Source: Catalinimonas alkaloidigena (GTDB lineage: Bacteria; Bacteroidota; Bacteroidia; Cytophagales; Flexibacteraceae). From it: DNA of 64,000 nt. Under the pieces are notes generated by a model that did not search any database, was not told the DNA's origin, and worked only from the letters and a program-made list of their open reading frames with translations. This document shows, in pieces, positions 1-64,000 of the stretch. The stretch is taken from NCBI RefSeq assembly GCF_900100765.1, contig NZ_FNFO01000012.1, positions 1 through 64,000 of the forward strand, written 5' to 3'. The stretch's first letter is position 1; each line of letters begins with the position of its first letter. A program made the position numbers and the translations under genes.

Positions 1-33
1 CTTTGCGTGTGACCTTTCGATCAAAAGCGGCTG

Positions 34-64
34 CAAAACTAGTAACCTTTTTCCCTCCTGTCAA
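34..64 (-). promoter_or_regulatory. Candidate Bacteroidota promoter, leftward (proximal)
   Basis: Read on the minus strand there is TTG (64-62), a 20-base spacer, then TAGTTTTG (41-34), followed by CAGCC. This fits the Bacteroidota housekeeping consensus (TTG or TTTG near -33, TAnnTTTG near -7). It would serve a minus-strand gene beyond the left edge. Inferred from pattern only. Confidence 0.4.
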
Positions 65-137
65 CCCCTCTACCCAAAAATATTTTCGCTCGCCTTCCCT
101 CCGCTTCCCCTCGCCAGCTTCTCCGTCGAAGGGGCTG

Positions 138-167
138 CAAAGGTAAGCAAAGGCCCGACACCCGCAA
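138..167 (-). promoter_or_regulatory. Candidate Bacteroidota promoter, leftward (distal)
   Basis: On the minus strand TTG (167-165) is followed after 19 bases by TACCTTTG (145-138) and then CAGCCCC. The -7 element matches the TAnnTTTG consensus exactly. It shares the sequence TTTGCAGCC with the second site about 100 bases downstream, so the two may be tandem promoters of one gene outside the window. Confidence 0.45.
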
Positions 168-390
168 TACCTCACTTCAAAAAAATGTAACCTTTTTACA
201 GCCCTCCTTTTTCCTCAGCCTGACGGTAAGATGACTATGCCACTACACTGCGTTGCTACCTTCGGCCATGAGAATCACCGAATGCCTTTTAATTCAACTA
301 CTTACCTCCCCTACTCAAGGCTTCTTACGCAGCGCACTTGCCTGTGCGGCCGCAGCTTTTGCTTTCTATTATATAGGTATAGAAGATCAG

Positions 391-429
391 AACCGCCCCG
401 GCGCTACCCTTGGCAGAGCGGGGGCGGTT
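391..429. terminator. GC-rich stem-loop after the first DUF3857 gene
   Basis: AACCGCCCC (391-399) pairs perfectly with GGGGCGGTT (421-429) across a 21-base loop. It lies 18 bases past the stop codon of the minus-strand gene ending at 447 and so may end its transcript or protect its 3' end. The minus-strand sequence after the stem is not a clean T run; on the plus strand a short TTTTG follows. A classical intrinsic terminator is therefore only possible, not certain. Confidence 0.4.
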
Positions 430-446
430 TTGATATCAATCACGGG

Positions 447-2414
447 CTATTCGGTAGCGACCAAGACGAGCTGGAGCTGATCAGCTTTGCTTACGTTCTT
501 ACAGAACTCAGCAAACTCTTTATAGCGAGTCGCCGGATACTGTCCTTTTTTCATCTCCAACGTCCGCATGTATACAATCTGATCTCCCTCCTGGCTTACA
601 TCAACTTGATAGCGTCCGAATGCAGACTGGAACTGCGCACCCTCTCCCAAGAACTCTACCTTGTACCCTTCGGGCAAGCGGTAGCGGATCGTGTCGGCAT
701 CTAAAAAGCTCATTGACAGAAAGACATCGCCGCGGCGCTCGGATTTGGTTTCCAGGCGCATGTCGAAGCGATTCATAAGATTGGGCTTCAGAAACAAGCG
801 CTTTCCGCTGCTGGCGGCGCAGTTGCGTACCGTGAGGTCGAGCGCCTCGGTCACTTCCGGTATGCGTGCCTTGTGCTCCTCAAACGAAAAGTTGTTGATC
901 TCGAAACTTGGGATGTCGATTCTCTTATATAACCACTTACGCTGTTCGTCGTGGGTCTCGCCATGAATCACCCGGTGGTAGGAGTCCTGCTGCAGGCCCG
1001 TATACACCGTCTTGATGTGCGCAGTGGCGTGTCCGCTCGCCTGCAACTGCACCTCAGCCGTGCGCGACAGACGATTGCTCTGGGCATCGTACACTGGGGT
1101 GTGCACCACCTTACCGCCCTCGGGCGTGATCATCAGGGCATGACGGTCGCCGGTAAAGCGCCCGGCATAGCCCATGGGGTTGCTCTGACTGGTGCATTCC
1201 AGCCATACGGTGTCGGCGGCGAGCGGCACGCAAAGCACCACGTGGTTAAACTGCCGGCTCGGGAAATCGACGAGCATGTCGGTTTCGTCCGCCCCGGCGG
1301 CAATCAGGGTATAGTAACTCGTAATGCCAGCGGCCCGCAGCAACGCTTTTGTGTAATTAGAAAGCGCTTTGCAATCGCCGTAGCCTTTGGCATCGACCTC
1401 GCTGGCTGGAAACGGCTGCCACCCGCCAATGCCGAGCTGAATGCTCACGTAACGGGTTTTGCCTTGCATGAATTCGTACACGCGGCGAATCTTCTCGTAC
1501 GGATCGTCAGTGCCTTCCACCAGAGCTTTAACCTGCGCTTCGGTGGCGGCCGGCAGCTGGTCGCGCCCTTCGTTCAATACGTTGCTCCACTGCCCGAAAG
1601 AAGCCCAGGTGGACGCATCACCGGCGTAACCGTCGACTTCAAACTCGACGGGCGCGGTTCTGACGATGGGCACATACTGCTCGAACGAACCGCTGAACGG
1701 CTCTCTTTTAACCGGCGAAAGGTCCTGCAACGTCCAGGTGTGCACGTGTTTGCCGTCCTGAGTTTCTACTTTTCTGGTCAGGGGCGACGTGGGATCGCCC
1801 GCTTCACCTCCGGTCCGGTCCGTTGGCTGCGGTACGTTTTCGTGGTAGCGGAGCGTCATCCCCGACGGCATGGAAATAACCAGACGTGCCTTCTCAATGG
1901 CCAGGTTTTCTTCATCCTGCGGGGCCCACTCCGGATAAAACAACGTTGCCCGCCAATCCCATTCGTATTCGAATTCAACGGTGTAGGGATATTGCTCCCG
2001 CTGAAACTCCGCCACCTTGATGCGGTTGTCGCTGTAGAGCGAAAACCCGTCGAAGGCGCTGAAATCGCGGATATCCGATTTCTTTAACCGCTCCACCACT
2101 TTACCTTCTGCGTCGTACAACGTGCCCGACAACGATTTGAACCGCATGAGCTTATCGTAGTTTACCACGACCGTGGCGTAATCTTTGGCTCGTTTGTCGA
2201 GCACCGTGACGGCGTAATGAACTCGATATACCGCTTCGCCGCGTGACTTGACGTCGAAGAACGTTTCGTGATCGCGGATTACGGCGTAAGCGTTTTCCTT
2301 TAAAGCCGCCGGAATGGCCGCAACCGGATACATAGGATCGGCAGCCTGGGCCACGCCCGTCCACAGCATCGCGCAACCCATGCATAATCGAAATAAGAAC
2401 GTGTTCGTTTTCAT
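447..2414 (-). CDS. DUF3857 / transglutaminase-like secreted protein (catalytic Cys and His present)
   Basis: A 655-residue exported protein of the DUF3857 plus transglutaminase-core type, common in Bacteroidota and of unknown role. Residues 1-24 form a signal peptide ending VAQA. The DUF3857 part covers roughly 50-260, the transglutaminase-like part roughly 295-420, and a beta-rich C-terminal part follows. The papain-like core shows GDCKALS with Cys348 and FNHVV with His391. The third triad position appears as Glu406 in WLECTS instead of the usual Asp, so activity is plausible but unproven. It lies 11 bases downstream of a paralogue (2426-4456) and probably shares its transcript. Family members are thought to act on peptides in the periplasm or at the surface; that is inference here. 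Confidence 0.85.
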   Translation of the reverse strand: MKTNTFLFRLCMGCAMLWTGVAQAADPMYPVAAIPAALKENAYAVIRDHETFFDVKSRGEAVYRVHYAVTVLDKRAKDYATVVVNYDKLMRFKSLSGTLYDAEGKVVERLKKSDIRDFSAFDGFSLYSDNRIKVAEFQREQYPYTVEFEYEWDWRATLFYPEWAPQDEENLAIEKARLVISMPSGMTLRYHENVPQPTDRTGGEAGDPTSPLTRKVETQDGKHVHTWTLQDLSPVKREPFSGSFEQYVPIVRTAPVEFEVDGYAGDASTWASFGQWSNVLNEGRDQLPAATEAQVKALVEGTDDPYEKIRRVYEFMQGKTRYVSIQLGIGGWQPFPASEVDAKGYGDCKALSNYTKALLRAAGITSYYTLIAAGADETDMLVDFPSRQFNHVVLCVPLAADTVWLECTSQSNPMGYAGRFTGDRHALMITPEGGKVVHTPVYDAQSNRLSRTAEVQLQASGHATAHIKTVYTGLQQDSYHRVIHGETHDEQRKWLYKRIDIPSFEINNFSFEEHKARIPEVTEALDLTVRNCAASSGKRLFLKPNLMNRFDMRLETKSERRGDVFLSMSFLDADTIRYRLPEGYKVEFLGEGAQFQSAFGRYQVDVSQEGDQIVYMRTLEMKKGQYPATRYKEFAEFCKNVSKADQLQLVLVATE

Positions 2415-2425
2415 GGTGTCGGGCT

Positions 2426-4456
2426 TTAGTTTTTCTTCAACACCACCTGTTCGGCGTGCTTGGCGACGATCATATTATAGAACTCGCGCAGGTAGGTATA
2501 CTCCTCGCCAAAGTACATCGGCTTCATGAGTTGAACCTTACTGATGACCTGTACCTTATTGTTCATCACCGTGGCGCTGTACGTAAACTTTCCGCCTTTG
2601 TCGGGAAGCGTTACCAACACTGGTTTGGGCATCTCCTCCACGCTATAGCCTTCTGGAATGTTGATGGAAACGATGTGGACCTTTTCGCTGGTCATTCCGT
2701 AGTCAACCGGGAACTTGCGCGCTTCCGATTTAAACGGATTTTCGGTGATGCCTTCCAGCATCATGGGCGTCAGGTAGATCATGTCCCCGGTGGCCATGCC
2801 CCCTTCCGTCGCGATGTCGTACTCCAGTTTCAGGGCTTCGTCCGCTTGCTCCAGGTTGCTGATCGCCAGATTGCTGACGTTCCAGTCGCTGTGCTTCTTG
2901 ACAAACGCATCGGTAAATTCGTCTTTCCCCTCTTTCAGAATGGCACTGCGGGTAATCATGGCGGCGTGTCCGGCACTCGACACGTTCATACGGCCGACCA
3001 CTTGCCCCGCTTCGTCCAGTTCGATCTGCGCCTGCGTCATCAAAGAGGCGCGCGCGTTGCCCTGAGTCTCTACCCATCCCGGCCGGGTGGTAGAAACCCG
3101 CCAGCCGTTTCCGTTCAGGCACCGGAAGGGCAGCATGTCGGGCATCGACAGGGGGTCGGTGGCATCGATCAAAAATTCCGCACCTTCGTGCTGCACCGCG
3201 ACTACTACGTAATTGAACCGGGCGATCAGCGGTACGGCCGGGTTAACGCGGCCGTGGCTGCGGGTGCTCAGAATCACCGGATCAGCTTGGTAGCCGGCTT
3301 CGCGCAACATCGCCGTCAGAATCAGGTTCACCTCCGCCACGTTGCCAACTCCTTTGTCGTACGCCTTGCGCAAGCCGTTCGACAGAAAAATGTGGTTCAT
3401 CTCGCCGTTCCATTTCACTTTGCTACGGACGTGGTTGAAAATGGCGGCCATTTGTGCGGCCGGTTGGCTGTGCTGCGTTTTGATCAACGCCAGTTCGTTT
3501 TTAAAGTACCCGGTTCGGCTGATCGACTGCCCGAAATCATCGCTCTCCAGCAAATCCTTATTTAAGGTCGCCCAACTCCGGGCGTAGCTGTCCGTCATTT
3601 GCCCAGGAATCTCGACTCCCGTCAACTCGAACTCGATCTTCGCGATGTAATCGGCGAAGGTCGTCATGTACTGCTCTTCATGCAGCGCCGGCACCTCCTT
3701 CATGATCCATTTGTACTCGACGCTGGGAATGTTTTGCACGTGACTCTGCAACGAAGACTGACCGGAGCGTCCTTGGCCGTTGTTATAGGTCATGTTCAGT
3801 TGTGTCGAGGCGCGCTTCTGATCCGCCACAAAGAAAGGTTCGTACCCCTGCGACAGTTGCTTGTACACAAACCAGTCGGGAATGGTCACGTTGTATTCCG
3901 ACCATAATACAGGAATGTCCGACTGAAATGCCCAGTCGCGCAGGTTCCACAAGAAGGGCGATTGTATGCGGTACGTAAATTCGATGATCGATCCTTCGCG
4001 CACGTTGGGCAGCGTAAACTTCTGCCGCTGGATCGTCTTCGATAGCTCTTCGGAAAAGATGCCGGACTTGTCCAGCTTTTCCTTTTCTACTTTTCCGTCG
4101 ACCAGATTGTACGTGTAGCCCTTCAGCGTGGGCAGCACTTCCTTGTCGCCGCTACGTTCGGTCAGCGTTACATAACTGGAAGCGTAGTCCAGACCGGCTT
4201 TGGTGAGGATCTTGATGCGTGTATGGCGCTCGAAGTTGACGCGAAGCCCCAGACCATTAGCCCATTCGAAATAGCTTTGTCCTACGTCGAACAGTACCAC
4301 GGCGGCCGCGCCCGAATCGGAGGCGGGTAAGGCTACTGAAAAATCCTCCACTTCGATTTTCCCGAACTTTTGCTGAGGCGATTGCGCTCTTCCCGTCCCC
4401 CATAGGCAGACTAACAGACTCGTTATGAGTCCGTTACGGATCGATAAAAAATGCAT
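2426..4456 (-). CDS. DUF3857-domain secreted protein with degenerate transglutaminase core
   Basis: A 676-residue exported protein with a signal peptide (MHFLSIRNGL to about residue 24), a DUF3857-like N-terminal half (about 65-280) and a transglutaminase-like region (about 330-440). It is paralogous to the next gene (447-2414) and first in the pair. Aligned by eye against its partner, the nucleophile position GDC reads GNV (Val373) and the catalytic His in FNHVV reads Tyr416 (FNYVVV); only the Asp (Asp431 in LIDATDP) remains. It is thus probably a non-catalytic pseudo-enzyme that binds rather than cleaves. The 213-base upstream region is shared with the divergent ppx-like gene. Exact function is unknown. 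Confidence 0.82.
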   Translation of the reverse strand: MHFLSIRNGLITSLLVCLWGTGRAQSPQQKFGKIEVEDFSVALPASDSGAAAVVLFDVGQSYFEWANGLGLRVNFERHTRIKILTKAGLDYASSYVTLTERSGDKEVLPTLKGYTYNLVDGKVEKEKLDKSGIFSEELSKTIQRQKFTLPNVREGSIIEFTYRIQSPFLWNLRDWAFQSDIPVLWSEYNVTIPDWFVYKQLSQGYEPFFVADQKRASTQLNMTYNNGQGRSGQSSLQSHVQNIPSVEYKWIMKEVPALHEEQYMTTFADYIAKIEFELTGVEIPGQMTDSYARSWATLNKDLLESDDFGQSISRTGYFKNELALIKTQHSQPAAQMAAIFNHVRSKVKWNGEMNHIFLSNGLRKAYDKGVGNVAEVNLILTAMLREAGYQADPVILSTRSHGRVNPAVPLIARFNYVVVAVQHEGAEFLIDATDPLSMPDMLPFRCLNGNGWRVSTTRPGWVETQGNARASLMTQAQIELDEAGQVVGRMNVSSAGHAAMITRSAILKEGKDEFTDAFVKKHSDWNVSNLAISNLEQADEALKLEYDIATEGGMATGDMIYLTPMMLEGITENPFKSEARKFPVDYGMTSEKVHIVSINIPEGYSVEEMPKPVLVTLPDKGGKFTYSATVMNNKVQVISKVQLMKPMYFGEEYTYLREFYNMIVAKHAEQVVLKKN

Positions 4457-4636
4457 TTAGCTATGTTAAAGAGTGAACACAGTTAAGAATTATAGGCAAA
4501 TAAATAATCATTACTTCATAAATCCTATTTTTATTTTGTTGAAGTTTTCTTGATTTTTACCGGCTTCTTACCCCCATTGAAAGGGAAGCGTCATTTTAGG
4601 CAAACGTCTGCATAGAGGTCTTCTCCGATTCCTGCC

Positions 4637-4644
4637 TATTTTTG
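4637..4644 (+). promoter_or_regulatory. Candidate -7 element upstream of the Ppx/GppA gene
   Basis: TATTTTTG matches the Bacteroidota -7 consensus TAnnTTTG, 25 bases before the ATG at 4670. I do not see a good TTG at the expected -33 distance, so this is a weak call. Confidence 0.3.
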
Positions 4645-4669
4645 CCTACGATTAACTTAATAATCCTAC

Positions 4670-5566
4670 ATGAAACTAGCTGCCATCGACGCCGGCTCTA
4701 ATGCCGTCCGCCTCCAGATTACCGAAGTAATCGAATACCGTGGCAACGCTACGTTCAAACGACTGGAATACATTCGCTTTCCGCTGCGGTTGGGGCTTGA
4801 TGTGTTCAACGGGGGCGAAATCAGCCCCATGTTGCAGGAGAAGTTTCTGCGCCTGATGCAGGCCTTCAAAATCATGATCGATCTCTATAATGTAGACGAC
4901 GTGATGGCCTGCGCGACGTCGGCCATGCGCGAAGCCCTCAACGGACACGATTTGGTAGCACGGGTGGCCGAAGAAGTGGGCATCGACATCGAAATCATCG
5001 ACGGCAAGCGCGAAGCCGAGATTACCAATGCCGCCATTATCCGGACCCTGACGAACGGCGGTTACCTGCACATCGACGTAGGGGGCGGCAGCACCGAACT
5101 TAACGTCTACTACCGCCAGCAGAAAGTGGCGTCGGAATCGTTCCGGCTGGGATCGGTCCGGAACCTGCAAAACAAAGCGCTTCGCGAAGTGTGGCAGGAG
5201 ATGACCGACTGGATTCAGAACGAAGTGAAGGAAGAATACCGCCCGCTGACGGCAGTGGGCACCGGGGGCAACATCCTGGCGATCTACGAACTGGCCGCGA
5301 AGAAGAACCTGCGTAACCGCTCGATCGACCTCAGCGAGATGAAAAACGTCCGGCACCGCCTGGAAATGCTCACGCTTGAGGAACGTCTGAACGTGCTGAT
5401 GCTCCCTGCCGACCGTGCCGATGTCATTGTACCGGCTTCGGAAATTTACCTGACGGTAATGAAGCTGGCGAAAGCCAAGAAGATTCAGGCCCCGGAAATT
5501 GGATTGAAAGACGGCATGTTGCAGGTACTCTACGAACGCCAACTGGAAAAGCGCGTTACCGAATGA
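4670..5566 (+). CDS. Ppx/GppA family phosphatase (exopolyphosphatase-like)
   Basis: A 298-residue cytoplasmic protein of the ASKHA-fold Ppx/GppA family, which hydrolyses inorganic polyphosphate or the gamma-phosphate of pppGpp. Visible motifs are the N-terminal phosphate-1 loop AAIDAGSNAVRL (usually DxGSNSxRL) and the phosphate-2 loop IDVGGGSTEL near residue 137. At about 300 residues it is the short form, lacking the C-terminal HD-type domain of the roughly 500-residue enzymes. ATG is the first codon after a clear intergenic region. It is followed 90 bases later by a Nif3-like gene on the same strand. Whether the substrate is polyphosphate or pppGpp cannot be decided from sequence. Confidence 0.85.
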   Translation: MKLAAIDAGSNAVRLQITEVIEYRGNATFKRLEYIRFPLRLGLDVFNGGEISPMLQEKFLRLMQAFKIMIDLYNVDDVMACATSAMREALNGHDLVARVAEEVGIDIEIIDGKREAEITNAAIIRTLTNGGYLHIDVGGGSTELNVYYRQQKVASESFRLGSVRNLQNKALREVWQEMTDWIQNEVKEEYRPLTAVGTGGNILAIYELAAKKNLRNRSIDLSEMKNVRHRLEMLTLEERLNVLMLPADRADVIVPASEIYLTVMKLAKAKKIQAPEIGLKDGMLQVLYERQLEKRVTE

Positions 5567-5656
5567 GTGCCGTTGCGCGCCGCAACCGCCCGTAGCGGCC
5601 GTTCGGACGCGCGTTGCTCTTCACCCGGCGGCCCGCCACCTTAACTTAATTAGTGC

Positions 5657-6754
5657 ATGAAAATCAAAGAGGTTCTCCACCACCTGGAAGCCCTGGCTCC
5701 GCCTGCCCTACAGGAAAGTTACGACAACGCCGGGCTCATCACCGGCCATCCCGACTGGGAAGTAACCGGCGCACTGCTGACGCTGGACTGTACCGAGCCG
5801 GTGATCGAAGAAGCCCTCCAAAAGAGCTGCAACCTGATTATCGCCCACCACCCCATCGTATTCCGCGGTTTGAAAAGCCTGACCGGTCGCAATTACGTGG
5901 AACGGACGGTGATTACCGCGCTGAAAAACGACATTGCCGTTTACGCCATCCACACCAACCTCGACCATGTGCACCAAGGCGTCAACGCCCGCATTGCTCA
6001 ACGGTTGGGCTTACAGCAACCGCGCATTTTGTCCCCCAAAGAAGGAATGTTGCTGAAACTCACGGTGTTTGTTCCCCGCGAAAACAGCGCCGCCCTCCGT
6101 GAAGCGCTTCACCAGGCGGGAGCCGGCAACATCGGCAACTATTCCGAGTGCAGCTTTCGGACCGACGGAATGGGCACGTTTCGTCCCAACGAACGGGCCA
6201 ACCCGCACCTCGGCACACACCACCACCTGGAGGAGGTTCAGGAAGAACGCATCGAGGTGATTCTGCCTACCTGGCAACGCGGGGCCGTGCTGAGCGCCAT
6301 GCGCCAGGCCCACCCGTACGAGGAAGTGGCGTATTACCTTTCGCCCCTCGAAAACACCTGGCAGGAAGTAGGCGCCGGGATGATTGGCACGTTGCCCACG
6401 CCCCTGTCCGAACGCGATTTCCTGGCCTACCTGAAAGAAAAGATGCAGTTGCAGGTGATTCGCCATACGGCCCTACGCCAGCGGCCGGTCGAGCGCGTCG
6501 CCGTTTGCGGCGGGGCGGGCAGCTTTCTGCTTAAACCCGCCCTGCGCCAACAGGCCGACGTATTGGTCACGGCCGATTTCAAATACCATGAGTTCTTCGA
6601 TGCGGACGGAAAAATCGTCATTGCCGACATCGGCCACTTTGAGAGCGAAACCTTTACGCGAGAATTACTAGGCGACTACTTGTCGGAAAAAATTGCTAAT
6701 TTTGCGACCTATTTTTCGGAAACCCCGACCAACCCCGTACATTATTTCTTCTGA
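5657..6754 (+). CDS. Nif3-like dinuclear metal-centre hexameric protein
   Basis: A 365-residue member of the Nif3/GTP cyclohydrolase I type 2-like family, whose members form hexameric toroids with a two-metal site. The conserved metal-binding pieces are visible: IIAHHPIVF (two His), AIHTNLDHV (His and Asp) and, near the C terminus, IADIGHFESE (His and Glu). The middle third (about 130-235) is the PII-like insertion of the long form seen in Bacteroidota and Firmicutes. The gene ends 3 bases before the zinc-ribbon gene, a neighbour pair that is common in Bacteroidota and suggests functional linkage. Biological role is not settled for the family. Confidence 0.9.
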   Translation: MKIKEVLHHLEALAPPALQESYDNAGLITGHPDWEVTGALLTLDCTEPVIEEALQKSCNLIIAHHPIVFRGLKSLTGRNYVERTVITALKNDIAVYAIHTNLDHVHQGVNARIAQRLGLQQPRILSPKEGMLLKLTVFVPRENSAALREALHQAGAGNIGNYSECSFRTDGMGTFRPNERANPHLGTHHHLEEVQEERIEVILPTWQRGAVLSAMRQAHPYEEVAYYLSPLENTWQEVGAGMIGTLPTPLSERDFLAYLKEKMQLQVIRHTALRQRPVERVAVCGGAGSFLLKPALRQQADVLVTADFKYHEFFDADGKIVIADIGHFESETFTRELLGDYLSEKIANFATYFSETPTNPVHYFF

Positions 6755-6757
6755 TTC

Positions 6758-7489
6758 ATGGAAAAAACCGTCGCCCAGAAATTAGATGCCCTCAAGCATC
6801 TCCAAGATATTGACTCTCAAATCGACGCCATCAAAAAGATTCGCGGTGACCTTCCGGAAGAGGTGAGTGACCTGGAAGACGAGATTGCTGGTTATGAGAC
6901 ACGGGTTCGGAAATTTGAAAACGAACTGGTTGATCTGAACGAAGAGATCAACCGCAGCAAGCAGGAAATCAAGACGGCCGAAAAACTCATCAAGAAGTAT
7001 GAGGAACAGCAGATGAACGTCCGCAACAACCGCGAATACGACGCCATCAGCAAAGAGGTCGAACTGCAAACCCTCGAAATCCAGATTCTGGAGAAACGCA
7101 TCCGGGAAATCAACTACAAGATCGATCGTAAGAAAGAAGAGATCGATCAGTTGAAAAACATGATGGAAGAACGGGGACAGGATCTTGACAACAAGAAAAA
7201 CGAACTGAACAACATCATTGGCGAAAGCGAGCACGACGAGCAGAAGCTTGTGGACGAGCGCGAAAAAGCCGTGGGTGAGATCGAAGATCGCTTGCTCTAT
7301 TCCTACAACCGTATCCGCAAAAACGCCCGGAACGGACTGGCCGTTGTTTCAGTCCGTCGCGATGCCTGCGGTGGCTGCTTCAACCAGGTGCCACCGCAAC
7401 GGCAGGCCGACATTCGCGACAAGAAAAAAATCATTGTTTGCGAACACTGCGGTCGTATTCTGGCCGATGTAGAAAGCGTCGAAGTCTAA
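6758..7489 (+). CDS. C4-type zinc-ribbon coiled-coil protein
   Basis: A 243-residue protein consisting of a long, highly charged coiled coil (about residues 5-180) followed by a C-terminal zinc ribbon. The ribbon shows CGGC near residue 205 and CEHC near residue 230, giving four cysteines for one zinc. This matches the CT398-like zinc-ribbon family found widely in bacteria and usually encoded beside Nif3-like genes, as here (3-base gap). In other bacteria such proteins have been linked to secretion or RNA-related complexes; here the function is only inferred from the family. Cytoplasmic, no signal peptide. It is followed 3 bases later by a TPR gene whose first codons overlap an intrinsic terminator-like hairpin. 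Confidence 0.85.
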   Translation: MEKTVAQKLDALKHLQDIDSQIDAIKKIRGDLPEEVSDLEDEIAGYETRVRKFENELVDLNEEINRSKQEIKTAEKLIKKYEEQQMNVRNNREYDAISKEVELQTLEIQILEKRIREINYKIDRKKEEIDQLKNMMEERGQDLDNKKNELNNIIGESEHDEQKLVDEREKAVGEIEDRLLYSYNRIRKNARNGLAVVSVRRDACGGCFNQVPPQRQADIRDKKKIIVCEHCGRILADVESVEV

Positions 7490-7492
7490 ACC

Positions 7493-9016
7493 ATGCCATC
7501 CCTTTTGGTAGGGCAGGTATTTGCTATTTCCCGAAAGAGGGCAGCCGTGTGCTGCCCTCTTTTCCTTTTATTGCTGCCGTTGGTGGGGCTGGCCCAATCG
7601 TCCGATTTCCGCTACGACGTACCGCTCCAACGCGCCCACGAGGCCTTGCTGCAATTGCGTCTGGACGAGGCGTGCCGCCAACTGGCCGGGCTGCGTGCTC
7701 AGCAGCCCTCTAACGGGATGGTGCTCTGGCTCGAAAACTACGCCGACGTGGCTGTGTTGCTGACCCGGGAAGAGCACCACGAATACGAACGCCGCAAACC
7801 GCACGAAGCGGCCCGTCTCAAAGCGCTGGCCCAGCTCGACGCCCGCTCTCCTTATTACCTCTTTACGCAGGCGGAAGTCAAACTTCAGTGGGCCATTGTT
7901 CATTACCGTTTCGGCGAAAACTGGGCCGCCGCGCGGGGCATCTGGCAGGCCTGGCAGTGGCTGAAAGAAAACGACCGCAAGTTTCCGGACTTTGCCCTGC
8001 ATCAGAAATCGCTGGGTGTTCTGCACGTGCTGCTCGGCTCCATTCCCGAGAAATACGATTGGATGATGGCACTGCTCGGTTTGCGGGGCGACGTGCAGGA
8101 AGGCATGGCCCGACTGGTCCGCGCCGCCGAAACCACCGGCCCCACACAAACCGAAGCCGCCTTTCTGCGTGCGTTGCTACAGCATTACGTTTTGCGGCAG
8201 GACCAGGCAGCGCTTCAGGCGCTCGACTCGCTGCGGCAACGCCATCCTGACAACGAGTTGATCGACTTTTTCTACCTCAATTCGCTCCTGAAGTCGTCGC
8301 AGAACGAAAAAGCGCTGGCGCTGTACCGGCCGGAACGCTTCGACAGCACGTATCTGCCATTGCCGTTTTACCCGTACCTGCGCGGGGAAATGTTGCTCTA
8401 CCGGGGGGATTACGACGCTGCGGCAACTCAACTGGCGCAGTTTGTGGGCAGCTATACCGGCCACAATCACCTGAAAGACGGCTATTACAAACTGTTTCTG
8501 GCCTACTGGCTCAGCCACCAGGAAACGGCGGCCCAAGCAGCACTGGCGCACATCAAAAACATGGGGACCACACTTACGGACGCCGACCGTTACGCGCTAC
8601 GATTCGCCGAGGATCAGCCCCTGCCCCACCGCGCTCTGTTGCGCGCCCGCCTCTTTTCCGACGGCGGATATTATGAGGAAGCCCAGGCGACGCTCCGTAC
8701 GAAGCGTGCCGACGATTTTAAAAACCTGCGCGACCAAACGGAGTTTTATTACCGTCAGGGACGGATTTATCAATTGCAGGGCAAGTCCGCTGAGGCGCTG
8801 CAGCTGTACGCACAGACCATCCGCACGGGCGGCGAACACCCCTGGTACTATGCGCCCAACGCCGCGCTGCAATCGGGGTATCTTCTGCTGGCGCGAGGCG
8901 AGCTGGAAGGAGCGCAGCAGTCGTTTCGGCAGGCCCTCTCGTTCCCGGATCATCCGTATAAAGACAGTATCGACAACAAAGCCCGCGCCGCCTTACAGCA
9001 GCTTCGCCATCGCTAG
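7493..9016 (+). CDS. Exported tetratricopeptide-repeat protein
   Basis: A 507-residue protein with an N-terminal signal sequence: the basic patch SRKRAA is followed by the hydrophobic core CCPLFLLLLPLVGLA, and cleavage is likely after residue 35. The rest is alpha-helical TPR-like repeats (for example FYYRQGRIYQLQGKSAEALQ near 412-431), so it is probably a periplasmic or outer-membrane-associated scaffold. The start at 7493 is 3 bases after the previous stop, but a perfect terminator-like hairpin (7534-7562) lies inside the signal-peptide codons. Either the transcript is attenuated here, or translation starts later than assigned. pabB begins 3 bases after its stop. No specific function can be assigned. 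Confidence 0.75.
   Translation: MPSLLVGQVFAISRKRAAVCCPLFLLLLPLVGLAQSSDFRYDVPLQRAHEALLQLRLDEACRQLAGLRAQQPSNGMVLWLENYADVAVLLTREEHHEYERRKPHEAARLKALAQLDARSPYYLFTQAEVKLQWAIVHYRFGENWAAARGIWQAWQWLKENDRKFPDFALHQKSLGVLHVLLGSIPEKYDWMMALLGLRGDVQEGMARLVRAAETTGPTQTEAAFLRALLQHYVLRQDQAALQALDSLRQRHPDNELIDFFYLNSLLKSSQNEKALALYRPERFDSTYLPLPFYPYLRGEMLLYRGDYDAAATQLAQFVGSYTGHNHLKDGYYKLFLAYWLSHQETAAQAALAHIKNMGTTLTDADRYALRFAEDQPLPHRALLRARLFSDGGYYEEAQATLRTKRADDFKNLRDQTEFYYRQGRIYQLQGKSAEALQLYAQTIRTGGEHPWYYAPNAALQSGYLLLARGELEGAQQSFRQALSFPDHPYKDSIDNKARAALQQLRHR
7534..7570 (+). terminator. Intrinsic terminator/attenuator inside the start of the TPR gene
   Basis: AAAGAGGGCAGC (7534-7545) pairs with GCTGCCCTCTTT (7551-7562) around a 5-base loop, giving a perfect 12-bp stem. 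It is followed on the plus strand by T-rich sequence (TCCTTTTATT). It has the form of an intrinsic terminator for the Nif3/zinc-ribbon transcript but lies about 40 bases into the following open reading frame. Confidence 0.75.
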
Positions 9017-9019
9017 TCT

Positions 9020-10291
9020 ATGGAAACGCAGTACTTCCCGGTTGAAGATCTGGCTACGTTCCGCCAGCAGGCGTTGCGGTGGGCCAGTCGGCAGGAGCCG
9101 GTTCTCTACCTGAATCCCAACGACCTTGCCTATCCGCACGGTGCCTTCCGGCACCTGCTGGCCGTCGGCGCACGGCGCGTGCTGCCCGTCACGCCACAGT
9201 TCTTCGATCGGTTGGCCGACTTTCACCAAGGGCGGTGGCTCTTCGGCTATTTTGGCTACGATCTGAAGAACCAACTCGAACGCCTGCACAGCCACCACCC
9301 CGACCGCATCGGTTTTCCGGACGCCTTTTTCTTTGAACCGCTGGTGCTGCTGTTCCTGGACGAAACTCGCGTCGGCATTGGGTCCGATCAGCCGCAAAGC
9401 ATTTACGAAGCCATTCGGGCGGAACCGCGTTCTGAAACCAAAGCCACTAACAACCCCGTACAGCTTCGGGCTTCTGTCGACCGGGCTACCTACGTGCAAA
9501 ACGTCGCCCACATCCGGCAGCACATCGAGGAAGGCGATGTGTATGAACTGAATTACTGCACCGAATTTTTTGCTGAAGAAGCTACGCTCGATCCGCTGGC
9601 CACGTACCTCGCTTTGAACGCCCGGTCGCCCACGCCGTTTTCAGCTTTTCTACGACTTGGCGAGCGGTACCTGATGTGCGCCTCGCCCGAACGCTTCCTG
9701 AAAAAAGAAGGCGCTCACATCATTTCGCAGCCGATCAAAGGCACCATCCCGCGCTCGCGCCACACCATGACCGACGCCCGTCTGCGCCACGCCCTGTACC
9801 ACAGCCCCAAAGAGCGGGCGGAAAACATGATGATTGTCGACTTGGTGCGCAACGATCTGGCCCGGAGTGCGCAACCCGGCACCGTTCAGGTCGACGAGCT
9901 TTTCGGCATTTACCCGTTTCGCCATCTTCACCAGATGATTTCGACCATCAGCGCGCAACTGCGTCCTGACCTTTCTTTTGTCGACGCAATTCGCTGCGCC
10001 TTTCCGATGGGCAGCATGACCGGAGCACCCAAGATCCGAGCGATGGCGTTGATCGAACAGTACGAAAACCGGCGCCGGGGACTGTTCTCAGGCGCGGTCG
10101 GCTACATGACCCCCGAAGGCGATTTCGATTTCAACGTCGTGATCCGCAGTCTGTTCTACCACACTACCACACAAACGCTTTCGTTTCAGGTAGGCAGCGC
10201 CATTACCTACGATTCCGTGGCCGCCCGCGAGTGGGACGAGTGCCAGCTAAAAGCCCGCGCCATCCGCGAGGTGCTGGAAAAGCGCTTGTAG
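9020..10291 (+). CDS. pabB: Aminodeoxychorismate synthase component I
   Basis: A 423-residue chorismate-utilising enzyme that makes 4-amino-4-deoxychorismate from chorismate and ammonia for folate synthesis. The family signature regions are present: QPIKGTIPRS near 237-246, ENMMIVDLVRNDL near 273, and the GSMTGAPKIRAM block near 334. The Lys at position 240 (PIKGT) is the residue typical of PabB; anthranilate synthase TrpE has PIAGT there. This favours pabB over trpE. No amidotransferase (PabA) domain is fused, so that subunit must be encoded elsewhere. The start is 3 bases after the TPR gene stop, suggesting co-transcription. folC, another folate gene, lies at 27.5 kb in the same window. Confidence 0.9.
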   Translation: METQYFPVEDLATFRQQALRWASRQEPVLYLNPNDLAYPHGAFRHLLAVGARRVLPVTPQFFDRLADFHQGRWLFGYFGYDLKNQLERLHSHHPDRIGFPDAFFFEPLVLLFLDETRVGIGSDQPQSIYEAIRAEPRSETKATNNPVQLRASVDRATYVQNVAHIRQHIEEGDVYELNYCTEFFAEEATLDPLATYLALNARSPTPFSAFLRLGERYLMCASPERFLKKEGAHIISQPIKGTIPRSRHTMTDARLRHALYHSPKERAENMMIVDLVRNDLARSAQPGTVQVDELFGIYPFRHLHQMISTISAQLRPDLSFVDAIRCAFPMGSMTGAPKIRAMALIEQYENRRRGLFSGAVGYMTPEGDFDFNVVIRSLFYHTTTQTLSFQVGSAITYDSVAAREWDECQLKARAIREVLEKRL

Positions 10292-10428
10292 GTAAACAGT
10301 ACCAACGATAGGATGCAAAGACCGATCTTGTATTGGCGTACCATAACTTTTGATTCAATCACCGATTAACGCCATGAACCGCTCAACCAATAAGCAATCA
10401 TTGGTTAGCTTTGGCCCTTTACCTGCTT

Positions 10429-11493
10429 ATGGCCCGAAAGCCCAAATCTTCTGCCCGCGAATGGACTGAAGCGATTCTTTTTGCAGTAGTCGCCGCCACG
10501 CTGATCCGATGGCTGTTTTTAGAAGCCTTCACCATTCCGAGCCCCTCCATGGAAAAAACGCTCCTCGTGGGCGATTTTCTCTTTGTCAGTAAAATTCATT
10601 ACGGAGCACGCACGCCCCAGACGCCCCTCCAGGTGCCGTTGACTCACCAGACGCTCTGGGGTACCGACCAGCCCTCCTATTCCACCAGGCTCCAGTGGCC
10701 CATGTTCCGGTTGCCGGGCATTTCGCACGTGCAGCGCAACGACGTAGTCGTCTTCAACTTTCCGCCCGAGCTCGATCATCCCGTCGACCTCAAAACGCAC
10801 TACATCAAGCGCTGTCTGGCCGTGGGAGGCGATACGCTCCAAATCCGGAACCGTCAGGTGTACATCAACGGAGAAGCCGCGCCCAATCCGACAGAGATGC
10901 AATTCAGTTACCTGCTCGAGGTCGGGACGGTCGAACTCAAACCCGCGTTCTTCAAGCAGTGGGACATTCGGGAGTGGCAGCGGGTACCGGGCGGTTTCAA
11001 AATCTACACGACGCCGGCCATTGCCGATTCGCTGCGGAACGAAGCACAGGTCAAGCGCCTGGAGCCGTTGGAAGAACAACCCGGCGTCGCCGACAATTAC
11101 GTTTTTCCCAACGCCGCCGCCCTTTTTCCCTGGAATCAGGACAACTTCGGGCCGTTGTGGATTCCGGCCGAGGGCGGCACCCTCCCGATGACGAAAGAAA
11201 ACGTGGCACTCTATGGGGAGACGATCCGCCGGTACGAACATCTGCGCAAAGTCGAACTTAAAGACAACCAACTGCTGATCGACGGGGCACCGGTGCAGGA
11301 ATATACGTTCCGACAGAACTACTATTTTATGATGGGCGACAACCGCCACAACTCGCTCGACTCGCGTTACTGGGGCTTTGTGCCAGAAGACCACATCGTC
11401 GGCAAAGCCATTTTTATCTGGATGTCGATGGAACGGGAAAACAAAGGCACCGACGGCGTGCGGTGGAACCGGATTTTCCAGGCCATCCGGTGA
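10429..11493 (+). CDS. lepB: Signal peptidase I
   Basis: A 354-residue inner-membrane serine protease that removes signal peptides from exported proteins. An N-terminal membrane anchor (about 14-34) is followed by the box B motif with catalytic Ser40 (SPSM), the box D Lys127 (YIKRCLAVGGD) and box E GDNRHNSLDSR near 303-313. A long insertion of roughly 140 residues between boxes C/D and E is typical of Bacteroidota LepB. I chose the ATG at 10429; an in-frame TTG at 10411 would add six residues. A 7-bp inverted repeat (AACCAAT at 10385-10391 with ATTGGTT at 10400-10406) sits just upstream. Monocistronic-looking, with 137 bases to pabB. Confidence 0.93.
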   Translation: MARKPKSSAREWTEAILFAVVAATLIRWLFLEAFTIPSPSMEKTLLVGDFLFVSKIHYGARTPQTPLQVPLTHQTLWGTDQPSYSTRLQWPMFRLPGISHVQRNDVVVFNFPPELDHPVDLKTHYIKRCLAVGGDTLQIRNRQVYINGEAAPNPTEMQFSYLLEVGTVELKPAFFKQWDIREWQRVPGGFKIYTTPAIADSLRNEAQVKRLEPLEEQPGVADNYVFPNAAALFPWNQDNFGPLWIPAEGGTLPMTKENVALYGETIRRYEHLRKVELKDNQLLIDGAPVQEYTFRQNYYFMMGDNRHNSLDSRYWGFVPEDHIVGKAIFIWMSMERENKGTDGVRWNRIFQAIR

Positions 11494-11647
11494 ATGGAAG
11501 GCGCTGATTACGACTCGTCGCATGAAGTCAACCTGTTCAGCGCCCGATTATCTCTAAAATTGAGTACAAAGGCCACGACTCGTGTTTCTCTATACCTGAA
11601 TACCTATATAATACGTCTCTTCACAGAACTGCTACTTTCCCATCGCT

Positions 11648-13972
11648 ATGGTGCGTTGTCTTCTCTTTTGCCTCTTGGGTCTGTTGGGATCGGCGGGGGC
11701 TTACGCCCAAACGTCCGAAATCCGGGGGTTTCTGTACGATGCGGCCAGCGGTGAGCCGCTTCTGTATACGCCCGTTTTTCTGGTGGGCACTTCGTACGGC
11801 GCAGTTACGGACGTAAACGGCTACTTCAGCCTCAACCGCATCCCGCCCGGCGACTACACGCTACGGGCGACTTCGCTCGGTTACGACACCCTAACCGAAG
11901 CGGTCTCGGTTACGGCCGGGCAAATCCTGACGCGCAAACTCTACCTGAACGAACAGGTACAAGAACTCCAGACGGTTGAAGTCCGCAGCACGCGCATCCC
12001 GAAAGAAAGCGTGGTGAACGCTTCGGTCACGACCATCACGCCCCAGCAGATCAAACTGTTGCCCAGCGTCGGGGGTGCCCCCGACGTAGCGCAATACCTC
12101 CAAACCATTCCCGGCGTGATTTTTACCGGTGATCAGGGCGGTCAGCTCTACATCCGGGGCGGTACGCCGGTGCAGTCGCTGTTTCTGCTCGATGGCATGA
12201 TCATCTACAACCCGTTGCATTCCATCGGGTTGTTCTCCGTATTCGATACCGACATTCTGAAAAGCGTCGACGTCTATACGGGCGGTTTCGGGGCAGAATA
12301 CGGTGCCCGTACCTCGGCGGTCGTGGACCTGCACACGGCCGATGGCAACAAAAACCGCCTGACGGGCCAACTCGGGGCCAATCCGTTTACTGCCAAACTG
12401 ACGCTGGAAGGGCCTCTGAAAAAAGCTGACGCCAACGGCACCGCCATCACGTTTCTGCTGAGCGGCCGCACCTCCTACCTGAATCGCACGTCCACCACGC
12501 TCTACGACTACGCCCAAACCAGCAACGCCGTGCAGTCGAACGCGGGCCTCCCTTACCAGTTCAACGATTTCTACGGCAAGGTGACCCTTTCGGGGGCGGG
12601 GGGCAGCAAGCTTAGCCTGTTCGGGTTCAACTTCAACGACCGGGCCGACCTAGGCTATCCGTTCAGCTTTGGCTGGGATTCGTGGGGAGCGGGTTCCAAC
12701 TTCCTTCTTCTGTTCAACGGCTCGTCGGTGGTAATGGAAGGGCGCTTTGCTTACAGCCAGTACCAGATTGGCCTGACGGAAGCCACGGCCGCACCCCGCG
12801 AAAGCAGCATCGGGAGTTTCAACGGCGGGCTCGATTTCACCTACTACTTGGGCAAGAGTGACCTGAAATATGGATTCGGGGTGATTGGCAACAACACCAG
12901 TTTTACCTCGGCCGGTACGCCCACGCAGCGGCAGTTGTTGTACGACCTCAAGGCCTTCAATACCGAACTCTTTGGGTACGCCCGCTACCGGATTGTACAC
13001 CCGCGTTTTGTACTGGAACCCGGCTTTCGGGTGCATTATTACGCCTCGCTCAACCAGATTTCGCCAGAACCGCGCCTCGGTGCCAAATTCAACCTGACCG
13101 ACCGGGTACGCCTGAAAGCGGCGACGGGGCTCTACTCGCAGAACCTGATCGCGACGCAATCGGACCGCGACGTGGTCAACCTGTTTACCGGCTTCGTTTC
13201 CAGTCCGGATCGCATTGCCGGGGCCGACGGCCAAACCGTCAGCGACCGGCTGCAACGGGCGTTTCACCTGGTCACGGGGGTGGAATGGGATCTCAACGAC
13301 GACCTGGAACTGAACGTAGAGCCTTACCTGAAACAGTTCGGGCAGGTGATCAACGTGAACCGGGAACGGCTCCGCTCCAGCGATCCGGAATTTATTGTCG
13401 AGCAGGGACTCGCACGTGGGGTCGATGTGTCGCTGCGCTACGTGCAAGGTTCTCTGCTGTTGCAAGGCACTTATTCGCTGGCGGAAGTGACGCGCCAGTA
13501 CGATACGCGCGAAGGCCTCCCCCTTACGTACTACCCCAACTTCGACCGGCGGCACAACGTGAACCTGCTCGGCGTGCTATCGTTCGGCGCCCGGCAGGAC
13601 TGGGAAGTCAGCGCCCGCTGGAATCTGGGCTCCGGTTTTCCGTTTACGCAAACCCAGGGATTTTACGAGAACCTGAGTTTCGGGAACGACCTGAGCGTAG
13701 ACCTGAGTCAGTTGAACGGGAATCTGGGCATTCTTTACACGAGCGACTTCGACCCGACGCTGCTCAACGCCGGGCGGCTCCCCTACTACCACCGCCTGGA
13801 CCTTTCTCTGAAGAAAACGTTTACACTGAATCGTTACTCCAAGTTTGAGATCAACGCCGGGGTGACCAACGCCTACAACCGAAAGAATTTATTTTACTTC
13901 GATCGAGTGAATTACCAGCGCGTCAACCAGTTACCGATTCTGCCGACGCTGGGCGTCAACTGGTCTTTTTAA
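11648..13972 (+). CDS. TonB-dependent outer-membrane receptor with carboxypeptidase-like N-terminal domain
   Basis: A 774-residue outer-membrane receptor. Order of parts: signal peptide (1-20, ending AYA), a CarboxypepD_reg-like beta-sandwich (about 22-107), a TonB plug (about 120-230, with the LDGMIIYNP segment) and a 22-strand-type barrel to the C terminus, which ends in Phe. It imports a substrate through the outer membrane using TonB energy. No SusD partner follows, so it is not a classical Sus pair. A pectinesterase gene starts 16 bases after its stop, suggesting an operon and a pectin-related substrate, which is inference. Length and domain order fit the smaller SusC-unlike TonB receptors of Bacteroidota. 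Confidence 0.88.
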   Translation: MVRCLLFCLLGLLGSAGAYAQTSEIRGFLYDAASGEPLLYTPVFLVGTSYGAVTDVNGYFSLNRIPPGDYTLRATSLGYDTLTEAVSVTAGQILTRKLYLNEQVQELQTVEVRSTRIPKESVVNASVTTITPQQIKLLPSVGGAPDVAQYLQTIPGVIFTGDQGGQLYIRGGTPVQSLFLLDGMIIYNPLHSIGLFSVFDTDILKSVDVYTGGFGAEYGARTSAVVDLHTADGNKNRLTGQLGANPFTAKLTLEGPLKKADANGTAITFLLSGRTSYLNRTSTTLYDYAQTSNAVQSNAGLPYQFNDFYGKVTLSGAGGSKLSLFGFNFNDRADLGYPFSFGWDSWGAGSNFLLLFNGSSVVMEGRFAYSQYQIGLTEATAAPRESSIGSFNGGLDFTYYLGKSDLKYGFGVIGNNTSFTSAGTPTQRQLLYDLKAFNTELFGYARYRIVHPRFVLEPGFRVHYYASLNQISPEPRLGAKFNLTDRVRLKAATGLYSQNLIATQSDRDVVNLFTGFVSSPDRIAGADGQTVSDRLQRAFHLVTGVEWDLNDDLELNVEPYLKQFGQVINVNRERLRSSDPEFIVEQGLARGVDVSLRYVQGSLLLQGTYSLAEVTRQYDTREGLPLTYYPNFDRRHNVNLLGVLSFGARQDWEVSARWNLGSGFPFTQTQGFYENLSFGNDLSVDLSQLNGNLGILYTSDFDPTLLNAGRLPYYHRLDLSLKKTFTLNRYSKFEINAGVTNAYNRKNLFYFDRVNYQRVNQLPILPTLGVNWSF

Positions 13973-13988
13973 CCTTTTCCGCTTCATT

Positions 13989-14957
13989 ATGCCTTTTAAA
14001 ACGTTCGTCTTCTTCCTAATCACGCTGCTTGCTTCCGCTGCCCTTCACGCGCAAACGTCCTACGACCTGGTAGTGGCGGCCGACGGCAGTGGCGACTTCA
14101 CCACCATCCAGGCGGCATTCGATGCCGTGCCCGCACTGCGCAAAAACCGAACGCAGATTTTTGTCAAACCCGGTACGTACAAAGAAAAACTCACGCTACC
14201 CGCCAACAAAACGAACGTTTCGCTGATTGGCGAATATCCACACACTACGGTCATCACCTACGACGATTACGCTTCGAAAAAGAACCGGTTCGGCGAAGAG
14301 ATCGGCACGTCGGGTTCGTCAGGATTTTTCGTGTTCGGCGATGGCTTCATTGCCCGCAACCTTACCTTTCAGAACTCGGCGGGACCCGTAGGACAGGCCG
14401 TGGCGGTGCGCGTCGATGGCGACCAGGTTATTTTCGACAATTGTCGCTTCCTCGGTTTTCAGGACACCCTCTACCCGCACGGCGAAAAAAGCCGCCAGTA
14501 CTACCGCAACTGCTACGTGGAAGGCACGGTCGATTTTATTTTCGGCTGGTCGACGGCCGTATTCGAAGACTGCGAAATCTTCTGTAAAGAGAGCGGCTAC
14601 ATCACCGCCGCCTCTACGCTGGAAGAAACGCCCTACGGCTTTGTTTTCCTGCGCTGCAACCTCACGGGCAGCGCGCCCGCCCATTCCTTTTACCTGGGTC
14701 GTCCGTGGCGACCTTATGCCAAAACCGTATTTGTCGACTGCACCATGGGACCGCACATCAAACCCGAAGGCTGGCACAACTGGAACAAACCCGAGGCCGA
14801 ACAGACCAGTTTCTATGCTGAGTATAACAGCAAAGGGCCCGGTGCCGCGCCCAAAAAACGCGTGCGCTGGTCACACCAGCTGACCCCACCCGAAGCGCAG
14901 GCCTATACCCTCAGCAACATCTTCGGCGACTGGAATCCTCTGGCAGAACTGAAGTGA
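13989..14957 (+). CDS. Pectinesterase (carbohydrate esterase family 8)
   Basis: A 322-residue exported enzyme that removes methyl esters from homogalacturonan. Signal peptide 1-21 (ALHA/Q). Right-handed beta-helix motifs of the CE8 family are present: GSGDFTTIQAAFDAVP (34-48), the catalytic Asp159 (GFQDTLY), the second Asp182 in GTVDFIFG, and LGRPWRPYAK with Arg238 and Trp240. All key residues are intact and the length matches a single-domain enzyme. It lies 16 bases behind a TonB receptor gene and converges with the DUF998 gene only 4 bases away at its 3' end. It fits the plant cell wall theme seen again in the arabinose locus. Confidence 0.93.
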   Translation: MPFKTFVFFLITLLASAALHAQTSYDLVVAADGSGDFTTIQAAFDAVPALRKNRTQIFVKPGTYKEKLTLPANKTNVSLIGEYPHTTVITYDDYASKKNRFGEEIGTSGSSGFFVFGDGFIARNLTFQNSAGPVGQAVAVRVDGDQVIFDNCRFLGFQDTLYPHGEKSRQYYRNCYVEGTVDFIFGWSTAVFEDCEIFCKESGYITAASTLEETPYGFVFLRCNLTGSAPAHSFYLGRPWRPYAKTVFVDCTMGPHIKPEGWHNWNKPEAEQTSFYAEYNSKGPGAAPKKRVRWSHQLTPPEAQAYTLSNIFGDWNPLAELK

Positions 14958-14961
14958 TGTT

Positions 14962-15648
14962 TTATACGGGAACGGGATGCCCGTTCTGGGTACCGTCTCG
15001 CATAAAGTAGGCCAGCACCACCAGATACAGGTAATAAACTGCCGTAAACAAGCGTTGCCACAATCCTTCGTAGGCCCATGCCGGAACGGACCTGGAGGTG
15101 AGAAACAGCACAATGGCACTCGTCCCCAACACCAGTACCCCCCACGTGAAGCTGTGCATACGCGGGAAGCATGCCTTGGGAAAGAGCGGCAGGAGCACGA
15201 CCGGAATCAGCATCAGCCCAATGACCCCGATGCCACTGACCGCATTGTGCATGTATCCCAGGGGGGTCAACACACCGTCCACCCGGTTAGCCGGAAAAAT
15301 GCCGGAACCGATGCCCTCGCCTGCGGCATAGAGGCCAATGAGTTCACTGGCTCTGCGCACAGGTTTTCCGTAGGCCGCGAAGGTTTTGCGAAAGCCCACG
15401 GCGAACCAAAGAAGCAGTCCGCCCAAGAGGATCCACCAGGCCGACATTTCCGTGGCCAACGGGCTGGCCGCCGTGCCCAACACGCTCATGGGTTGACGCA
15501 GGTGACTGTAACCGGGGTAGAACGCTCCTCCTACGTAGGTCGCCAGAAAGTCGCCCCCACATCCCAACCAGCAGGCCCAGGCGGCCCCTTTTCTCCAGAA
15601 AGCAGCAACCGGGCGGGGTTGTAAGGGAAATAGTGATACGTTCTTCAT
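14962..15648 (-). CDS. DUF998 family integral membrane protein
   Basis: A 228-residue membrane protein with about six or seven hydrophobic segments spread along its length, matching DUF998 (a family of unknown role, distantly related to cytochrome b561/Frag1-like membrane proteins). I chose the ATG at 15648; a TTG at 15660 would overlap the previous gene. The ATG lies one base after the stop of mprF, so the two are almost certainly translated from one mRNA. This context suggests a job connected with membrane lipids, but there is no direct evidence. No catalytic motif is evident. Confidence 0.75.
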   Translation of the reverse strand: MKNVSLFPLQPRPVAAFWRKGAAWACWLGCGGDFLATYVGGAFYPGYSHLRQPMSVLGTAASPLATEMSAWWILLGGLLLWFAVGFRKTFAAYGKPVRRASELIGLYAAGEGIGSGIFPANRVDGVLTPLGYMHNAVSGIGVIGLMLIPVVLLPLFPKACFPRMHSFTWGVLVLGTSAIVLFLTSRSVPAWAYEGLWQRLFTAVYYLYLVVLAYFMRDGTQNGHPVPV

Positions 15649-15649
15649 G

Positions 15650-18283
15650 CTACGCTCCAACAGTCACCGAATCGGTCGTACGCGACACGCGCGTGAGCAC
15701 ACTGGGCACCCGCAACAGGTCGAAATCCTGATCATAAATCAGGTATTTCGTTTTCCAGACCGGCTGAAACTTGTCTTTAAAATGCCGCAGCCCGTGAAAA
15801 CCTTCGAATCGCGGCAGGTGCTCGTACGCAAAACGCAAGGTTCGCCCCGGCAATCCTTCTGCCGTTTCCAGGCCGGCCAGCGGGGCCAGTCCCAGGTTGC
15901 ATTGCCGAACGCCCTTTTCCTTCAGGTAAAGAAAGAGGTGAACCAGGAGAAAATCGAGCGCGCCGTTGGGCGCATCGTCGGTACGTCTGATTAAATCGTA
16001 CGTCGCCTCGCCAAAGGCACGATCGGGAATGAGATTCAGAAACGCGACAATCTTCTGTTCGGCATTTTCGACAGCCAGCACGGTGCAAACACGCAGTTTG
16101 CCCTCATCGAACCATCCGTCGGTAAAGCCTACTTCTTGTCGTGCGTTGCTGCGGAGCCATTCGTCCGAGACTTGCCGCAGGCGTTGTAACGTTCCGCCCG
16201 CAAGTGGTGGCGGATACACACGCAACGTATACCCTTCTTTTTCGACCTTCTTCAGCGCATTGCGCAGCGACTTCATCGCTCCGCCCTCTAGAGTAAACTG
16301 TGTCAGGTCTACCACCGCCTCTTGTCCGATGGGCAGGGCCCGCTTTCGTAACGCTTCGTAAACGGGCAGGTCTTCTTCATTAACCCGGTAGTAAAACGAA
16401 GCCTGCCCCTGTTCCCGACACCATTGGTCGAACTCTTCCACGGCCGCGCGGAGCGACTTAGTCGGCGCGACGACCGGGTTTTCCAGCACCACCGCGTAGT
16501 GATGAGCCACCCGATACGCCACCAGCGCCTGCGCATCTTCCGAAAACCAGTAATTTTTGTCGAGGTATGTCTTGAAGTAGTCCAGAGACGCGTGGCCATA
16601 GGTTTCCACAAAGCGCTCTGCCCGCTGCTGCTCATCCGAGTCATCCGGGGGGGATCCTGCCCACGGACGCCACAGGTGGTAACTGACGAAGAGGACCACC
16701 GCCGCGCCGCCCACGTACAGGGAAGTCAGAAATGTGGCCGCAAACGACGTTCGGGGGGTCAGTCCGCTGCTGTCGAACAGAAAGAAAAGCCGGAAAGTAG
16801 CGGCGATGGCCTGTTGCCAGGTAAAGGCGATGCCGAAATGACGGGCATCCATCCAGTAAAAGCCCAAAACCCCGTAGATCAGGACGGCTACGAGCGCCCC
16901 TACAAAGGTAGCCAATCCCAGACGAGTCGACCGACGGCTCGCCCGCAGCCGATAGGCCGAACGCGCCACACCCAATGTTATCAGCGAAAGCCCGGCTAAT
17001 GTGGCCTCCTCCCAGTCGATGCCCTTCAGCAAGTGCCCCACCAGCGAAAGCGACGTCAGCAGCACCGCCGTAATCCACGCCCGGCGCGTCCCGACCAGCA
17101 GATAAGCCGAGAGCACCATCAGCCAGAGGCCACTTACCAGTACCAACCCTTTCGACGTATGAATCACGCTCGGCAGAACCCACTGCGTGAGGAGATGCAG
17201 CCGCGTAGCCAACGCAGGTGTGGCCGCCGAAACCACGTTGATTACGCCCAATGTCAGCATCACCAACGCAGGCCACACACGCACCAGCAAATGGTCGCGG
17301 CGCGCCACAAAGCTGAAAACACCGGCCAGCAGCGGCAGCCAGAATTCCAGCAACCGAAACAGCAACGTCACCGAAACCGCTTCGGCCGTCGACAGGCCAT
17401 ATTGGGTGAACAGATACGTCATGGAAACTTCGATGGCTCCCAACCCGCGTAAAAAAGGCGAGGCGATCAACAGCATCACCATCACCACGTATCCAAGTAC
17501 AGCCGCCGCAAACGGCAGGGCTAAGCCCAGCGCATGGGCCGCTACGTAGACATGGGCCATGCCGATGCCCTCGATTAACACCGACATGCCGAGCGCAGCC
17601 AGAAACGCAGACGCACCAATCTGCTGCGCCCGCAACTCGTCGAATGCCACAGTGAGCGACGGGCGCAACTGCACCAACCACTGGTACACCCGGCCCTGCT
17701 GCCAGAGGGAGTAAAGCCCCCCACCCAACCCGACTGTCAGAGATACCAGAAACGCAAAGGCCGCGATCTCCGTCACGTTGAGTTCGCCCTGCCACAGCGT
17801 CCAGCCCAAGGCGGGCACCGCCACCACCACCACCGACACCAGCCCGCACAGACCATAAAGCGAAGAAGCAACGTGAATTTGCGTGCGGGTGACGCCTTCG
17901 CGTTTCAGCGGTTGGGTAAAAAACGCAAGCGACGCAAACCCACCCGCCGGCAAAAAGACACTTAACAAGTTGCGCTTCAGAAAAACGACCAGCGACGCCC
18001 CCACCGAGACGCGCCCCCCCAAGGCCCGAAAACTGAAGACATACATCAACGCCTGCAATAGTAGGTAGCCACCCGTGAGGAGTAAACCGACCGCGATCCA
18101 GCCGGCATCTGCGTGGCGTAGCAACGTACGCGTCTGACCGACTTCGTGCCACTCGCTGTGTATGAAAAAGAGGGCAAAAACCAGCCCCACCAAGGCCAGC
18201 AGGATTTGCCCGACGCGGCCACTTACCCGGACGGGAGGCAGCTTTTCTGTAACGCGTTGCACCAGTTGAATAGCGGTAGCCAT
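15650..18283 (-). CDS. mprF: Bifunctional phosphatidylglycerol lysyltransferase/flippase
   Basis: An 877-residue membrane enzyme of the MprF family. The N-terminal part (about 1-330) is the multi-helix flippase domain, more membrane helices follow to about residue 545, and the C-terminal part (about 550-877) is the cytoplasmic DUF2156 aminoacyltransferase domain with two GNAT-like folds (segments such as NALKKVEKEGY and NLGLAPLAGLE). Full-length MprF uses aminoacyl-tRNA to aminoacylate phosphatidylglycerol and flips the product outward, lowering surface charge and sensitivity to cationic peptides. The amino acid used (Lys or Ala) cannot be told from sequence. The DUF998 gene follows after a single base. 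MprF is known mostly from Gram-positives and Proteobacteria. Confidence 0.87.
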   Translation of the reverse strand: MATAIQLVQRVTEKLPPVRVSGRVGQILLALVGLVFALFFIHSEWHEVGQTRTLLRHADAGWIAVGLLLTGGYLLLQALMYVFSFRALGGRVSVGASLVVFLKRNLLSVFLPAGGFASLAFFTQPLKREGVTRTQIHVASSLYGLCGLVSVVVVAVPALGWTLWQGELNVTEIAAFAFLVSLTVGLGGGLYSLWQQGRVYQWLVQLRPSLTVAFDELRAQQIGASAFLAALGMSVLIEGIGMAHVYVAAHALGLALPFAAAVLGYVVMVMLLIASPFLRGLGAIEVSMTYLFTQYGLSTAEAVSVTLLFRLLEFWLPLLAGVFSFVARRDHLLVRVWPALVMLTLGVINVVSAATPALATRLHLLTQWVLPSVIHTSKGLVLVSGLWLMVLSAYLLVGTRRAWITAVLLTSLSLVGHLLKGIDWEEATLAGLSLITLGVARSAYRLRASRRSTRLGLATFVGALVAVLIYGVLGFYWMDARHFGIAFTWQQAIAATFRLFFLFDSSGLTPRTSFAATFLTSLYVGGAAVVLFVSYHLWRPWAGSPPDDSDEQQRAERFVETYGHASLDYFKTYLDKNYWFSEDAQALVAYRVAHHYAVVLENPVVAPTKSLRAAVEEFDQWCREQGQASFYYRVNEEDLPVYEALRKRALPIGQEAVVDLTQFTLEGGAMKSLRNALKKVEKEGYTLRVYPPPLAGGTLQRLRQVSDEWLRSNARQEVGFTDGWFDEGKLRVCTVLAVENAEQKIVAFLNLIPDRAFGEATYDLIRRTDDAPNGALDFLLVHLFLYLKEKGVRQCNLGLAPLAGLETAEGLPGRTLRFAYEHLPRFEGFHGLRHFKDKFQPVWKTKYLIYDQDFDLLRVPSVLTRVSRTTDSVTVGA

Positions 18284-18439
18284 ACGAACTCATGTCAAAG
18301 GACCGATGCGAATCTAGAAGAGATTTACGCACAGGAAAGCGGCGGTGTTGTATTTTAACCACTTCTTAATATCCAACTTATCCTTCCCTCTTTTTCCTTC
18401 CGTATTTTCTCTCATGTAGTGTCAAAATATTTGAATTTC

Positions 18440-19165
18440 ATGACATCTTCTCCCAAAAACCTATCCCGCTGCCAGCTCTCCGGCCGCATGGTTCCTCTTA
18501 GCGAGCTGGTAGCTATTTCTTCGTTACGTCCAACCCTGTTGGCGCTGATCCGCCGGCAGGTGCTTGCCCTGGACGAAAGCGGCTATGTAAGCCTGGGCGA
18601 GCTCAACAAATTCCGCATCCAATACGTGGAGGAAGCCTTACGCCGCGAAGCCGGCGAACTGACCGATCTGGAAAAAGGCATTCTGGAAAGTTTCCGCGAA
18701 CAGGAAAACATCACCCGCAATACGGAAGCCGAACTGAACCAGCGGCAATCGTTCGGTGACCGGCTGGCCGATCACATTGCCAACTTCGGCGGGAGCTGGA
18801 ATTTCATCGTCGTCTTTTTTGCCGTGCTGCTGGGCTGGATCCTCCTCAACGCTACGCTGTTAACCCGGCCGTTCGATCCTTACCCGTTCATCCTGATGAA
18901 CCTGGTGTTGTCGTGTCTGGCGGCCATTCAGGCCCCCATCATCATGATGAGCCAGAATCGGATGGAAGCACGCGACCGCCTGCGCGCCGAGAATGATTAT
19001 CAGGTGAACCTGAAAGCGGAAATTGAAATCCGCCACCTGCACGAAAAGATGGATCATCTGTTGATGCACCAGTGGCAACGGCTGATGGAAACCCAGCAAA
19101 TCCAACTGGAAATTCTCCAGGAGATTGTCGATAAAACCTCACCAGCGGCTAACGAGCGGGATTAA
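18440..19165 (+). CDS. DUF1003 domain membrane protein
   Basis: A protein of about 241 residues with two adjacent hydrophobic segments (WNFIVVFFAVLLGWILLNATL and PFILMNLVLSCLAAIQAPIIM, about 120-165), followed by a charged C-terminal helix. This is the DUF1003 pattern, including the PF-PFILMN and QAPIIMMSQNR motifs. A short N-terminal part (CQLSG-MVP, about residues 10-16) resembles other family members. Function of the family is unknown; it is a predicted inner-membrane protein. I chose the ATG at 18440; a GTG at 18419 would add seven residues. It is divergent from mprF, with about 150 bases between them. Confidence 0.8.
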   Translation: MTSSPKNLSRCQLSGRMVPLSELVAISSLRPTLLALIRRQVLALDESGYVSLGELNKFRIQYVEEALRREAGELTDLEKGILESFREQENITRNTEAELNQRQSFGDRLADHIANFGGSWNFIVVFFAVLLGWILLNATLLTRPFDPYPFILMNLVLSCLAAIQAPIIMMSQNRMEARDRLRAENDYQVNLKAEIEIRHLHEKMDHLLMHQWQRLMETQQIQLEILQEIVDKTSPAANERD

Positions 19166-19280
19166 TTCCGTCGTGCCAGATACTGAGGCGGCGATTCGAA
19201 CGTTAGCGGAACATACGCCGAAACCTGATTCCCGTTCCCGCTATCGTCCCACCGCTACCGTTTTGTGCAGAAGTTTTCCG

Positions 19281-19309
19281 TTGGTTTGCCCGGTTGGGTG
19301 GCAAACCAA
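19281..19309. other. Perfect 10-bp stem-loop between the DUF1003 gene and the TPR operon
   Basis: TTGGTTTGCC (19281-19290) pairs with GGCAAACCAA (19300-19309) around a 9-base loop. No T run follows on either strand, so it does not look like a standard intrinsic terminator. It lies 95 bases before the ATG of the large TPR gene and could be a leader element or a protein-binding site. Confidence 0.5.
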
Positions 19310-19403
19310 AAAGATTTCACGCAACTTGCGGAGTCAATCCGATGGTGAAACCTCAACGGAATGCCCTGACCCACAGCTACACTGATCTTTAATATACGAT
19401 TCT

Positions 19404-22400
19404 ATGAACATCCGACACGCAGCCGTGGTAGCGGGCCTGCTGCTGAGCCTGCCGAACGACGGTTTCGGACAACGTACGTTAGGAGAAACGAGCGATTACG
19501 CGCAGTTTCAGAATGCGCTTGATCTGCTGGAAAAAGAAAAATACGGGGCGGCACGCAACGCGTTCCAGCAATACCTCGACCTGAAACGCAACGACCTGCA
19601 GTCGGTCGAAGCGGAGTATTACCTGGCGATGGCGGCGATGAACCTCTACCATGCCGACGCCGAGAGCAAATTTGCCTCGTTCATCGAGAAGTACCCCAAC
19701 CACCCCAAGGCGCAACTGGCGTATTACGAGCTCGGCAACTTCTACTACGACCAGCGGAAGTACAACAAAGCCGTGGAGTATTACGAGAAAGCCTCGCAGG
19801 CCAACCTGTCGGAGAATCAGCGATACGAAGCGCTGTTCCGGCTGGGCTACGCGCATTTTGCGCAGAAAAACTTTACGGAGGCAGGTAAGGCCTTCGATCA
19901 GGTCAAAAACACGAAGTACGAAAAAGCGCCGGCGGCCAGCTACTACAGCGGCTACGTACACCTGCAGGCCGGCAACTACGATCAGGCGTTACAAGACCTG
20001 CGCAAGGCCGAAAGCGACGGCGAATACCAGGCACTGGTACCCGCCATGATCACCCACATTTACTACCAGCAGCAACAGTACGACAAGGTGATCGACTACG
20101 GCGAAGCCGCCCTGAAACGTGGCCGCATCAACGACGCCGACGCCGTAGCCCTACTGGTGGCCGAGGCCTACTACCGCAAGGGAGACTACGCCGCCGCGGC
20201 TTCCCGGTTCAACGACTACGCCAAGGAAAACCGCTCGATCGACGCGGCCGTGCGGTACCGCATCGGGTACAGCAACTTCATGACGGGCAACAACGACGAG
20301 GCCATTGCCCAATTCAAAACCCTGGCCGCCAAAGACGATACGCTCGCGCAAAACGCCGCCTATCACCTGGGCATCGCGTACCTGAAAACGGACAACAAGC
20401 AGTTTGCCATGACGGCCTTCGACCAGGCCCGCCGTGCTTCGTACGACGATCAGGTGCGGGCCAACGCGCTGTTCAACTACGGCAAAGTGAGCTACGACCT
20501 GGGACGTTATGCCGACGCCATCGCGGCCTTTCAGGAGTTTGTCAAACAGTATCCTAAAAATGCGTCGCTTTCGGAGGCGAACGATCTGCTGAGCGAATCG
20601 TACCTGAACACCGACAACTACGAAGAGGCCATCGCCCACATCGAGCGGACCGCGCAACCCTCGCCCCGCCTGCGCAAAGCCTACCAGCAGGTGACCTTTT
20701 ACCGGGGGACGCAGCTGTTCAACGACAAGAAATTCCTTCCGGCCATCGACATGTTCGAGAAGTCGCTGCGTTTTCCAGTCGACCAGAACCTGACGATGGG
20801 CGCGCACTACTGGACCGGTGAAACGTGGTCGATCGGGAAACAGTGGGACAAAGCCATCAACAGCTACGCCGCCGTATTTTCCGACTCCCGCTCCGAGCAT
20901 TACCTGCCCGCCCGTTACGGCATCGGCTACGCCTATTACAATACGAAAGAATACGCCAAGGCCCTGCCCCACTTCCGGGCCTACGTTGAAGCAGGGAAAG
21001 CGCAAACGCACTACGACGACGCCCTAGTCCGCCTCGCCGACTGTTATTACACCACCAAGAACTACGCTCAGGCCATCAGCACCTACGATCAGGCCGCCGA
21101 GGCCGATGCGTCCGTGCGCGACTACGTTCTGTACCAGAAAGGCATTGTTTACGACCTGATGGGCCAGTCGAACAAGGCGCAGGCCAGTTTCGAGACGCTT
21201 ACCGAGCAGTTTCCGCGTTCGCGTTACCTGGACGACGCACAGTTTCAGAAGGCGCAACTGGCGTTTGAACAGGGATCGTACGCGGCGGCCATCAACGGTT
21301 TCACGACGCTGATCCAGAAAAACAGCAACAGCACGCTGGTGCCGTTCGCGTACCTGCGGCGGGCCATTTCGTACAGCAACCTGCAAAAGCACGAGCAGGC
21401 GATCAACGATTACAAAAAAATTCTGGATGCCTACCCCAAGCACGAAACGGCCAACGATGCGCTGCTGGGATTGCAGGAAAACCTGAATGCCGTGAACCGG
21501 GGGCAGGAATTTACCGCCTACCTGAACCGCTACAAGCAGGCCAATCCGCAAAGCACCGCGCTGGAAAGCGTCGAGTTTGAGTCGGCCAAGTCGCTGTACT
21601 TGGGGCAGAATTACATGGAAGCCATCCAACGGCTGCAGGAGTACATGAAGAACTACCCGAACAGTGCCAACCTGCCCGACGCACGCTACTACCTGGCGGA
21701 ATCGTACTACCGGGCGGGCGACAATAAACAGGCGCTGCGCTTCCATCAGGACGTGATCCGCGAAAACCGGAGCACGTTTACCAGCCGTTCGCTGGAACGG
21801 GTGGCCGAACTCACCTTCAACGCCGGCAATTACCCGGGGGCGGCCTCGTACTACCGTCAGCTTCTGGCCAACGCCAGCAACCGCCGCCAGGAGTCGGGCG
21901 CGCTGGTCGGCTTGCTCGAAAGCTACTACCGCCTGCAAAAGTGGGATTCGGTCGACTACTTCTCCGGGCAGATCATGCAGGGCAACAACGCGGGCATCGA
22001 CGCGCAGAACAAAGCGCTGCTGTACGCCGGAAAGTCGGCGTATGCGCAGAAAAAGCTCGACGACGCCGTCGACTACTTCCTGCAGACCCTCAACTCGGCC
22101 AAGGACGAAAACGGTGCCGAAGCACAGTACCTGATGGCCCGGATTTTCTTCGAACAGGGCAAATACGAGCAGTCGCTGGAGACGCTCTACGACCTGAACA
22201 AGAAGTTTTCGCAGTACACGCAGTGGCTCGACCGTGGCTTCCTGCTCATTGCGGATAACTTCATTGCGACTGACGAACTCTACCAGGCACGCGCCACGCT
22301 GGAGTCGATCGCCGAAAACTCGCCGAACCCGGAAACGAAGAAGGCGGCGCAGGCCAAACTTCTGGTCGTGAAACAGAAAGAACAGGAGAAACAGGCCACT

Positions 22401-22433
22401 CCTGCCGAAGAAGACACCACCTTTAGCAACTAA
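19404..22433 (+). CDS. Large exported tetratricopeptide-repeat protein
   Basis: A 1009-residue protein: signal peptide 1-22 (ending FGQ), then near-continuous TPR and YbgF/TolA-binding-type repeats up to about residue 990. Typical units are AYYELGNFYYDQRKYNKAVEYYEKA and SYYRAGDNKQALRFHQDV. It is probably a periplasmic or outer-membrane-attached scaffold. It opens a tightly spaced operon (gaps of 35, 6, 2, 42, 52 and 0 bases) encoding a beta-barrel protein, an HU/SPOR protein and an ExbB-ExbD-TonB-like trio. By analogy with YbgF (CpoB), which couples Tol to peptidoglycan synthesis in Proteobacteria, it may play such a part; this is inference from repeats and context only. Confidence 0.82.
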   Translation: MNIRHAAVVAGLLLSLPNDGFGQRTLGETSDYAQFQNALDLLEKEKYGAARNAFQQYLDLKRNDLQSVEAEYYLAMAAMNLYHADAESKFASFIEKYPNHPKAQLAYYELGNFYYDQRKYNKAVEYYEKASQANLSENQRYEALFRLGYAHFAQKNFTEAGKAFDQVKNTKYEKAPAASYYSGYVHLQAGNYDQALQDLRKAESDGEYQALVPAMITHIYYQQQQYDKVIDYGEAALKRGRINDADAVALLVAEAYYRKGDYAAAASRFNDYAKENRSIDAAVRYRIGYSNFMTGNNDEAIAQFKTLAAKDDTLAQNAAYHLGIAYLKTDNKQFAMTAFDQARRASYDDQVRANALFNYGKVSYDLGRYADAIAAFQEFVKQYPKNASLSEANDLLSESYLNTDNYEEAIAHIERTAQPSPRLRKAYQQVTFYRGTQLFNDKKFLPAIDMFEKSLRFPVDQNLTMGAHYWTGETWSIGKQWDKAINSYAAVFSDSRSEHYLPARYGIGYAYYNTKEYAKALPHFRAYVEAGKAQTHYDDALVRLADCYYTTKNYAQAISTYDQAAEADASVRDYVLYQKGIVYDLMGQSNKAQASFETLTEQFPRSRYLDDAQFQKAQLAFEQGSYAAAINGFTTLIQKNSNSTLVPFAYLRRAISYSNLQKHEQAINDYKKILDAYPKHETANDALLGLQENLNAVNRGQEFTAYLNRYKQANPQSTALESVEFESAKSLYLGQNYMEAIQRLQEYMKNYPNSANLPDARYYLAESYYRAGDNKQALRFHQDVIRENRSTFTSRSLERVAELTFNAGNYPGAASYYRQLLANASNRRQESGALVGLLESYYRLQKWDSVDYFSGQIMQGNNAGIDAQNKALLYAGKSAYAQKKLDDAVDYFLQTLNSAKDENGAEAQYLMARIFFEQGKYEQSLETLYDLNKKFSQYTQWLDRGFLLIADNFIATDELYQARATLESIAENSPNPETKKAAQAKLLVVKQKEQEKQATPAEEDTTFSN

Positions 22434-22468
22434 CCGGGAGATTCCCGAACCAAAGTACCCCATTTTCT

Positions 22469-24202
22469 ATGAGGCTAACCCACTTGCTCCGTCTCTCCTC
22501 TCCTTTCCATCACCGCGCCGTTGCGCCGGTTTCGGCACGGCCCTGGCTGTATGCCGCGGTATTCACCGGTTTGTTGAGCACCCAGGCGTTTGCACAAACG
22601 CGCCCGAACGAACCGTTTGGAGAAGGAGAAGTCGAAGAGGCAGAATTTGAGATTGTGCAGAGTCGGGAAAACGAGCTGCCGCCGGCCAACCGCCGTTTTC
22701 AGAAGGTACCGGAAACGACCCGCCCCGTCGAGAACAAGGTGCAGGACTATCAGTTTTCGACGTTCCGCATCTCCAATCTGCCCAACCTGGAGCCACGCCT
22801 GCGCGTAAAAACGCTGCCCAAAGAGCCACTTAACAAGCTGTACGGCAACTACATCAAGGTAGGCGTCGGCAACTACGCCACTACCTACGCCGAAGGCTTC
22901 TTCAACAGCAAGCGAACGGAAAATTACCAGTACGGTGCCCACATCCGGCACTTGGCGTCGGCACGCGGCCCGGTCAATAAGTCGTATTCTGGCTCGGGCG
23001 AAAACATGGTGAAGCTGTACGGCAACATGTTCGGTAAGAAGGCGACCCTGGGCGGCACCTTCGGCTACACGCGCGAGCGGTACAACTTCTACGGATTTGC
23101 CCCGGAGGCCGAACTGCCCGACGACTCGGTCAAGCAGGTGTTCAATACGGTGGAAGTCGGCGTGAACCTGAAAAACAACGACACCGACGCCGCGCTCGAC
23201 TACCAGGCGGAAGTCCGGTTCGGACGCATCGCCGATTTTCTGGCCGCCCGCGAATCGGAGCTAAACGTCGACCTCAAAACCACATACGATCTGCAAAGCG
23301 GATCGACCATTCTGGTCGATGTCGAAACGTCGTTCACCCAACGCCAGGACGAGGCAACGGAGCAGAACCGGAACTGGGTGATGGTACGCCCGGCCTACCG
23401 GTATTTCAACAACGGATTTCTGATTACGCTGGGGGCTAATATCGGGTACGAGAACGACACCATTGGCGACTCGGACCTGCACCTCTACCCGCGGGCCAAC
23501 ATAGAGTACGCGCTGCTGCCCGAGAAACTCACCGCTTTCGCCGGCCTGAACGGCGAACTGGAAAAAACCACCTTGCGTACGGTCGTCGCCGAAAATCCGT
23601 TTCTGGCCCCCAATGTAGAGTTGCGTCACGCCAACAAGCGGTTCGACGTGTACGGCGGTATCCGCGGCCAAGTGGTTTCACGATTGGCGTACCAGGTACA
23701 GGCCAGTTTCCGGAACTACAAAAACTACCACTACTATCTGAACAGCCCGAGCGATACGGCCAAATTCAACCTCGTATACGACGGCGATGGCGGCACCACG
23801 CTGTTCAACCTCAGCACCCAACTGACCTACGAACCGCTCCCCAAACTGCAACTCGGCTGGAAGGCCGATGCCTACGCGTACAGCCCCGGCGAGCTGGAAG
23901 AACCCTGGCATCGCCCGGCTTTTACGACCGGTGTAACCGTTCGTTACAATGTAATGGACAAAGTATTGCTGAGCACCGATGTTTTCTACAATAGCGCTAT
24001 ATTTGCTCGAAATCCCACGACCGACGCGATTGTGAAACTGGATGGGATGCTGGATTGGGACGCACGTGCAGAGTACCTGCTGTCGGAGCGGGCATCGATT
24101 TTTCTCTCGCTCGACAACCTGATCAACCAGCAAAACCAGCGTTTTCTGTACTACCCCACCCGCGGGCGGATGATTATGTTCGGTGGAACCTACTCCTTCT
24201 AA
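22469..24202 (+). CDS. Outer-membrane beta-barrel protein, TonB-receptor-like without plug
   Basis: A 577-residue protein with a long N-terminal signal region (cleavage probably after TQAFAQ near residue 45), a short acidic linker, and then amphipathic beta-strand repeats to a C-terminal Phe (GGTYSF), as in outer-membrane barrels. Segments such as YLLSERASIFLSLDNLINQ resemble the last strands of TonB-dependent receptors, but no plug domain or CarboxypepD domain is present, so it is probably not a transporter of the standard kind. It sits between the giant TPR gene and the HU/SPOR gene in the operon, so it may be the outer-membrane element of the same assembly. Specific function unknown. Confidence 0.78.
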   Translation: MRLTHLLRLSSPFHHRAVAPVSARPWLYAAVFTGLLSTQAFAQTRPNEPFGEGEVEEAEFEIVQSRENELPPANRRFQKVPETTRPVENKVQDYQFSTFRISNLPNLEPRLRVKTLPKEPLNKLYGNYIKVGVGNYATTYAEGFFNSKRTENYQYGAHIRHLASARGPVNKSYSGSGENMVKLYGNMFGKKATLGGTFGYTRERYNFYGFAPEAELPDDSVKQVFNTVEVGVNLKNNDTDAALDYQAEVRFGRIADFLAARESELNVDLKTTYDLQSGSTILVDVETSFTQRQDEATEQNRNWVMVRPAYRYFNNGFLITLGANIGYENDTIGDSDLHLYPRANIEYALLPEKLTAFAGLNGELEKTTLRTVVAENPFLAPNVELRHANKRFDVYGGIRGQVVSRLAYQVQASFRNYKNYHYYLNSPSDTAKFNLVYDGDGGTTLFNLSTQLTYEPLPKLQLGWKADAYAYSPGELEEPWHRPAFTTGVTVRYNVMDKVLLSTDVFYNSAIFARNPTTDAIVKLDGMLDWDARAEYLLSERASIFLSLDNLINQQNQRFLYYPTRGRMIMFGGTYSF

Positions 24203-24208
24203 AAACCT

Positions 24209-25324
24209 ATGGAGCAATACATTAAAGAGCTTTTATTTCAACACGACTGCGTCATCATTCCCGAGTTAGGGGGATTCATCACCAGCTACCAGTCGGCTGA
24301 AGTACATCCGGTGCGCCATACGTTCGTCCCTGCCACGAAGAAAATCGCCTTCAACGAAAAGTTGAAGCACAACGACGGTGTGCTGATCAGTTCCGTCGCC
24401 AACCACGAACGCATCTCGATCGAAGATGCCACCCGGCGCGTGCGTGAGTTTGTGTATGATATTCGCCAGCAAATCCGCGAAAACAACCGATTTATGCTTC
24501 CGCAGATCGGAACTTTCTCGATCAATCAGGAGTACAACCTGCAGTTCGAGCCGGAGAACAAGGTCAACTACAACGAAGGCAGCTTCGGCCTGCCGGAACT
24601 CTTCTTTAAGCCCATTCTGCGCGAACGCGAAGGTCAGCGCCTGGTACAACCCAAATCGCGGAAACCGGTTCCTGCCCCGGAGCGCCGCGTCAGCCGACTG
24701 CCCGTCTGGGTATATGCCCTGGTTCCGCTGCTGTTGATCGGGGTCGTCACCGCCTATTTCGTAGTGCTTCGTCAGGACAACGGCGCCAGCCTGGGTAACA
24801 CCAACCCCTTCGCGCTATTCGACGAGAGGGCCACAGCACCAGCGCCCCAAGAGGAGGGCATGGCAGCCCTGCCCCAAGAGCCCCCTCAGGAAGAAACGAC
24901 GGTTGCCGCTTCGGACGAGGACTTCGCAACCGAAACAACACCTGCGGTTACCGACGAGGCTGTAGCGACGGAGTTCGAGGCCCCGGCCGAAACCGAAAGC
25001 GCGCCGGTTACCGCTGCTCCGAAAGAAACTACCCCGGCGGCGGCTCCCGTAGCCTCGGCACCCGCCGCGGAAAAAGCCACGCCGACGCCTACTCCTTCTA
25101 AATATTATCACCTGATTGCCGGTAGCTTCTCACGCGCCCGCAATGCGCAGAAACTGGTAGCACAGTTCGAGGGCGAAGGCTTAACGACCGAGATCCTTAA
25201 TCCAGATCAAAAAAATAACTTTAAAGTGTCTATCGCAAAATACGCTACTGTTGAAGAAGCCCGCACCGCCCGCGAGGAGATGCAGGCCCGTTTTAAACAA
25301 GATATCTGGATTCTGAAATACTAA
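24209..25324 (+). CDS. HU-CCDC81-type domain plus SPOR domain membrane protein
   Basis: A 371-residue single-span membrane protein. Residues 1-135 resemble the prokaryotic HU-CCDC81 domain pair, an HU/IHF-superfamily fold (motifs ELLFQHDCVIIPELGGFI and NRFMLPQIGTFSI). One transmembrane helix follows at about 164-187 (VWVYALVPLLLIGVVTAYFVVL), then an acidic Ala/Pro/Thr-rich linker (about 205-295) and a SPOR domain (about 297-371) that in other proteins binds denuded septal peptidoglycan. The N terminus is predicted cytoplasmic and the SPOR domain periplasmic. It ends 2 bases before the exbB-like gene. The combination suggests a link between nucleoid or cytoplasmic scaffold and the cell wall, a role proposed for this family from comparative genomics; biochemical proof is not known to me. 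Confidence 0.87.
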   Translation: MEQYIKELLFQHDCVIIPELGGFITSYQSAEVHPVRHTFVPATKKIAFNEKLKHNDGVLISSVANHERISIEDATRRVREFVYDIRQQIRENNRFMLPQIGTFSINQEYNLQFEPENKVNYNEGSFGLPELFFKPILREREGQRLVQPKSRKPVPAPERRVSRLPVWVYALVPLLLIGVVTAYFVVLRQDNGASLGNTNPFALFDERATAPAPQEEGMAALPQEPPQEETTVAASDEDFATETTPAVTDEAVATEFEAPAETESAPVTAAPKETTPAAAPVASAPAAEKATPTPTPSKYYHLIAGSFSRARNAQKLVAQFEGEGLTTEILNPDQKNNFKVSIAKYATVEEARTAREEMQARFKQDIWILKY

Positions 25325-25326
25325 AC

Positions 25327-26022
25327 ATGTTGCAACACCTTCTGCTGCAGATTAACACTGGCGGCGTAGACACCACAGGCGTAGCCGCTACGCCGACCGA
25401 CAATTCCGTACGACTGATTGACCTGCTGCTGGCCGGCGGGTTCGCCATGATTCCTCTGGCACTGCTGTCCATTGCGGCCATTTACATTTTTGTGGAGCGG
25501 TACCTGACGCTGCGCAAAGCCTCACGCGACCCCGATGCCTTTATGGACCGGGTGAAGATGATGGTGCAGAACGGCGACATCAATGGCGCGCGCGTGGTTT
25601 GCGCAGAGTTCGACTCACCCATCGCCCGTATGATCGAAAAAGGCGTGTCGCGCATCGGAAGTCCGCTGAAAAATATCGAGACGTCAATCGAAAACGTCGG
25701 CAAGATCGAGCTCTACCAGTTGGAGAAAAACCTGCCGACACTGGCCACCATTTCGGGAGCCGCGCCCATGATTGGCTTCTTCGGTACGGTTACGGGGATG
25801 ATCCAGGCATTTATCGCCATCGCCCAGGAAGAAGGCTCGGTCAGTCCTAAACTGCTCTCTTCCGGGATTTACGAAGCGATGATCACGACTGCCACGGGGC
25901 TGGCCATCGGCATTGTGGCTTACATCGGCTACAACTACCTCGTGGCGCAGGTCTCGAAGGTCATTCACAACATGGAGTACAACTCCGTGGAGTTCATCGA
26001 CCTATTGCAGGAAACGCACTAG
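25327..26022 (+). CDS. MotA/TolQ/ExbB family proton-channel protein
   Basis: A 231-residue inner-membrane protein with three hydrophobic segments (about 36-60, 136-160 and 180-205), the ExbB/TolQ pattern. The family signature is visible in LATISGAAPMIGFFGTVTGMIQAF and the last helix TTATGLAIGIVAYIGYNYL. With an ExbD/TolR partner it forms a proton-driven motor that energises a TonB- or TolA-like protein. Start ATG is 2 bases after the HU/SPOR gene and the ExbD-like gene follows after 42 bases. Whether it acts as Ton or Tol cannot be told from sequence, but the SPOR and TPR neighbours favour a Tol-like role in envelope constriction. Confidence 0.92.
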   Translation: MLQHLLLQINTGGVDTTGVAATPTDNSVRLIDLLLAGGFAMIPLALLSIAAIYIFVERYLTLRKASRDPDAFMDRVKMMVQNGDINGARVVCAEFDSPIARMIEKGVSRIGSPLKNIETSIENVGKIELYQLEKNLPTLATISGAAPMIGFFGTVTGMIQAFIAIAQEEGSVSPKLLSSGIYEAMITTATGLAIGIVAYIGYNYLVAQVSKVIHNMEYNSVEFIDLLQETH

Positions 26023-26064
26023 AGGCCCTTTCGGGATTTGCAGACTGCCTAACTCGCTCAAGAA

Positions 26065-26457
26065 ATGAATCTTAGTTCTCGCAATAAAGTAGATCCGGCG
26101 TTCAGCATGTCGTCCATGACCGACATCATCTTTCTGCTGCTGATCTTCTTCATGCTGACCGCCAGCTTCGTAACGCCTTCAGGGTTGCCCGTCAACCTGC
26201 CTTCGAGCAAGGCGTCGACCATCGTCATGCAGAAAGTCAGCGTGACGGTAACCGATGATCTGCAATACTTCGTCAACGACCGTCCGTCGTCGGCCGCCAC
26301 GTTGAAAAACGATTTGGCCGCAGAATTGCAGGGATCGGAAGAAGGCGTGGTGGTACTCCACATCGACAAAAACGTGCCGGTCGAAAATCTGGTGAACGTT
26401 GCCAGCGCCGCCACGGAACTGAAAGCGAAAGTGTCGATTGCTACCCGTCCCGAATAA
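26065..26457 (+). CDS. ExbD/TolR family biopolymer transport protein
   Basis: A 130-residue single-span protein. The N-terminal helix (about 18-38, IIFLLLIFFMLTASF) contains the conserved Asp20 of the proton path (MTDIIF), followed by PSGLPVNLP and a periplasmic domain of the ExbD/TolR fold. Length is normal for the family. It follows the ExbB-like gene after 42 bases and precedes the TonB-like gene by 52 bases, so the three form a complete energising unit. Confidence 0.92.
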   Translation: MNLSSRNKVDPAFSMSSMTDIIFLLLIFFMLTASFVTPSGLPVNLPSSKASTIVMQKVSVTVTDDLQYFVNDRPSSAATLKNDLAAELQGSEEGVVVLHIDKNVPVENLVNVASAATELKAKVSIATRPE

Positions 26458-26509
26458 AGCGTAAACTATTTCGGTGCCGAATGGCGTTGTACCGATAACC
26501 CGTTGAACT

Positions 26510-27475
26510 ATGGCTACTAACAAGGAAGAACAGAACAAGCGCACTGGACTGATCGTTTCGATCGGCCTGCACGCGGCGTTTCTGCTGCTGTGTTTCTTCC
26601 TGTTGGCCTGGCAACCGCCCGATCCGCCCCTGCCCGAGTACGGCATCGAACTGAATTTTGGGCTGGATGCAGCGGGTAGTGGCGATGTGCAGAGCATGGC
26701 CCCCGCCGCCAATACCGATAACCAAGAAGATGCACGCCCCGAACCGCCTTCGGCCGGCGAGGAAGCGCCTTCGGAATCGGCTCCCGAGCCCGTTACGGAA
26801 ACAACGCCTGCGGAAGCTCCCGCTGCCGAGCCGATGACGGATCCCACGCCGGAACCGGTAGAGACGCCGGTAACAGCCCCGGCCGAAGAAAGCCCGGTGG
26901 TGGTGAAAGAGACGCCGAAACCCAAGCCCAAGCCACAACCCGAGGTCAAAGAAACTAAGCCAGCCGAAGAGCCGAAGCCCAAACCGGCTGAACCCAAGCC
27001 ACAACCCAAGCCCCGGGCACTGTACCCCGGTACCGAGGCCAGCAACACAAGCAATACATCAGGAGCCAACGGCAAAAGTGGTACCAGCGACCAAGCACAA
27101 GCCAACAACAACGGCGACCGCGCGGGAGCGACCGGCGATCAGGGCAGCCCGGAAGGAAAACCCGAAGCCAAAGCTCTGTACGGCACGGCTGGCGGGGGAA
27201 GCGGTGGCGCTTCGCTCAGCATGTCGGGCTGGACCTGGGACGGCTCCCCGAACTTCGATAACCTGCCGAAGGAAGAAGGACGCATTCGCTTCAAAATCAC
27301 CGTCAACGATCTGGGAGAAGTGGAAAACGTAGAGGCGGTCGAGAAGACCGTCAGCCCCTCGATCGTAACGGCCTACCGAAATGTAATCATGCGTCAGGCA
27401 TTACGTAAAACCGATAATTCACCCGCCGCCCCCCTGTCGACGGGTTACGTCACCATCGTGATTCGTTCCCGCTAA
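26510..27475 (+). CDS. TonB/TolA-like energy transducer
   Basis: A 321-residue protein with an N-terminal transmembrane helix (about 14-35, LIVSIGLHAAFLLLCFFLLAW), a long Pro/Glu/Lys-rich stalk (about 70-165, with repeated PKPKPQPE-like units), a low-complexity Ser/Asn/Gly stretch (about 175-235), and a small C-terminal domain (about 245-321) with a TonB-C-like pattern (GRIRFKITVNDLGEVENVEAVE). This layout is that of TonB or TolA, spanning the periplasm to touch the outer membrane. It is the fourth envelope gene in a row and is followed with no gap by folC, whose GTG start abuts its TAA stop. Partner at the outer membrane is unknown; the barrel protein encoded in the same operon is the obvious candidate. 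Confidence 0.86.
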   Translation: MATNKEEQNKRTGLIVSIGLHAAFLLLCFFLLAWQPPDPPLPEYGIELNFGLDAAGSGDVQSMAPAANTDNQEDARPEPPSAGEEAPSESAPEPVTETTPAEAPAAEPMTDPTPEPVETPVTAPAEESPVVVKETPKPKPKPQPEVKETKPAEEPKPKPAEPKPQPKPRALYPGTEASNTSNTSGANGKSGTSDQAQANNNGDRAGATGDQGSPEGKPEAKALYGTAGGGSGGASLSMSGWTWDGSPNFDNLPKEEGRIRFKITVNDLGEVENVEAVEKTVSPSIVTAYRNVIMRQALRKTDNSPAAPLSTGYVTIVIRSR

Positions 27476-28768
27476 GTGACTTACGAAGCCACGCTTGAGT
27501 ACCTGTACCAGACCCTCCCCATGTTTCAGCGGGTGGGCAATGCTGCCATTAAAAAAGGCCTGGACAACACGCTCGCCCTCTGCGAAGCACTAGGCAACCC
27601 TCACCATCAGTTTCGTGCCGTTCACATCGCGGGGACCAACGGCAAAGGGAGCACGTCTCATGCGCTTGCCTCGGTGTTGCAGGCCGCGGGCTATCGCACC
27701 GGTCTCTATACCTCCCCTCACCTGAAGAACTTCACTGAACGCATCCGAATCGACGGGCAGGAGATCGATCAGGCATTCATTGTCGAATTCGTGGCAACCC
27801 ACAAATCGCTGCTAGAGCGCATCCAACCTTCGTTTTTCGAGACGACCGTAGCGATGGCTTTCGCGGCGTTTGCGGCGCACCAGATTGAGGTCGCCGTCGT
27901 TGAAGTGGGGCTGGGCGGCCGCCTCGATTCCACCAACGTGCTTACGCCCGATCTGTCGGTCATCACCAACATCAGTTGGGACCACGCCGATCTTCTGGGC
28001 GACACATTACCCGCCATTGCGCGTGAAAAAGCGGGGATCATCAAGCCAGGCGTTCCCGTCGTTGTCAGCGAGTATCAGGACGAAGTGGCCGAGGTGTTTC
28101 GCGAAGAGGCAGGCCATCGGGGTGCACCCCTGGCCTTTGGCTCGGACGTGTACCACGTGACTCCACTAAGCCAGACGCTGGACGGTCAGACTTTCCGGGT
28201 AGAGAGCGGCGACGAAACGGTCTACGAATCCTTATTCCTCGATTTGCCGGGGCGCTACCAGCGCCAGAATTTGCCCGGCATTCTGCTAGCGTTGGAACTC
28301 TTGTGTGAGGAAGATTATCAAATTTCGGATGAAGCTATTCTGACCGGTCTAAGTCAGATTCGGGCGAGTACCGGGCTGAAAGGGCGCTGGCAGGTGCTGG
28401 CATCGTCTCCGCTGACGATCTGCGATGTCGGTCATAACGAAGGCGGTTTTCGGCAGATCGTCGCGCAGTTGCAAGCCCTGTCGTACGCGCAGTTGTACTG
28501 GGTATTGGGAGTGGTCAAAGAAAAAGATCTGACCAAAATTCTCCCTTTGCTGCCCCCTACAGCCTTTTACCTGTTCACACAACCTTCTGTGGCCCGCGCC
28601 CTGCCCGCCTCCGAACTGGCGCAAGCCGCCCAAGCCCACGGCCTGCGGGGCGAAACCGTGCCCGAAGTCAACGCGGCGCTGGCAAGGGCGCGCCAGCTCG
28701 CTTCGCCAAAGGATGTTATTTTTGTGGGCGGAAGCACCTTCGTCGTCGCCGATCTGGACGAGCTATAA
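27476..28768 (+). CDS. folC: Bifunctional folylpolyglutamate synthase / dihydrofolate synthase
   Basis: A 430-residue Mur-ligase-family enzyme that joins glutamate to dihydropteroate and to tetrahydrofolate. The ATP-binding loop GTNGKGST is at about 53-60, VEVGLGGRLDSTNV near 142-155 and NISWDHADLLG near 166-176 mark the Mur ligase core, and the C-terminal domain contains DVGHNEGG. The start is a GTG directly after the TAA of the TonB-like gene, so expression is probably by translational coupling. Folate synthesis has no obvious link with the envelope operon upstream; the arrangement may be simple operon accretion. Confidence 0.92.
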   Translation: MTYEATLEYLYQTLPMFQRVGNAAIKKGLDNTLALCEALGNPHHQFRAVHIAGTNGKGSTSHALASVLQAAGYRTGLYTSPHLKNFTERIRIDGQEIDQAFIVEFVATHKSLLERIQPSFFETTVAMAFAAFAAHQIEVAVVEVGLGGRLDSTNVLTPDLSVITNISWDHADLLGDTLPAIAREKAGIIKPGVPVVVSEYQDEVAEVFREEAGHRGAPLAFGSDVYHVTPLSQTLDGQTFRVESGDETVYESLFLDLPGRYQRQNLPGILLALELLCEEDYQISDEAILTGLSQIRASTGLKGRWQVLASSPLTICDVGHNEGGFRQIVAQLQALSYAQLYWVLGVVKEKDLTKILPLLPPTAFYLFTQPSVARALPASELAQAAQAHGLRGETVPEVNAALARARQLASPKDVIFVGGSTFVVADLDEL

Positions 28769-28839
28769 GACGTAGCGCCACGAACCGAAGGAGTCGTTCC
28801 GAAATTAAGTACTGAGTAACCAACCGATATACGTTCCCG

Positions 28840-29496
28840 ATGGGAAGAAATAAACAGCAACGTTTTGCTGCCAATCAAGCCAATTCAAATGTCCTTGAAG
28901 CGGGAAAGCCGCTCTATGAAACCATCAAAGGCCAGTGGCATGCTACCCAGTTCAAGAACGAGCATCCCCTGGTGGTGGAGTTAGCCTGCGGGCGCGGTGA
29001 ATACACCGTCGGGTTAGCACGGGAATTTCCGGAGAAGAATTTTGTAGGTGTCGACATCAAAGGTGCGCGCATCTGGAAAGGAAGCACCATTGCGATGCAA
29101 GAGGGCCTGGACAACGTAGCTTTTCTGCGGACCCGCATCGAAGGGTTGGAGAGTTTCTTTGCACCGGGTGAACTCCGGGAAATCTGGATTACGTTTCCTG
29201 ACCCCCGCCCCCGCGACCGCGACATCAAACGCCGTCTCACCAGCCCCCGTTTCCTGGAAATGTACCGGCGATTGCTGCCGGCCGAAGGCTGGATTCACCT
29301 GAAGACCGACAACGCTCCGCTGTTCGACTATACGCTTGAGGTGCTGGCAGAAACCGCCATCAAAGACTTGGTCCACACGCACGACTTGTATAATTCGCCG
29401 TACGCGGCCGACCATAAAGGAATCAAAACACGTTACGAGGAAATGTTTCTGGCACAGGGGCTGCCCATTCATTACCTGCGTTTTCGGTTTGCCTAA
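28840..29496 (+). CDS. trmB: tRNA (guanine-N7-)-methyltransferase
   Basis: A 218-residue SAM-dependent enzyme that methylates G46 of tRNA. The SAM site VVELACGRGEYTVGLA (about 46-61) and VGVDIKGARIWKG (about 69-81) are present, as are the later family pieces ITFPDPRPRDRDIKRRLTSPRFL (about 113-135) and the C-terminal TRYEEMF. Length is standard. ATG start follows a 71-base gap after folC, and an FkbM-type methyltransferase gene follows after 36 bases. Confidence 0.93.
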   Translation: MGRNKQQRFAANQANSNVLEAGKPLYETIKGQWHATQFKNEHPLVVELACGRGEYTVGLAREFPEKNFVGVDIKGARIWKGSTIAMQEGLDNVAFLRTRIEGLESFFAPGELREIWITFPDPRPRDRDIKRRLTSPRFLEMYRRLLPAEGWIHLKTDNAPLFDYTLEVLAETAIKDLVHTHDLYNSPYAADHKGIKTRYEEMFLAQGLPIHYLRFRFA

Positions 29497-29532
29497 TCGT
29501 TCATTGTTGTACCCGCCTCCTGCTTCTCACTT

Positions 29533-30318
29533 ATGCCCATCCCCACGATCCGACGCTACCGTAACCTGATTCAATTCATCGACAACTGGCCCGCCTACTT
29601 CATCGAAAAGAGTCAGACACAGCTTTCGTCAGTGGCGACGTACATTACGCGCCGTCAGGGGATCCGGATGCAGGTACCCAAAACGTTGCGCAGCATTTTC
29701 AAAGAACTGTTTTTCACCGATTTTTACCAGATCCGCACGCTGGCTCGTCAGCTTCCTCCGAATCCTATTGTGCTCGATGTAGGGGCCAATGCTGGTTTCT
29801 TCGCCTTGCAATTGTTCGATCAACGCCCGGATGCCCGCATTTTTTGTTTCGAGCCGCATCCTGCCAACCTTTCTCAGTTGCAGAAGAATCTGGCGCTGAA
29901 CCCTACCCTGGCGCAGCAAATGCACATCGAAGGGAAGGCCGTATCGGGGGTTACGACCAGCTCGTTGCATCTGTACTTTGATCCGGATCGCCCGTTTTCA
30001 CCCAATGCCTCGACCATCGAAGGCTTCGAAGGCAATCAACAGGCCGTAGAAGTGCCCGTCGTGCCGCTGGATCGGGTGATCGAGCAATTTGCATTGCCAC
30101 ACATCGATTTGCTAAAGCTCGATTGCGAAGGCAGCGAATACGACATTCTGTACCATTCGTCCGAGACGACCCGCCAACGCATCCGAGCGGTGACGATGGA
30201 AACGCATACCTTGCCCGACGACCCACGGGGGCAACACGAGGCTCTGGTCGCTTTTCTGAAAGATCAGGGATTTCGTACGCAAGTCGATGTTCCGCCGATG
30301 CTGTGGATGTCGCGATGA
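29533..30318 (+). CDS. FkbM family SAM-dependent methyltransferase
   Basis: A 261-residue enzyme of the FkbM family, which methylates hydroxyl groups of sugars or small molecules. SAM-binding motif VLDVGANAGFF is near residues 77-87, followed by IFCFEPHPANLSQLQKNL; the family region LDRVIEQF-LPHIDLLKLDCEGSEYDIL is near 177-206. No signal peptide is evident. The stop codon overlaps the start of the glycosyltransferase gene (ATGA), so the two are translationally coupled and probably act on the same glycan. The acceptor is unknown. Confidence 0.85.
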   Translation: MPIPTIRRYRNLIQFIDNWPAYFIEKSQTQLSSVATYITRRQGIRMQVPKTLRSIFKELFFTDFYQIRTLARQLPPNPIVLDVGANAGFFALQLFDQRPDARIFCFEPHPANLSQLQKNLALNPTLAQQMHIEGKAVSGVTTSSLHLYFDPDRPFSPNASTIEGFEGNQQAVEVPVVPLDRVIEQFALPHIDLLKLDCEGSEYDILYHSSETTRQRIRAVTMETHTLPDDPRGQHEALVAFLKDQGFRTQVDVPPMLWMSR

Positions 30319-31394
30319 AACGGGTCGACCTCGAAGCGTCTACGCTGCTCCATGCGCATCCCACAGGCATTGCCCGGTACGGACGTCAACTTATTGACCA
30401 TCTGCTGACGCTCCCTGCTTACGGTCACGATTTTCGCCTGCGGTTGCTGTACAAGCTGTCTCGCTTCTCGAAAAGAGCATTTCGCTACGCACCGCCACAA
30501 GCTTCAACGGACTGGCATTTAGGAGCGTATTTTCCGCTTTCTGCCCGGAAGCGCCTGGTCCATTGCCTCGATTCGGTCTTGATTTACGGAAAGGGCATCC
30601 GAACCGTGGTCACCATCCACGATCTGGCGGTGTTCCGGCCAGAACATCAGTTGGAGGGATATACGTCCGATAAATTCCGGGAGAAAAGCTGGGCACGCAT
30701 GCGCCAGATGGTGCGCCATGCGGATCATCTGATTGCCGTTAGCGAGGCTACCAAGCGCGATCTGCTGCACTTTTTCGATTACCCGGAGGCACAAATTTCG
30801 GTCGTGCCGTTGGGCACGGAACAGCGTCCGCTCGGACGCCAAGCTCCTCCCCTGCCCCCAGCGTGGCAATTGCATTCCAAGCAGTACTACCTTTTTGTAG
30901 GAAGCATCTCCGTTCGCAAAAATATGTTGAACCTGCTGCAGGCGTTTGCGCACCACGCTACAGAACACACACTTGTCTTGGCGGGGACCGCTGAGCCGGC
31001 CGTGCTAGAAGCGATTGCGCGTCTGCGTCTGCACCACAAGGTTCGCCTGTTGGGCTACGTCGAGGATGCGCTGTTGCCGTTGTTGTACCACCACGCAGCG
31101 GCTTTTTTGTTTCCTACCTATTACGAAGGTTTTGGCATCCCTCTCCTTGAGGCGATGATCCACCGACTGCCCATTGTAACGTCGAACCGGGGAGCCGCGC
31201 CGGAAGTCGTGGATGCGTCAGCGCAGCTTGTTGATCCTTTTGAGGTGGACAGCATCCGGGAGGGTTTAGAAAAGATCGCTACGGTTGCAGACACGGCATT
31301 GGATGCCGCCCAGCAACGCGCCCTTGCGTTTACCTGGTCGCGCACTGCCCAAAGCACGTACGAGGTATACCAGAAACTTTGGGAAGCGCACTGA
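30315..31394 (+). CDS. Family 4 glycosyltransferase
   Basis: A 359-residue GT-B fold glycosyltransferase. The C-terminal donor-binding half has the family 4 signature FPTYYEGFGIPLLEAM (EX7E type) near 261-276, and SNRGAAPEVV follows near 285. The start chosen is the ATG at 30315 (MKRVDLEAS), which overlaps the TGA of the FkbM methyltransferase gene by one base; upstream in-frame codons would duplicate that gene. With its partner it forms a small glycan-building pair, perhaps for surface polysaccharide or a glycolipid. Sugar donor and acceptor cannot be named. Confidence 0.87.
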   Translation: MKRVDLEASTLLHAHPTGIARYGRQLIDHLLTLPAYGHDFRLRLLYKLSRFSKRAFRYAPPQASTDWHLGAYFPLSARKRLVHCLDSVLIYGKGIRTVVTIHDLAVFRPEHQLEGYTSDKFREKSWARMRQMVRHADHLIAVSEATKRDLLHFFDYPEAQISVVPLGTEQRPLGRQAPPLPPAWQLHSKQYYLFVGSISVRKNMLNLLQAFAHHATEHTLVLAGTAEPAVLEAIARLRLHHKVRLLGYVEDALLPLLYHHAAAFLFPTYYEGFGIPLLEAMIHRLPIVTSNRGAAPEVVDASAQLVDPFEVDSIREGLEKIATVADTALDAAQQRALAFTWSRTAQSTYEVYQKLWEAH

Positions 31395-31450
31395 ATCAGG
31401 AAATACACCTAGCCCATTGTACACAACAATCCGAAATAGTCAAGACGACA

Positions 31451-31469
31451 TACGTAAATAAATTACGTA
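31451..31469. promoter_or_regulatory. Perfect palindrome, candidate operator upstream of a small membrane protein
   Basis: TACGTAA (31451-31457) and TTACGTA (31463-31469) form a perfect inverted repeat with a 5-base centre, in AT-rich DNA. A TAnnTTTG-type element (TATCTTTG, 31496-31503) lies 26 bases downstream. The position, just upstream of where a -33 region would be, fits a repressor or activator site. No regulator is encoded next to it. Confidence 0.45.
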
Positions 31470-31495
31470 TTATTACTTAATTTAAAAATAAGTAG

Positions 31496-31503
31496 TATCT
31501 TTG
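31496..31503 (+). promoter_or_regulatory. Candidate -7 element for the small membrane protein gene
   Basis: TATCTTTG matches the Bacteroidota -7 consensus exactly, 51 bases before the ATG at 31555. A good TTG at the -33 position is not obvious, so it could depend on an activator binding the adjacent palindrome. Confidence 0.4.
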
Positions 31504-31554
31504 GAGCATAAGGTTACTTCTCCGTAGCATCTCATCCTTAAACTCCTGCTCGCC

Positions 31555-31794
31555 ATGAAACCGCTCGCTGCTCCCAAAGCTCCCTCTGCCCTGGCTCCTC
31601 ATGATCCAATGCCTGCCCGTTTGCTCATCATCTGGATGGCTTTGCTCCATGTCGCCATTTGCCTTCTTGTTCTGATGTCACAACCTATTTTAAATCTTTA
31701 CTGGCCCATCCGGGATTCCATTGCGATTCTTCTCGTAGGTGGGTTGGGAAGTGGGTTTGCCGGTTGGATGCTTGCGCGTCTGACCCAAAAGTAG
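31555..31794 (+). CDS. Small hypothetical membrane protein
   Basis: A 79-residue protein with a Pro/Ala-rich N terminus and two predicted transmembrane helices (LLIIWMALLHVAICLLVLM at about 23-41 and SIAILLVGGLGSGFAGWML at about 55-73) joined by a short loop. I do not recognise a family. It has its own upstream -7 element and palindrome, and a bidirectional terminator follows its stop, so it appears to be a single-gene unit. Real coding is plausible because of the clean membrane pattern and regulatory setting, but not proven. Confidence 0.55.
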   Translation: MKPLAAPKAPSALAPHDPMPARLLIIWMALLHVAICLLVLMSQPILNLYWPIRDSIAILLVGGLGSGFAGWMLARLTQK

Positions 31795-31843
31795 TGCCTA
31801 TGCTGGTCGTAGGCCGTTGTCTCTCTGCGCTGCGTATATAGAA

Positions 31844-31873
31844 AAAGGCCGCAATCTCTAGATTGCGGCCTTT
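31844..31873. terminator. Bidirectional intrinsic terminator
   Basis: AAAGGCCGCAATC (31844-31856) pairs perfectly with GATTGCGGCCTTT (31861-31873) around a TCTA loop: a 13-bp stem with A/T flanks on both sides. It separates the plus-strand small membrane gene from the end of the minus-strand rplT operon and can end transcription in both directions. Confidence 0.85.
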
Positions 31874-31898
31874 CGCTTTAGCACTGCCTGACAGGCAA

Positions 31899-32243
31899 TT
31901 ACTTGACTTTATCGACAATGGCTTTGAAAGCGCCGGGGTGGTTCATGGCCAGATCGGCCAGCACCTTACGGTTCAGGGTAATTCCCGCACCTTTCAAAAG
32001 GCCCATAAATTGCGAATAAGAAAGACCGTGTTCGCGTACGCCAGCGTTGATACGCTGAATCCACAGGGCGCGGAAGTTGCGCTTCTTTTGCTTGCGGTCA
32101 CGGTAGGCAAACTGCCATCCTCTTTCAACCGCATTTTTAGCGACGGTCCAAACGTTTTTACGGCGACCAAAGTATCCTTTGGCCAGCTTCATCATTTTTT
32201 TACGGCGGGCTCTGGAAGCCACCGAGTTTACTGATCTTGGCAT
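31899..32243 (-). CDS. rplT: 50S ribosomal protein L20
   Basis: A 114-residue basic protein with the L20 pattern: [24 protein letters not shown], then YAYRDRK-like and [24 protein letters not shown] (about 72-95), ending with helices of the globular domain. It binds 23S rRNA early in 50S assembly. It is the last gene of infC-rpmI-rplT, with a 121-base gap to rpmI that contains two small inverted repeats, and ends 25 bases before a strong terminator. L20 represses its own operon in Escherichia coli and Bacillus; the long gap here could house a similar control site. Confidence 0.97.
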
Positions 32244-32270
32244 TTTGTGCTGCTTTTTTGGTAATAGGCG

Positions 32271-32310
32271 TCCTGCCGTGCAGGATCTTTAAAGCCATTC
32301 ACCGGGTGAA
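32271..32310 (-). promoter_or_regulatory. Candidate leader structures between rpmI and rplT
   Basis: In the 121-base gap upstream of rplT there is a perfect 6-bp hairpin TCCTGC/GCAGGA with a 3-base loop (32271-32285) and a 13-base palindrome TTCACCGGGTGAA (32298-32310). Neither has a T run. They lie within 70 bases of the rplT start and could be part of an L20-binding or translational control site; this is inference. Confidence 0.35.
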
Positions 32311-32364
32311 ACATGGTAAAACCAGACGATCCATTTGAAGGGAGGTTCGTCAATTCCCTGTGTA

Positions 32365-32559
32365 CTAGAGGTTCAGCATGTCTTTGACACGCCCCACGTC
32401 GGTGCGATCGACAAGCGTTGCTTGTACGAGGCGATTCTTCCGCTTCGTTGACTTCTTGGTCAGGATGTGGCTGTGGAAAGCGCGCTTGCGCTTGATTTTG
32501 CCAGTCCCGGTCAACTTGAAGCGCTTCTTCGCTCCCGACTTGGTCTTCATCTTTGGCAT
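32365..32559 (-). CDS. rpmI: 50S ribosomal protein L35
   Basis: A 64-residue basic protein with the standard L35 start [28 protein letters not shown] and the following [15 protein letters not shown]. It lies between infC (32 bases upstream) and rplT (121 bases downstream), the normal order for this ribosomal unit. Confidence 0.97.
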
Positions 32560-32591
32560 GACTCCTTGGTTTATAAACGGTAAATTAAACG

Positions 32592-33143
32592 CTATTTTTT
32601 GCTGGATTTGGGCGACAGCATCAGGATCATCCGCTTGCCTTCCAGCTTCGGCATCTGATCAACTTTAGCTACCTCTTCCAGCGCTTGCGCAAAACGCAGC
32701 AGCAAAATTTCGCCGCGCTCCTTAAATACAATAGTACGCCCCACAAAGTGAACGTAGGCTTTTACTTTCGATCCCTCTTTCAGAAAGTTCTCGGCATGGC
32801 GCAGTTTGAACTCAAAATCGTGGTCGTCGGTGTTGGGACCGAAACGAATTTCCTTCAGCACCACTTTGTGCTGTTTGGCTTTCAGTTCTTTCTGCTTCTT
32901 TTTCTGCTCGTACTTGAACTTCGAGTAGTCAACAATTTTACAGACAGGTGGGCTCGCATTTGGTGCAATTTCCACCAAATCCAGGCCTTGTTCCTTCGCC
33001 AGTTGCCGTGCTTTGTCGGTAGGATACACTGCTTGTTCAATGTTATCGCCTACGACACGGACTTGTGGCACTCGAATCCTTTCGTTGACACGGTAGGGCT
33101 CTTCGACTCGACCGCGTGGGGGTCTTTTCTTAAATTTACTGAT
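32592..33143 (-). CDS. infC: Translation initiation factor IF-3 (ATC start codon)
   Basis: A protein of 183 residues that monitors start-codon selection on the 30S subunit. The N-terminal domain carries [20 protein letters not shown] and [20 protein letters not shown], the linker is Lys-rich ([15 protein letters not shown]) and the C-terminal domain follows. The first usual start in frame is GTG at 33071, but that would remove the conserved RVNERIR segment. The reading frame continues upstream, and 4 bases after a perfect AGGAGG (33153-33148) there is ATC (33143-33141), giving [23 protein letters not shown] after the initiator. infC in other bacteria uses AUU or AUC so that IF-3 limits its own synthesis. 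I therefore place the start at the ATC. Confidence 0.9.
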
Positions 33144-33147
33144 GGTA

Positions 33148-33153
33148 CCTCCT
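33148..33153 (-). promoter_or_regulatory. Strong Shine-Dalgarno sequence of infC
   Basis: AGGAGG on the minus strand (33153-33148), 4 bases before the ATC codon at 33143. It decides the infC start. Such a strong ribosome binding site is uncommon in this window, where most genes lack a clear one. Confidence 0.8.
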
Positions 33154-33230
33154 AATTTTAAGTTTGCAAATATCGTTAATTGATTTTACTTGTAAAAACG
33201 CCATTTTCAGCGCGATAAAAATTTCTTCCG

Positions 33231-35192
33231 TCAGGCCGGATCTTCTACCGGTTTCCGCTGCGTAATGTCGGCGGCTTTGCGGAAATATGCCGTGAACTCG
33301 TCCAGGGTCATGCTACCCAGGTCGCCCTCGCCGTGGCGGCGGACCGACACCCGGTTCTCAGCCTGTTCTTTTTCGCCCACAATCAGCATGAACGGCACTT
33401 TTTGCACCTCGGCGTCGCGGATTTTCCGGCCGATCTTTTCGTCGCGGTTGTCCACAAATCCCCGGATATCAACCAGTTCCAGTTCCTTGTACACGTTATC
33501 GGCGTAGTCAGAATATTTTTCAGAAATGGGCAGCACCGCGATCTGATCGGGTGCCAGCCAAAGCGGAAAATTGCCGCCGCAATGCTCCAGCAATACGGCC
33601 ACAAAACGCTCCAGCGAACCGAACGGTGCCCGGTGGATCATCACCGGACGGTGCTTCTGGTTGTCGTTTCCTATGTACTCTAACTCAAATCGCTCCGGAA
33701 GGTTATAATCTACCTGAATCGTTCCCAACTGCCATTTGCGTCCCAGGGCATCGCGCACCATAAAGTCGAGCTTCGGCCCGTAAAAGGCCGCTTCGCCCAG
33801 TTCGGTAACGGTGGGCAGGTTTTTCTCGGCAGCCGCTTCGATGATGGCCCGTTCGGAAATCTCCCAGGCTTCATCGGAACCGATGTACTTGGCTTTGTTT
33901 TCGGGATCGCGCAGTGAAATCTGAGCCGTAAAATCGTGAAAACCGAGCGACTCGAATACATAAAGCACCAAGTCGATCACCTTCTTAAACTCCTCTTTCA
34001 CCTGATCGGGCCGGCAGAAGATGTGTGCATCGTCCTGGGTAAAGCCCCGAACGCGCGTCAGGCCGTGCAATTCGCCACTTTGTTCGTAACGATACACAGT
34101 ACCAAACTCTGCTAACCGCAAGGGAAGTTCCCGATACGACCGCGGACGTGCTTTATATATTTCACAATGGTGCGGGCAGTTCATCGGTTTCAGCAGAAAT
34201 TCGCCTTCGCCATCGGGCGTTTTAATAGGCTGAAACGAGTCTTTTCCGTACTTGGCGTAGTGCCCGGACGTTTCGTACAGCTCTTTGCTTCCGATGTGGG
34301 GCGTCACGACCTGCAAATAGCCCGCTTTGGTCTGGGCCTTCCGCAAGAAGCCTTCCAGCCGCTCACGCAGCATCGTGCCCTTGGGCAACCACAATGGCAG
34401 CCCCATCCCTACTTTTTCGGAGAACGTGAATAGCTCCAGCTCGCGTCCCAATTTGCGGTGATCCCGCTTTTTGGCTTCTTCCAGGCGGAACAGGTACTCG
34501 TCCAGCTCTTTCTGTTTGGGGAACGTGATGCCGTAAATGCGCGTCAGCTGCTTGCGCGTTTCGTCGCCACGCCAGTACGCACCCGCCACGTTGGTCAACT
34601 TGATGGCTTTGATCGGCCCCGTATCGGGCAGGTGAGGTCCGCGGCACAGGTCTACAAATTTTCCTTGCTCGTAGAACGTGATCGACCCGTCTTCCAGGCC
34701 TTCAATCAGGTCCAGTTTGTACTCATCGCCCTTTTGGGTGAAGTAGTCGATGGCTTCTTTTTTAGAGACGGATCGCCGCTCAAACGGGTTTTTCTCCTTC
34801 GCCAGTTCCTTCATTTTGGCTTCGATCTTCGGGAAGTCTTCCTGCGACAGCGTCTGCTCTCCTAGGTCTACATCGTAATAAAAGCCGTTTTCGACGGGCG
34901 GACCGATGCCGAACTTTACGCCCGGGTAGAGCGCTTCCAACGCTTCGGCTAGCAAGTGCGCCGACGAGTGCCAGAAGGCATATTTCCCGTCGTCGTCTTT
35001 CCAGGTCAGTAACTGTACCGTTGCATCCTTCTCGAGGGGACGGGTGGCGTCCCAGATTTCACCGTTTACTTTGGAAGCCAGCACGTTACGCGCCAGGCCT
35101 TCGCTGATGCTTCGGGCAATGTCGAGGCTCGTAGAGCCAGCAGGATATTCCCGCACCGAACCATCGGGCAGGGTAATATGAATGTTGCTCAT
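33231..35192 (-). CDS. thrS: Threonyl-tRNA synthetase
   Basis: A 653-residue class II synthetase. Parts in order: TGS domain (about 1-62), the editing domain with the HxxxH motif in [12 protein letters not shown] (about 75-87), the catalytic core with [11 protein letters not shown] (about 338-348) and [23 protein letters not shown] (about 371-393), motif 3 at [11 protein letters not shown], and the C-terminal anticodon-binding domain from about 550. All zinc and catalytic positions look present. It precedes infC by 87 bases, the widespread thrS-infC-rpmI-rplT order. The TPR lipoprotein gene lies 9 bases upstream and is probably first in the transcript. Confidence 0.97.
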
Positions 35193-35201
35193 GTTCTAAG
35201 A

Positions 35202-36356
35202 CTATAATTCCGACGGATTTTTTTCCGCCACGGGCGCCAATTTGGGTGTTGTAGGCTTGGCAGGCTCAGGTTTCGTCGTCGAGATGGCCTCGGGCGCCGG
35301 TTTGGGCTGACTGGGGGTATACGCGGGTTGGCGTAACCATTTCAACGCCTGCGTGGCTTCGGGTACATACTCCTTCTGCAATGCCAACACCTGTGAAAAA
35401 TGGGTGGCCGCTTGCTCTTTGCGTCCCAGGCGGCGTAATGCCAACGCCAGGAAATAGTGCGCACGGGCCTCTTCCGGTTGCAAGTTTACAACCTTTTCAA
35501 ATTTTGAGGCGGCCTCGGCGTAATTTCGATCGTTCAGATCCATCGCCCCAAGGTTGTACCAGGCCAAATGCAGGGTAGAATCGATCGACAGGGCGCGTTC
35601 GTAATTCTGCCGGGCGCTGTCGAGTTGGTCGGTCGCCTTGTAAGCCACGCCTTTGTTGTAATACAGAAAGGGGTCGTCGGGTGTGAAGCGGGTACCGGCG
35701 TTCAGGTACAAGAGGGCATCGCGGTACTGTTCGCGCGCCAGCAACAGCTTGGAGATGGAATTGTACGCTTCGGCATAGGCCACGTCCTGTTCCAGTGCCG
35801 TTTGCAGGCTGGAGATGGCCAGCGCCGTATCGCCCGACTCGGCGTACACCAGTCCTTTGTAATAGTAGCCTTGCGGCGAAAAAGGCGACAACCGCAGCCC
35901 CTGATTCAGGGCATCGAGCGCCTGCTGGTACTCCCGCACAATCAGGTACATCTCGCCCAGCGTAAAATACAACTCCGGCGCTTCCATGCCGAGCGATTCT
36001 GCTTTCCGGGCGGCACGCATGCCTTTGCGGATGTCAGCCTGCGTACGGTACTGCTGCGCCAAAGCCAGATGATACCGCGCCTCGTTGCTGTCCAACCGGA
36101 CGGCCGACTGCAGATCGGTCAGGGCCTGGTCGTCCTGCCCCTTCTGTCGGTACAGATCGGCCCGGCGAAAATAATACTCCGCTTCGTCGGGATTGCGCGC
36201 GATGGCGTCGTTCATGGCCCGCAGCCGCGCCGCCACTTTTTCCTCGTCCGTAACGGGCACATCCCGGATGCGTTCCGCCTGATCGGTCCTCCCCTGGCAG
36301 GCCAGCAGAAGTCCGGTCAGCAAACAAATCCATACGTGGTGTAGCCCGCCTTTCAT
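35202..36356 (-). CDS. Tetratricopeptide-repeat lipoprotein
   Basis: A 384-residue lipoprotein: the signal sequence ends in the lipobox LLLAC with Cys20, so it is lipidated and probably held in the inner or outer membrane facing the periplasm. About eight TPR units follow (for example EAEYYFRRADLYRQKGQDDQALTDLQSA), then a Pro/Lys-rich C-terminal tail (about 345-384). It starts a transcript that continues into thrS 9 bases later; a TTG/TAnnTTTG promoter-like site lies just upstream. Pairing of a TPR lipoprotein with thrS is frequently seen in Cytophagales-type genomes as far as I recall, but no function is known. Confidence 0.83.
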   Translation of the reverse strand: MKGGLHHVWICLLTGLLLACQGRTDQAERIRDVPVTDEEKVAARLRAMNDAIARNPDEAEYYFRRADLYRQKGQDDQALTDLQSAVRLDSNEARYHLALAQQYRTQADIRKGMRAARKAESLGMEAPELYFTLGEMYLIVREYQQALDALNQGLRLSPFSPQGYYYKGLVYAESGDTALAISSLQTALEQDVAYAEAYNSISKLLLAREQYRDALLYLNAGTRFTPDDPFLYYNKGVAYKATDQLDSARQNYERALSIDSTLHLAWYNLGAMDLNDRNYAEAASKFEKVVNLQPEEARAHYFLALALRRLGRKEQAATHFSQVLALQKEYVPEATQALKWLRQPAYTPSQPKPAPEAISTTKPEPAKPTTPKLAPVAEKNPSEL

Positions 36357-36376
36357 GGGTGATGTATAGTATCAAC

Positions 36377-36408
36377 CAAAAGTAGTAGAAAATCTGACAC
36401 GAATACAA
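36377..36408 (-). promoter_or_regulatory. Candidate promoter of the TPR lipoprotein-thrS-infC-rpmI-rplT operon
   Basis: On the minus strand TTG (36408-36406), a 21-base spacer, then TACTTTTG (36384-36377), a full match to TAnnTTTG, 20 bases before the ATG at 36356. No other promoter-like site is evident before thrS or infC, so the five genes could be one transcript. Confidence 0.45.
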
Positions 36409-36421
36409 CCCGGAATTGAGG

Positions 36422-36447
36422 TAAAAAAATCCAATCATGTTGGATTT
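36422..36447 (-). terminator. Intrinsic terminator of the DUF5686 gene
   Basis: Read on the minus strand, AAATCCAA (36447... outer arm) pairs with TTGGATTT around a CATGA loop, giving an 8-bp stem (plus-strand arms 36427-36434 and 36440-36447), followed by TTTTAC. It is 9 bases past the stop codon of the gene ending at 36456. Confidence 0.7.
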
Positions 36448-36455
36448 CAGCGACT

Positions 36456-38966
36456 TTACAACTTAAACTGCATCGAAACCAAGACGCCGAAACGCCGGGC
36501 ATTCGGATTATCCAGGTAGGTGAGGCGGTGCACGAAATCGACCCGCACCAATTTGAAGATGTTCTCGATGCCGTAGCCGACCTCAGCGTAAGGGGCACGC
36601 CCGAGCGAACGCGCCATCACCGCCGTGCCCTCCCCGTCGAACTCGTAAGAGAGCGCCTGGTTGGCCGGACGCAGGCTTCCGTAAAGAACATTTCCGGTGG
36701 CCACCATCCGCCACTTCAGGCGACGCATCAGGGGAATGCGGTTCAGAAAAAAGCCTTCGAACGAATGCTGGTATTGCATCGAAGCCCACGTGTCGCTGAC
36801 AAACTCAAAGTAATTCATCAGGTTAAAGGCGGCGGTGCTGTAAAAGATCGACTGGTTGCCGATGTGACTTTTGAGCAAAGGATACGGCAACGTAGAAGGA
36901 ATGTAGCCCAGGTCCAGTTGGTAATAGCCGTGCCCCAGGAAGCTCATCGGAATGGTTTGCGAGGCACTCAAATTCCATTTGTGGTAACTAAAATCGCCGC
37001 CCATTACGCCCTGAAAGCCCTGCGTGTAGCGAAGGGTAACGGCCGGCCACTTGTCGGAGGTGATCTGGATGCGCTCGTTGTCGTTTTGCAGGTACATCTC
37101 GTCGCGCGCATAGCGCAAACTGAGGGTAGCTTCTGATACCGTAATTTCTGAAGCGATGGGTGCCGTTTCGTCGTGCTCGGGGGTGGTATAGTACGCGAAG
37201 TTGTAGAGCGGATCGAAGTGCCGATTGCGCAACTCAATCATGGGCGACAGGCCTTTCACCAGTTCCGTGCGCAAGTAAGCGTAGTTTTCCGTATCGAAGA
37301 AGGGCCGGGTGTTGCGCAGGTTCCCAAAGCGAATAAACGTGGCAAAAATCGGGTTGGCCGCAACGTCAACGTCCAACAAGGCCACCTGCCCAATGTCGTA
37401 CGTGCGCCGCACGCCGACCTGCGTCCACGGTTTTCGGGAGACGATGTAGTCCACACCGGCTCCGTATTTCCAGCGGTGGTCGCGTGTGCCGTACGCGGCG
37501 TAGCCTTTCAGGATAAACTTCCGACTAAAGTCGATGTTGGTTTTGAACCCGAGCCGGAAGCGCTGTCCCTCTACGCTGTTGAACGCATACGCGTCGAGGT
37601 AAGGCCCGATGTCTACCATCCCGACTTTCTTGTAGCCGTTCACCAGCACGTTGGCCACTTCTACGTAGGTTTTCACCACGGGCAGGTTGCGGATGGTGTC
37701 GATCATCTCGTAAACCGCCACTTCAGTGGAGGTCAGCGAATCGTGGCGGTGCTCCTGCCAGTAATTTTTCTCTTCGATCAGCGCATCCTGGGCCAGCTCG
37801 ATGGCGCTATCGTAAAATCGCACGTCGTGCGGCTGGTTGACGCGCATCGCGCGATTCGAGTTGTAAAACTTGGCGATCATCCCCGCGGAGTTTTCCGTGA
37901 GTTCGGCGATGTCTACCACCACGCGGTTCTTGGCCGGCAGCCACGGTCCCGCCTCTGTGCGCACCAATTCCTGTTGAATCTTGATTTTCTCGACGTAATT
38001 CAGGTTGGCGTCTTTGCCGACCGTTACGTCGACCTGTTTCAGCGCAAAATCGTGTTTGGTGATCCAGACCGACCCACGAAAGGCCAGATCCCCTACCTGT
38101 TTCGGCGCAAAATCGAGGCGGTAGCAATAGTCCTCTCCCAGGTAGAGCGAGTCTTCCAGCAGGTAATCGTAGTACAAATTCCAGCCGTCGGCGATGGGCG
38201 AGACGAAATCTTTGCCCAGAATGTTGAGCCAGTTTTTGTAAAAGTTGTACTGCTGAAACGACGCCCCGGTGACCTGCGCCAGTAACGTCCCGTCGTCCAT
38301 GCCCACACCTGTTACCTTCGTTTTCTGAATTTCTTCACGCTTCTTCTGCGGGCTGTCCCGGTAATAAAACGTAGAGACCGATTCGGACAGGAAAATCGGC
38401 AGGATGGGCTTGCCATCGTCGCCGGCAATCTGGTCGAGGCTGTCGAGCACACGGCTGATCTGCCGCATGACTGGCCGCTTGCGCAACTTGTCCGACAGGT
38501 TGTCGATGTCAATTTCGATCTTGTTGTAGCTCTCGTATTCGTACGCCGACAGGCGACGGATGTCGTGGTCGTTCTTATGCCGCACCACGTCGCGCAGGAT
38601 GGCAAACGCCGGATTTTCGCCCGCTTCCACCACCACTTCGTCGAGGGTTTTGGCGTCGGGCAGCAACTGAAACAGGATGGTTTGCGTCACGCCTCTTTGC
38701 ACGGCCTTCGTGCGGGGCACATAACCGATGTATGACACCACGACCGAGTCGGTCGGTGTCTCGGTTTTCAGCGTATAATTTCCTTCGAAATCGCTGGTGG
38801 TTCCAATTTGGGTTCCCTGGAAATAAACGTTGACAAACGGCATACCCTCGCCCGTTTCGGCGTCGGTCACTTTCCCATTAATCACCGTCATCGGAAGCGC
38901 TTGCGCCAGCACGCACGTGTTCCAGAAGCTCGCCAACAGGCAGCATAAACCAACGATTCGTATCAC
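36456..38966 (-). CDS. DUF5686 outer-membrane protein with carboxypeptidase-like N-terminal domain
   Basis: About 836 residues from the GTG at 38966, which gives a clean signal peptide (IRIVGLCCLLASFWNTCVLAQ). An ATG at 39041 would add 25 residues before the signal and is less likely. GGAG lies 5 bases before the GTG. The first domain (about 30-110) is CarboxypepD_reg-like (VINGKVTDAETGEGMPFVNVYF), followed by the DUF5686 region with regular beta strands and a C-terminal part ending in hydrophobic residues, consistent with an outer-membrane barrel. Family function is unknown; it is abundant in Bacteroidota. Monocistronic, ending at an intrinsic terminator. Confidence 0.85.
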   Translation of the reverse strand: MIRIVGLCCLLASFWNTCVLAQALPMTVINGKVTDAETGEGMPFVNVYFQGTQIGTTSDFEGNYTLKTETPTDSVVVSYIGYVPRTKAVQRGVTQTILFQLLPDAKTLDEVVVEAGENPAFAILRDVVRHKNDHDIRRLSAYEYESYNKIEIDIDNLSDKLRKRPVMRQISRVLDSLDQIAGDDGKPILPIFLSESVSTFYYRDSPQKKREEIQKTKVTGVGMDDGTLLAQVTGASFQQYNFYKNWLNILGKDFVSPIADGWNLYYDYLLEDSLYLGEDYCYRLDFAPKQVGDLAFRGSVWITKHDFALKQVDVTVGKDANLNYVEKIKIQQELVRTEAGPWLPAKNRVVVDIAELTENSAGMIAKFYNSNRAMRVNQPHDVRFYDSAIELAQDALIEEKNYWQEHRHDSLTSTEVAVYEMIDTIRNLPVVKTYVEVANVLVNGYKKVGMVDIGPYLDAYAFNSVEGQRFRLGFKTNIDFSRKFILKGYAAYGTRDHRWKYGAGVDYIVSRKPWTQVGVRRTYDIGQVALLDVDVAANPIFATFIRFGNLRNTRPFFDTENYAYLRTELVKGLSPMIELRNRHFDPLYNFAYYTTPEHDETAPIASEITVSEATLSLRYARDEMYLQNDNERIQITSDKWPAVTLRYTQGFQGVMGGDFSYHKWNLSASQTIPMSFLGHGYYQLDLGYIPSTLPYPLLKSHIGNQSIFYSTAAFNLMNYFEFVSDTWASMQYQHSFEGFFLNRIPLMRRLKWRMVATGNVLYGSLRPANQALSYEFDGEGTAVMARSLGRAPYAEVGYGIENIFKLVRVDFVHRLTYLDNPNARRFGVLVSMQFKL

Positions 38967-39080
38967 AGTAACTCCATATTGCGAACTAACTACTGTACGG
39001 CAGGTGGGAAGGAAGGTAGGTGTGGCATGGCCTGTTAGCAAAAGAACAAAACTGAATCCGCAAAGTTTACGGTTGAATTG

Positions 39081-39731
39081 CTAAACAGGCAATTTTTCTG
39101 GCTTCCCCAGAAAGCGCGGTTGCTGGTGAAACACGTAAAGATCGAGCACGGCCAGCGCCCGGGCAAACATCTCGCGAACGGCGGTGCGTGGCGAGGCCTC
39201 GGCGGGCGCGGGAGCGGCGTAGGCAATCGGGTCTTTGAGGTAATGCTTGCCGATGAAAAGCGCACGGAAATCGTGAAAGCTTTGCGAAATGATGGTGACG
39301 CTATCTTGCCCGAACACTTCTTTGCAGCGCACCACCGAATCGAGGGTCCGGAAACCGGCGTAGTCAAGGGTAATGGCTTCGCGCGGCACACCCGCCTGCA
39401 AAAGCGCGTTGAGCATGTACACCGGTTCGTTGTAGTAAATGGTGGCGTTGTCGCCGCTGACAATCAGGTGGCGTACTTTCCCCCGACGATAGAGGTCGAC
39501 CGCGGCTTCGATCCGGTGCTTGAAGAACGGATTTTCGTGGCCGGAGCGGTACCAGGGGCTTGTGCCTAATACCAAACCTACCGAGTTGGCCGGAATGTGT
39601 TCGGGATTGTTATAGACATACGCACGCGTACTCATCACGACCCAGAGGTTGCAGAACAAACAGAACAACAGCACGCCCGCCAGGCAGCCGGTTGTCCAAC
39701 GTAAAATCTTTTTCTGCAAGGGTCGCTTCAT
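39081..39731 (-). CDS. SanA/YdcF family membrane-anchored protein
   Basis: A 216-residue protein with one N-terminal transmembrane helix (about 13-34) and a DUF218-type domain (about 45-190). The family pattern is visible in VGLVLGTSP (49-57), FFKHRIEAAVDLYRRGKVRHLIVSGDN (69-95) and YAGFRTLDSVVRCKEVFGQDSVTIISQSFHDFRAL (124-158). In Escherichia coli SanA affects vancomycin exclusion at high temperature and ElyC affects envelope integrity. A similar envelope role is inferred here. It lies 39 bases or more upstream of the DUF5686 gene on the same strand. Confidence 0.85.
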   Translation of the reverse strand: MKRPLQKKILRWTTGCLAGVLLFCLFCNLWVVMSTRAYVYNNPEHIPANSVGLVLGTSPWYRSGHENPFFKHRIEAAVDLYRRGKVRHLIVSGDNATIYYNEPVYMLNALLQAGVPREAITLDYAGFRTLDSVVRCKEVFGQDSVTIISQSFHDFRALFIGKHYLKDPIAYAAPAPAEASPRTAVREMFARALAVLDLYVFHQQPRFLGKPEKLPV

Positions 39732-39926
39732 AGTTCGCTCAGGGCTAACGAATTAAGGTATCAAAAATCCGTTTTTTAGGGTAATTCCGGGTCACGATCC
39801 CGCGGCATTTCTTACAGCAACAGGAATTGGCCTGATGTTTTGGCTTCCGACCAAAAGCTCAGCCTTGTTTTCGGACACGTTTCTGTAAGTATAACGCACA
39901 AAATCCTTCTGACGCAGCTTATTACC

Positions 39927-39946
39927 GCCAGATTTCTTTGGCGGAT
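39927..39946. other. Short stem-loop upstream of a GNAT gene
   Basis: CCGCCA (39927-39932) pairs with TGGCGG (39941-39946) around an 8-base loop. It lies 50 bases before the acetyltransferase ATG; a TATTTTTG element follows at 39975-39982. Role unknown. Confidence 0.3.
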
Positions 39947-39996
39947 GCGCCTTCCGCAAGCGCGCTCAAAACTCTATTTTTGGTGCGAACTACCCC

Positions 39997-40428
39997 ATGC
40001 CCATGCTGCTGCCGGAACTACAGTTTGCTCAGGAATCGGATTTGACGGTTGCTGAATTTCGTGAGTTGCTAATCGCATCGACGCTCGGAGAGCGCCGCCC
40101 GATCGACGATCTGCCGCGGCTGGCGCAGATGCTGCGCGGTGCGAACCTTATTGTCACGGCCCGCGATGCGCAGGGTCTTTTGGTGGGAGTGGCGCGGTCC
40201 ATCACCGACTTTACCTACTGCACGTACCTGTCGGATCTGGCGGTGCGGCAGTCGTGCCAGCATCAGGGAATTGGGAAAGAACTGATTCGCCGGACGCAGG
40301 CGGCTGCGCCTCAGGCGACCTTGCTGTTGCTGTCGGCACCGGCGGCCGAGGGGTATTACCCGAAAATCGGGATGGGCCGCCACCCGCACTGTTATCTTTT
40401 GCGGGCGGGCGAAACGCTTCCCGACTAA
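39997..40428 (+). CDS. GNAT family N-acetyltransferase
   Basis: A 143-residue single-domain acetyltransferase. The acetyl-CoA-binding motif A reads SCQHQGIGKELIRR near residues 87-100 (QxxGIG type), preceded by the beta strand TYLSDLAV. It has the compact length usual for small-molecule or protein GNATs. Substrate unknown. It converges with the PAS histidine kinase gene, whose end lies 4 bases away on the opposite strand. Confidence 0.85.
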   Translation: MPMLLPELQFAQESDLTVAEFRELLIASTLGERRPIDDLPRLAQMLRGANLIVTARDAQGLLVGVARSITDFTYCTYLSDLAVRQSCQHQGIGKELIRRTQAAAPQATLLLLSAPAAEGYYPKIGMGRHPHCYLLRAGETLPD

Positions 40429-40432
40429 TCGC

Positions 40433-41503
40433 TTACGACGCCGCTTGCTCCGGGGGCTGAGGAAGTGTCAGCGTAAAGGTAGTTCCGACGTTGAGCTGGC
40501 TTTCGACAGAAATGCTCCCGCCCAGCTTTTCGACGGTATTCTGCACGATGTAAAGCCCCAGACCGGTACCTTGAGTTTTGCCCGAAGCCCGATAAAACAT
40601 CTCGAATACTTTGTGCAGCACTTCATCGGACATGCCCTCGCCATTGTCTTTCACGCAGAGGGTCAGATGAGGCGTTCGCGAAGAAGTGATGCGCAACTGC
40701 AGGGGCCGATCGGCCGCCCGGTATTTGACGGCGTTTTCGATCAAATTCTGCATGACCGAGTTCATCATATCATAGTCGCTGTAGATCATTTCGCTTTCCA
40801 GCTCTATTTTCAGATCTACCTGCGTCCAAATGGGCTGGAACTTTAATTTGGCGACGATGTGATGAATGATTTCGCGCAAGTTGATGGGTTCCATCCGCAC
40901 CTGCCCGCGCTTCAGGCGCGTCAAATCAATCAGTTCATTCAGTGCCGCTTCCAGGTGCTGCGTCAGGTTGTTCAGTAGCCCCAGGTAACGCTGTGCCGGT
41001 TCGTCTGTCAGTTCTAACGCCGCCAGTTGCAGCAGGCCTTTTAGCGAAGCAACCGGCCCCTTCAGGTTATGCGAAGTCCGGTAGACGAAGGTTTCCAGTT
41101 CCTGATTCTGCTCCAGCAACCGGCTTTCTGTATTTTTAAATTCGGTCACGTCGTAGAACATGGCGAGCATGCACGGCTCGTCGAACAGTTCCAGCAACCG
41201 TGCTGACAGCAGCAGGCTGCGGGGCTGGTTGTGACCGTCACGCATAGAAATGGGGAAGCGCACCACTTCCCCATGTTGTTCCAGGAGTGTACGGATGCGC
41301 TGTCGCTCTTCCAGAAAAACCCAGCTCTCCAACTCGAAGGCGCTTTTTCCCACCAGTTGCTCGTAGGTGTAACCGGAAGCTTCGACAAACGCTTGGTTCA
41401 CATCAAGAAGACAGCCATCAGCTAAACGCGAGACTGTAATGGGAAAGGGAGAGGCCATGAAGATCTGGTAAAATCTTTCGTCCGAGAGATTTAATTTATC
41501 CAT
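40433..41503 (-). CDS. Cytoplasmic PAS-domain sensor histidine kinase
   Basis: A 356-residue kinase without membrane segments. A PAS domain (about 8-125) is followed by the dimerisation/phosphoacceptor helix with His145 (RTSHNLKGPVASLKGLLQL), then the ATP-binding domain with the N box NLIENAVKY (about 250), G1 DNGEGM (about 295) and G2 GTGLGLYIV (about 321). All kinase motifs are intact. No response regulator lies beside it, so it is an orphan. It would sense an intracellular or diffusible signal through the PAS domain. The large gene-free region upstream might hold its control sequences. Confidence 0.88.
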   Translation of the reverse strand: MDKLNLSDERFYQIFMASPFPITVSRLADGCLLDVNQAFVEASGYTYEQLVGKSAFELESWVFLEERQRIRTLLEQHGEVVRFPISMRDGHNQPRSLLLSARLLELFDEPCMLAMFYDVTEFKNTESRLLEQNQELETFVYRTSHNLKGPVASLKGLLQLAALELTDEPAQRYLGLLNNLTQHLEAALNELIDLTRLKRGQVRMEPINLREIIHHIVAKLKFQPIWTQVDLKIELESEMIYSDYDMMNSVMQNLIENAVKYRAADRPLQLRITSSRTPHLTLCVKDNGEGMSDEVLHKVFEMFYRASGKTQGTGLGLYIVQNTVEKLGGSISVESQLNVGTTFTLTLPQPPEQAAS

Positions 41504-42473
41504 ACAGTACTGTTAACTGATTCTACTTCAAGAAGATACCGTTATCGAACCCAATTTTTACAATTCCAGTTACAGCGCCTTGGTCGCATGGAAGGCGGCC
41601 TTGCGTGGCATCAGGTCTGCCGGGCGTGCCTGACTAAGACCTCTGTTGGCGTGGATGAATCGGGGCAGGGTCAACAACGGGACCGCAATCTTCTGTTGAG
41701 GTAGCTTATCGATGAATTGGTAATGAGTTTAAAGTAATACTCCGGAGCACGAACCTTCCCGATCACACAACGACTTAAGCGTGGTCAGCCGGAACGCCTT
41801 ATTGGCGAATTGCGCTGGCTGAGGCACAAAATACGCAACCGACGTTCCTTACGAATCCTTCGAAATCGTATTGGAAGATCTTTGTGCTAAAGAGGCTCGC
41901 GCTTGGTAAATTATACTGGTTGACTAGTCCCGGATGCGTTACCTACAATAGGGAGGAGTCCCGCAGGTTTCCGGTAGAGCGTGGCTGGCAGATGAACAGA
42001 ACCTAAGTAAGATTGGTAAGGGCCATGAGTTTCGTTAACAAGTATAATAAAAATTCAAGTTCGATTACATTGCTGCAAACTGTTTGCAGATAGGCGTAAG
42101 CCCAGAACGCTGAAAAATCACTTTACTATAATTATAATTTTTCCTCGTTATTGAAAATAAATATAGCCATAATGGTCTATATAGCAAGAATTTACCAATT
42201 TTTTTTTGACCTTTAATTAACTTATCACCTAGCATCCTAATTTGACCATTTCCTTACATCAAAAAATAAAATTGTTTTAGTACAATTTTAAACCCAAAAT
42301 TTCGACCCTTTTTAAATCAGCTATTTATCAAAATAATTACATTTAACCTCTAAGCACGCTGCTGTTCACGAGACTCCTCTTCTTTTCCCGCTCCAGACGA
42401 GGGGCAGAGCAGATTCCACCAAAACGGTTTTTGTAAAATCGGGCTGAAACCTGCACTTTGGTGGCGTCAACGC
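41504..42473. other. Gene-free region of about 970 bases
   Basis: No reading frame here resembles a protein I recognise, and none is longer than about 60 codons. The left half has normal base composition and could contain decayed coding sequence (frames with Arg-rich segments around 41760-41900), but I cannot name an origin. The right half (about 42010-42360) is strongly AT-rich. The clearest element is a perfect 17-base palindrome at 42073-42089. No tRNA-like fold was seen. Confidence 0.5.
42073..42089. promoter_or_regulatory. Perfect 17-base palindrome, candidate operator
   Basis: CTGCAAAC and GTTTGCAG flank a single central T, giving an exact palindrome. It lies about 385 bases upstream of the MFS transporter gene and about 570 bases upstream of the PAS kinase gene (opposite strand). 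The form resembles sites bound by dimeric helix-turn-helix regulators. No regulator gene is adjacent. Confidence 0.45.
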
Positions 42474-43664
42474 ATGCCTTCGTCCACACCCCGCATTTAT
42501 ACAGTTCAGTTCTGGTTGCTCTGCACCAGTTCATTCCTATTTTTCGCGTCGTTCAACCTGATCATTCCTGAGCTTCCCGCGTACCTGGCTCGCCTGGGGG
42601 GTGAGCAGTACATTGGCCTGATCATCGCCCTGTTTACGCTGACGGCAGGCTTGTCGCGCCCGTTCAGCGGAAAGCTGGCCGATACGTGGGGCCGGATTCC
42701 CGTCATGGTGCTGGGGGCGGTAGTTTGTTTCTTTTGTGGCTTTCTCTATCCGCTGCTTACTACCGTCGGTGGTTTTCTGTTCCTGCGGTTCTTTCACGGG
42801 TTTTCCACGGGCTTTAAACCTACAGGAACGTCGGCCTACGTGGCCGATCTGGTACCGACCGACCGCCGGGGCGAAGCCATGGGGATTTCCAGCTTATGCG
42901 GCAGCCTCGGCATGGCCTGCGGCCCGGCGGTGGGCGGATGGATTGCGCTGCACTTCGGCCTGAATGTCATGTTTTATACTTCTTCGGCCTTTGCCATCCT
43001 GTCGGTACTGATTCTGGCCGGCATGCGCGAGACGCTTTCCCAGGCTCAACCCTTCCGACTCCGGATGCTGCGGATTGGTCGGCACGAAGTGTTCGAGCCG
43101 CAGGCCCTTCCACCAGCGCTGGTGCTGCTGCTCACGTCGTTCTCCTACGGCGTGGTGCTCACGCTCATTCCGGATCTGAGCGTCCATGTGGGCATCGAAA
43201 ACAAAGGACTCTTTTTTACCTCGTTTACGGCGGCTTCGCTCGCCGTGCGCATTCTGGCGGGAAAAGTGTCCGATCGCTGGGGACGTGTCATTGTGCTGAA
43301 AGCGGCGGGCCTGTCCATCGCCGGTGCCATGTTTTTCATTGGCCTTGCCGAAACGAAGATGACCCTGTTGCTGGCATCGCTGCTGCTGGGTGCCGGGCTG
43401 GGCATGAACTCCCCGACCATCACCGCCTGGACCATCGACCGTGCACACGATCGGCACCGCGGACGGGCGCTGGCGACCATGTACATTGCGCTGGAAGCGG
43501 GCATCGGTGTCGGGGCGCTGGTGTCGGGCTGGCTCTATGGCGGAGAAGCGACGGGCTTCCGGCCAGCCTTCTGGCTAGCGGCGGGGCTGGCATCGCTGGC
43601 GTTTGTCTTCCTGGTTTTCTGGCAACGGCAGCAACGCGGGCTTCGCTCTACCCAATCCCAGTAA
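42474..43664 (+). CDS. MFS transporter
   Basis: A 396-residue membrane transporter with twelve predicted helices. Typical MFS motif A is visible after helix 2 as GKLADTWGRIPVMVLGA (about 65-81), and its half-repeat occurs in the C-terminal half as GKVSDRWGRVIVLKAAG (about 263-279). Motif C-like sequence GMACGPAVGGWIA follows near 144-156, suggesting a drug/H+ antiporter-type exporter (DHA1). Substrate unknown. No signal of an operon: the gene-free region is upstream and an unrelated lipoprotein gene downstream. Confidence 0.9.
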   Translation: MPSSTPRIYTVQFWLLCTSSFLFFASFNLIIPELPAYLARLGGEQYIGLIIALFTLTAGLSRPFSGKLADTWGRIPVMVLGAVVCFFCGFLYPLLTTVGGFLFLRFFHGFSTGFKPTGTSAYVADLVPTDRRGEAMGISSLCGSLGMACGPAVGGWIALHFGLNVMFYTSSAFAILSVLILAGMRETLSQAQPFRLRMLRIGRHEVFEPQALPPALVLLLTSFSYGVVLTLIPDLSVHVGIENKGLFFTSFTAASLAVRILAGKVSDRWGRVIVLKAAGLSIAGAMFFIGLAETKMTLLLASLLLGAGLGMNSPTITAWTIDRAHDRHRGRALATMYIALEAGIGVGALVSGWLYGGEATGFRPAFWLAAGLASLAFVFLVFWQRQQRGLRSTQSQ

Positions 43665-43823
43665 CGGAAGGGCTGAAAACACACATTTATCCATCTTCAT
43701 TCCCTATTTGATCTACGCAGAGTAGCGACCCTACATCCGCAAACGTGCCCGGAAGAACGGGCTGATGGCCTCCATTCAGGGCCGGGTTAACTTTAACCTG
43801 ACTCACTAAAGACCACTTGATTC

Positions 43824-44441
43824 ATGAAGACGTTTATGGGGTTGCTTGTGCTGCTGGGGCTGATGGCGATGAACTCATGCTCAAAACCAAGGTATTACGC
43901 ATTCGCGACGCAAGCCGCAACGACAAGCCAGTCCAAGCCTGTCGAAGCCCCCGTGCTGCCCGCAACACCACCGGCATCCGAAGTAGAGGAGGTAGTTTTT
44001 ACCGCGTCCACGCAGCCTGATGCGCCTGTTGCCCTCGCTCCCATCCCGGAACAGCTCCCCGAGCGACCCAAGGCAAAATTGCTATCGGTACCGGCTACGC
44101 CCCTATCGCCCCGGCAGATGCAACGCGAAATCCGCAAAAACCTACGGCAGTTGGATAAAGTAGAGAAAGTACAGCTTCGGCAGCACACACAACACGCTGC
44201 TTCGCGACCGAAAAGAATGGTAGGTTTTGCCATAGTCAGCTTGGTATTCGGATTGGTGGGCCTATTCGTGATCGGCATTGTGGCCGGCGTGCTAGCCATC
44301 CTGTTCGGTGCCATTGCGCTCAATAAAATTTCGAACGACCCGACTCGATTCAAGGGCCGGGGAATGGGGGTGGCTGGCATTGTTCTGGGCATCGTCGATG
44401 CGTTCGGGACATTCATTATTATGTCTAACCGAAACCACTAG
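43824..44441 (+). CDS. DUF4190-domain protein with lipoprotein-like signal
   Basis: A 205-residue protein. Residues 1-19 look like a lipoprotein signal (LLGLMAMNSC, Cys19), followed by a Thr/Pro/Ala-rich linker (about 20-90), a basic helical piece (RQMQREIRKNLRQLDKVEKVQLRQ, about 93-116), and a C-terminal DUF4190 unit with two hydrophobic helices (VGFAIVSLVFGLVGLFVIGIVAGVLAILFGAIAL and MGVAGIVLGIVDAFGTFIIM, about 133-200). DUF4190 units normally sit in integral membrane proteins; behind a lipobox the arrangement is unusual. A strong terminator follows 40 bases downstream. Function unknown. Confidence 0.75.
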   Translation: MKTFMGLLVLLGLMAMNSCSKPRYYAFATQAATTSQSKPVEAPVLPATPPASEVEEVVFTASTQPDAPVALAPIPEQLPERPKAKLLSVPATPLSPRQMQREIRKNLRQLDKVEKVQLRQHTQHAASRPKRMVGFAIVSLVFGLVGLFVIGIVAGVLAILFGAIALNKISNDPTRFKGRGMGVAGIVLGIVDAFGTFIIMSNRNH

Positions 44442-44480
44442 TCCGTCAGACGCCGGGCGTAGCCCCCGGTCTGCCCTCAG

Positions 44481-44509
44481 GCGATTCGTTCGGACGAATC
44501 GCTTTTTTT
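44481..44509 (+). terminator. Intrinsic terminator after the DUF4190 gene
   Basis: GCGATTCGT (44481-44489) and ACGAATCGC (44494-44502) form a perfect 9-bp stem with a TCGG loop, followed by seven T residues (44503-44509). A textbook intrinsic terminator for the plus-strand gene ending at 44441. Confidence 0.9.
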
Positions 44510-44633
44510 AGGTCCCTGGGTCTGGACCTTTTTGCCTATCCTTGCACGCGCTTTCCTGACTTGGCCGGATTGCCACGCCCACCTCACTTGCCAGGATACC
44601 GTCAGTTCATTTGTAATTCCCCATTTTGTCTGT

Positions 44634-45764
44634 ATGACTCGTTACTTCGCTGTTGCCCTTTGCTGCCTCTTTTTTTCCACGTTGCTCACCGCCCGCGCCG
44701 CTACACTGGACAGTACTGCCGTCTCGCCCTATCGGGTCATTGCTTATGCGGGTGGCGGAACAGACTTTTTCCGGATCGGGGCCGAAAAGCTCACGCACAT
44801 CAACTATGCGTTCGGGGTGGTCAATCCCGAAGGCGAAATCTATTTTGCTAACCCACATGCTCCGGCCCATTTAGCGCAACTGCAAGCGCTCAAAGCCCGC
44901 AACCCGGCGCTCAAAATCATCCTTTCGGTCGGGGGTTGGGGAGCCGACCACTTTTCGGATGCGGTGGTCGACGAAGCCGCCCGCCAGAAGTTTTCGCAGA
45001 GTGCGTTGCGTCTTCTCAACGACTACGCCCTCGACGGCATCGACCTGGATTGGGAATATCCTGGACAACCGGGACCGGGCATCAAATTCCGTCCGGAAGA
45101 CAAGCAGAATTTTACGTTGATCCTACAATTGATGCGGCATCAACTGGATTCGCTGAGCGACCTGCGGCAGCGTTCGGGTGTTGACCGCTACACGCTTACC
45201 ATCGCCAGCACGAACGGTGAATATTTCAAGCATACGGAGATGGACAAGTTGCACGTCTACCTGGATTGGATCAACATCATGACGTACGATCTGTTCAACA
45301 GCCTGACGGACCAATCTGGACACCATACAGGGCTTTACGCTTCGGCGGGAGCGGGCATCCAACATACGGACGCATCGGTTCAGGAACATCTGGCCGCGGG
45401 CATTCCACCGCACAAGCTGGTGATTGGGGCGGCGTTTTACAGCCGGGAATGGACCGGGATAAAGAATCTGAAAAAAGGCGTTAACCAACCGTTCGAGAAA
45501 TACGCGGGCTCGCACTCGTACCCGCAACTCTTGGCCGATTTCATTGGCAAACAGGGCTATACCCGCCATTGGGACGCCACGGCCCAAGCGCCCTACCTGT
45601 GGAATCCCGACACGCATACGCTCATTTCCTACGATGACCCCGAGTCGCTGAAGGCCAAGGCAGCATTTGTGAAAAAACACCAATTGGGCGGGATCATGTA
45701 CTGGGAACACGCGCTGGACCCTGCCGAAACGCTGCTGGACGCCATTGTGCAAGGACTTCGGTAA
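44634..45764 (+). CDS. Chitinase-like glycoside hydrolase family 18 protein
   Basis: A 376-residue exported enzyme. I chose ATG 44634, which gives the signal peptide MTRYFAVALCCLFFSTLLTARA; an upstream ATG at 44532 would add 34 unlikely residues. The GH18 catalytic signature DxxDxDxE is intact: Asp134, Asp137, Asp139 and the acid Glu141 in DGIDLDWEYPG. The first strand motif KIILSVGGWG (about 94-103) and the late GGIMYWEHALD with the conserved Trp are also present. A single catalytic domain without binding modules. It probably hydrolyses chitin or related N-acetylglucosamine polymers; peptidoglycan-type substrates cannot be excluded. Confidence 0.92.
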   Translation: MTRYFAVALCCLFFSTLLTARAATLDSTAVSPYRVIAYAGGGTDFFRIGAEKLTHINYAFGVVNPEGEIYFANPHAPAHLAQLQALKARNPALKIILSVGGWGADHFSDAVVDEAARQKFSQSALRLLNDYALDGIDLDWEYPGQPGPGIKFRPEDKQNFTLILQLMRHQLDSLSDLRQRSGVDRYTLTIASTNGEYFKHTEMDKLHVYLDWINIMTYDLFNSLTDQSGHHTGLYASAGAGIQHTDASVQEHLAAGIPPHKLVIGAAFYSREWTGIKNLKKGVNQPFEKYAGSHSYPQLLADFIGKQGYTRHWDATAQAPYLWNPDTHTLISYDDPESLKAKAAFVKKHQLGGIMYWEHALDPAETLLDAIVQGLR

Positions 45765-45827
45765 GCCCGGACATTTCGCACCCGCCCCGAAAATCGTTAT
45801 CTTCGTAGGGAGTCGGCTACCACCACC

Positions 45828-46736
45828 ATGCCCAATCCGTTTACCCTCGATCCTGTTATCGGATACGCCGTTCCGTTCTTCCTGTTTTTCATGGGACTGG
45901 AAATGGTGATTTTGTATCTGGAAGGACGCGAGGGGTACCACCGGCAGGATGCGCCCGCGAGTATTGCCATGGGGCTGGGCAGCGTGGTGATCAATCTGGT
46001 GATGAAAACCGGGGCGTATCTGGCTTTTTCCTGGCTATACACGTTTCGTCTGTTCGAATTGGGGTACACCTGGTGGAGTTGGGTGCTGCTTTTCTTCGCC
46101 GACGACTTCACGTTCTACTGGCACCACCGCTCCTGCCACGAAATCCGGCTGTTCTGGGCGGGACACGTCAACCATCATTCGTCGCAACATTACAACCTGG
46201 CCGTCGCGTTGCGCCAGTCGTGGGGCGAACTGCTGCACAAGTACCTCTGGTGGCTCTGGCTGCCGCTGGTGGGCTTTCTGCCCTTGATGATCCTGACCGT
46301 GATGTCGATCAGCCTGATTTATCAATTCTTTCTGCACACCGAGGTGGTACGGCGGCTGGGGCCTCTGGAGTGGTTTTTCAACACCCCGTCTCACCACCGG
46401 GCGCACCACGCCAGCAACCTCCGGTACCTGGACCGCAACCACGGCGGCATGCTGATCATCTGGGATCGTCTGTTCGGAACATTTGAGCCGGAAGATCCGC
46501 GCGAATTGCCAGTGTACGGCCTGACGACCAATATTCACACCTACCATCCGCTGCACATCGCGACCCATGCGTACCGGGAACTCTGGCACGACCTGAAGCG
46601 AAGCCGAGGCTGGCGCGACCGAATACGCTACGCACTGATGCCTCCCGGTTGGAGCCCCGACCGCTCTACCCTGACGGCCCGGCAGATGCGCCAACAAGCC
46701 AATCCTTCGCCGCCAAAGCCCGTTAGCTCACGCTAA
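45828..46736 (+). CDS. Fatty acid hydroxylase / sterol desaturase family protein
   Basis: A 302-residue membrane enzyme of the di-iron hydroxylase superfamily. Several hydrophobic helices (about 10-30, 45-75, 85-100, 145-175) surround the His clusters: WHHRSCH (HxxxH type, about 104-110), HVNHHSSQH (about 117-125) and HHRAHHASN (about 193-201), with a fourth His region (about 236-247) after TNIHTYHP. All iron-ligand clusters look intact. It could hydroxylate or desaturate a lipid; the substrate is unknown. The end overlaps the convergent GNAT gene by 9 bases. Confidence 0.88.
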   Translation: MPNPFTLDPVIGYAVPFFLFFMGLEMVILYLEGREGYHRQDAPASIAMGLGSVVINLVMKTGAYLAFSWLYTFRLFELGYTWWSWVLLFFADDFTFYWHHRSCHEIRLFWAGHVNHHSSQHYNLAVALRQSWGELLHKYLWWLWLPLVGFLPLMILTVMSISLIYQFFLHTEVVRRLGPLEWFFNTPSHHRAHHASNLRYLDRNHGGMLIIWDRLFGTFEPEDPRELPVYGLTTNIHTYHPLHIATHAYRELWHDLKRSRGWRDRIRYALMPPGWSPDRSTLTARQMRQQANPSPPKPVSSR

Positions 46737-47225
46737 TTCTTTGCGCATGATGTAGTCGTTCATCCAGAACTCCCCGATGGGTAGGTCAACCTCCTGCGTG
46801 ATGACAAAGCCACAGCGTTCGTAGAATCCTTTGGCCGGATTGCTCCGGTTCACGTTCAACTCCAGCGCCTTTCCGCCCTGGCGCTGCGTGAGGGTCGCTA
46901 CCTCGTCGATCATTTTTCGACCCAGGCGTTTGCCCTGATAGGCAGGATGCAGGTAGATTTTTTCGATACGAACCGTCTGATCCGGGCGCATGGGGGCATA
47001 CGCCACAAACCCGATGGGTTTTGCCCCTTCGTACAAAAGCAAAAATGTGTAACCGTTCTCCAGTTGCACCTGGAGGGCCTTCTCACTGTACATGGCGTCC
47101 AGCATGTAGTGGATCTGCGCTTCGGAAATAATGCCCGGATAAGTTTTCCACCAGATATCGTGGGCCAGCATGCCGATGGTCGACAGGTCCGTGAGAGTTG
47201 CGGGGCGAAGGGTATACGCAGTCAT
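46728..47225 (-). CDS. GNAT family N-acetyltransferase
   Basis: A 165-residue acetyltransferase starting at the ATG at 47225 (MTAYTLRPATLTDL), typical of GNATs; a longer frame would run into the next gene. The acetyl-CoA site is KIYLHPAYQGKRLGRKMID near 89-107, with LNVNRSNPAKGFYERCGF (about 121-138) near the C terminus, the usual motif B region. Substrate unknown, perhaps an amino acid or amine. It starts 17 bases after the sialate O-acetylesterase gene ends and may share its transcript. Confidence 0.87.
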   Translation of the reverse strand: MTAYTLRPATLTDLSTIGMLAHDIWWKTYPGIISEAQIHYMLDAMYSEKALQVQLENGYTFLLLYEGAKPIGFVAYAPMRPDQTVRIEKIYLHPAYQGKRLGRKMIDEVATLTQRQGGKALELNVNRSNPAKGFYERCGFVITQEVDLPIGEFWMNDYIMRKELA

Positions 47226-47241
47226 CGTCAAATGCGGATAG

Positions 47242-48636
47242 TTACTTTGAATCAATTTCCCAGTGGTCGGTACGAAACGCCGAAGCGGGTAAACCATCGG
47301 TGTTGAACAAGTTGGGCTCGGCCGTATTACTCCAGGCAAACCGCACGGCAACCGGCTTTTTAACGCCAGAGGCCCGCACAACTACGGTATTGCCATCAAT
47401 TTTGGCCTGGGCCGGCACAAAGTCCCGGTCTTCGCCCGCCACTTCAAAGTGCGTGAGCGCCCCCCCTTTCGCCAGCAGTCCTTTTTCGGCATGGTCGAAG
47501 TAAAGGCGAATTTTTCGCCCTTCTACCTTCATGTCCCGGTACAGCGGTCCTGAATAAGGAACCTGTGCCTGGCCGTACGTCTGGTTCAATGCCCATCCGG
47601 CCAGGCGCAGCCCTACGTCCAGCTTGTTGCGGGGATGGATGTCGTTCGCGTTGCCAATGTCGCTGATTACCACCATACCGGTTCGCGGGGTGGCCATGGC
47701 TTGCCGTTGCGCGTCGCGCAGCAACACACCCGCCAGAGGACGATCGTATTTGTAAGGGGCAATCTGCACGTAATAAAATGGGAACTCTTGCCCCCACTCG
47801 GTGCGCCAGTTTCGGATCATGGCTGGCAACAAATCGGCGTATTTTTCCGGGACAACCGTGTTCGCTTCTCCCTGGTACCAGAGCGCACCGGCCAGACGGT
47901 ACGGAATCAGCGGGGCGATCATCGCATGATAGGCCAGTCCGGGTTGTTCGGGGCCCCACGGCACCTTCGGCAACTGACGCGCAGCGGCAACGAGCGATGG
48001 ATCTTGCGCCAGCGCATCAGGATTGATCCACACTTCGGCGGGCGTCCCACCCCAGCTGCTGTTGATCAGCCCCACGGGTCTCTGCAAGTTTTTGTGCAGT
48101 TGTCGCCCGAAAAAGTAGCCCACCGCACTAAAGTCCGGCATGGTTTGCGGCGTGCACACGACCCACGCTCCTTCCAGATCCAATTGCGGCACGGCAGAGG
48201 TACGTTTCGTAACGTTAAAAAAGCGAATTTCCGGGTAATTTGCCTCCCGAATGGCCCCTTCGGCCCCTTCTATGCCCGCCCGGGCAGTCCACTCCATGTT
48301 CGATTGACCGGAGCAAAGCCAGACTTCACCGATCAGGACATCCTCAAATTTGATGGTATTGTACCCTTGAAACGTAAGCGAGTACGGCCCACCCGCCGCA
48401 GGTGTTGGTACCTGAACACGCCAGGTGGCATTGTGGTCGGCGGTCACCTTTACGGGGGCGGCCTTCCACCCCGGCGTAATGGTGATTTCCTCTAAGGGAT
48501 TGGCCCACCCCCACAAGGTGACAGTGTCGTTCTGCTGAAGCACCATGTGCTCGCCGATGATGGCCGGCAGGTTTACGTTCGCGTAGGTGGAACAAACCGA
48601 AAATGCACTCAAAAGCAGCGCAAGAAAGATTTTCAT
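47242..48636 (-). CDS. Sialate O-acetylesterase family protein
   Basis: A 464-residue secreted SGNH-type esterase. The start ATG at 48636 gives the signal peptide MKIFLALLLSAFSVCSTYA; the open frame upstream is not needed. Catalytic Ser lies in LCSGQSNMEW (about 104-113), the oxyanion block is in NSSWGGTPAEVW, and the Asp-His pair is in NDIHPRNKLD near 350. A beta-rich N-terminal domain (about 20-95) is typical of this family. In Bacteroidota these enzymes remove O-acetyl groups from sialic acids or plant glycans (xylan, pectin); the latter fits the locus. Followed by the GNAT gene. Confidence 0.88.
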   Translation of the reverse strand: MKIFLALLLSAFSVCSTYANVNLPAIIGEHMVLQQNDTVTLWGWANPLEEITITPGWKAAPVKVTADHNATWRVQVPTPAAGGPYSLTFQGYNTIKFEDVLIGEVWLCSGQSNMEWTARAGIEGAEGAIREANYPEIRFFNVTKRTSAVPQLDLEGAWVVCTPQTMPDFSAVGYFFGRQLHKNLQRPVGLINSSWGGTPAEVWINPDALAQDPSLVAAARQLPKVPWGPEQPGLAYHAMIAPLIPYRLAGALWYQGEANTVVPEKYADLLPAMIRNWRTEWGQEFPFYYVQIAPYKYDRPLAGVLLRDAQRQAMATPRTGMVVISDIGNANDIHPRNKLDVGLRLAGWALNQTYGQAQVPYSGPLYRDMKVEGRKIRLYFDHAEKGLLAKGGALTHFEVAGEDRDFVPAQAKIDGNTVVVRASGVKKPVAVRFAWSNTAEPNLFNTDGLPASAFRTDHWEIDSK

Positions 48637-49159
48637 AAGTGATGGGGAGTAAAACGTTAAGATAGCGGAAAGTCGAAAGGCACGGCCTTCCTCTGACGGC
48701 GAACTTAACAACTCGCGGAAAATTGGGCACACCTGCGCAAAAAATAAAGCCTATGTCAAAGGTATGCCCTCGCGGGTATGCCTCCCAACATAGACTTACT
48801 GTTTTAGGGATACGGTCTGAGGGTATGCGGTAGGCCAACGATCTCCCCTGTCGCTGCGTATGCACTCAGAGTGGTATGCCTCAAATTGCGGGGTATGCCC
48901 GATCGGGTATGCCCCAAAGGTGTACACCTGATTGCTCAGGTGAACTGGCTTTATACAATCTGTCCAGTGAAAAGCGACTGGTGTATGACCGCAGACGAGT
49001 AAGAGGTGCTCCAATCTCTGACCCAGGGGCCGCGGTTATGCGTTTCAGATTGCTGTATGAAGCGCGATGTTTCGTACAGCAATGATCAGAAAAAACAATA
49101 ACTTAGCCGTGTTAAAACTCGAGTAGATACGGATATACACGTATTTCAACACGGAAGCT
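48637..49159. other. Intergenic region with repeated GGTATGCC motifs
   Basis: No gene is supported in these 520 bases, although small frames cross it. The notable content is five exact copies of GGTATGCC plus one GGTATGCG between 48761 and 48913, and a 7-bp inverted repeat CCGTGTT (49107-49113)/AACACGG (49148-49154) close to the start of the zinc-finger gene. It is the shared control region of two divergent genes. Confidence 0.5.
48761..48913. repeat. Cluster of GGTATGCC direct repeats
   Basis: Exact GGTATGCC at 48761, 48775, 48873, 48892 and 48906, with GGTATGCG at 48822. The outer members are spaced 14 bases apart in two close pairs and all copies face the same way. Six copies of an octamer in 153 bases are far above chance. 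They could be sites for a regulator or a decayed local repeat. Confidence 0.6.
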
Positions 49160-49576
49160 ATGGCCACCAGAGAATGTCCTCAGTGCGGAACCCCCATTGT
49201 GGGGAGGATCGATAAGAAATTTTGCTCCGACCAGTGTCGCTTTTTATACAACAACCGGCAGAAACGGGAAAGCGAGATCACCATCGGTAATGTCAACCAG
49301 GCCCTTCGGAAGAACCGTTCGATCCTTAAAACGTTGAACCCCATTGGGTTAACAGAAGTACGACGCGAAGTGATGGTGAAGATGGGCTACAACTTTCACT
49401 TCTTTACGCACGTGTACCGCACACAGAAAGGTGGCGTCTACTACTTCTGCTATGAGTATGGCTATACGTTTGTCAAGGAGAACGATAAAGTCAAATTGGT
49501 TACCTGGCAGGATTATATGCCTAAAGAAGTTTCTGACGTACTCTACCAAAACCGGTTCGATTCACCCGCCGAGTAG
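49160..49576 (+). CDS. Small zinc-finger protein of unknown function
   Basis: A 138-residue protein with an N-terminal zinc knuckle: Cys6 and Cys9 (ECPQCG), then Cys22 and Cys26 (FCSDQCRFLYNN), a treble-clef pattern like that of DUF2116-type ribbons. A basic helical region follows (about 33-60), then a compact alpha/beta C-terminal part (about 70-135) rich in aromatic residues (YNFHFFTHVYRTQKGGVYYFCYEYGYTF). No signal peptide. Similar proteins occur widely in Bacteroidota, as I recall, with no known role; the layout suggests nucleic-acid or protein binding. Confidence 0.75.
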   Translation: MATRECPQCGTPIVGRIDKKFCSDQCRFLYNNRQKRESEITIGNVNQALRKNRSILKTLNPIGLTEVRREVMVKMGYNFHFFTHVYRTQKGGVYYFCYEYGYTFVKENDKVKLVTWQDYMPKEVSDVLYQNRFDSPAE

Positions 49577-49903
49577 TGTAACTGCTAGAAAATGCTTATG
49601 GACAGATAATTACTCCCGGCAAACGGATAAGGGATTCCCAGCTACCTTATGCGCTCGCTTTAACACAAAGATCCTTTATTTTTTTATATTTCAAAGAATA
49701 GGCTCTCCGTTTTTTTCTATTCTCTTCTGCTTTCTTACAAGTCAATTCCACACGTTTGGTGACGAGGCAGTCACCGTTCAACGTCATAAAGTACCGCAAC
49801 CGACATCCGCAATCGGAAGCTTTTAAAAAGAACCCGAGCCGACAGTGCAGTACCATCGGCTCGGTTGCCAATCAAATTGAATCACGCGCTAGAGTCCGGC
49901 CGC
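49577..49903. other. Intergenic region between the zinc-finger and HAD genes
   Basis: Contains a T-rich stretch around 49670-49735 and, at its right end, an intrinsic terminator for the minus-strand HAD gene. No gene is supported; small open frames here have random-looking products. Confidence 0.5.
49826..49866 (-). terminator. Intrinsic terminator of the HAD phosphatase gene
   Basis: On the minus strand CCGAGCCGA pairs with TCGGCTCGG (plus-strand arms 49834-49842 and 49856-49864), a perfect 9-bp stem with a 13-base loop, followed by a T-rich tail (TTCTTTTT). It lies about 40 bases past the stop codon at 49904. Confidence 0.75.
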
Positions 49904-50587
49904 TCAGCTTATCAGCTCTTCTTCCAACCGGACGGAGGTATAGTCAGGCACGCATCGGCGTACGCTCGGGATCGACGTAAATTCCTCGGATCGGTGGGTT
50001 GTGGTAATGACGATGCACTTCATGCCCGCATTGTAAGCCGTTTTTGCGCCGGTAGGCGAATCCTCAAAAACCAAGCAGTGTTCCGGCGCTACGCCCAATT
50101 GGTCGGCTACCTTCAAGAACACTTCCGGATCGGGCTTGCCTTTGGTCACGTCGTGGGCCGTGACAATAGCCCCAAAATAGTCACGAATGCCGAGGGTATC
50201 CACCACAAAATCAACATTCTCTGGTCGCGCCGCCGTGCCGATTCCCATCTTGAGGCCTCGCTTTTTTCCTTCGTCCAGAAGACGGTGCAAGCCATCCACC
50301 AGCTTCAGGTCGGGTAGGAATACCTCGCGGTAAAGCGCCTCTTTGGCATACGAAATGGCGTCGCGCTCCTCGAACGTGTATTTATCACCAAACAAACGCA
50401 CCAGAATGTCGTCGTTGGTTCCGTGGCACTTCGCCACGACTTCGTCTAACGAGAGGGATAACCCCACTTCCGCCAGTTTCTGTTGCCAGGCACGGTGGTG
50501 CACCATCATGTTGTCCACCATGGTGCCGTCCATATCGAAAATAAGACCTGTGTGCACGTATGTTGAAGAAGCGTTGACGCAGATCAC
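49904..50587 (-). CDS. HAD-superfamily phosphatase (beta-phosphoglucomutase-like)
   Basis: A protein of up to 227 residues. Motif I DMDGT (Asp18 and Asp20 from the GTG at 50587), motif II in GIGTAA, motif III Lys in KGKPDPEVF and motif IV EDSPTGAKTA are all present, and the cap domain (about 25-95) is of the helical C1 type, as in phosphoglycolate phosphatase or beta-phosphoglucomutase. No ATG is available; a second GTG at 50557 would give the more usual short N terminus (217 residues). Substrate is a phosphosugar or similar. It lies 47 bases behind the GT32-like gene and ends at an intrinsic terminator. Confidence 0.86.
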   Translation of the reverse strand: MICVNASSTYVHTGLIFDMDGTMVDNMMVHHRAWQQKLAEVGLSLSLDEVVAKCHGTNDDILVRLFGDKYTFEERDAISYAKEALYREVFLPDLKLVDGLHRLLDEGKKRGLKMGIGTAARPENVDFVVDTLGIRDYFGAIVTAHDVTKGKPDPEVFLKVADQLGVAPEHCLVFEDSPTGAKTAYNAGMKCIVITTTHRSEEFTSIPSVRRCVPDYTSVRLEEELIS

Positions 50588-50634
50588 CGCCTACGCCACT
50601 CTGTTGGAATTTGCTGAACAGCCGTATGGGATGT

Positions 50635-51480
50635 TTACTTCCCGGCCTGGAGGCTTACGGGCGAAGCGCTCTTCGGCGAACGGAACGCCACGCGACGAGC
50701 CTCATCCAGCCAATCGGGCCGCAAGGTTTTTCTGCGCCGCAGTAACAAAGCGTTGAAGTACACATCACGGTACTCGGAACTGAAGATGCGGCGGAACGAA
50801 CGCAACTGGCGCGTGAGCCACGTAATTCGGTAAGAAGCCGTCAGCTTGCGCGTCGTAAAATTGGTGGGCTGGCTGTTGCTTTTGGTCCAGGAGCCGCTGC
50901 AATGGTGAATGGAAAACCCCTGTTCGCGCTGCCAGGCAGGTTTCTCAAAGTACTCCTTGGGATAAATGGAGATCTTGTGCTTGTCGCTTTTCCAGCGTTG
51001 TCCGTTCAGCAAAAAGTCAGGCAGGTTGTTGATGAAGTAATGGGTAAACACCCGGTTGTTCACTGGCCAGCAGCCAGACCGAATGTGCTTGTATTCTTCC
51101 AACACATCGCCAATCACCGGATGAGCGGGTGGGCTGTAGATCACGGCGGTTCCCAAAGCACAGTTTTGAATATATCCCATGATCAGGCAGTCGCTTTCGT
51201 GCTCCAGCAGGCGAAACGGCTTGATCAGTTCTACGTCGGTATCGAGGTAAAATCCGCCTTGTTCGTACAGTTTCTGAAGACGCACCACGTCGGACAGGAA
51301 GCTCCACCGCCGCTCGGCTAACGCTTGTTGAGCATAAGGGTAATCGGTGATGTCCGAATTTTTGTCGTTCCATTCACAAAACTCGAATTCCGGATTCAAC
51401 CGCTGCCAATCGGCGATGTTTTCGGCCACTTGGGGCGGAAGCGAACTTCCGAACCAGCAATAATGAACTTTTCTAACCAT
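50635..51480 (-). CDS. GT32-like glycosyltransferase (Gly_transf_sug, DXD)
   Basis: A 281-residue glycosyltransferase. N-terminal VRKVHYCWFGSSLPP and the region RWSFLSDVVRLQKLYEQGGFYLDTDVELIKPF (about 58-89), with the metal-binding DTD (Asp80, Asp82), are typical of the capsular polysaccharide/OCH1-like sugar transferases of family 32. No membrane helix. It probably adds a hexose to a surface glycan, but the acceptor is unknown. It shares a transcript with the HAD phosphatase gene, which may process a sugar phosphate. Confidence 0.86.
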   Translation of the reverse strand: MVRKVHYCWFGSSLPPQVAENIADWQRLNPEFEFCEWNDKNSDITDYPYAQQALAERRWSFLSDVVRLQKLYEQGGFYLDTDVELIKPFRLLEHESDCLIMGYIQNCALGTAVIYSPPAHPVIGDVLEEYKHIRSGCWPVNNRVFTHYFINNLPDFLLNGQRWKSDKHKISIYPKEYFEKPAWQREQGFSIHHCSGSWTKSNSQPTNFTTRKLTASYRITWLTRQLRSFRRIFSSEYRDVYFNALLLRRRKTLRPDWLDEARRVAFRSPKSASPVSLQAGK

Positions 51481-51791
51481 AAATTTATATCGCTCTTTGC
51501 TGGTGCTGTTCCATATTCGCAGGGTGTGGTTGGGAATAAGGGAGCACGCGTTGGAAATGTAAGTTTGCGAGATAGTCAGCTATACGAGAATAGGTGAAGC
51601 AAGTCGTGGTGAAAAGTAGGGTTTTCAAAATAGGAATAACCTTACATCGTCCGCTTTGTGCTGACTGTCTCTAAACAAAAATAGGCAGATTTCTTGATAA
51701 GCCAAGAAATCTGCCCGGTAAAGCGTTTGTGCGTACCCTCGCCTAAACGGCTTTCAGGGTACAAGAAAAAGGTAACGTACTGATGCTCAGG
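51481..51791. other. Intergenic region with two hairpins
   Basis: Between the GT32-like gene and the end of the arabinose operon. It holds the perfect 13-bp terminator at 51684-51715 and a second inverted repeat GTACCCT (51733-51739)/AGGGTAC (51756-51762) nearer the symporter gene. Nothing that looks like a gene. Confidence 0.55.
51684..51715 (-). terminator. Intrinsic terminator of the arabinose operon
   Basis: GGCAGATTTCTTG (51684-51696) pairs perfectly with CAAGAAATCTGCC (51703-51715) around a 6-base loop. On the minus strand it is followed by TATTTTTGTTT. It is about 77 bases past the symporter stop and marks the 3' end of the araBA-abf-araD-symporter transcript. Confidence 0.85.
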
Positions 51792-53408
51792 TTACCCATT
51801 AAAACTAATCATAACATACGCGACCAGCGCCAGCACGATCAACGAAGTGACAATATCCCACACGGTGTAGCTGTTGCGGTTTTCTGCTTTTTGTTCCGGT
51901 GAAATGGAACCGAACGTCAGGCCCTGAATTTTTTCGGGAGCCGGCGCTGGTGTCAGAAGACTCACCACGACACAGACCGTTACGCAGACCAGGAAGAACC
52001 ACGCCGCGAAGGTCAGGAAGTTGGTCGCCGCAAAGACGTGCAGTAACCCATCGGGATCCAGCGAATCGCGCATCAATTCCAATCCGATGCGCAAAATGGC
52101 CACTACCAACCCGAAGACCAGAGTCGCCAGCGCACCCTGCGAATTGATCCGCTTGAAGAAAATACCCAACAGAAAGACCGCCGTAATGGGCGGCGCAATG
52201 TACGACTGCACGGACTGAAGGTATTCGTACAGCACACCGGAAATGTTCTGCATGATGGGAATCCAGAGGATGCCCAGCACCACTACCACGCCGGTCGAGA
52301 TCCGCCCGATGTTCAGTAGTTTGCTCTCCGGCGTATCCGGATAGAGTTTCTTGTAAATGTCGACGGTGAAGAGCGTAGAACACGAGTTGAAGACCGACGC
52401 CAGCGAACTCATCAGCGCCGCCAACAGACCCGCTGCTACTAGACCGCGCAGGCCGGCAGGCATTTTGTTCATCAGCAGAGAGACAAAGGCTTCATCGGCC
52501 GAATCCCACTGCAACTCGCCCTGGTTTTTCAACGCCAGGGAAATAACGCCCGGAATCAGGAACAGGAAGATGGGGAGAAGTTTCAGCAACCCGCCGAAAA
52601 TTGTACCGCGTCGCCCCTCTTTGATGCCTTCGGCTGCCAGCACACGCTGCACGATGTACTGGTCTGTACACCAATACCACGTCCCGACGATTGTGCTGGT
52701 AATCACCAGGCTCGGCCACGGAAATTCCGGATCGGTAGCCGGGCGCCACATGTCCAGGTAGCCTTCCGGAAGCGAAGCTTTTACGTTGGCCCATCCCCCG
52801 GCGGCATCCAAACCGACCACCGTGAGGGTTACGGCTCCGATCACGAGGATCACGGTCTGAATGGCCTCGGTATAGACCACCGCACGCATCCCGCCCAACA
52901 CGGTGTAGACCCCGGTCAGAATCACCGTAATAAGCGCCCCGGTCCAGAAGTCGATTTGCAACAGCGAGGCGATCACAATGCCCCCGGCATAGACCGTTAC
53001 CGACACTTTGGTCAGCACATAGGCCAGCAGAGAGAAGACGCTCAAAAACCAGCGTGCCCGCTCATTAAACCGCCGCTCCAGAAATTCGGGCATGGTGAAT
53101 ACGCCACTGCGGAGGTAAAACGGCAAAAACACCCACCCCAGCGTAATGACCAGCCAGGCGTGGAGTTCGTAAATGAGTAGCGGAATTTTGCCACCGGCCC
53201 CGGAGCCGGCCAGTCCCACCACGTGTTCCGAACCGATGTTGGAAGCAAAAATGGAGGCACCGATCACGAACCAGCCCATGTTGCGGCCCGCCAAAAAGTA
53301 ATCTTCAGTGTTCTCGTTTTTTTGTCGAATGACCCAGACCGCTACGCCGAGTAGGATCATAAAATACACCCCGATCATAATCCAATCGAGGGTTTCGAAT
53401 CGCTGCAT
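51792..53408 (-). CDS. Sodium/sugar symporter (SSS family)
   Basis: A 538-residue inner-membrane transporter of the sodium:solute symporter family, with about 14 helices. The opening MIGVYFMILLGVAVWVIRQKNENTEDYFLAGRNMGWFVIGASIFASNIGSEHVVG (about 11-70) is typical of the SGLT-like branch, as is GVYTVLGGMRAVVYTEAIQTVIL near 171-193. As the last gene of the arabinose operon it probably takes up L-arabinose with Na+, although substrate cannot be proven from sequence. 39 bases separate it from araD. Confidence 0.92.
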   Translation of the reverse strand: MQRFETLDWIMIGVYFMILLGVAVWVIRQKNENTEDYFLAGRNMGWFVIGASIFASNIGSEHVVGLAGSGAGGKIPLLIYELHAWLVITLGWVFLPFYLRSGVFTMPEFLERRFNERARWFLSVFSLLAYVLTKVSVTVYAGGIVIASLLQIDFWTGALITVILTGVYTVLGGMRAVVYTEAIQTVILVIGAVTLTVVGLDAAGGWANVKASLPEGYLDMWRPATDPEFPWPSLVITSTIVGTWYWCTDQYIVQRVLAAEGIKEGRRGTIFGGLLKLLPIFLFLIPGVISLALKNQGELQWDSADEAFVSLLMNKMPAGLRGLVAAGLLAALMSSLASVFNSCSTLFTVDIYKKLYPDTPESKLLNIGRISTGVVVVLGILWIPIMQNISGVLYEYLQSVQSYIAPPITAVFLLGIFFKRINSQGALATLVFGLVVAILRIGLELMRDSLDPDGLLHVFAATNFLTFAAWFFLVCVTVCVVVSLLTPAPAPEKIQGLTFGSISPEQKAENRNSYTVWDIVTSLIVLALVAYVMISFNG

Positions 53409-53447
53409 AAGTGATTGCTTAAAAGGGTTTAAGTAGTTGTTTTCGTA

Positions 53448-54149
53448 TTAATTCTGCCCATAATAGGCATTTTTCCCGTGTTTGCGGAAATAATGCTTGT
53501 CGATGAGCGACTGTTTGATGGGGGGCGTATTCGGGTTGATGGTCAGCGTCAGGTACGCCATGCGCGCCAGCTCCTCCATCACCGTGGCGTTGTACACGGC
53601 CTTGGCGGCGCTTTTCCCCCAGGCAAACGGACCGTGGCAAGCCACCAGCACCATCTCGACTTCCTGCGGCGAAAGCCCTTGGTCGCGGAACACGTTCAGG
53701 ATCTGATGGCCGGTTTCCAGTTCGTAGTCGCGCTCGATCATCTCGTCCGACATCACCTCCGTCACCGGAATGGACGCCACCAGGTGGTCGGCGTGGGTGG
53801 TGCCGAGGTTCGGAATGGACCGCATCGCCTGCGCCCACGCCACCGCATAAGCCGAATGCGTATGGCAAATCCCCCCAATGGTGTCGAAGTGTTGGTAGAG
53901 CAGTACGTGCGTTTTCGTATCGGACGAGGGCCGCATCGTTCCTTCCACAATCTGATTGTCGAAGTCGACAATGACAATATCGTCCGGCTTCAGGTCGTCG
54001 TAGGCCACGCCGCTGGGCTTAATGCCGATGACTCCTTCCTTTCGGTCGATGCCGCTGACATTGCCGAAAGTGTAGATCGCCAGCTTCTGCCGCGGAATTT
54101 CCAGGTTGGCTTCGTAGACTTCCTCTTTCAAGGATTGGTATTTCGACAT
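53448..54149 (-). CDS. araD: L-ribulose-5-phosphate 4-epimerase
   Basis: A 233-residue class II aldolase-type zinc enzyme that converts L-ribulose-5-phosphate to D-xylulose-5-phosphate. Visible are the phosphate-binding GNVSGID (about 29-35) and KPSGVAYDDL (about 44-53), the zinc ligands HTHSAYA (His95 and His97 by count) and a third His near GTTHADH or beyond (about 170). Length matches Escherichia coli AraD (231). It lies between the arabinofuranosidase and symporter genes, with a long intercistronic hairpin upstream (54173-54242). Confidence 0.95.
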   Translation of the reverse strand: MSKYQSLKEEVYEANLEIPRQKLAIYTFGNVSGIDRKEGVIGIKPSGVAYDDLKPDDIVIVDFDNQIVEGTMRPSSDTKTHVLLYQHFDTIGGICHTHSAYAVAWAQAMRSIPNLGTTHADHLVASIPVTEVMSDEMIERDYELETGHQILNVFRDQGLSPQEVEMVLVACHGPFAWGKSAAKAVYNATVMEELARMAYLTLTINPNTPPIKQSLIDKHYFRKHGKNAYYGQN

Positions 54150-54172
54150 GAGATTTAATTTTGAGTGATGGA

Positions 54173-54242
54173 GTTAAAAGTGGAAAGCATAAGGTTTTAG
54201 GTACTTCTACCACGCGTTAACCGTACGCTTTCCACTTCTAAC
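54173..54242 (-). other. Long intercistronic hairpin between the GH51 gene and araD
   Basis: AAGTGGAAAGC (54178-54188) pairs perfectly with GCTTTCCACTT (54227-54237). With one mismatch the stem extends to 16 bp (54173-54188 with 54227-54242). The loop is 38 bases. There is no T run, so it is more likely an mRNA processing, stability or regulatory structure than a terminator. It starts 8 bases past the GH51 stop and ends 24 bases before the araD start. Confidence 0.6.
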
Positions 54243-54249
54243 GTTCAAC

Positions 54250-55785
54250 TTATTGCAATTCCAGCACCACAACCGAGGCCGGGGGCATCGATACGGTCAG
54301 GGTTTCGCCTTTCAGTTTCGCGCCTTTAAACTCGGTGGGCTGCACTTTGTTCGGTTGGTCGAATGTGTTGTAATCCTGGATTTTGCCCGAAGCCAACACC
54401 CGTCCCGAAACCTTAGAGGCCTTCATGCCCCGTAAGTTAATCGGTACCTCCTGTTTTTTTGTCGGATCGATGTTGGTCAGCGTAATGTGGATCTTGCCGC
54501 TTTGGTCTTTCGAGGCCGAAGCCGACACCGCCGGCAGCGCACGCCCGTTCAGTTCGAAGTTGGCTGTTTCCACGGTCAGGGGCAGCATCAGCGCGTCGTG
54601 GTGGACGTTGTACATCTCGAATACGTGATAGGTCGGCGTCAGCAGCATTTTGTTGCCATCGGTCAGCGCCACGGCCTGCAACACGTTGACGGTCTGCGCG
54701 ATGTTGGCAAGCCGAACGCGGTCGGCGTGGTTGTTGAAGATGTTGAGCGTAGCACCGGCGATCATCGCATCGCGCATCGTGTTCTGCTGGTAAAGGAAGC
54801 CAGGATTCGTGCCGGGCTCCACGTCGTACCATCCCCCCCACTCGTCTACCACCATGGCCAGGCGTTTCTTGGGATCGTACCGGTCCATGATCGCCCCGTG
54901 CCGCTGAATCAGTTCTTCCATTTGCAGCGCCTTTTCCATCGTTTGGAAGTACTCCTCCGTCGAGAAATTCGTGGCCGACCCTTTGTCGCTCCAGTTGATT
55001 ACGGAGTAGTGGTGGAAGCCCAGACCGCTCATGGTGTGCAGCGGCACGTTTTTCATGAGGGTTTCTGTCCAGTGGTAGTCGGCCGAGTTGGCCGTAGAAG
55101 GCAACCGGAACAGACGAGGACCGCCGTAGTCGCGGATGTAGTTGTTGTAGCGCTTGTAGACGTCGGCGTAGTACTCGGCGGTCATGTCGCCACCACAGCC
55201 CCAGTTTTCGTTGCCGATGCCAAAAAATTGTACGTTCCAGGGTTGTTCACGGCCGTTTTCAGACCGCAGTTTGGCCATCGGTGCGCCGCCCGGATGGTTC
55301 AGGTACTCGACCCACTCGACCATTTCCTGCACGGTGCCGCTGCCCAGGTTACCGTTGATGAACGGCTCGGCCCCCAGCTGCTGGCATAGCTCCATGAACT
55401 CGTGCGTCCCGAAGCTGTTGTCTTCCGTCGTGCCGCCCCAGAAGATGTTGATCATCGACGGACGGTCTTCTTTCGGCCCGATGCCGTCTTTCCAGTGGTA
55501 GGTATCGGCAAAACAGCCTCCTGGCCAGCGCAGGTTGGGCACGCCCATTTTTTTCAGCGCCGCGACCACGTCGTTGCGCATTCCGTTCGTGTTCGGAATG
55601 TCGGAATCTTCACCGACGTAAAAACCGCCGTAAATACAGCGCCCGAGGTGTTCGGCAAAATGCCCGTAGATGTGGCGGCTAATGGTGTCTTTCGCCAGGT
55701 CGGCGTTGACCACGACCCGGTTCTGCGCCCACGCGGACGACAAAACGCCGATCAGCAGGCCCAAGGTGTAACAAATGCGTTTCAT
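54250..55785 (-). CDS. Alpha-L-arabinofuranosidase, glycoside hydrolase family 51
   Basis: A 511-residue exported retaining arabinofuranosidase. Signal peptide 1-20 (SSAWA/Q). The TIM-barrel acid/base Glu193 lies in [14 protein letters not shown] and the nucleophile Glu315 in MVVDEWGGW, both intact; [19 protein letters not shown] (about 86-104) is the conserved GH51 block. The C-terminal beta-sandwich (about 390-511) is complete. It splits arabinose from arabinan, arabinoxylan or arabinogalactan in the periplasm or outside and thus feeds the rest of the operon. Located between araA and araD. Confidence 0.95.
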
Positions 55786-55908
55786 GTTTGGAAGATGGAA
55801 TGGACTAGATAAATGTGTATAAAGTCAGATGATGGATGAAAAGGAAAAGTAGGGAGAACAGCACGCTGCGCTCCCCCTTATAGATGCTCTGCGCCAAGCA
55901 CTTCGCGC

Positions 55909-57399
55909 CTAGCGATAATATGCTTCGCTCCAGCGCAATTCGTTGCGGAACCGGCGCAGCTGTGTGTCTTTGTCGATCACGACCAGTTCCACGCCCACCA
56001 TATCGGCGAAGTCGGCGATGTATTCGGTCGTGAGGTTCTGGCTGTACACCGTATGGTGCGCACCGCCGGCGTAGATCCAGGCTGCACAGGCCGTCGTCAT
56101 GTCGGGTTGGGGTTTCCAGAGGACGCGTGCCACGGGCAGTTTGGGCAGTTCTTCCTGAGCCGGTACGGCGTCGACTTCGTTCACCAGCAGGCGGAAGCGG
56201 TTGCCCATGTCGATCAGCGACACGTTCAGAGCCGGACCGCCCGCCGCGTTGAACACGAGCCGAACCGGGTCTTCTTTCCCGCCGATGCCCAGCGGATGGA
56301 TCTCACACTTGGGTTTGCCGTCGGCGATCGATTCGCAGATTTCGAGCATGTGCGAGCCGAGCACCAGCCGGTTCGACGGATCGAAGTGGTAGGTATAATC
56401 CTCCATGAACGAGTTGCCGCCCGGCAGCCCGACCGCCATCACTTTCAGCGCCCGCACCATCGCCGCGGTTTTCCAGTCGCCTTCACCTCCGAAGCCGTAG
56501 CCCATGCCCATCAGGCGCTGGGACGCGATCCCCGGCAGTTGTTTCATGCCGTGCAGGTCTTCGAACGTATCGGTGTAACCTTTGAAATGGCCCTCTTCCA
56601 GGAATTGCTTCATGCCCAGCTCGATCCGGGCGGCGTCGCGCAGCGACTCGTGCCGCTCGCCTCCTTTCAGGAGCACGTCCATCAGCGTATAGCGGTCGCC
56701 GTATTCTTCGCAGAGGCGGTCGACGTCGGCTTCCGACACCGCATTGATGACCTGCACCAGATCGCCGATGCCGTGGGTGTTGACCGAGAACCCAAACTTC
56801 AGTTCGGCTTCCACTTTATCGCCATCGGTCACGGCCACCTGCCGCATGTTGTCGCCGAAGCGCACAAACTTGGCCCCTTGCATGTCGAACCGGGCCGCGG
56901 CCACGCGCATCCAGATCGCGATGCCCTTCAGCACGTGTTCTTCCTGCCAGTGGCCGACGATCACCTTGCGTTCCAGGCGCATGCGCGACATCATAAACCC
57001 GAATTCGCGGTCGCCGTGCGCCGACTGGTTCAGGTTCATGAAGTCCATGTCGATGCTGTCCCACGGAATGTCGCGGTTGAATTGCGTGTGCAGGTGGAGC
57101 AACGGCTTCTGCAAAAATTTCAGGCCGGAGATCCACATTTTAGCGGGCGAAAACGTGTGCATCCAGGCGATCAGGCCGATGCAGTTCGGGGCCACGTTGG
57201 CCTCCTGACACAGTTTCGTGATTTCGTCGGGCGTTTTGACCACGGGTTTGAACACCACCCGCACCGGCAGGTGCTCGGACCGATCGAACGATTGCGCGAT
57301 GGTCTGCGAATGCTCGGCGACCTGACGCAGGGTCTCTTCGCCGTACAAATGCTGGCTGCCCGTGACAAACCAGACTTCAAATTGCTTTAGATCAAGCAT
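55909..57399 (-). CDS. araA: L-arabinose isomerase
   Basis: A 496-residue enzyme converting L-arabinose to L-ribulose, close in length to Escherichia coli AraA (500). The family start [25 protein letters not shown] and the active-site segments [32 protein letters not shown] and [16 protein letters not shown] are visible, as is [14 protein letters not shown] near the C terminus with the metal-site His. All catalytic Glu/His regions look intact. It follows araB after 250 bases; two direct repeats GTTATCG-TTGA lie immediately upstream of its start (57413-57438). Confidence 0.97.
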
Positions 57400-57412
57400 G
57401 GATAAGGGAAAA

Positions 57413-57438
57413 GTTATCGGTTGATACGTTATCGTTGA
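57413..57438. repeat. Two direct repeats just upstream of araA
   Basis: GTTATCGGTTGA (57413-57424) and GTTATCGTTGA (57428-57438) differ by one inserted G and are set about 15 bases apart, 14 bases before the araA ATG (minus strand). They could be a regulator site or a translation-level element. No matching copy was seen upstream of araB. Confidence 0.35.
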
Positions 57439-57649
57439 ACAGAATTAAGATCTCAAGAGGCAGCGTTCAAGTCGCAGGTTCAAAAGCCAACCGGCGGGCT
57501 CATTCTGTCCAGGATCTTCTGACTTCTAGAAAAAAGGATGCTTTGTTTCGTGACCAGATCTCGCACCACGGCGGGAAGCAATCCGGTATGCTGAAGCAAC
57601 TCACTGGCATTCGAGGTGACATAGCTGCGTCTCCGGCCTCCCGAGCGCA

Positions 57650-59284
57650 TCAGCCCTCCACAAATGCGCCGAAGGCTACGTATTTCTCGTACAGTTTCTG
57701 GTAGACCGCCGACTGTTCCGGGCGAGGCTCGTAGACGGCATCGAAGCCGGACGACATGGCCCGTTGCGCTTCTTCCATTGTTTCGTATTCGCCCGCCGCC
57801 ACGGCCGCGCACATGGCCGCGCCCAACGCACAGGCCTGGTCGGCACTGGCAATTTTGATGGGCATGTTCAGCACGTCGGCCAGCGTCTGCATCACGAACG
57901 GGGATTTTTTCGCCACGCCCCCGATGCCGATCACCTGCCGGATCGGCACGCCCTCGTCCACAAACCGGTCGACGATGCTTTTGGCACCGAACGCGGTGGC
58001 TTCGACCAGGGCTTTAAACACGCGCGCCGTATCGCTGCCCAGGTTCAGACCCATCATCGCCCCTTTCAGCGTATGGTTGGCGTCGGGCGTGCGGCGTCCG
58101 TTGAACCAGTCGAGCGCGACCGGATCGTTTTCGGTAACCGGCAGCTGCGCCGCCTGGTCGGCCAGGTGCGGAATGAGTTGCTTCGCCAGTTTTTTCTTCG
58201 TGGCTTCGTCATCAATCAGGTCGTTGACGGGCCCCAGCACCAGCCGTTGCAGCCACGCATACACGTCACCGAACGCCGACTGACCCGCCTCCATGCCCAG
58301 CATACCGGGGATGATGGAGCCATCCACCTGCCCGCAGATGCCCTGCACCAGCGTATCTTTCACTTCGTCGGTCGGCGCAATGAGCATGTCGCAGGTCGAC
58401 GTACCCATCACCCGCACCAACGCGTACGGCTCGATGTGCGCGCCTACCCCGCCCATGTGCGCATCGAAGGCGCCAACGCCAATGACGGCCTCGGGAGAGA
58501 TGCCCAGCTTTTCGGCCCATTCGGGCGAAATGGTGCCCATGGGTTGGTCGGACGTATACGTTTCCCGATAGAGTCGCCCGCGCAAACCGCGCAACAGCGG
58601 GTCGAGGGTGGTCAGAAATTCTTCGGACGGCAGGCCGTCGAACTCTTCGTGCCACATGGCTTTGTGCCCGGCCGCGCACCGCGACCGTTTCAACGCGAGC
58701 GGATCGGTCTGGCCCGTTAGCACGGCCGACACCCAGTCGCAGTGTTCGATCCATGAAAAGGCCTTCTCGCGCACGGCCGGGTCGACCCGCAGCGTATGCA
58801 GAATCTTCGCCCAGAACCACTCGGACGAGTAGATGCCGCCGACGTACTTCGTAAAGTCGACTTTCCAGTTGTGGGCCAGCGTGTTGATCTCTTCTGCCTC
58901 CTGGTTGGCCGTGTGGTCTTTCCAGAGGATGAACATGGCATTGGGATTCTCGGCAAACTCGGGCAGCAGGGCCAGCGGCGTACCGTGGCGATCGACCGGC
59001 GCGGGCGTAGAGCCCGTCGTGTCGACCGAAATGCCGATGATGTGCTCGGCCACCTCAGCCGGGGCCTGACGGAGGGCCTCGGTGATGGACGACTCGAGTC
59101 CTTCCAGGTAATCGAGGGGATGCTGGCGGAATTGCGAATGGGGGGCATCGCAATACAACCCTTGTTTCCAGCGCGGGTATTCGTACACGGCGGAGCCAAC
59201 TACGTTACCGTTGTGCGTATCGACAATCATGGAACGCACGGAATCGGTGCCGTAATCCACTCCTATGACGTAGTGGTTTTTCAT
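57650..59284 (-). CDS. araB: Ribulokinase
   Basis: A 544-residue FGGY-family carbohydrate kinase that phosphorylates L-ribulose. I start at ATG 59284 (MKNHYVIGVDYGTDSVRS), the standard N terminus; the open frame continues 59 codons upstream without meaning. The ATP-binding DYGTDSVR (10-17), GSTPAPVDRHG (about 111-121), the FGGY signature region with MGLNLGSDTARVFKALVEA, and IGIGGVAKKSPF (about 469-480) are present. First gene of the arabinose operon. The upstream region, shared with the sigma-factor gene, carries a perfect inverted repeat. Confidence 0.96.
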   Translation of the reverse strand: MKNHYVIGVDYGTDSVRSMIVDTHNGNVVGSAVYEYPRWKQGLYCDAPHSQFRQHPLDYLEGLESSITEALRQAPAEVAEHIIGISVDTTGSTPAPVDRHGTPLALLPEFAENPNAMFILWKDHTANQEAEEINTLAHNWKVDFTKYVGGIYSSEWFWAKILHTLRVDPAVREKAFSWIEHCDWVSAVLTGQTDPLALKRSRCAAGHKAMWHEEFDGLPSEEFLTTLDPLLRGLRGRLYRETYTSDQPMGTISPEWAEKLGISPEAVIGVGAFDAHMGGVGAHIEPYALVRVMGTSTCDMLIAPTDEVKDTLVQGICGQVDGSIIPGMLGMEAGQSAFGDVYAWLQRLVLGPVNDLIDDEATKKKLAKQLIPHLADQAAQLPVTENDPVALDWFNGRRTPDANHTLKGAMMGLNLGSDTARVFKALVEATAFGAKSIVDRFVDEGVPIRQVIGIGGVAKKSPFVMQTLADVLNMPIKIASADQACALGAAMCAAVAAGEYETMEEAQRAMSSGFDAVYEPRPEQSAVYQKLYEKYVAFGAFVEG

Positions 59285-59680
59285 GAGTAGGTGTTGGTAG
59301 TTCCTCAAATCTGGCAAGAAAAAATCGCTTTCACGAATCTTCGCCCGGTCCGGCGACGTTTGCGCGGCAGCATCGTATTCCTTTTGTGCTATGATTCTGC
59401 CAATGCAAACGCATTGCGCAAGCCAAAGTGCAATCCTTTTCACAAGGCCAGAAGCCAGCAAGAACGCCCCTCAAGCACTCAAACGAACGACTCAAAAAAG
59501 TGCAATAAAAAAAATTTACCCGCTCGACGAAAGATTGGCTGAGAAAGCCCCTGCCCGCCGAAACAAAGGTTTTTTCTGCTCAAAAATTCGATTTAACCTT
59601 TCGGGTGTTTTTTTGTTTTATGTAAAAAAATGGATAGGTTGCTTCCGTCCTCCAACCGTACTGATCTTGTTCCCACCCTC
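59285..59680. other. Divergent control region between araB and the ECF sigma gene
   Basis: About 395 bases with no gene. It has a 16-base inverted repeat (59401-59416) about 117 bases before araB and long A and T runs toward the sigma gene. I found no full TTG/TAnnTTTG promoter pair for either side. Confidence 0.5.
59401..59416. promoter_or_regulatory. Candidate operator between araB and the ECF sigma gene
   Basis: CAATGC (59401-59406) and GCATTG (59411-59416) form a perfect inverted repeat around AAAC. The core TGCAAACGCA resembles sites of LacI-type sugar regulators. It lies between two divergent sugar-related units, so it could control one or both. No regulator gene is in the window. Confidence 0.45.
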
Positions 59681-60292
59681 ATGGAAAGCTCGTCTCCCCT
59701 CCGCGTTGAGCCGCAGGCCGAGTGCCAGCTCTGGCAGGCGTTTCTCGACGGAAGCGATGCGGCCCTGAGCGAGCTATACCGGCGCTACGCCGACCGCCTT
59801 TACAGTTACGGACGGCAGTTTACCGCGCAAGACGAACTGGTGCTCGACACGGTGCAGGAAGTCTTTTTTACCCTGATCAAAAGCCGGACCACCCTCAACG
59901 CCGCCGTCTCGGTCAAGTTTTACCTGTACGCTAGTTTCCGTCGATTGCTGTTCCGGCAACTGAAACGCGAACGGAAGTGGGTGCTGAAAGAAGAAATGCC
60001 CGAAGCGGAAGGCTTTCAGATTACCCTCGAACCGGAGTTTCTGACGCGCTACACGCTCGACGAAAAACGGCTGATCGAAAACGCCTGCAACCGCTTGCCC
60101 AAACGGCAGCGCGAAATCCTCATGCTGTTCTATTACGAAGGCCTTTCCTACCGCGAAGTGGCCGACGTGATGGGCCTGGCCAATCCGAAAACGGCCCGCA
60201 CGATGCTCTACCGCGCGGTCGACTCGCTCGGCACGCTCCTCTCGCCTCACAAAGAACTTCTCCGCGTGGCGCTGCTTTTTATCGGCGTGTAG
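59681..60292 (+). CDS. ECF-type RNA polymerase sigma factor
   Basis: A sigma-70 family protein of about 203 residues (from ATG 59681; an ATG at 59630 would give 220). Region 2 is ALSELYRRYADRLYSYGRQF and DTVQEVFFTLIKSR (about 27-70). Region 4 is RLPKRQREILMLFYYEGLSYREVADVMGLANPKTARTMLYRAVDSLGTLL (about 133-182), with the helix-turn-helix. It directs transcription of outer-membrane transport genes; a FecR anti-sigma gene and a SusC receptor with an STN domain follow, the standard Bacteroidota cell-surface signalling order. Its cue is probably a polysaccharide bound by the receptor. Confidence 0.9.
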   Translation: MESSSPLRVEPQAECQLWQAFLDGSDAALSELYRRYADRLYSYGRQFTAQDELVLDTVQEVFFTLIKSRTTLNAAVSVKFYLYASFRRLLFRQLKRERKWVLKEEMPEAEGFQITLEPEFLTRYTLDEKRLIENACNRLPKRQREILMLFYYEGLSYREVADVMGLANPKTARTMLYRAVDSLGTLLSPHKELLRVALLFIGV

Positions 60293-60449
60293 CGGATTGT
60301 CCACGGCGGCACGAAACAAAGGAGCAATCGCCGTTTCTCCCGTCTCCTGACACCCTCCCCCGGTCTTCCGAAAAATTTTTCTACTTTTTTTGTGGTCGTT
60401 TTCAACGGGCCTGCCTCTTCTGGATTGTACGCTTTTCCGGCGCTTTCCT

Positions 60450-61535
60450 ATGGCATTCCTTCCAACATCTACGGCCGATTTCCTGACGAACGAATCGTTC
60501 GTGCAATGGGTGATGGCCCCCACGCCCGCCTCCGAACAAACGTGGCAGGCCTGGCTGCGTGAACATCCCGACAAACGGGAAATGTTGCAGGAAGCACGGG
60601 TGCTGCTGGGCGCAATTCGCCTGAAAGATACGCACCGTATTCCTGAGGCGCGCAGCCGCCAGATACTGGAACATATCCAGCGCTACCAGCAACACGAAAA
60701 ACAGCACCCCACGCGCAGCGCACCGCTGCACACCGAACGGCAGGCAGCCGAACGCCGGCGGAGTCGCGTACGCCCGTTGCGCCACGTAGCGTCTGCCCTG
60801 GTGGCGGCGTGCCTGCTCCTGGGAGGGTTCTTCCTGGCGCGGCCTTACCTGAACACCTTGCTGACGGAAGAGGCCGCCGCGCCGGTCGCTTACATTACGC
60901 AGGAGGTGCGGCCCGGGCAGAAAATGACGCTGCAACTCGCCGACGGCACCACGATTCGCCTCAACGCGTCCAGCACGCTTCGCTACCCCGAACAGTTTTC
61001 GGATACGTTGCGGAAGGTGTATTTGACGGGACAAGCCTTTTTTCAGGTAGCGCACAACGCGCAGGCGCCTTTCATCGTGGAGACGCCGCATTTCTCGACC
61101 CGCGTGTTGGGAACCTCGTTCGACATCAACGCTTATCCGGACCAGCCGCATCAGCACGTTGCCCTGGTAACGGGCAAGGTGGAAGTCGCGACGCAAACGG
61201 GCGCGACAGCCCTGCTCAACCCCTCGGAGATGAGTTCGTACGACGAAAGCTCGGGCGACCTGACCACCTCGACGTTCGACGTAGAAACGATGACCGGCTG
61301 GAAAGACGGCCTCCTGATCTTCGACCATACGCCCTTCGAGGAAGTGCTGCCGACGCTGGCCAACTGGTACGGCGTGGAATTCGTGCTGGAAGACGGCTTC
61401 CGGCTGCGCGGCACCTACAGCGGCCGGTTCACCCACGAGTCGCTCGAAAACGTGCTGGTGGGGATGTCGTATTCCGCCTCGTTCCAGTACCGCATCGCCC
61501 AGCAGAAAGTGTACCTCTCGGCCGCCCGCGAATGA
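60450..61535 (+). CDS. FecR family anti-sigma factor
   Basis: A 361-residue membrane-spanning protein. An N-terminal cytoplasmic part (1-105) binds sigma, a single helix lies at about 112-130 (ASALVAACLLLGGFFLA), and the periplasmic FecR domain (about 150-250) carries VRPGQKMTLQLADGTTIRLNASSTLRYPEQF and VYLTGQAFFQVAHNAQAPFIVETPHFSTRVLGTSFDI. The final 75 residues form a DUF4974 unit (FEEVLPTLANWYGVEFV) that resembles an STN domain. Start ATG 60450 is preferred over 60390, which adds 20 residues of no known type. It transmits receptor state to the ECF sigma factor. Confidence 0.93.
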   Translation: MAFLPTSTADFLTNESFVQWVMAPTPASEQTWQAWLREHPDKREMLQEARVLLGAIRLKDTHRIPEARSRQILEHIQRYQQHEKQHPTRSAPLHTERQAAERRRSRVRPLRHVASALVAACLLLGGFFLARPYLNTLLTEEAAAPVAYITQEVRPGQKMTLQLADGTTIRLNASSTLRYPEQFSDTLRKVYLTGQAFFQVAHNAQAPFIVETPHFSTRVLGTSFDINAYPDQPHQHVALVTGKVEVATQTGATALLNPSEMSSYDESSGDLTTSTFDVETMTGWKDGLLIFDHTPFEEVLPTLANWYGVEFVLEDGFRLRGTYSGRFTHESLENVLVGMSYSASFQYRIAQQKVYLSAARE

Positions 61536-61610
61536 CCTGAGATCCGGCCGGCGCACCACCTCCGCCCACGCAACCAACCTTCGTTTACCCTTGTCAACAA
61601 CCTATACTTT

Positions 61611-64000
61611 ATGAACAGAAAACGCTCTACACGATTCCGTACCGCTCGGGGCTTTACGCTCCTGCTGCTGTACCTCGCGGCGATGTGCGCGCTCCCTACC
61701 TACACCCATGCGACCGCACAATCGCAGCAAAGCAAGCTGGCCGACATTTACATCACGCTGAACCTGAACAACCAGAAGCTGGTGGACGTGTTTCAGGCCA
61801 TCGAAGGGCAAACGGACTTTAGTTTCGCCTATCCGCACCGTGCCTTCAACGAATCGGCCCGCATCACGGTAGTGGCCAACAACCAGTCGCTGCGGACGGT
61901 GCTGGAAGAGATTTCGCTCAAGGCGCAAGTGGGCTTCAAGCGCATCAACGGCACCATCCACGTCAGCCGCATCAAGAACAAATACATTCCGCCGGTCGAG
62001 GAACTGATCTCGCCCCAGGCCTTTCCAGTATCGGGCAAAGTGACCGACGCCAACGGGGAAGAACTGCCGGGCGTGAGCATCATCGTCAAGGGCACCAACA
62101 ACGGCACGGTGACGGACATTCAGGGAAATTACAGCCTGAACGCGCCGAGCTCGGCCGATACGCTGGTGGTCAGTTCTGTCGGGTACGCCACGCGCGAAGT
62201 GCCGATCAACGGGCGCTCGACGGTCGACATCTCGCTGGAAGAGGACGTGCAGAGCCTGAGCGAAGTGGTGGTGGTCGGCTACGGCACCCAACGCAAAAGC
62301 GACCTGACAGGCTCGGTGGCCCTGGTGCAAACCGACGAAGCCAAAAAGGTAGCGACCAACGACATCAGCCAGTTGCTGCAGGGACGGGCCGCGGGCGTTT
62401 CGGTAACCAGCGACGGGCAACCCGGCGCGGGCGCAACGGTGCGCATCCGGGGCATCAGTTCGTTCAACAACAACGAGCCGCTCTACGTGGTGGACGGCGT
62501 GCCGCTGCAAACCGGCATCCGCGATTTCAACCCGAACGACATCGAATCCATTCAGGTGCTGAAAGATGCCTCGGCCGGGGCGATTTACGGATCGCGGGCC
62601 GCCAATGGCGTCGTGATCATCACCACCAAACGGGGCCGGAAGGACCAGCCGCTGAGCATCACCTACAACGGCTACTATGGCACGCAGAACGTGCCCAAAC
62701 GCATCCCCGTCACCAACCGCGAACAATACCAGGCCATCAACAACGAAATGCGCATCAACGGGGGCAGCGTGCCCGCGCGCGGCAACGACCCGACTTCGCC
62801 CGTCTTCATCAACGACGTCGACACCGACTGGCAGGAAGAAGGGCTGAAGACCGGCCACATCCAGAACCACAACGTGAGCTTCGCGGGCGGCGGCCAGAGT
62901 TCGTCCTACAACGTTTCGCTCGATTACTTCGATAACGTGGGCGTGATGGTGGGCAAAGGCCCGGACTACAAGCGCTACTCGTTCCGCGTCAATTCCGAAA
63001 CCGAAAAAGGCATCCTCAAGGTGGGTGAATCGTTCTACTACACCCATTCGGACGAAAACACGCTGAACCGGCTGGAAGGCGTCGCGGGTGGAGCCCTGCC
63101 GCCGCAGATCGTCGATCTGATCCAGGCCATTCCGACCATGCCCGTCTACGACCCCAACCGCCTGGGCGGCTACGGTGGCTCGGCATCCGACATCGAAGAA
63201 GCCATCACGCTGAACGTGATCGGGCAAAACAGCCTGGTCGACAGCAAAACCGGCGTGGATCGTGTGTTTGCCAATTTCTACACCGAACTGAAGCTGATCG
63301 ACAAACCGACGGATCACCTGAAGTACCGCCTCAACCTGAGCTACGACCGCACCAACGCGCGCGACTTTACCTTCATTCCGGAGTTTGACCTGGGCTATTT
63401 CTACCAGAACGCCTTTTCGCGCCTGACCAACATCCGCCGCGATTACGTGACCGCGCTGGTCGAAAACACGCTGACCTACGACAAGACCTTCGGAAAAAGC
63501 TCGCTGAACGTGCTGGTCGGGCAGACCTACCAGAGCTTCCGGTTCGACTACCTGCGCGGGTACGCCCAGCGCCTGACCAAGCCTTACTTTCCGGTGCTGG
63601 ACAACGGTGAGGACAAGGCCGTGTCGGGCTACTACAACCAGTCGCGGCTGGCGTCGTTTCTGGGGCGGGTCAACTTCAGCTACGACGACCGTTACCTGAT
63701 TACGGCGACGCTGCGGCGCGACGGTTCTTCGCGCTTCGGTCCCACCAACCGCTGGGGGAACTTTCCGTCGGTGGCGGTGGCCTGGAAACTCCAGAACGAG
63801 TCGTTCCTGAACCTGCCCGACTTCATCAACGAACTGAAACTGCGCGGCGGCTACGGCGTGCTGGGCAACCAGGAGATCGGCGACTACCTCTTCCAGGGCT
63901 TTATCAACCCCTACCACGGCTACTCGTTCAACAACGTGACTTCGCCGGGCGCCACGCAGACGCGGGTGGTCGATCCGAACATCAAGTGGGAATCGAAGAT
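61611..64000 (+). CDS. SusC/RagA-family TonB-linked receptor with STN domain (3' end cut by window)
   Basis: An incomplete gene of at least 796 codons running off the right edge. Translated by hand from ATG 61611: signal region 1-37 (THATAQSQ), an STN (secretin/TonB short N-terminal) domain (about 42-112), a CarboxypepD_reg-like domain (about 128-210, VSGKVTDANGEELPGVSIIVKG), the SusC motif SEVVVVGYGTQRKSDLTGSV near 213-232, the plug with LYVVDGVPL, DASAGAIYGSRAANGVVIITTKRG, and the first part of the barrel. The STN domain links it to the FecR/sigma pair encoded just upstream. A SusD partner is expected to follow outside the window. Substrate is probably an arabinose-containing polysaccharide, by context. 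Confidence 0.93.
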   Translation, partial: MNRKRSTRFRTARGFTLLLLYLAAMCALPTYTHATAQSQQSKLADIYITLNLNNQKLVDVFQAIEGQTDFSFAYPHRAFNESARITVVANNQSLRTVLEEISLKAQVGFKRINGTIHVSRIKNKYIPPVEELISPQAFPVSGKVTDANGEELPGVSIIVKGTNNGTVTDIQGNYSLNAPSSADTLVVSSVGYATREVPINGRSTVDISLEEDVQSLSEVVVVGYGTQRKSDLTGSVALVQTDEAKKVATNDISQLLQGRAAGVSVTSDGQPGAGATVRIRGISSFNNNEPLYVVDGVPLQTGIRDFNPNDIESIQVLKDASAGAIYGSRAANGVVIITTKRGRKDQPLSITYNGYYGTQNVPKRIPVTNREQYQAINNEMRINGGSVPARGNDPTSPVFINDVDTDWQEEGLKTGHIQNHNVSFAGGGQSSSYNVSLDYFDNVGVMVGKGPDYKRYSFRVNSETEKGILKVGESFYYTHSDENTLNRLEGVAGGALPPQIVDLIQAIPTMPVYDPNRLGGYGGSASDIEEAITLNVIGQNSLVDSKTGVDRVFANFYTELKLIDKPTDHLKYRLNLSYDRTNARDFTFIPEFDLGYFYQNAFSRLTNIRRDYVTALVENTLTYDKTFGKSSLNVLVGQTYQSFRFDYLRGYAQRLTKPYFPVLDNGEDKAVSGYYNQSRLASFLGRVNFSYDDRYLITATLRRDGSSRFGPTNRWGNFPSVAVAWKLQNESFLNLPDFINELKLRGGYGVLGNQEIGDYLFQGFINPYHGYSFNNVTSPGATQTRVVDPNIKWESK

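Follow-up and report, generated by a model that had tools for sequence, protein, structure and literature searches.

The closest described parallels to the operon reported here are the Tol-Pal system (TolQRAB-Pal-CpoB) and the ExbB-ExbD-TonB motor with its TonB-dependent transporters. Tol-Pal and the operon have in common a proton-driven ExbB/TolQ-ExbD/TolR motor and a single-pass transducer, as well as a TPR protein, an outer-membrane partner, and a presumed link to division. The operon, however, includes neither TolB nor Pal, its transducer carries a C-terminal domain that ranks TonB before TolA, its outer-membrane partner is an integral barrel, and a SPOR domain takes the place of OmpA-type peptidoglycan binding. 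With the Ton system it shares the motor, transducer, and barrel families and an N-terminal TonB-box-like motif on the barrel, whereas here the barrel has no plug, TPR and SPOR proteins have been added, and a separate ExbB-ExbD-ExbD set (one ExbB with two ExbD genes), which could serve general uptake, lies elsewhere in the genome.

Other described systems bear on the same part of the envelope. A 2025 paper (PMC12204202) states that Bacteroidetes have no identifiable tol-pal locus and offers for this gap PorE, a proposed CpoB-TolB-Pal fusion tether of that group; PorE is presented there as a lipoprotein made up of TPR, TolB-like, carboxypeptidase-like, and OmpA segments, without a motor gene. 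PorE and the present operon could act together. The Agl-Glt machine of Myxococcus xanthus has, according to PMC9389320, the same MotA/TolQ-type motor, TonB-like arms (GltG/GltJ), and a protein with a TonB box (GltF), but its function is gliding, it belongs to another phylum, and the likeness is one of part types. In Cytophaga hutchinsonii, PMC5891637 reports that deletion of an annotated tolA (chu_0135), which may or may not be the same gene as the operon's tonB, gave no growth phenotype, and that deletion of a Pal-like gene (chu_0125) gave no division defect. A literature search, with most subscription papers and preprints outside its coverage, found no description of the operon itself.

Within the window, by which is meant the whole 64,000-nucleotide stretch of DNA that was analysed, the locus and the gene that follows it are laid out as follows.

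19404..22433, + strand: periplasmic TPR protein of 1009 aa, with TPR repeats and a signal-like N-terminal segment; its gene immediately precedes the barrel gene
22469..24202, + strand: plugless TonB-dependent-transporter-type beta-barrel of 577 aa, with about 22 strands by our own reading of the model and a disordered N-terminus
22628..22702, + strand: TonB-box-like motif EVEEAEFEIVQSRENELPPANRRFQ, barrel residues 54-78, recognised by its conservation
24209..25324, + strand: inner-membrane anchor of 371 aa, with two HU-CCDC81 domains, a SFGLPELFFKPIL motif, one predicted transmembrane segment near residue 168, and a periplasmic SPOR domain
25327..26022, + strand: ExbB/TolQ-family motor subunit of 231 aa (MotA_ExbB)
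26065..26457, + strand: ExbD/TolR-family motor subunit of 130 aa (ExbD), with an Asp in the transmembrane segment SSMTDIIFLLLIFF
26510..27475, + strand: TonB-type force transducer of 321 aa, with an S-x3-H transmembrane segment (SIGLH), a Pro-rich linker, and, starting near residue 235, a C-terminal domain with a predicted TonB fold
27476..28768, + strand: folC, the next gene, at a gap of 0

The ORF coordinates confirm the six-gene operon, with gaps of 35, 6, 2, 42, and 52 bases and all genes on the + strand, that the initial annotation had described, and domain searches and models bear out its view that this is an envelope operon combining a Ton/Tol-type motor of its own with a TPR protein, a SPOR domain, and a plugless barrel. 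The folC gene adjoins the operon's tonB in many relatives and is probably not part of the machine; trmB starts 71 bases past it. A promoter scan found 3 promoters where 4.1 were expected.

The distribution of the cluster was followed in a Cytophagales-rich sample of 80 loci and in a phylum sample of 79 barrel loci, 28 of them from other classes. All six genes stand in order in 68 of the 80 loci, which are mostly from Cytophagales, and in 17/79 of the phylum sample, while at least four of the six are together in 23 of the 28 loci from other classes. By our own count of these 28, two keep all six genes, ten miss only the TonB match, ten only the TPR gene, and one only the anchor, and five keep less. 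Upstream of the barrel, at no more than 1.2 kb, a TPR gene with this profile is present in 68/79 phylum-sample and 69/79 Cytophagales-rich barrel loci; it is absent beside the barrel in 11 of the 79 phylum-sample loci, ten of these from two families. Genomes of family f4 have the cluster without ExbB/ExbD, and in three copies from family f6 ExbBD is not adjacent to it. Five loci with a match of 701-711 aa (L044, L047, L049, L072, L084) were left out of the locus counts and of both motif analyses described below because the matched protein looks like an ordinary transporter (a plug was found in L044, the one scanned); L046, on the same exclusion list, has no barrel match. The absence of synteny outside close relatives, which the initial annotation had named as fatal to its proposal, was not seen: since the same gene order recurs in distant genomes, other classes included, the six-gene cluster is more than chance.

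The barrel protein had no Pfam family at E 0.01, and its model matches FhuA (Z 22.6, rmsd 3.0, 426 residues aligned) and BtuB (Z 22.4, rmsd 3.5, 397 aligned), with only transporter barrels among the 50 matches listed by the alignment search, a listing that rules nothing out. The BtuB alignment begins at BtuB residue 135, and the N-terminal part of the model is of low confidence. As modelled, then, the protein is a TonB-dependent-transporter barrel of the FhuA/BtuB fold without a plug domain. Its N-terminal motif lies in the low-confidence, disordered part of the model, with a conservation of 0.62 against means of 0.47 for the barrel and 0.38 for the linker; scored in 25-residue windows it comes 7th of 553, on a par with the last strands, although with 15-residue windows the first barrel strand scores above it. 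The Cytophagales motif matches without gaps in 46/78 phylum-sample barrels at p<0.05, and in 36/68 once ten of the same order are removed, against 2/69 control TPR N-termini (L083 was left out of this comparison); on deep branches it aligns onto TonB-box-like sequences of the 'LPEFVITG' type. A strict TonB-box PSSM was built from boxes of the genome's own transporters; of 28 segments extracted, 19 fitted a preset pattern and were used, most of the others having been read on the wrong strand. Applied to proteins of 500 to 680 aa, and so excluding L083, L187, L195, L202, L205, and L216, it recognised 20/153 barrels at p<0.05 against 2/138 and 5/93 in controls; the window's own motif was not recognised (p 0.72).

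The motor subunits match MotA_ExbB (PF01618, 1.9e-29) and ExbD (PF02472, 1.1e-26), both over the cut-off. The NCBIfam scores for tolQ (100.7 bits, cut-off 221) and tolR (44.6, cut-off 127.3) are below theirs, so the motor is assigned at superfamily level only. The transducer itself has no Pfam match; four of ten aligned members of its family match TonB_C with E values of at most 1, the lowest being 4.4e-5, its modelled C-terminal domain has 6fip as best Foldseek match (E 7.8e-4), and its profile matches 6sly (5.5e-4). TonB C-terminal domains come first in the ranking and TolA at ranks 27 and 34, the two folds being related, and the domain is, on the strength of the model, of TonB fold. The full ExbB-ExbD-TonB/TolA-like set announced earlier is present as regards motor families and transducer, with a transducer that ranks closer to TonB than to TolA. 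For the TPR protein, the 266 bits against TIGR02795 (tol-pal YbgF, cut-off 90) are spread over seven stretches of the 1009-aa TPR array, and because the score comes from repeated TPR stretches it was not counted as evidence of CpoB identity; the CpoB model NF008068 gave 49.5 bits against a cut-off of 383. Identity with PorW/SprE was likewise rejected (93.5 bits, cut-off 250).

Proteins of Bacteroidota that combine HU-CCDC81 and SPOR domains (PF18174, PF18175) were reportedly described by Burroughs et al. in 2017. The third gene of the operon encodes the same domains (HU-CCDC81 at 1.7e-23 and 8.5e-20; SPOR at 1.2e-8, 35.6 bits, cut-off 21), here in an operon with a motor and with an HU part that appears to be optional in relatives. 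A hydrophobic peak at residue 168, ahead of SPOR, indicates a periplasmic SPOR domain behind a single transmembrane segment. Room for HU domains was judged in 80 relatives from the alignment and from the position of the FGL motif, a length proxy: 55 have the motif in their first 40 residues, four at 40-119, and 16 at 120-159, and in five it was not found. By this proxy most relatives lack the space for HU domains, and a role of HU as an essential DNA tether of the machine was rejected; the 'added DNA-binding element' of the initial annotation finds no support either, the window's HU pair (residues 1-130) having a net charge of -4 as calculated from sequence. HU without a SPOR match occurs in three f6 copies and one f7 copy, the longer f6 copy L075 lying outside the domain scan. 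A YbgC-like thioesterase near the anchor in other lineages was dismissed as a sign of Tol-Pal, the scanned representative being YciA-like (77 bits, cut-off 162).

Further hints come from gene neighbours in relatives. FtsK and a LolA-like gene occur in the same gene run in 8/10 of the TPR-less loci of the two families, and an FtsE-like gene (242 bits in the representative, below the cut-off of 265) is divergent from the cluster in 10/12 loci of one family and in one locus of another. Each of these links may come from a single ancestral event. Taken with SPOR, the FtsK and FtsE-like neighbours hint at division.

We consider that the operon encodes a trans-envelope pulling machine, most likely for outer-membrane tethering and constriction at division, as Tol-Pal does elsewhere, and give this reading an even chance of being right. 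The gene products would form a complex in which ExbB-ExbD draws on the proton gradient to power the TonB-type protein, whose C-terminal domain would bind the TonB-box-like peptide at the N-terminus of the barrel. As there is no plug to unfold, force would act on the barrel itself, and would move it, or hold it, toward the peptidoglycan together with the outer membrane. In the inner membrane, the SPOR protein would position the complex at septal peptidoglycan or bind it there. The TPR protein would be a periplasmic scaffold that perhaps closes the wide barrel.

A housekeeping channel for uptake or export, with some large and common substrate, the TPR protein as gate of the plugless barrel, and a dedicated Ton motor to open it, would account for the TonB-type rather than TolA-type transducer and for the transporter-type barrel. 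We think it unlikely, as the plug, the part on which TonB acts in uptake, is missing, a SPOR protein shares the operon, and the occurrence of this barrel family in 72 of the 73 genomes sampled from the window's class (our own count) points to a core envelope task. Somewhat more improbable is an outer-membrane biogenesis machine, in which force would move cargo in the delivery of lipid, lipoprotein, or LPS. In the eight loci with FtsK, LolA-like and flippase-like LPG_synthase_TM genes stand between FtsK and the barrel and point to such a machine, but the trio is limited to these eight of 64 clustered barrel loci, and none of the six proteins matches a lipid-carrier family in Pfam. There is little probability that TPR-barrel, anchor, and ExbB-ExbD-TonB-folC are separate modules that make no single machine: the three do lie apart in Flavobacteriaceae-like and Bacteroides-like genomes, yet the sampled Cytophagales have them together, as do, wholly or largely, some loci from further classes (L136 and L145 among them), which suggests that the separation is derived. 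A gliding-type machine resembling Agl-Glt, which also includes TPR and barrel parts beside its motor, TonB-like arms, and TonB-box protein, is very improbable indeed, as the TPR-barrel pair is also found in f7 genomes (L105, L106, L119, L120) that seem to be Bacteroides-like, and Bacteroides is not known to glide; PMC9389320 names GldLM as the driver of gliding in Bacteroidetes.

This returns the argument to the pulling machine and its relation to Tol-Pal. The TolB_N profile has no match in this genome and, among the 73 genomes sampled from the class, a single one that is partial and scores 29 bits, which agrees with the published statement cited above (PMC12204202) and with the earlier remark that Bacteroidota are without an obvious Tol-Pal. 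The control genome Bacteroides ihuae, however, carries a TolB_N match; the phylum is therefore not without TolB, and replacement of Tol-Pal becomes slightly less probable. By Pfam the operon has no OmpA-domain gene and so no Pal, OmpA domains having 22 matches elsewhere in the genome. Of the Tol-Pal-like parts that had been proposed, motor, TPR, and SPOR stand, whereas the outer-membrane partner is a transporter-type barrel and not TolB-Pal; the operon is an analogue of Tol-Pal and not a member of it.

It is possible, and we propose it tentatively at somewhat less than an even chance, that the operon takes the place of Tol-Pal in Bacteroidota. The machine would then be ancestral, with a former nutrient transporter that lost its plug as the outer-membrane handle, pulled by a dedicated ExbBD-TonB motor at the division site under the guidance of a SPOR protein. 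If this is true, a transporter barrel has been reused as a mechanical anchor. How Bacteroidota constrict and tether their outer membrane when no Tol-Pal locus can be recognised is a published question (PMC12204202), and the wide conservation of the operon, with its motor, transducer, peptide motif, and SPOR domain, would make that question approachable by ordinary depletion and localisation.

The six genes of the operon (19404-27475, plus strand) lie where the initial annotation placed them, with intergenic gaps of 35, 6, 2, 42 and 52 bases, and are followed directly by folC (gap 0) and, 71 bases further, by trmB, in a host genome of 7.1 Mb in 38 contigs. Matches to Pfam and NCBIfam comprise TPR repeats, two HU-CCDC81 domains with a SPOR domain, MotA_ExbB and ExbD. 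The barrel protein matched no family from either collection, and the last protein had no Pfam match of its own, TonB_C being matched by 4 of 10 aligned members of its family.

The best matches in a scan with the operon's ExbB include Pontibacter, Cesiribacter and a strain of the Catalimonadaceae (within Cytophagales, Bacteroidota). Among the best 80 of at least 425 loci so matched, a set skewed to the window's relatives and in which some loci are truncated at contig ends, all six genes occur in order in 68 (51 + 15 + 2) and the barrel gene in 79. Of these 79 barrel loci of the best 80, 69 have the TPR gene no more than 1.2 kb upstream; on the downstream side are the anchor (79), ExbB (79, by selection), ExbD (76), TonB (76) and folC (52). 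A second, non-random set of 79 barrel loci, 19 obtained via HU matches and 60 picked over many families from barrel matches, retained TPR in 68, the anchor in 50, ExbB and ExbD in 38 each, TonB in 29 and folC in 15, anchor and TonB being accepted from a permissive 20 bits upward; the complete ordered set is present in 17. Conserved synteny beyond close relatives, the check put forward with the initial annotation, is seen in the 28 barrel loci outside the window's class: two (L136 and L145) are complete, with weak TonB matches of 25 and 27 bits, and most others are partial, 10 being without a TonB match only, 10 without TPR only and one without the anchor only, while five retain less. Of 21 genomes tested, drawn from eight families within the class, 18 have a TonB that matches the profile of the operon's own; across the 21 loci of that survey, ExbB-ExbD-TonB are ordered on one strand in 11 and folC adjoins TonB in 11.

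Elsewhere the modules are separated. In genome families labelled Flavobacteriaceae-like (f8) and Bacteroides-like (f7), such labels of sampled genomes being provisional and based on size and gene content, the TPR-barrel pair is intact except at L109 and the anchor lies at another place. Loci of family f4 hold a cluster without ExbB/ExbD, and at three f6 loci ExbB and ExbD are not adjacent to the anchor (HU present, no SPOR match). Since the six genes stand together in many loci and the modules lie apart in f7 and f8, the operon looks ancestral and later split, a polarity that we infer. Cytophagales-type operon genes were also encountered in records labelled Bifidobacterium breve (L207, CALPQG020000038.1) and Halorhodospira MAG (L205, SKYL01000267.1), which are probably mislabelled or contaminated bins.

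The AlphaFold2 model of the barrel protein (68 sequences, mean pLDDT 83.5) is confident from about residue 124, with a low-confidence N-terminus, and shows about 22 strands as read by eye. Foldseek placed BtuB first (E 5.1e-18), and VIA-align matched the model to FhuA (Z 22.6, rmsd 3.0, 426 aligned) and BtuB (Z 22.4, rmsd 3.5, 397 aligned); in a profile search of PDB sequences, transporters were matched, best at columns 423-532 of 555, the barrel part. Because the alignment covers BtuB only from residue 135 on, the protein, as modelled, is a transporter barrel without a plug. At six Bacteroides-like loci (L044, L046, L047, L049, L072 and L084, all f7) a transporter-like gene of 701-711 aa replaces the plugless barrel before the HU anchor, which stands directly behind it or one ORF away and is followed by a 4HBT-cluster gene; the L044 gene has a weak plug match, the sole one of the six scanned.

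At E 1e-6 a profile built from 17 barrels matched 227 of the 296 phylum genomes, the weaker matches being perhaps ordinary transporters. Within the window's class 72 of 73 genomes were matched, every one at 2e-27 or better, as were 54 of 223 outside it at 1e-20 or better, and the window's genome has a single match despite its 106 plug matches.

The transducer's TM segment carries S-x3-H (SIGLH), and 73 of 108 family members have S/T-x3-H among their first 70 residues; in the available text of PMC12204202 the SHLS motif and its histidine are called essential for motor contact. Its C-terminal domain was modelled over residues ~235-318 (block means 85 to 98), and a structure search with this model put the TonB proteins of Pseudomonas and E. 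coli at the top and TolA at ranks 27 and 34, with E <0.001 in the first row only; a PDB-sequence profile search with the transducer found TonB 6sly (5.5e-4). Elsewhere in the genome, contig C1 carries a second ExbB together with two ExbD genes, and contig C10 has a further match:

G000:C10:143457-143699, third short MotA_ExbB match (L228) in an open frame of ~140 aa

The operon's ExbD profile detected no ExbD in 15 kb around it. Given these further genes on C1 and C10, we infer that general uptake need not rely on the operon's motor.

Residues 54-78 of the barrel protein, inside the low-confidence N-terminal part, are more conserved (0.62) than the barrel (mean 0.47) or the linker (0.38); among 25-residue windows this motif ranks 7 of 553, equal to the last strands, and in 15-residue windows the first strand stands above it. 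A 22-column Cytophagales matrix of the motif, slid ungapped along the N-termini of 78 barrels and compared with shuffles, reached p<0.05 in 46 and p<0.01 in 32 (36 and 22 of 68 once ten same-order barrels were removed; 2 and 0 of 69 control TPR N-termini). Among deep-branching barrels the matrix aligns with sequences such as KIDLPEFLITGQETIDLP (L136), which resemble TonB boxes. Against this, a strict matrix of 19 boxes from the window genome's own transporters reached p<0.05 in 20 of 153 barrels (controls 2 of 138 and 5 of 93) and did not score the window's copy (p 0.72). We read the window's copy as a putative TonB box, diverged and suited to the operon's own TonB.

The anchor protein crosses the membrane by one TM segment, with a cytoplasmic portion on one side and the SPOR domain in the periplasm. 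In Cytophagales anchors FGLP, TM and SPOR are conserved and HU is optional; SPOR occurs without an HU match at L136 and L142 (both outside the class), L087 and L160, and HU without a SPOR match in the three f6 copies and one f7 copy. HU-CCDC81_bac_1 is present in 64 of 296 phylum genomes (57 of 73 within the class). Because HU is optional and the net charge of the HU pair (residues 1-130) is -4 in the window and 0 in two Pontibacter copies, the added DNA-binding element that had been proposed is not supported, although DNA binding may still occur. The HU-SPOR gene shares its fetched stretch with a dprA-cluster gene at 21 Flavobacteriaceae-like loci (L064, L053 and others) and with a 4HBT thioesterase-cluster gene at 26 loci, f7 included, one representative of each cluster having been annotated.

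Eight of ten TPR-less loci in f22 and f24 hold FtsK, LolA-like, flippase-like, barrel, anchor, ExbB, ExbD and TonB genes in a run, the first three identified from one annotated representative each. Upstream of the TPR gene, a divergent FtsE-like gene is found at 10 of 12 f8 loci and one f10 locus, in one locus with a gene between; FtsE is the best score of its representative (242 bits, below the cut-off of 265). The FtsK and FtsE-like links may each go back to a single event. Two genes upstream of the window's operon, and divergent from it, lies:

15650-18283, minus strand, lysylphosphatidylglycerol synthase, TM and C-terminal parts

The Pfam family of this synthase recurs in another class, at L123 and other loci, as a TM-only flippase-like gene immediately ahead of the barrel.

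On the families of motor and rod, the motor would drive the TonB-type rod, whose C-terminal domain would pair with the barrel's N-terminal peptide; as there is no plug to pull out, force would reach the barrel and, with it, the outer membrane. SPOR would serve as the septal address of the machine, and the TPR protein as a scaffold that may close the wide lumen of the barrel. The weak point is Cytophaga hutchinsonii, where, in the available text of PMC5891637, a strain deleted for the tolA-annotated chu_0135 grew like wild type on filter paper and in PY6, and deletion of the Pal-like chu_0125 left division normal by SEM; chu_0135 is a candidate counterpart of the operon's tonB only.

Literature searches yielded no paper recognised as treating this operon. 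Bacteroidetes are described as without identifiable tol-pal loci, with PorE proposed as an outer-membrane tether and further systems expected (PMC12204202, whose main text has, by term count, no SPOR, HU domain or TonB box); the available text of PMC12611786 concerns BAM, with SPOR and TPR absent from it, and comparisons with Agl-Glt and GldLM were drawn from portions of PMC9389320. TolB_N, a Tol-Pal part, is found in 19 of 296 phylum genomes, within the class in 1 of 73 (partial, 29 bits), and had no match in the window's genome; the control genome of Bacteroides ihuae matched in both searches, which speaks against a clean exclusion of TolB. With TolB_N not found and a transducer domain that ranks TonB ahead of TolA, the operon differs from Tol-Pal, and the proposed equivalence does not extend to membership in that system. 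The operon is real and more widespread than the initial annotation knew, and its analogy to Tol-Pal is a good working hypothesis.
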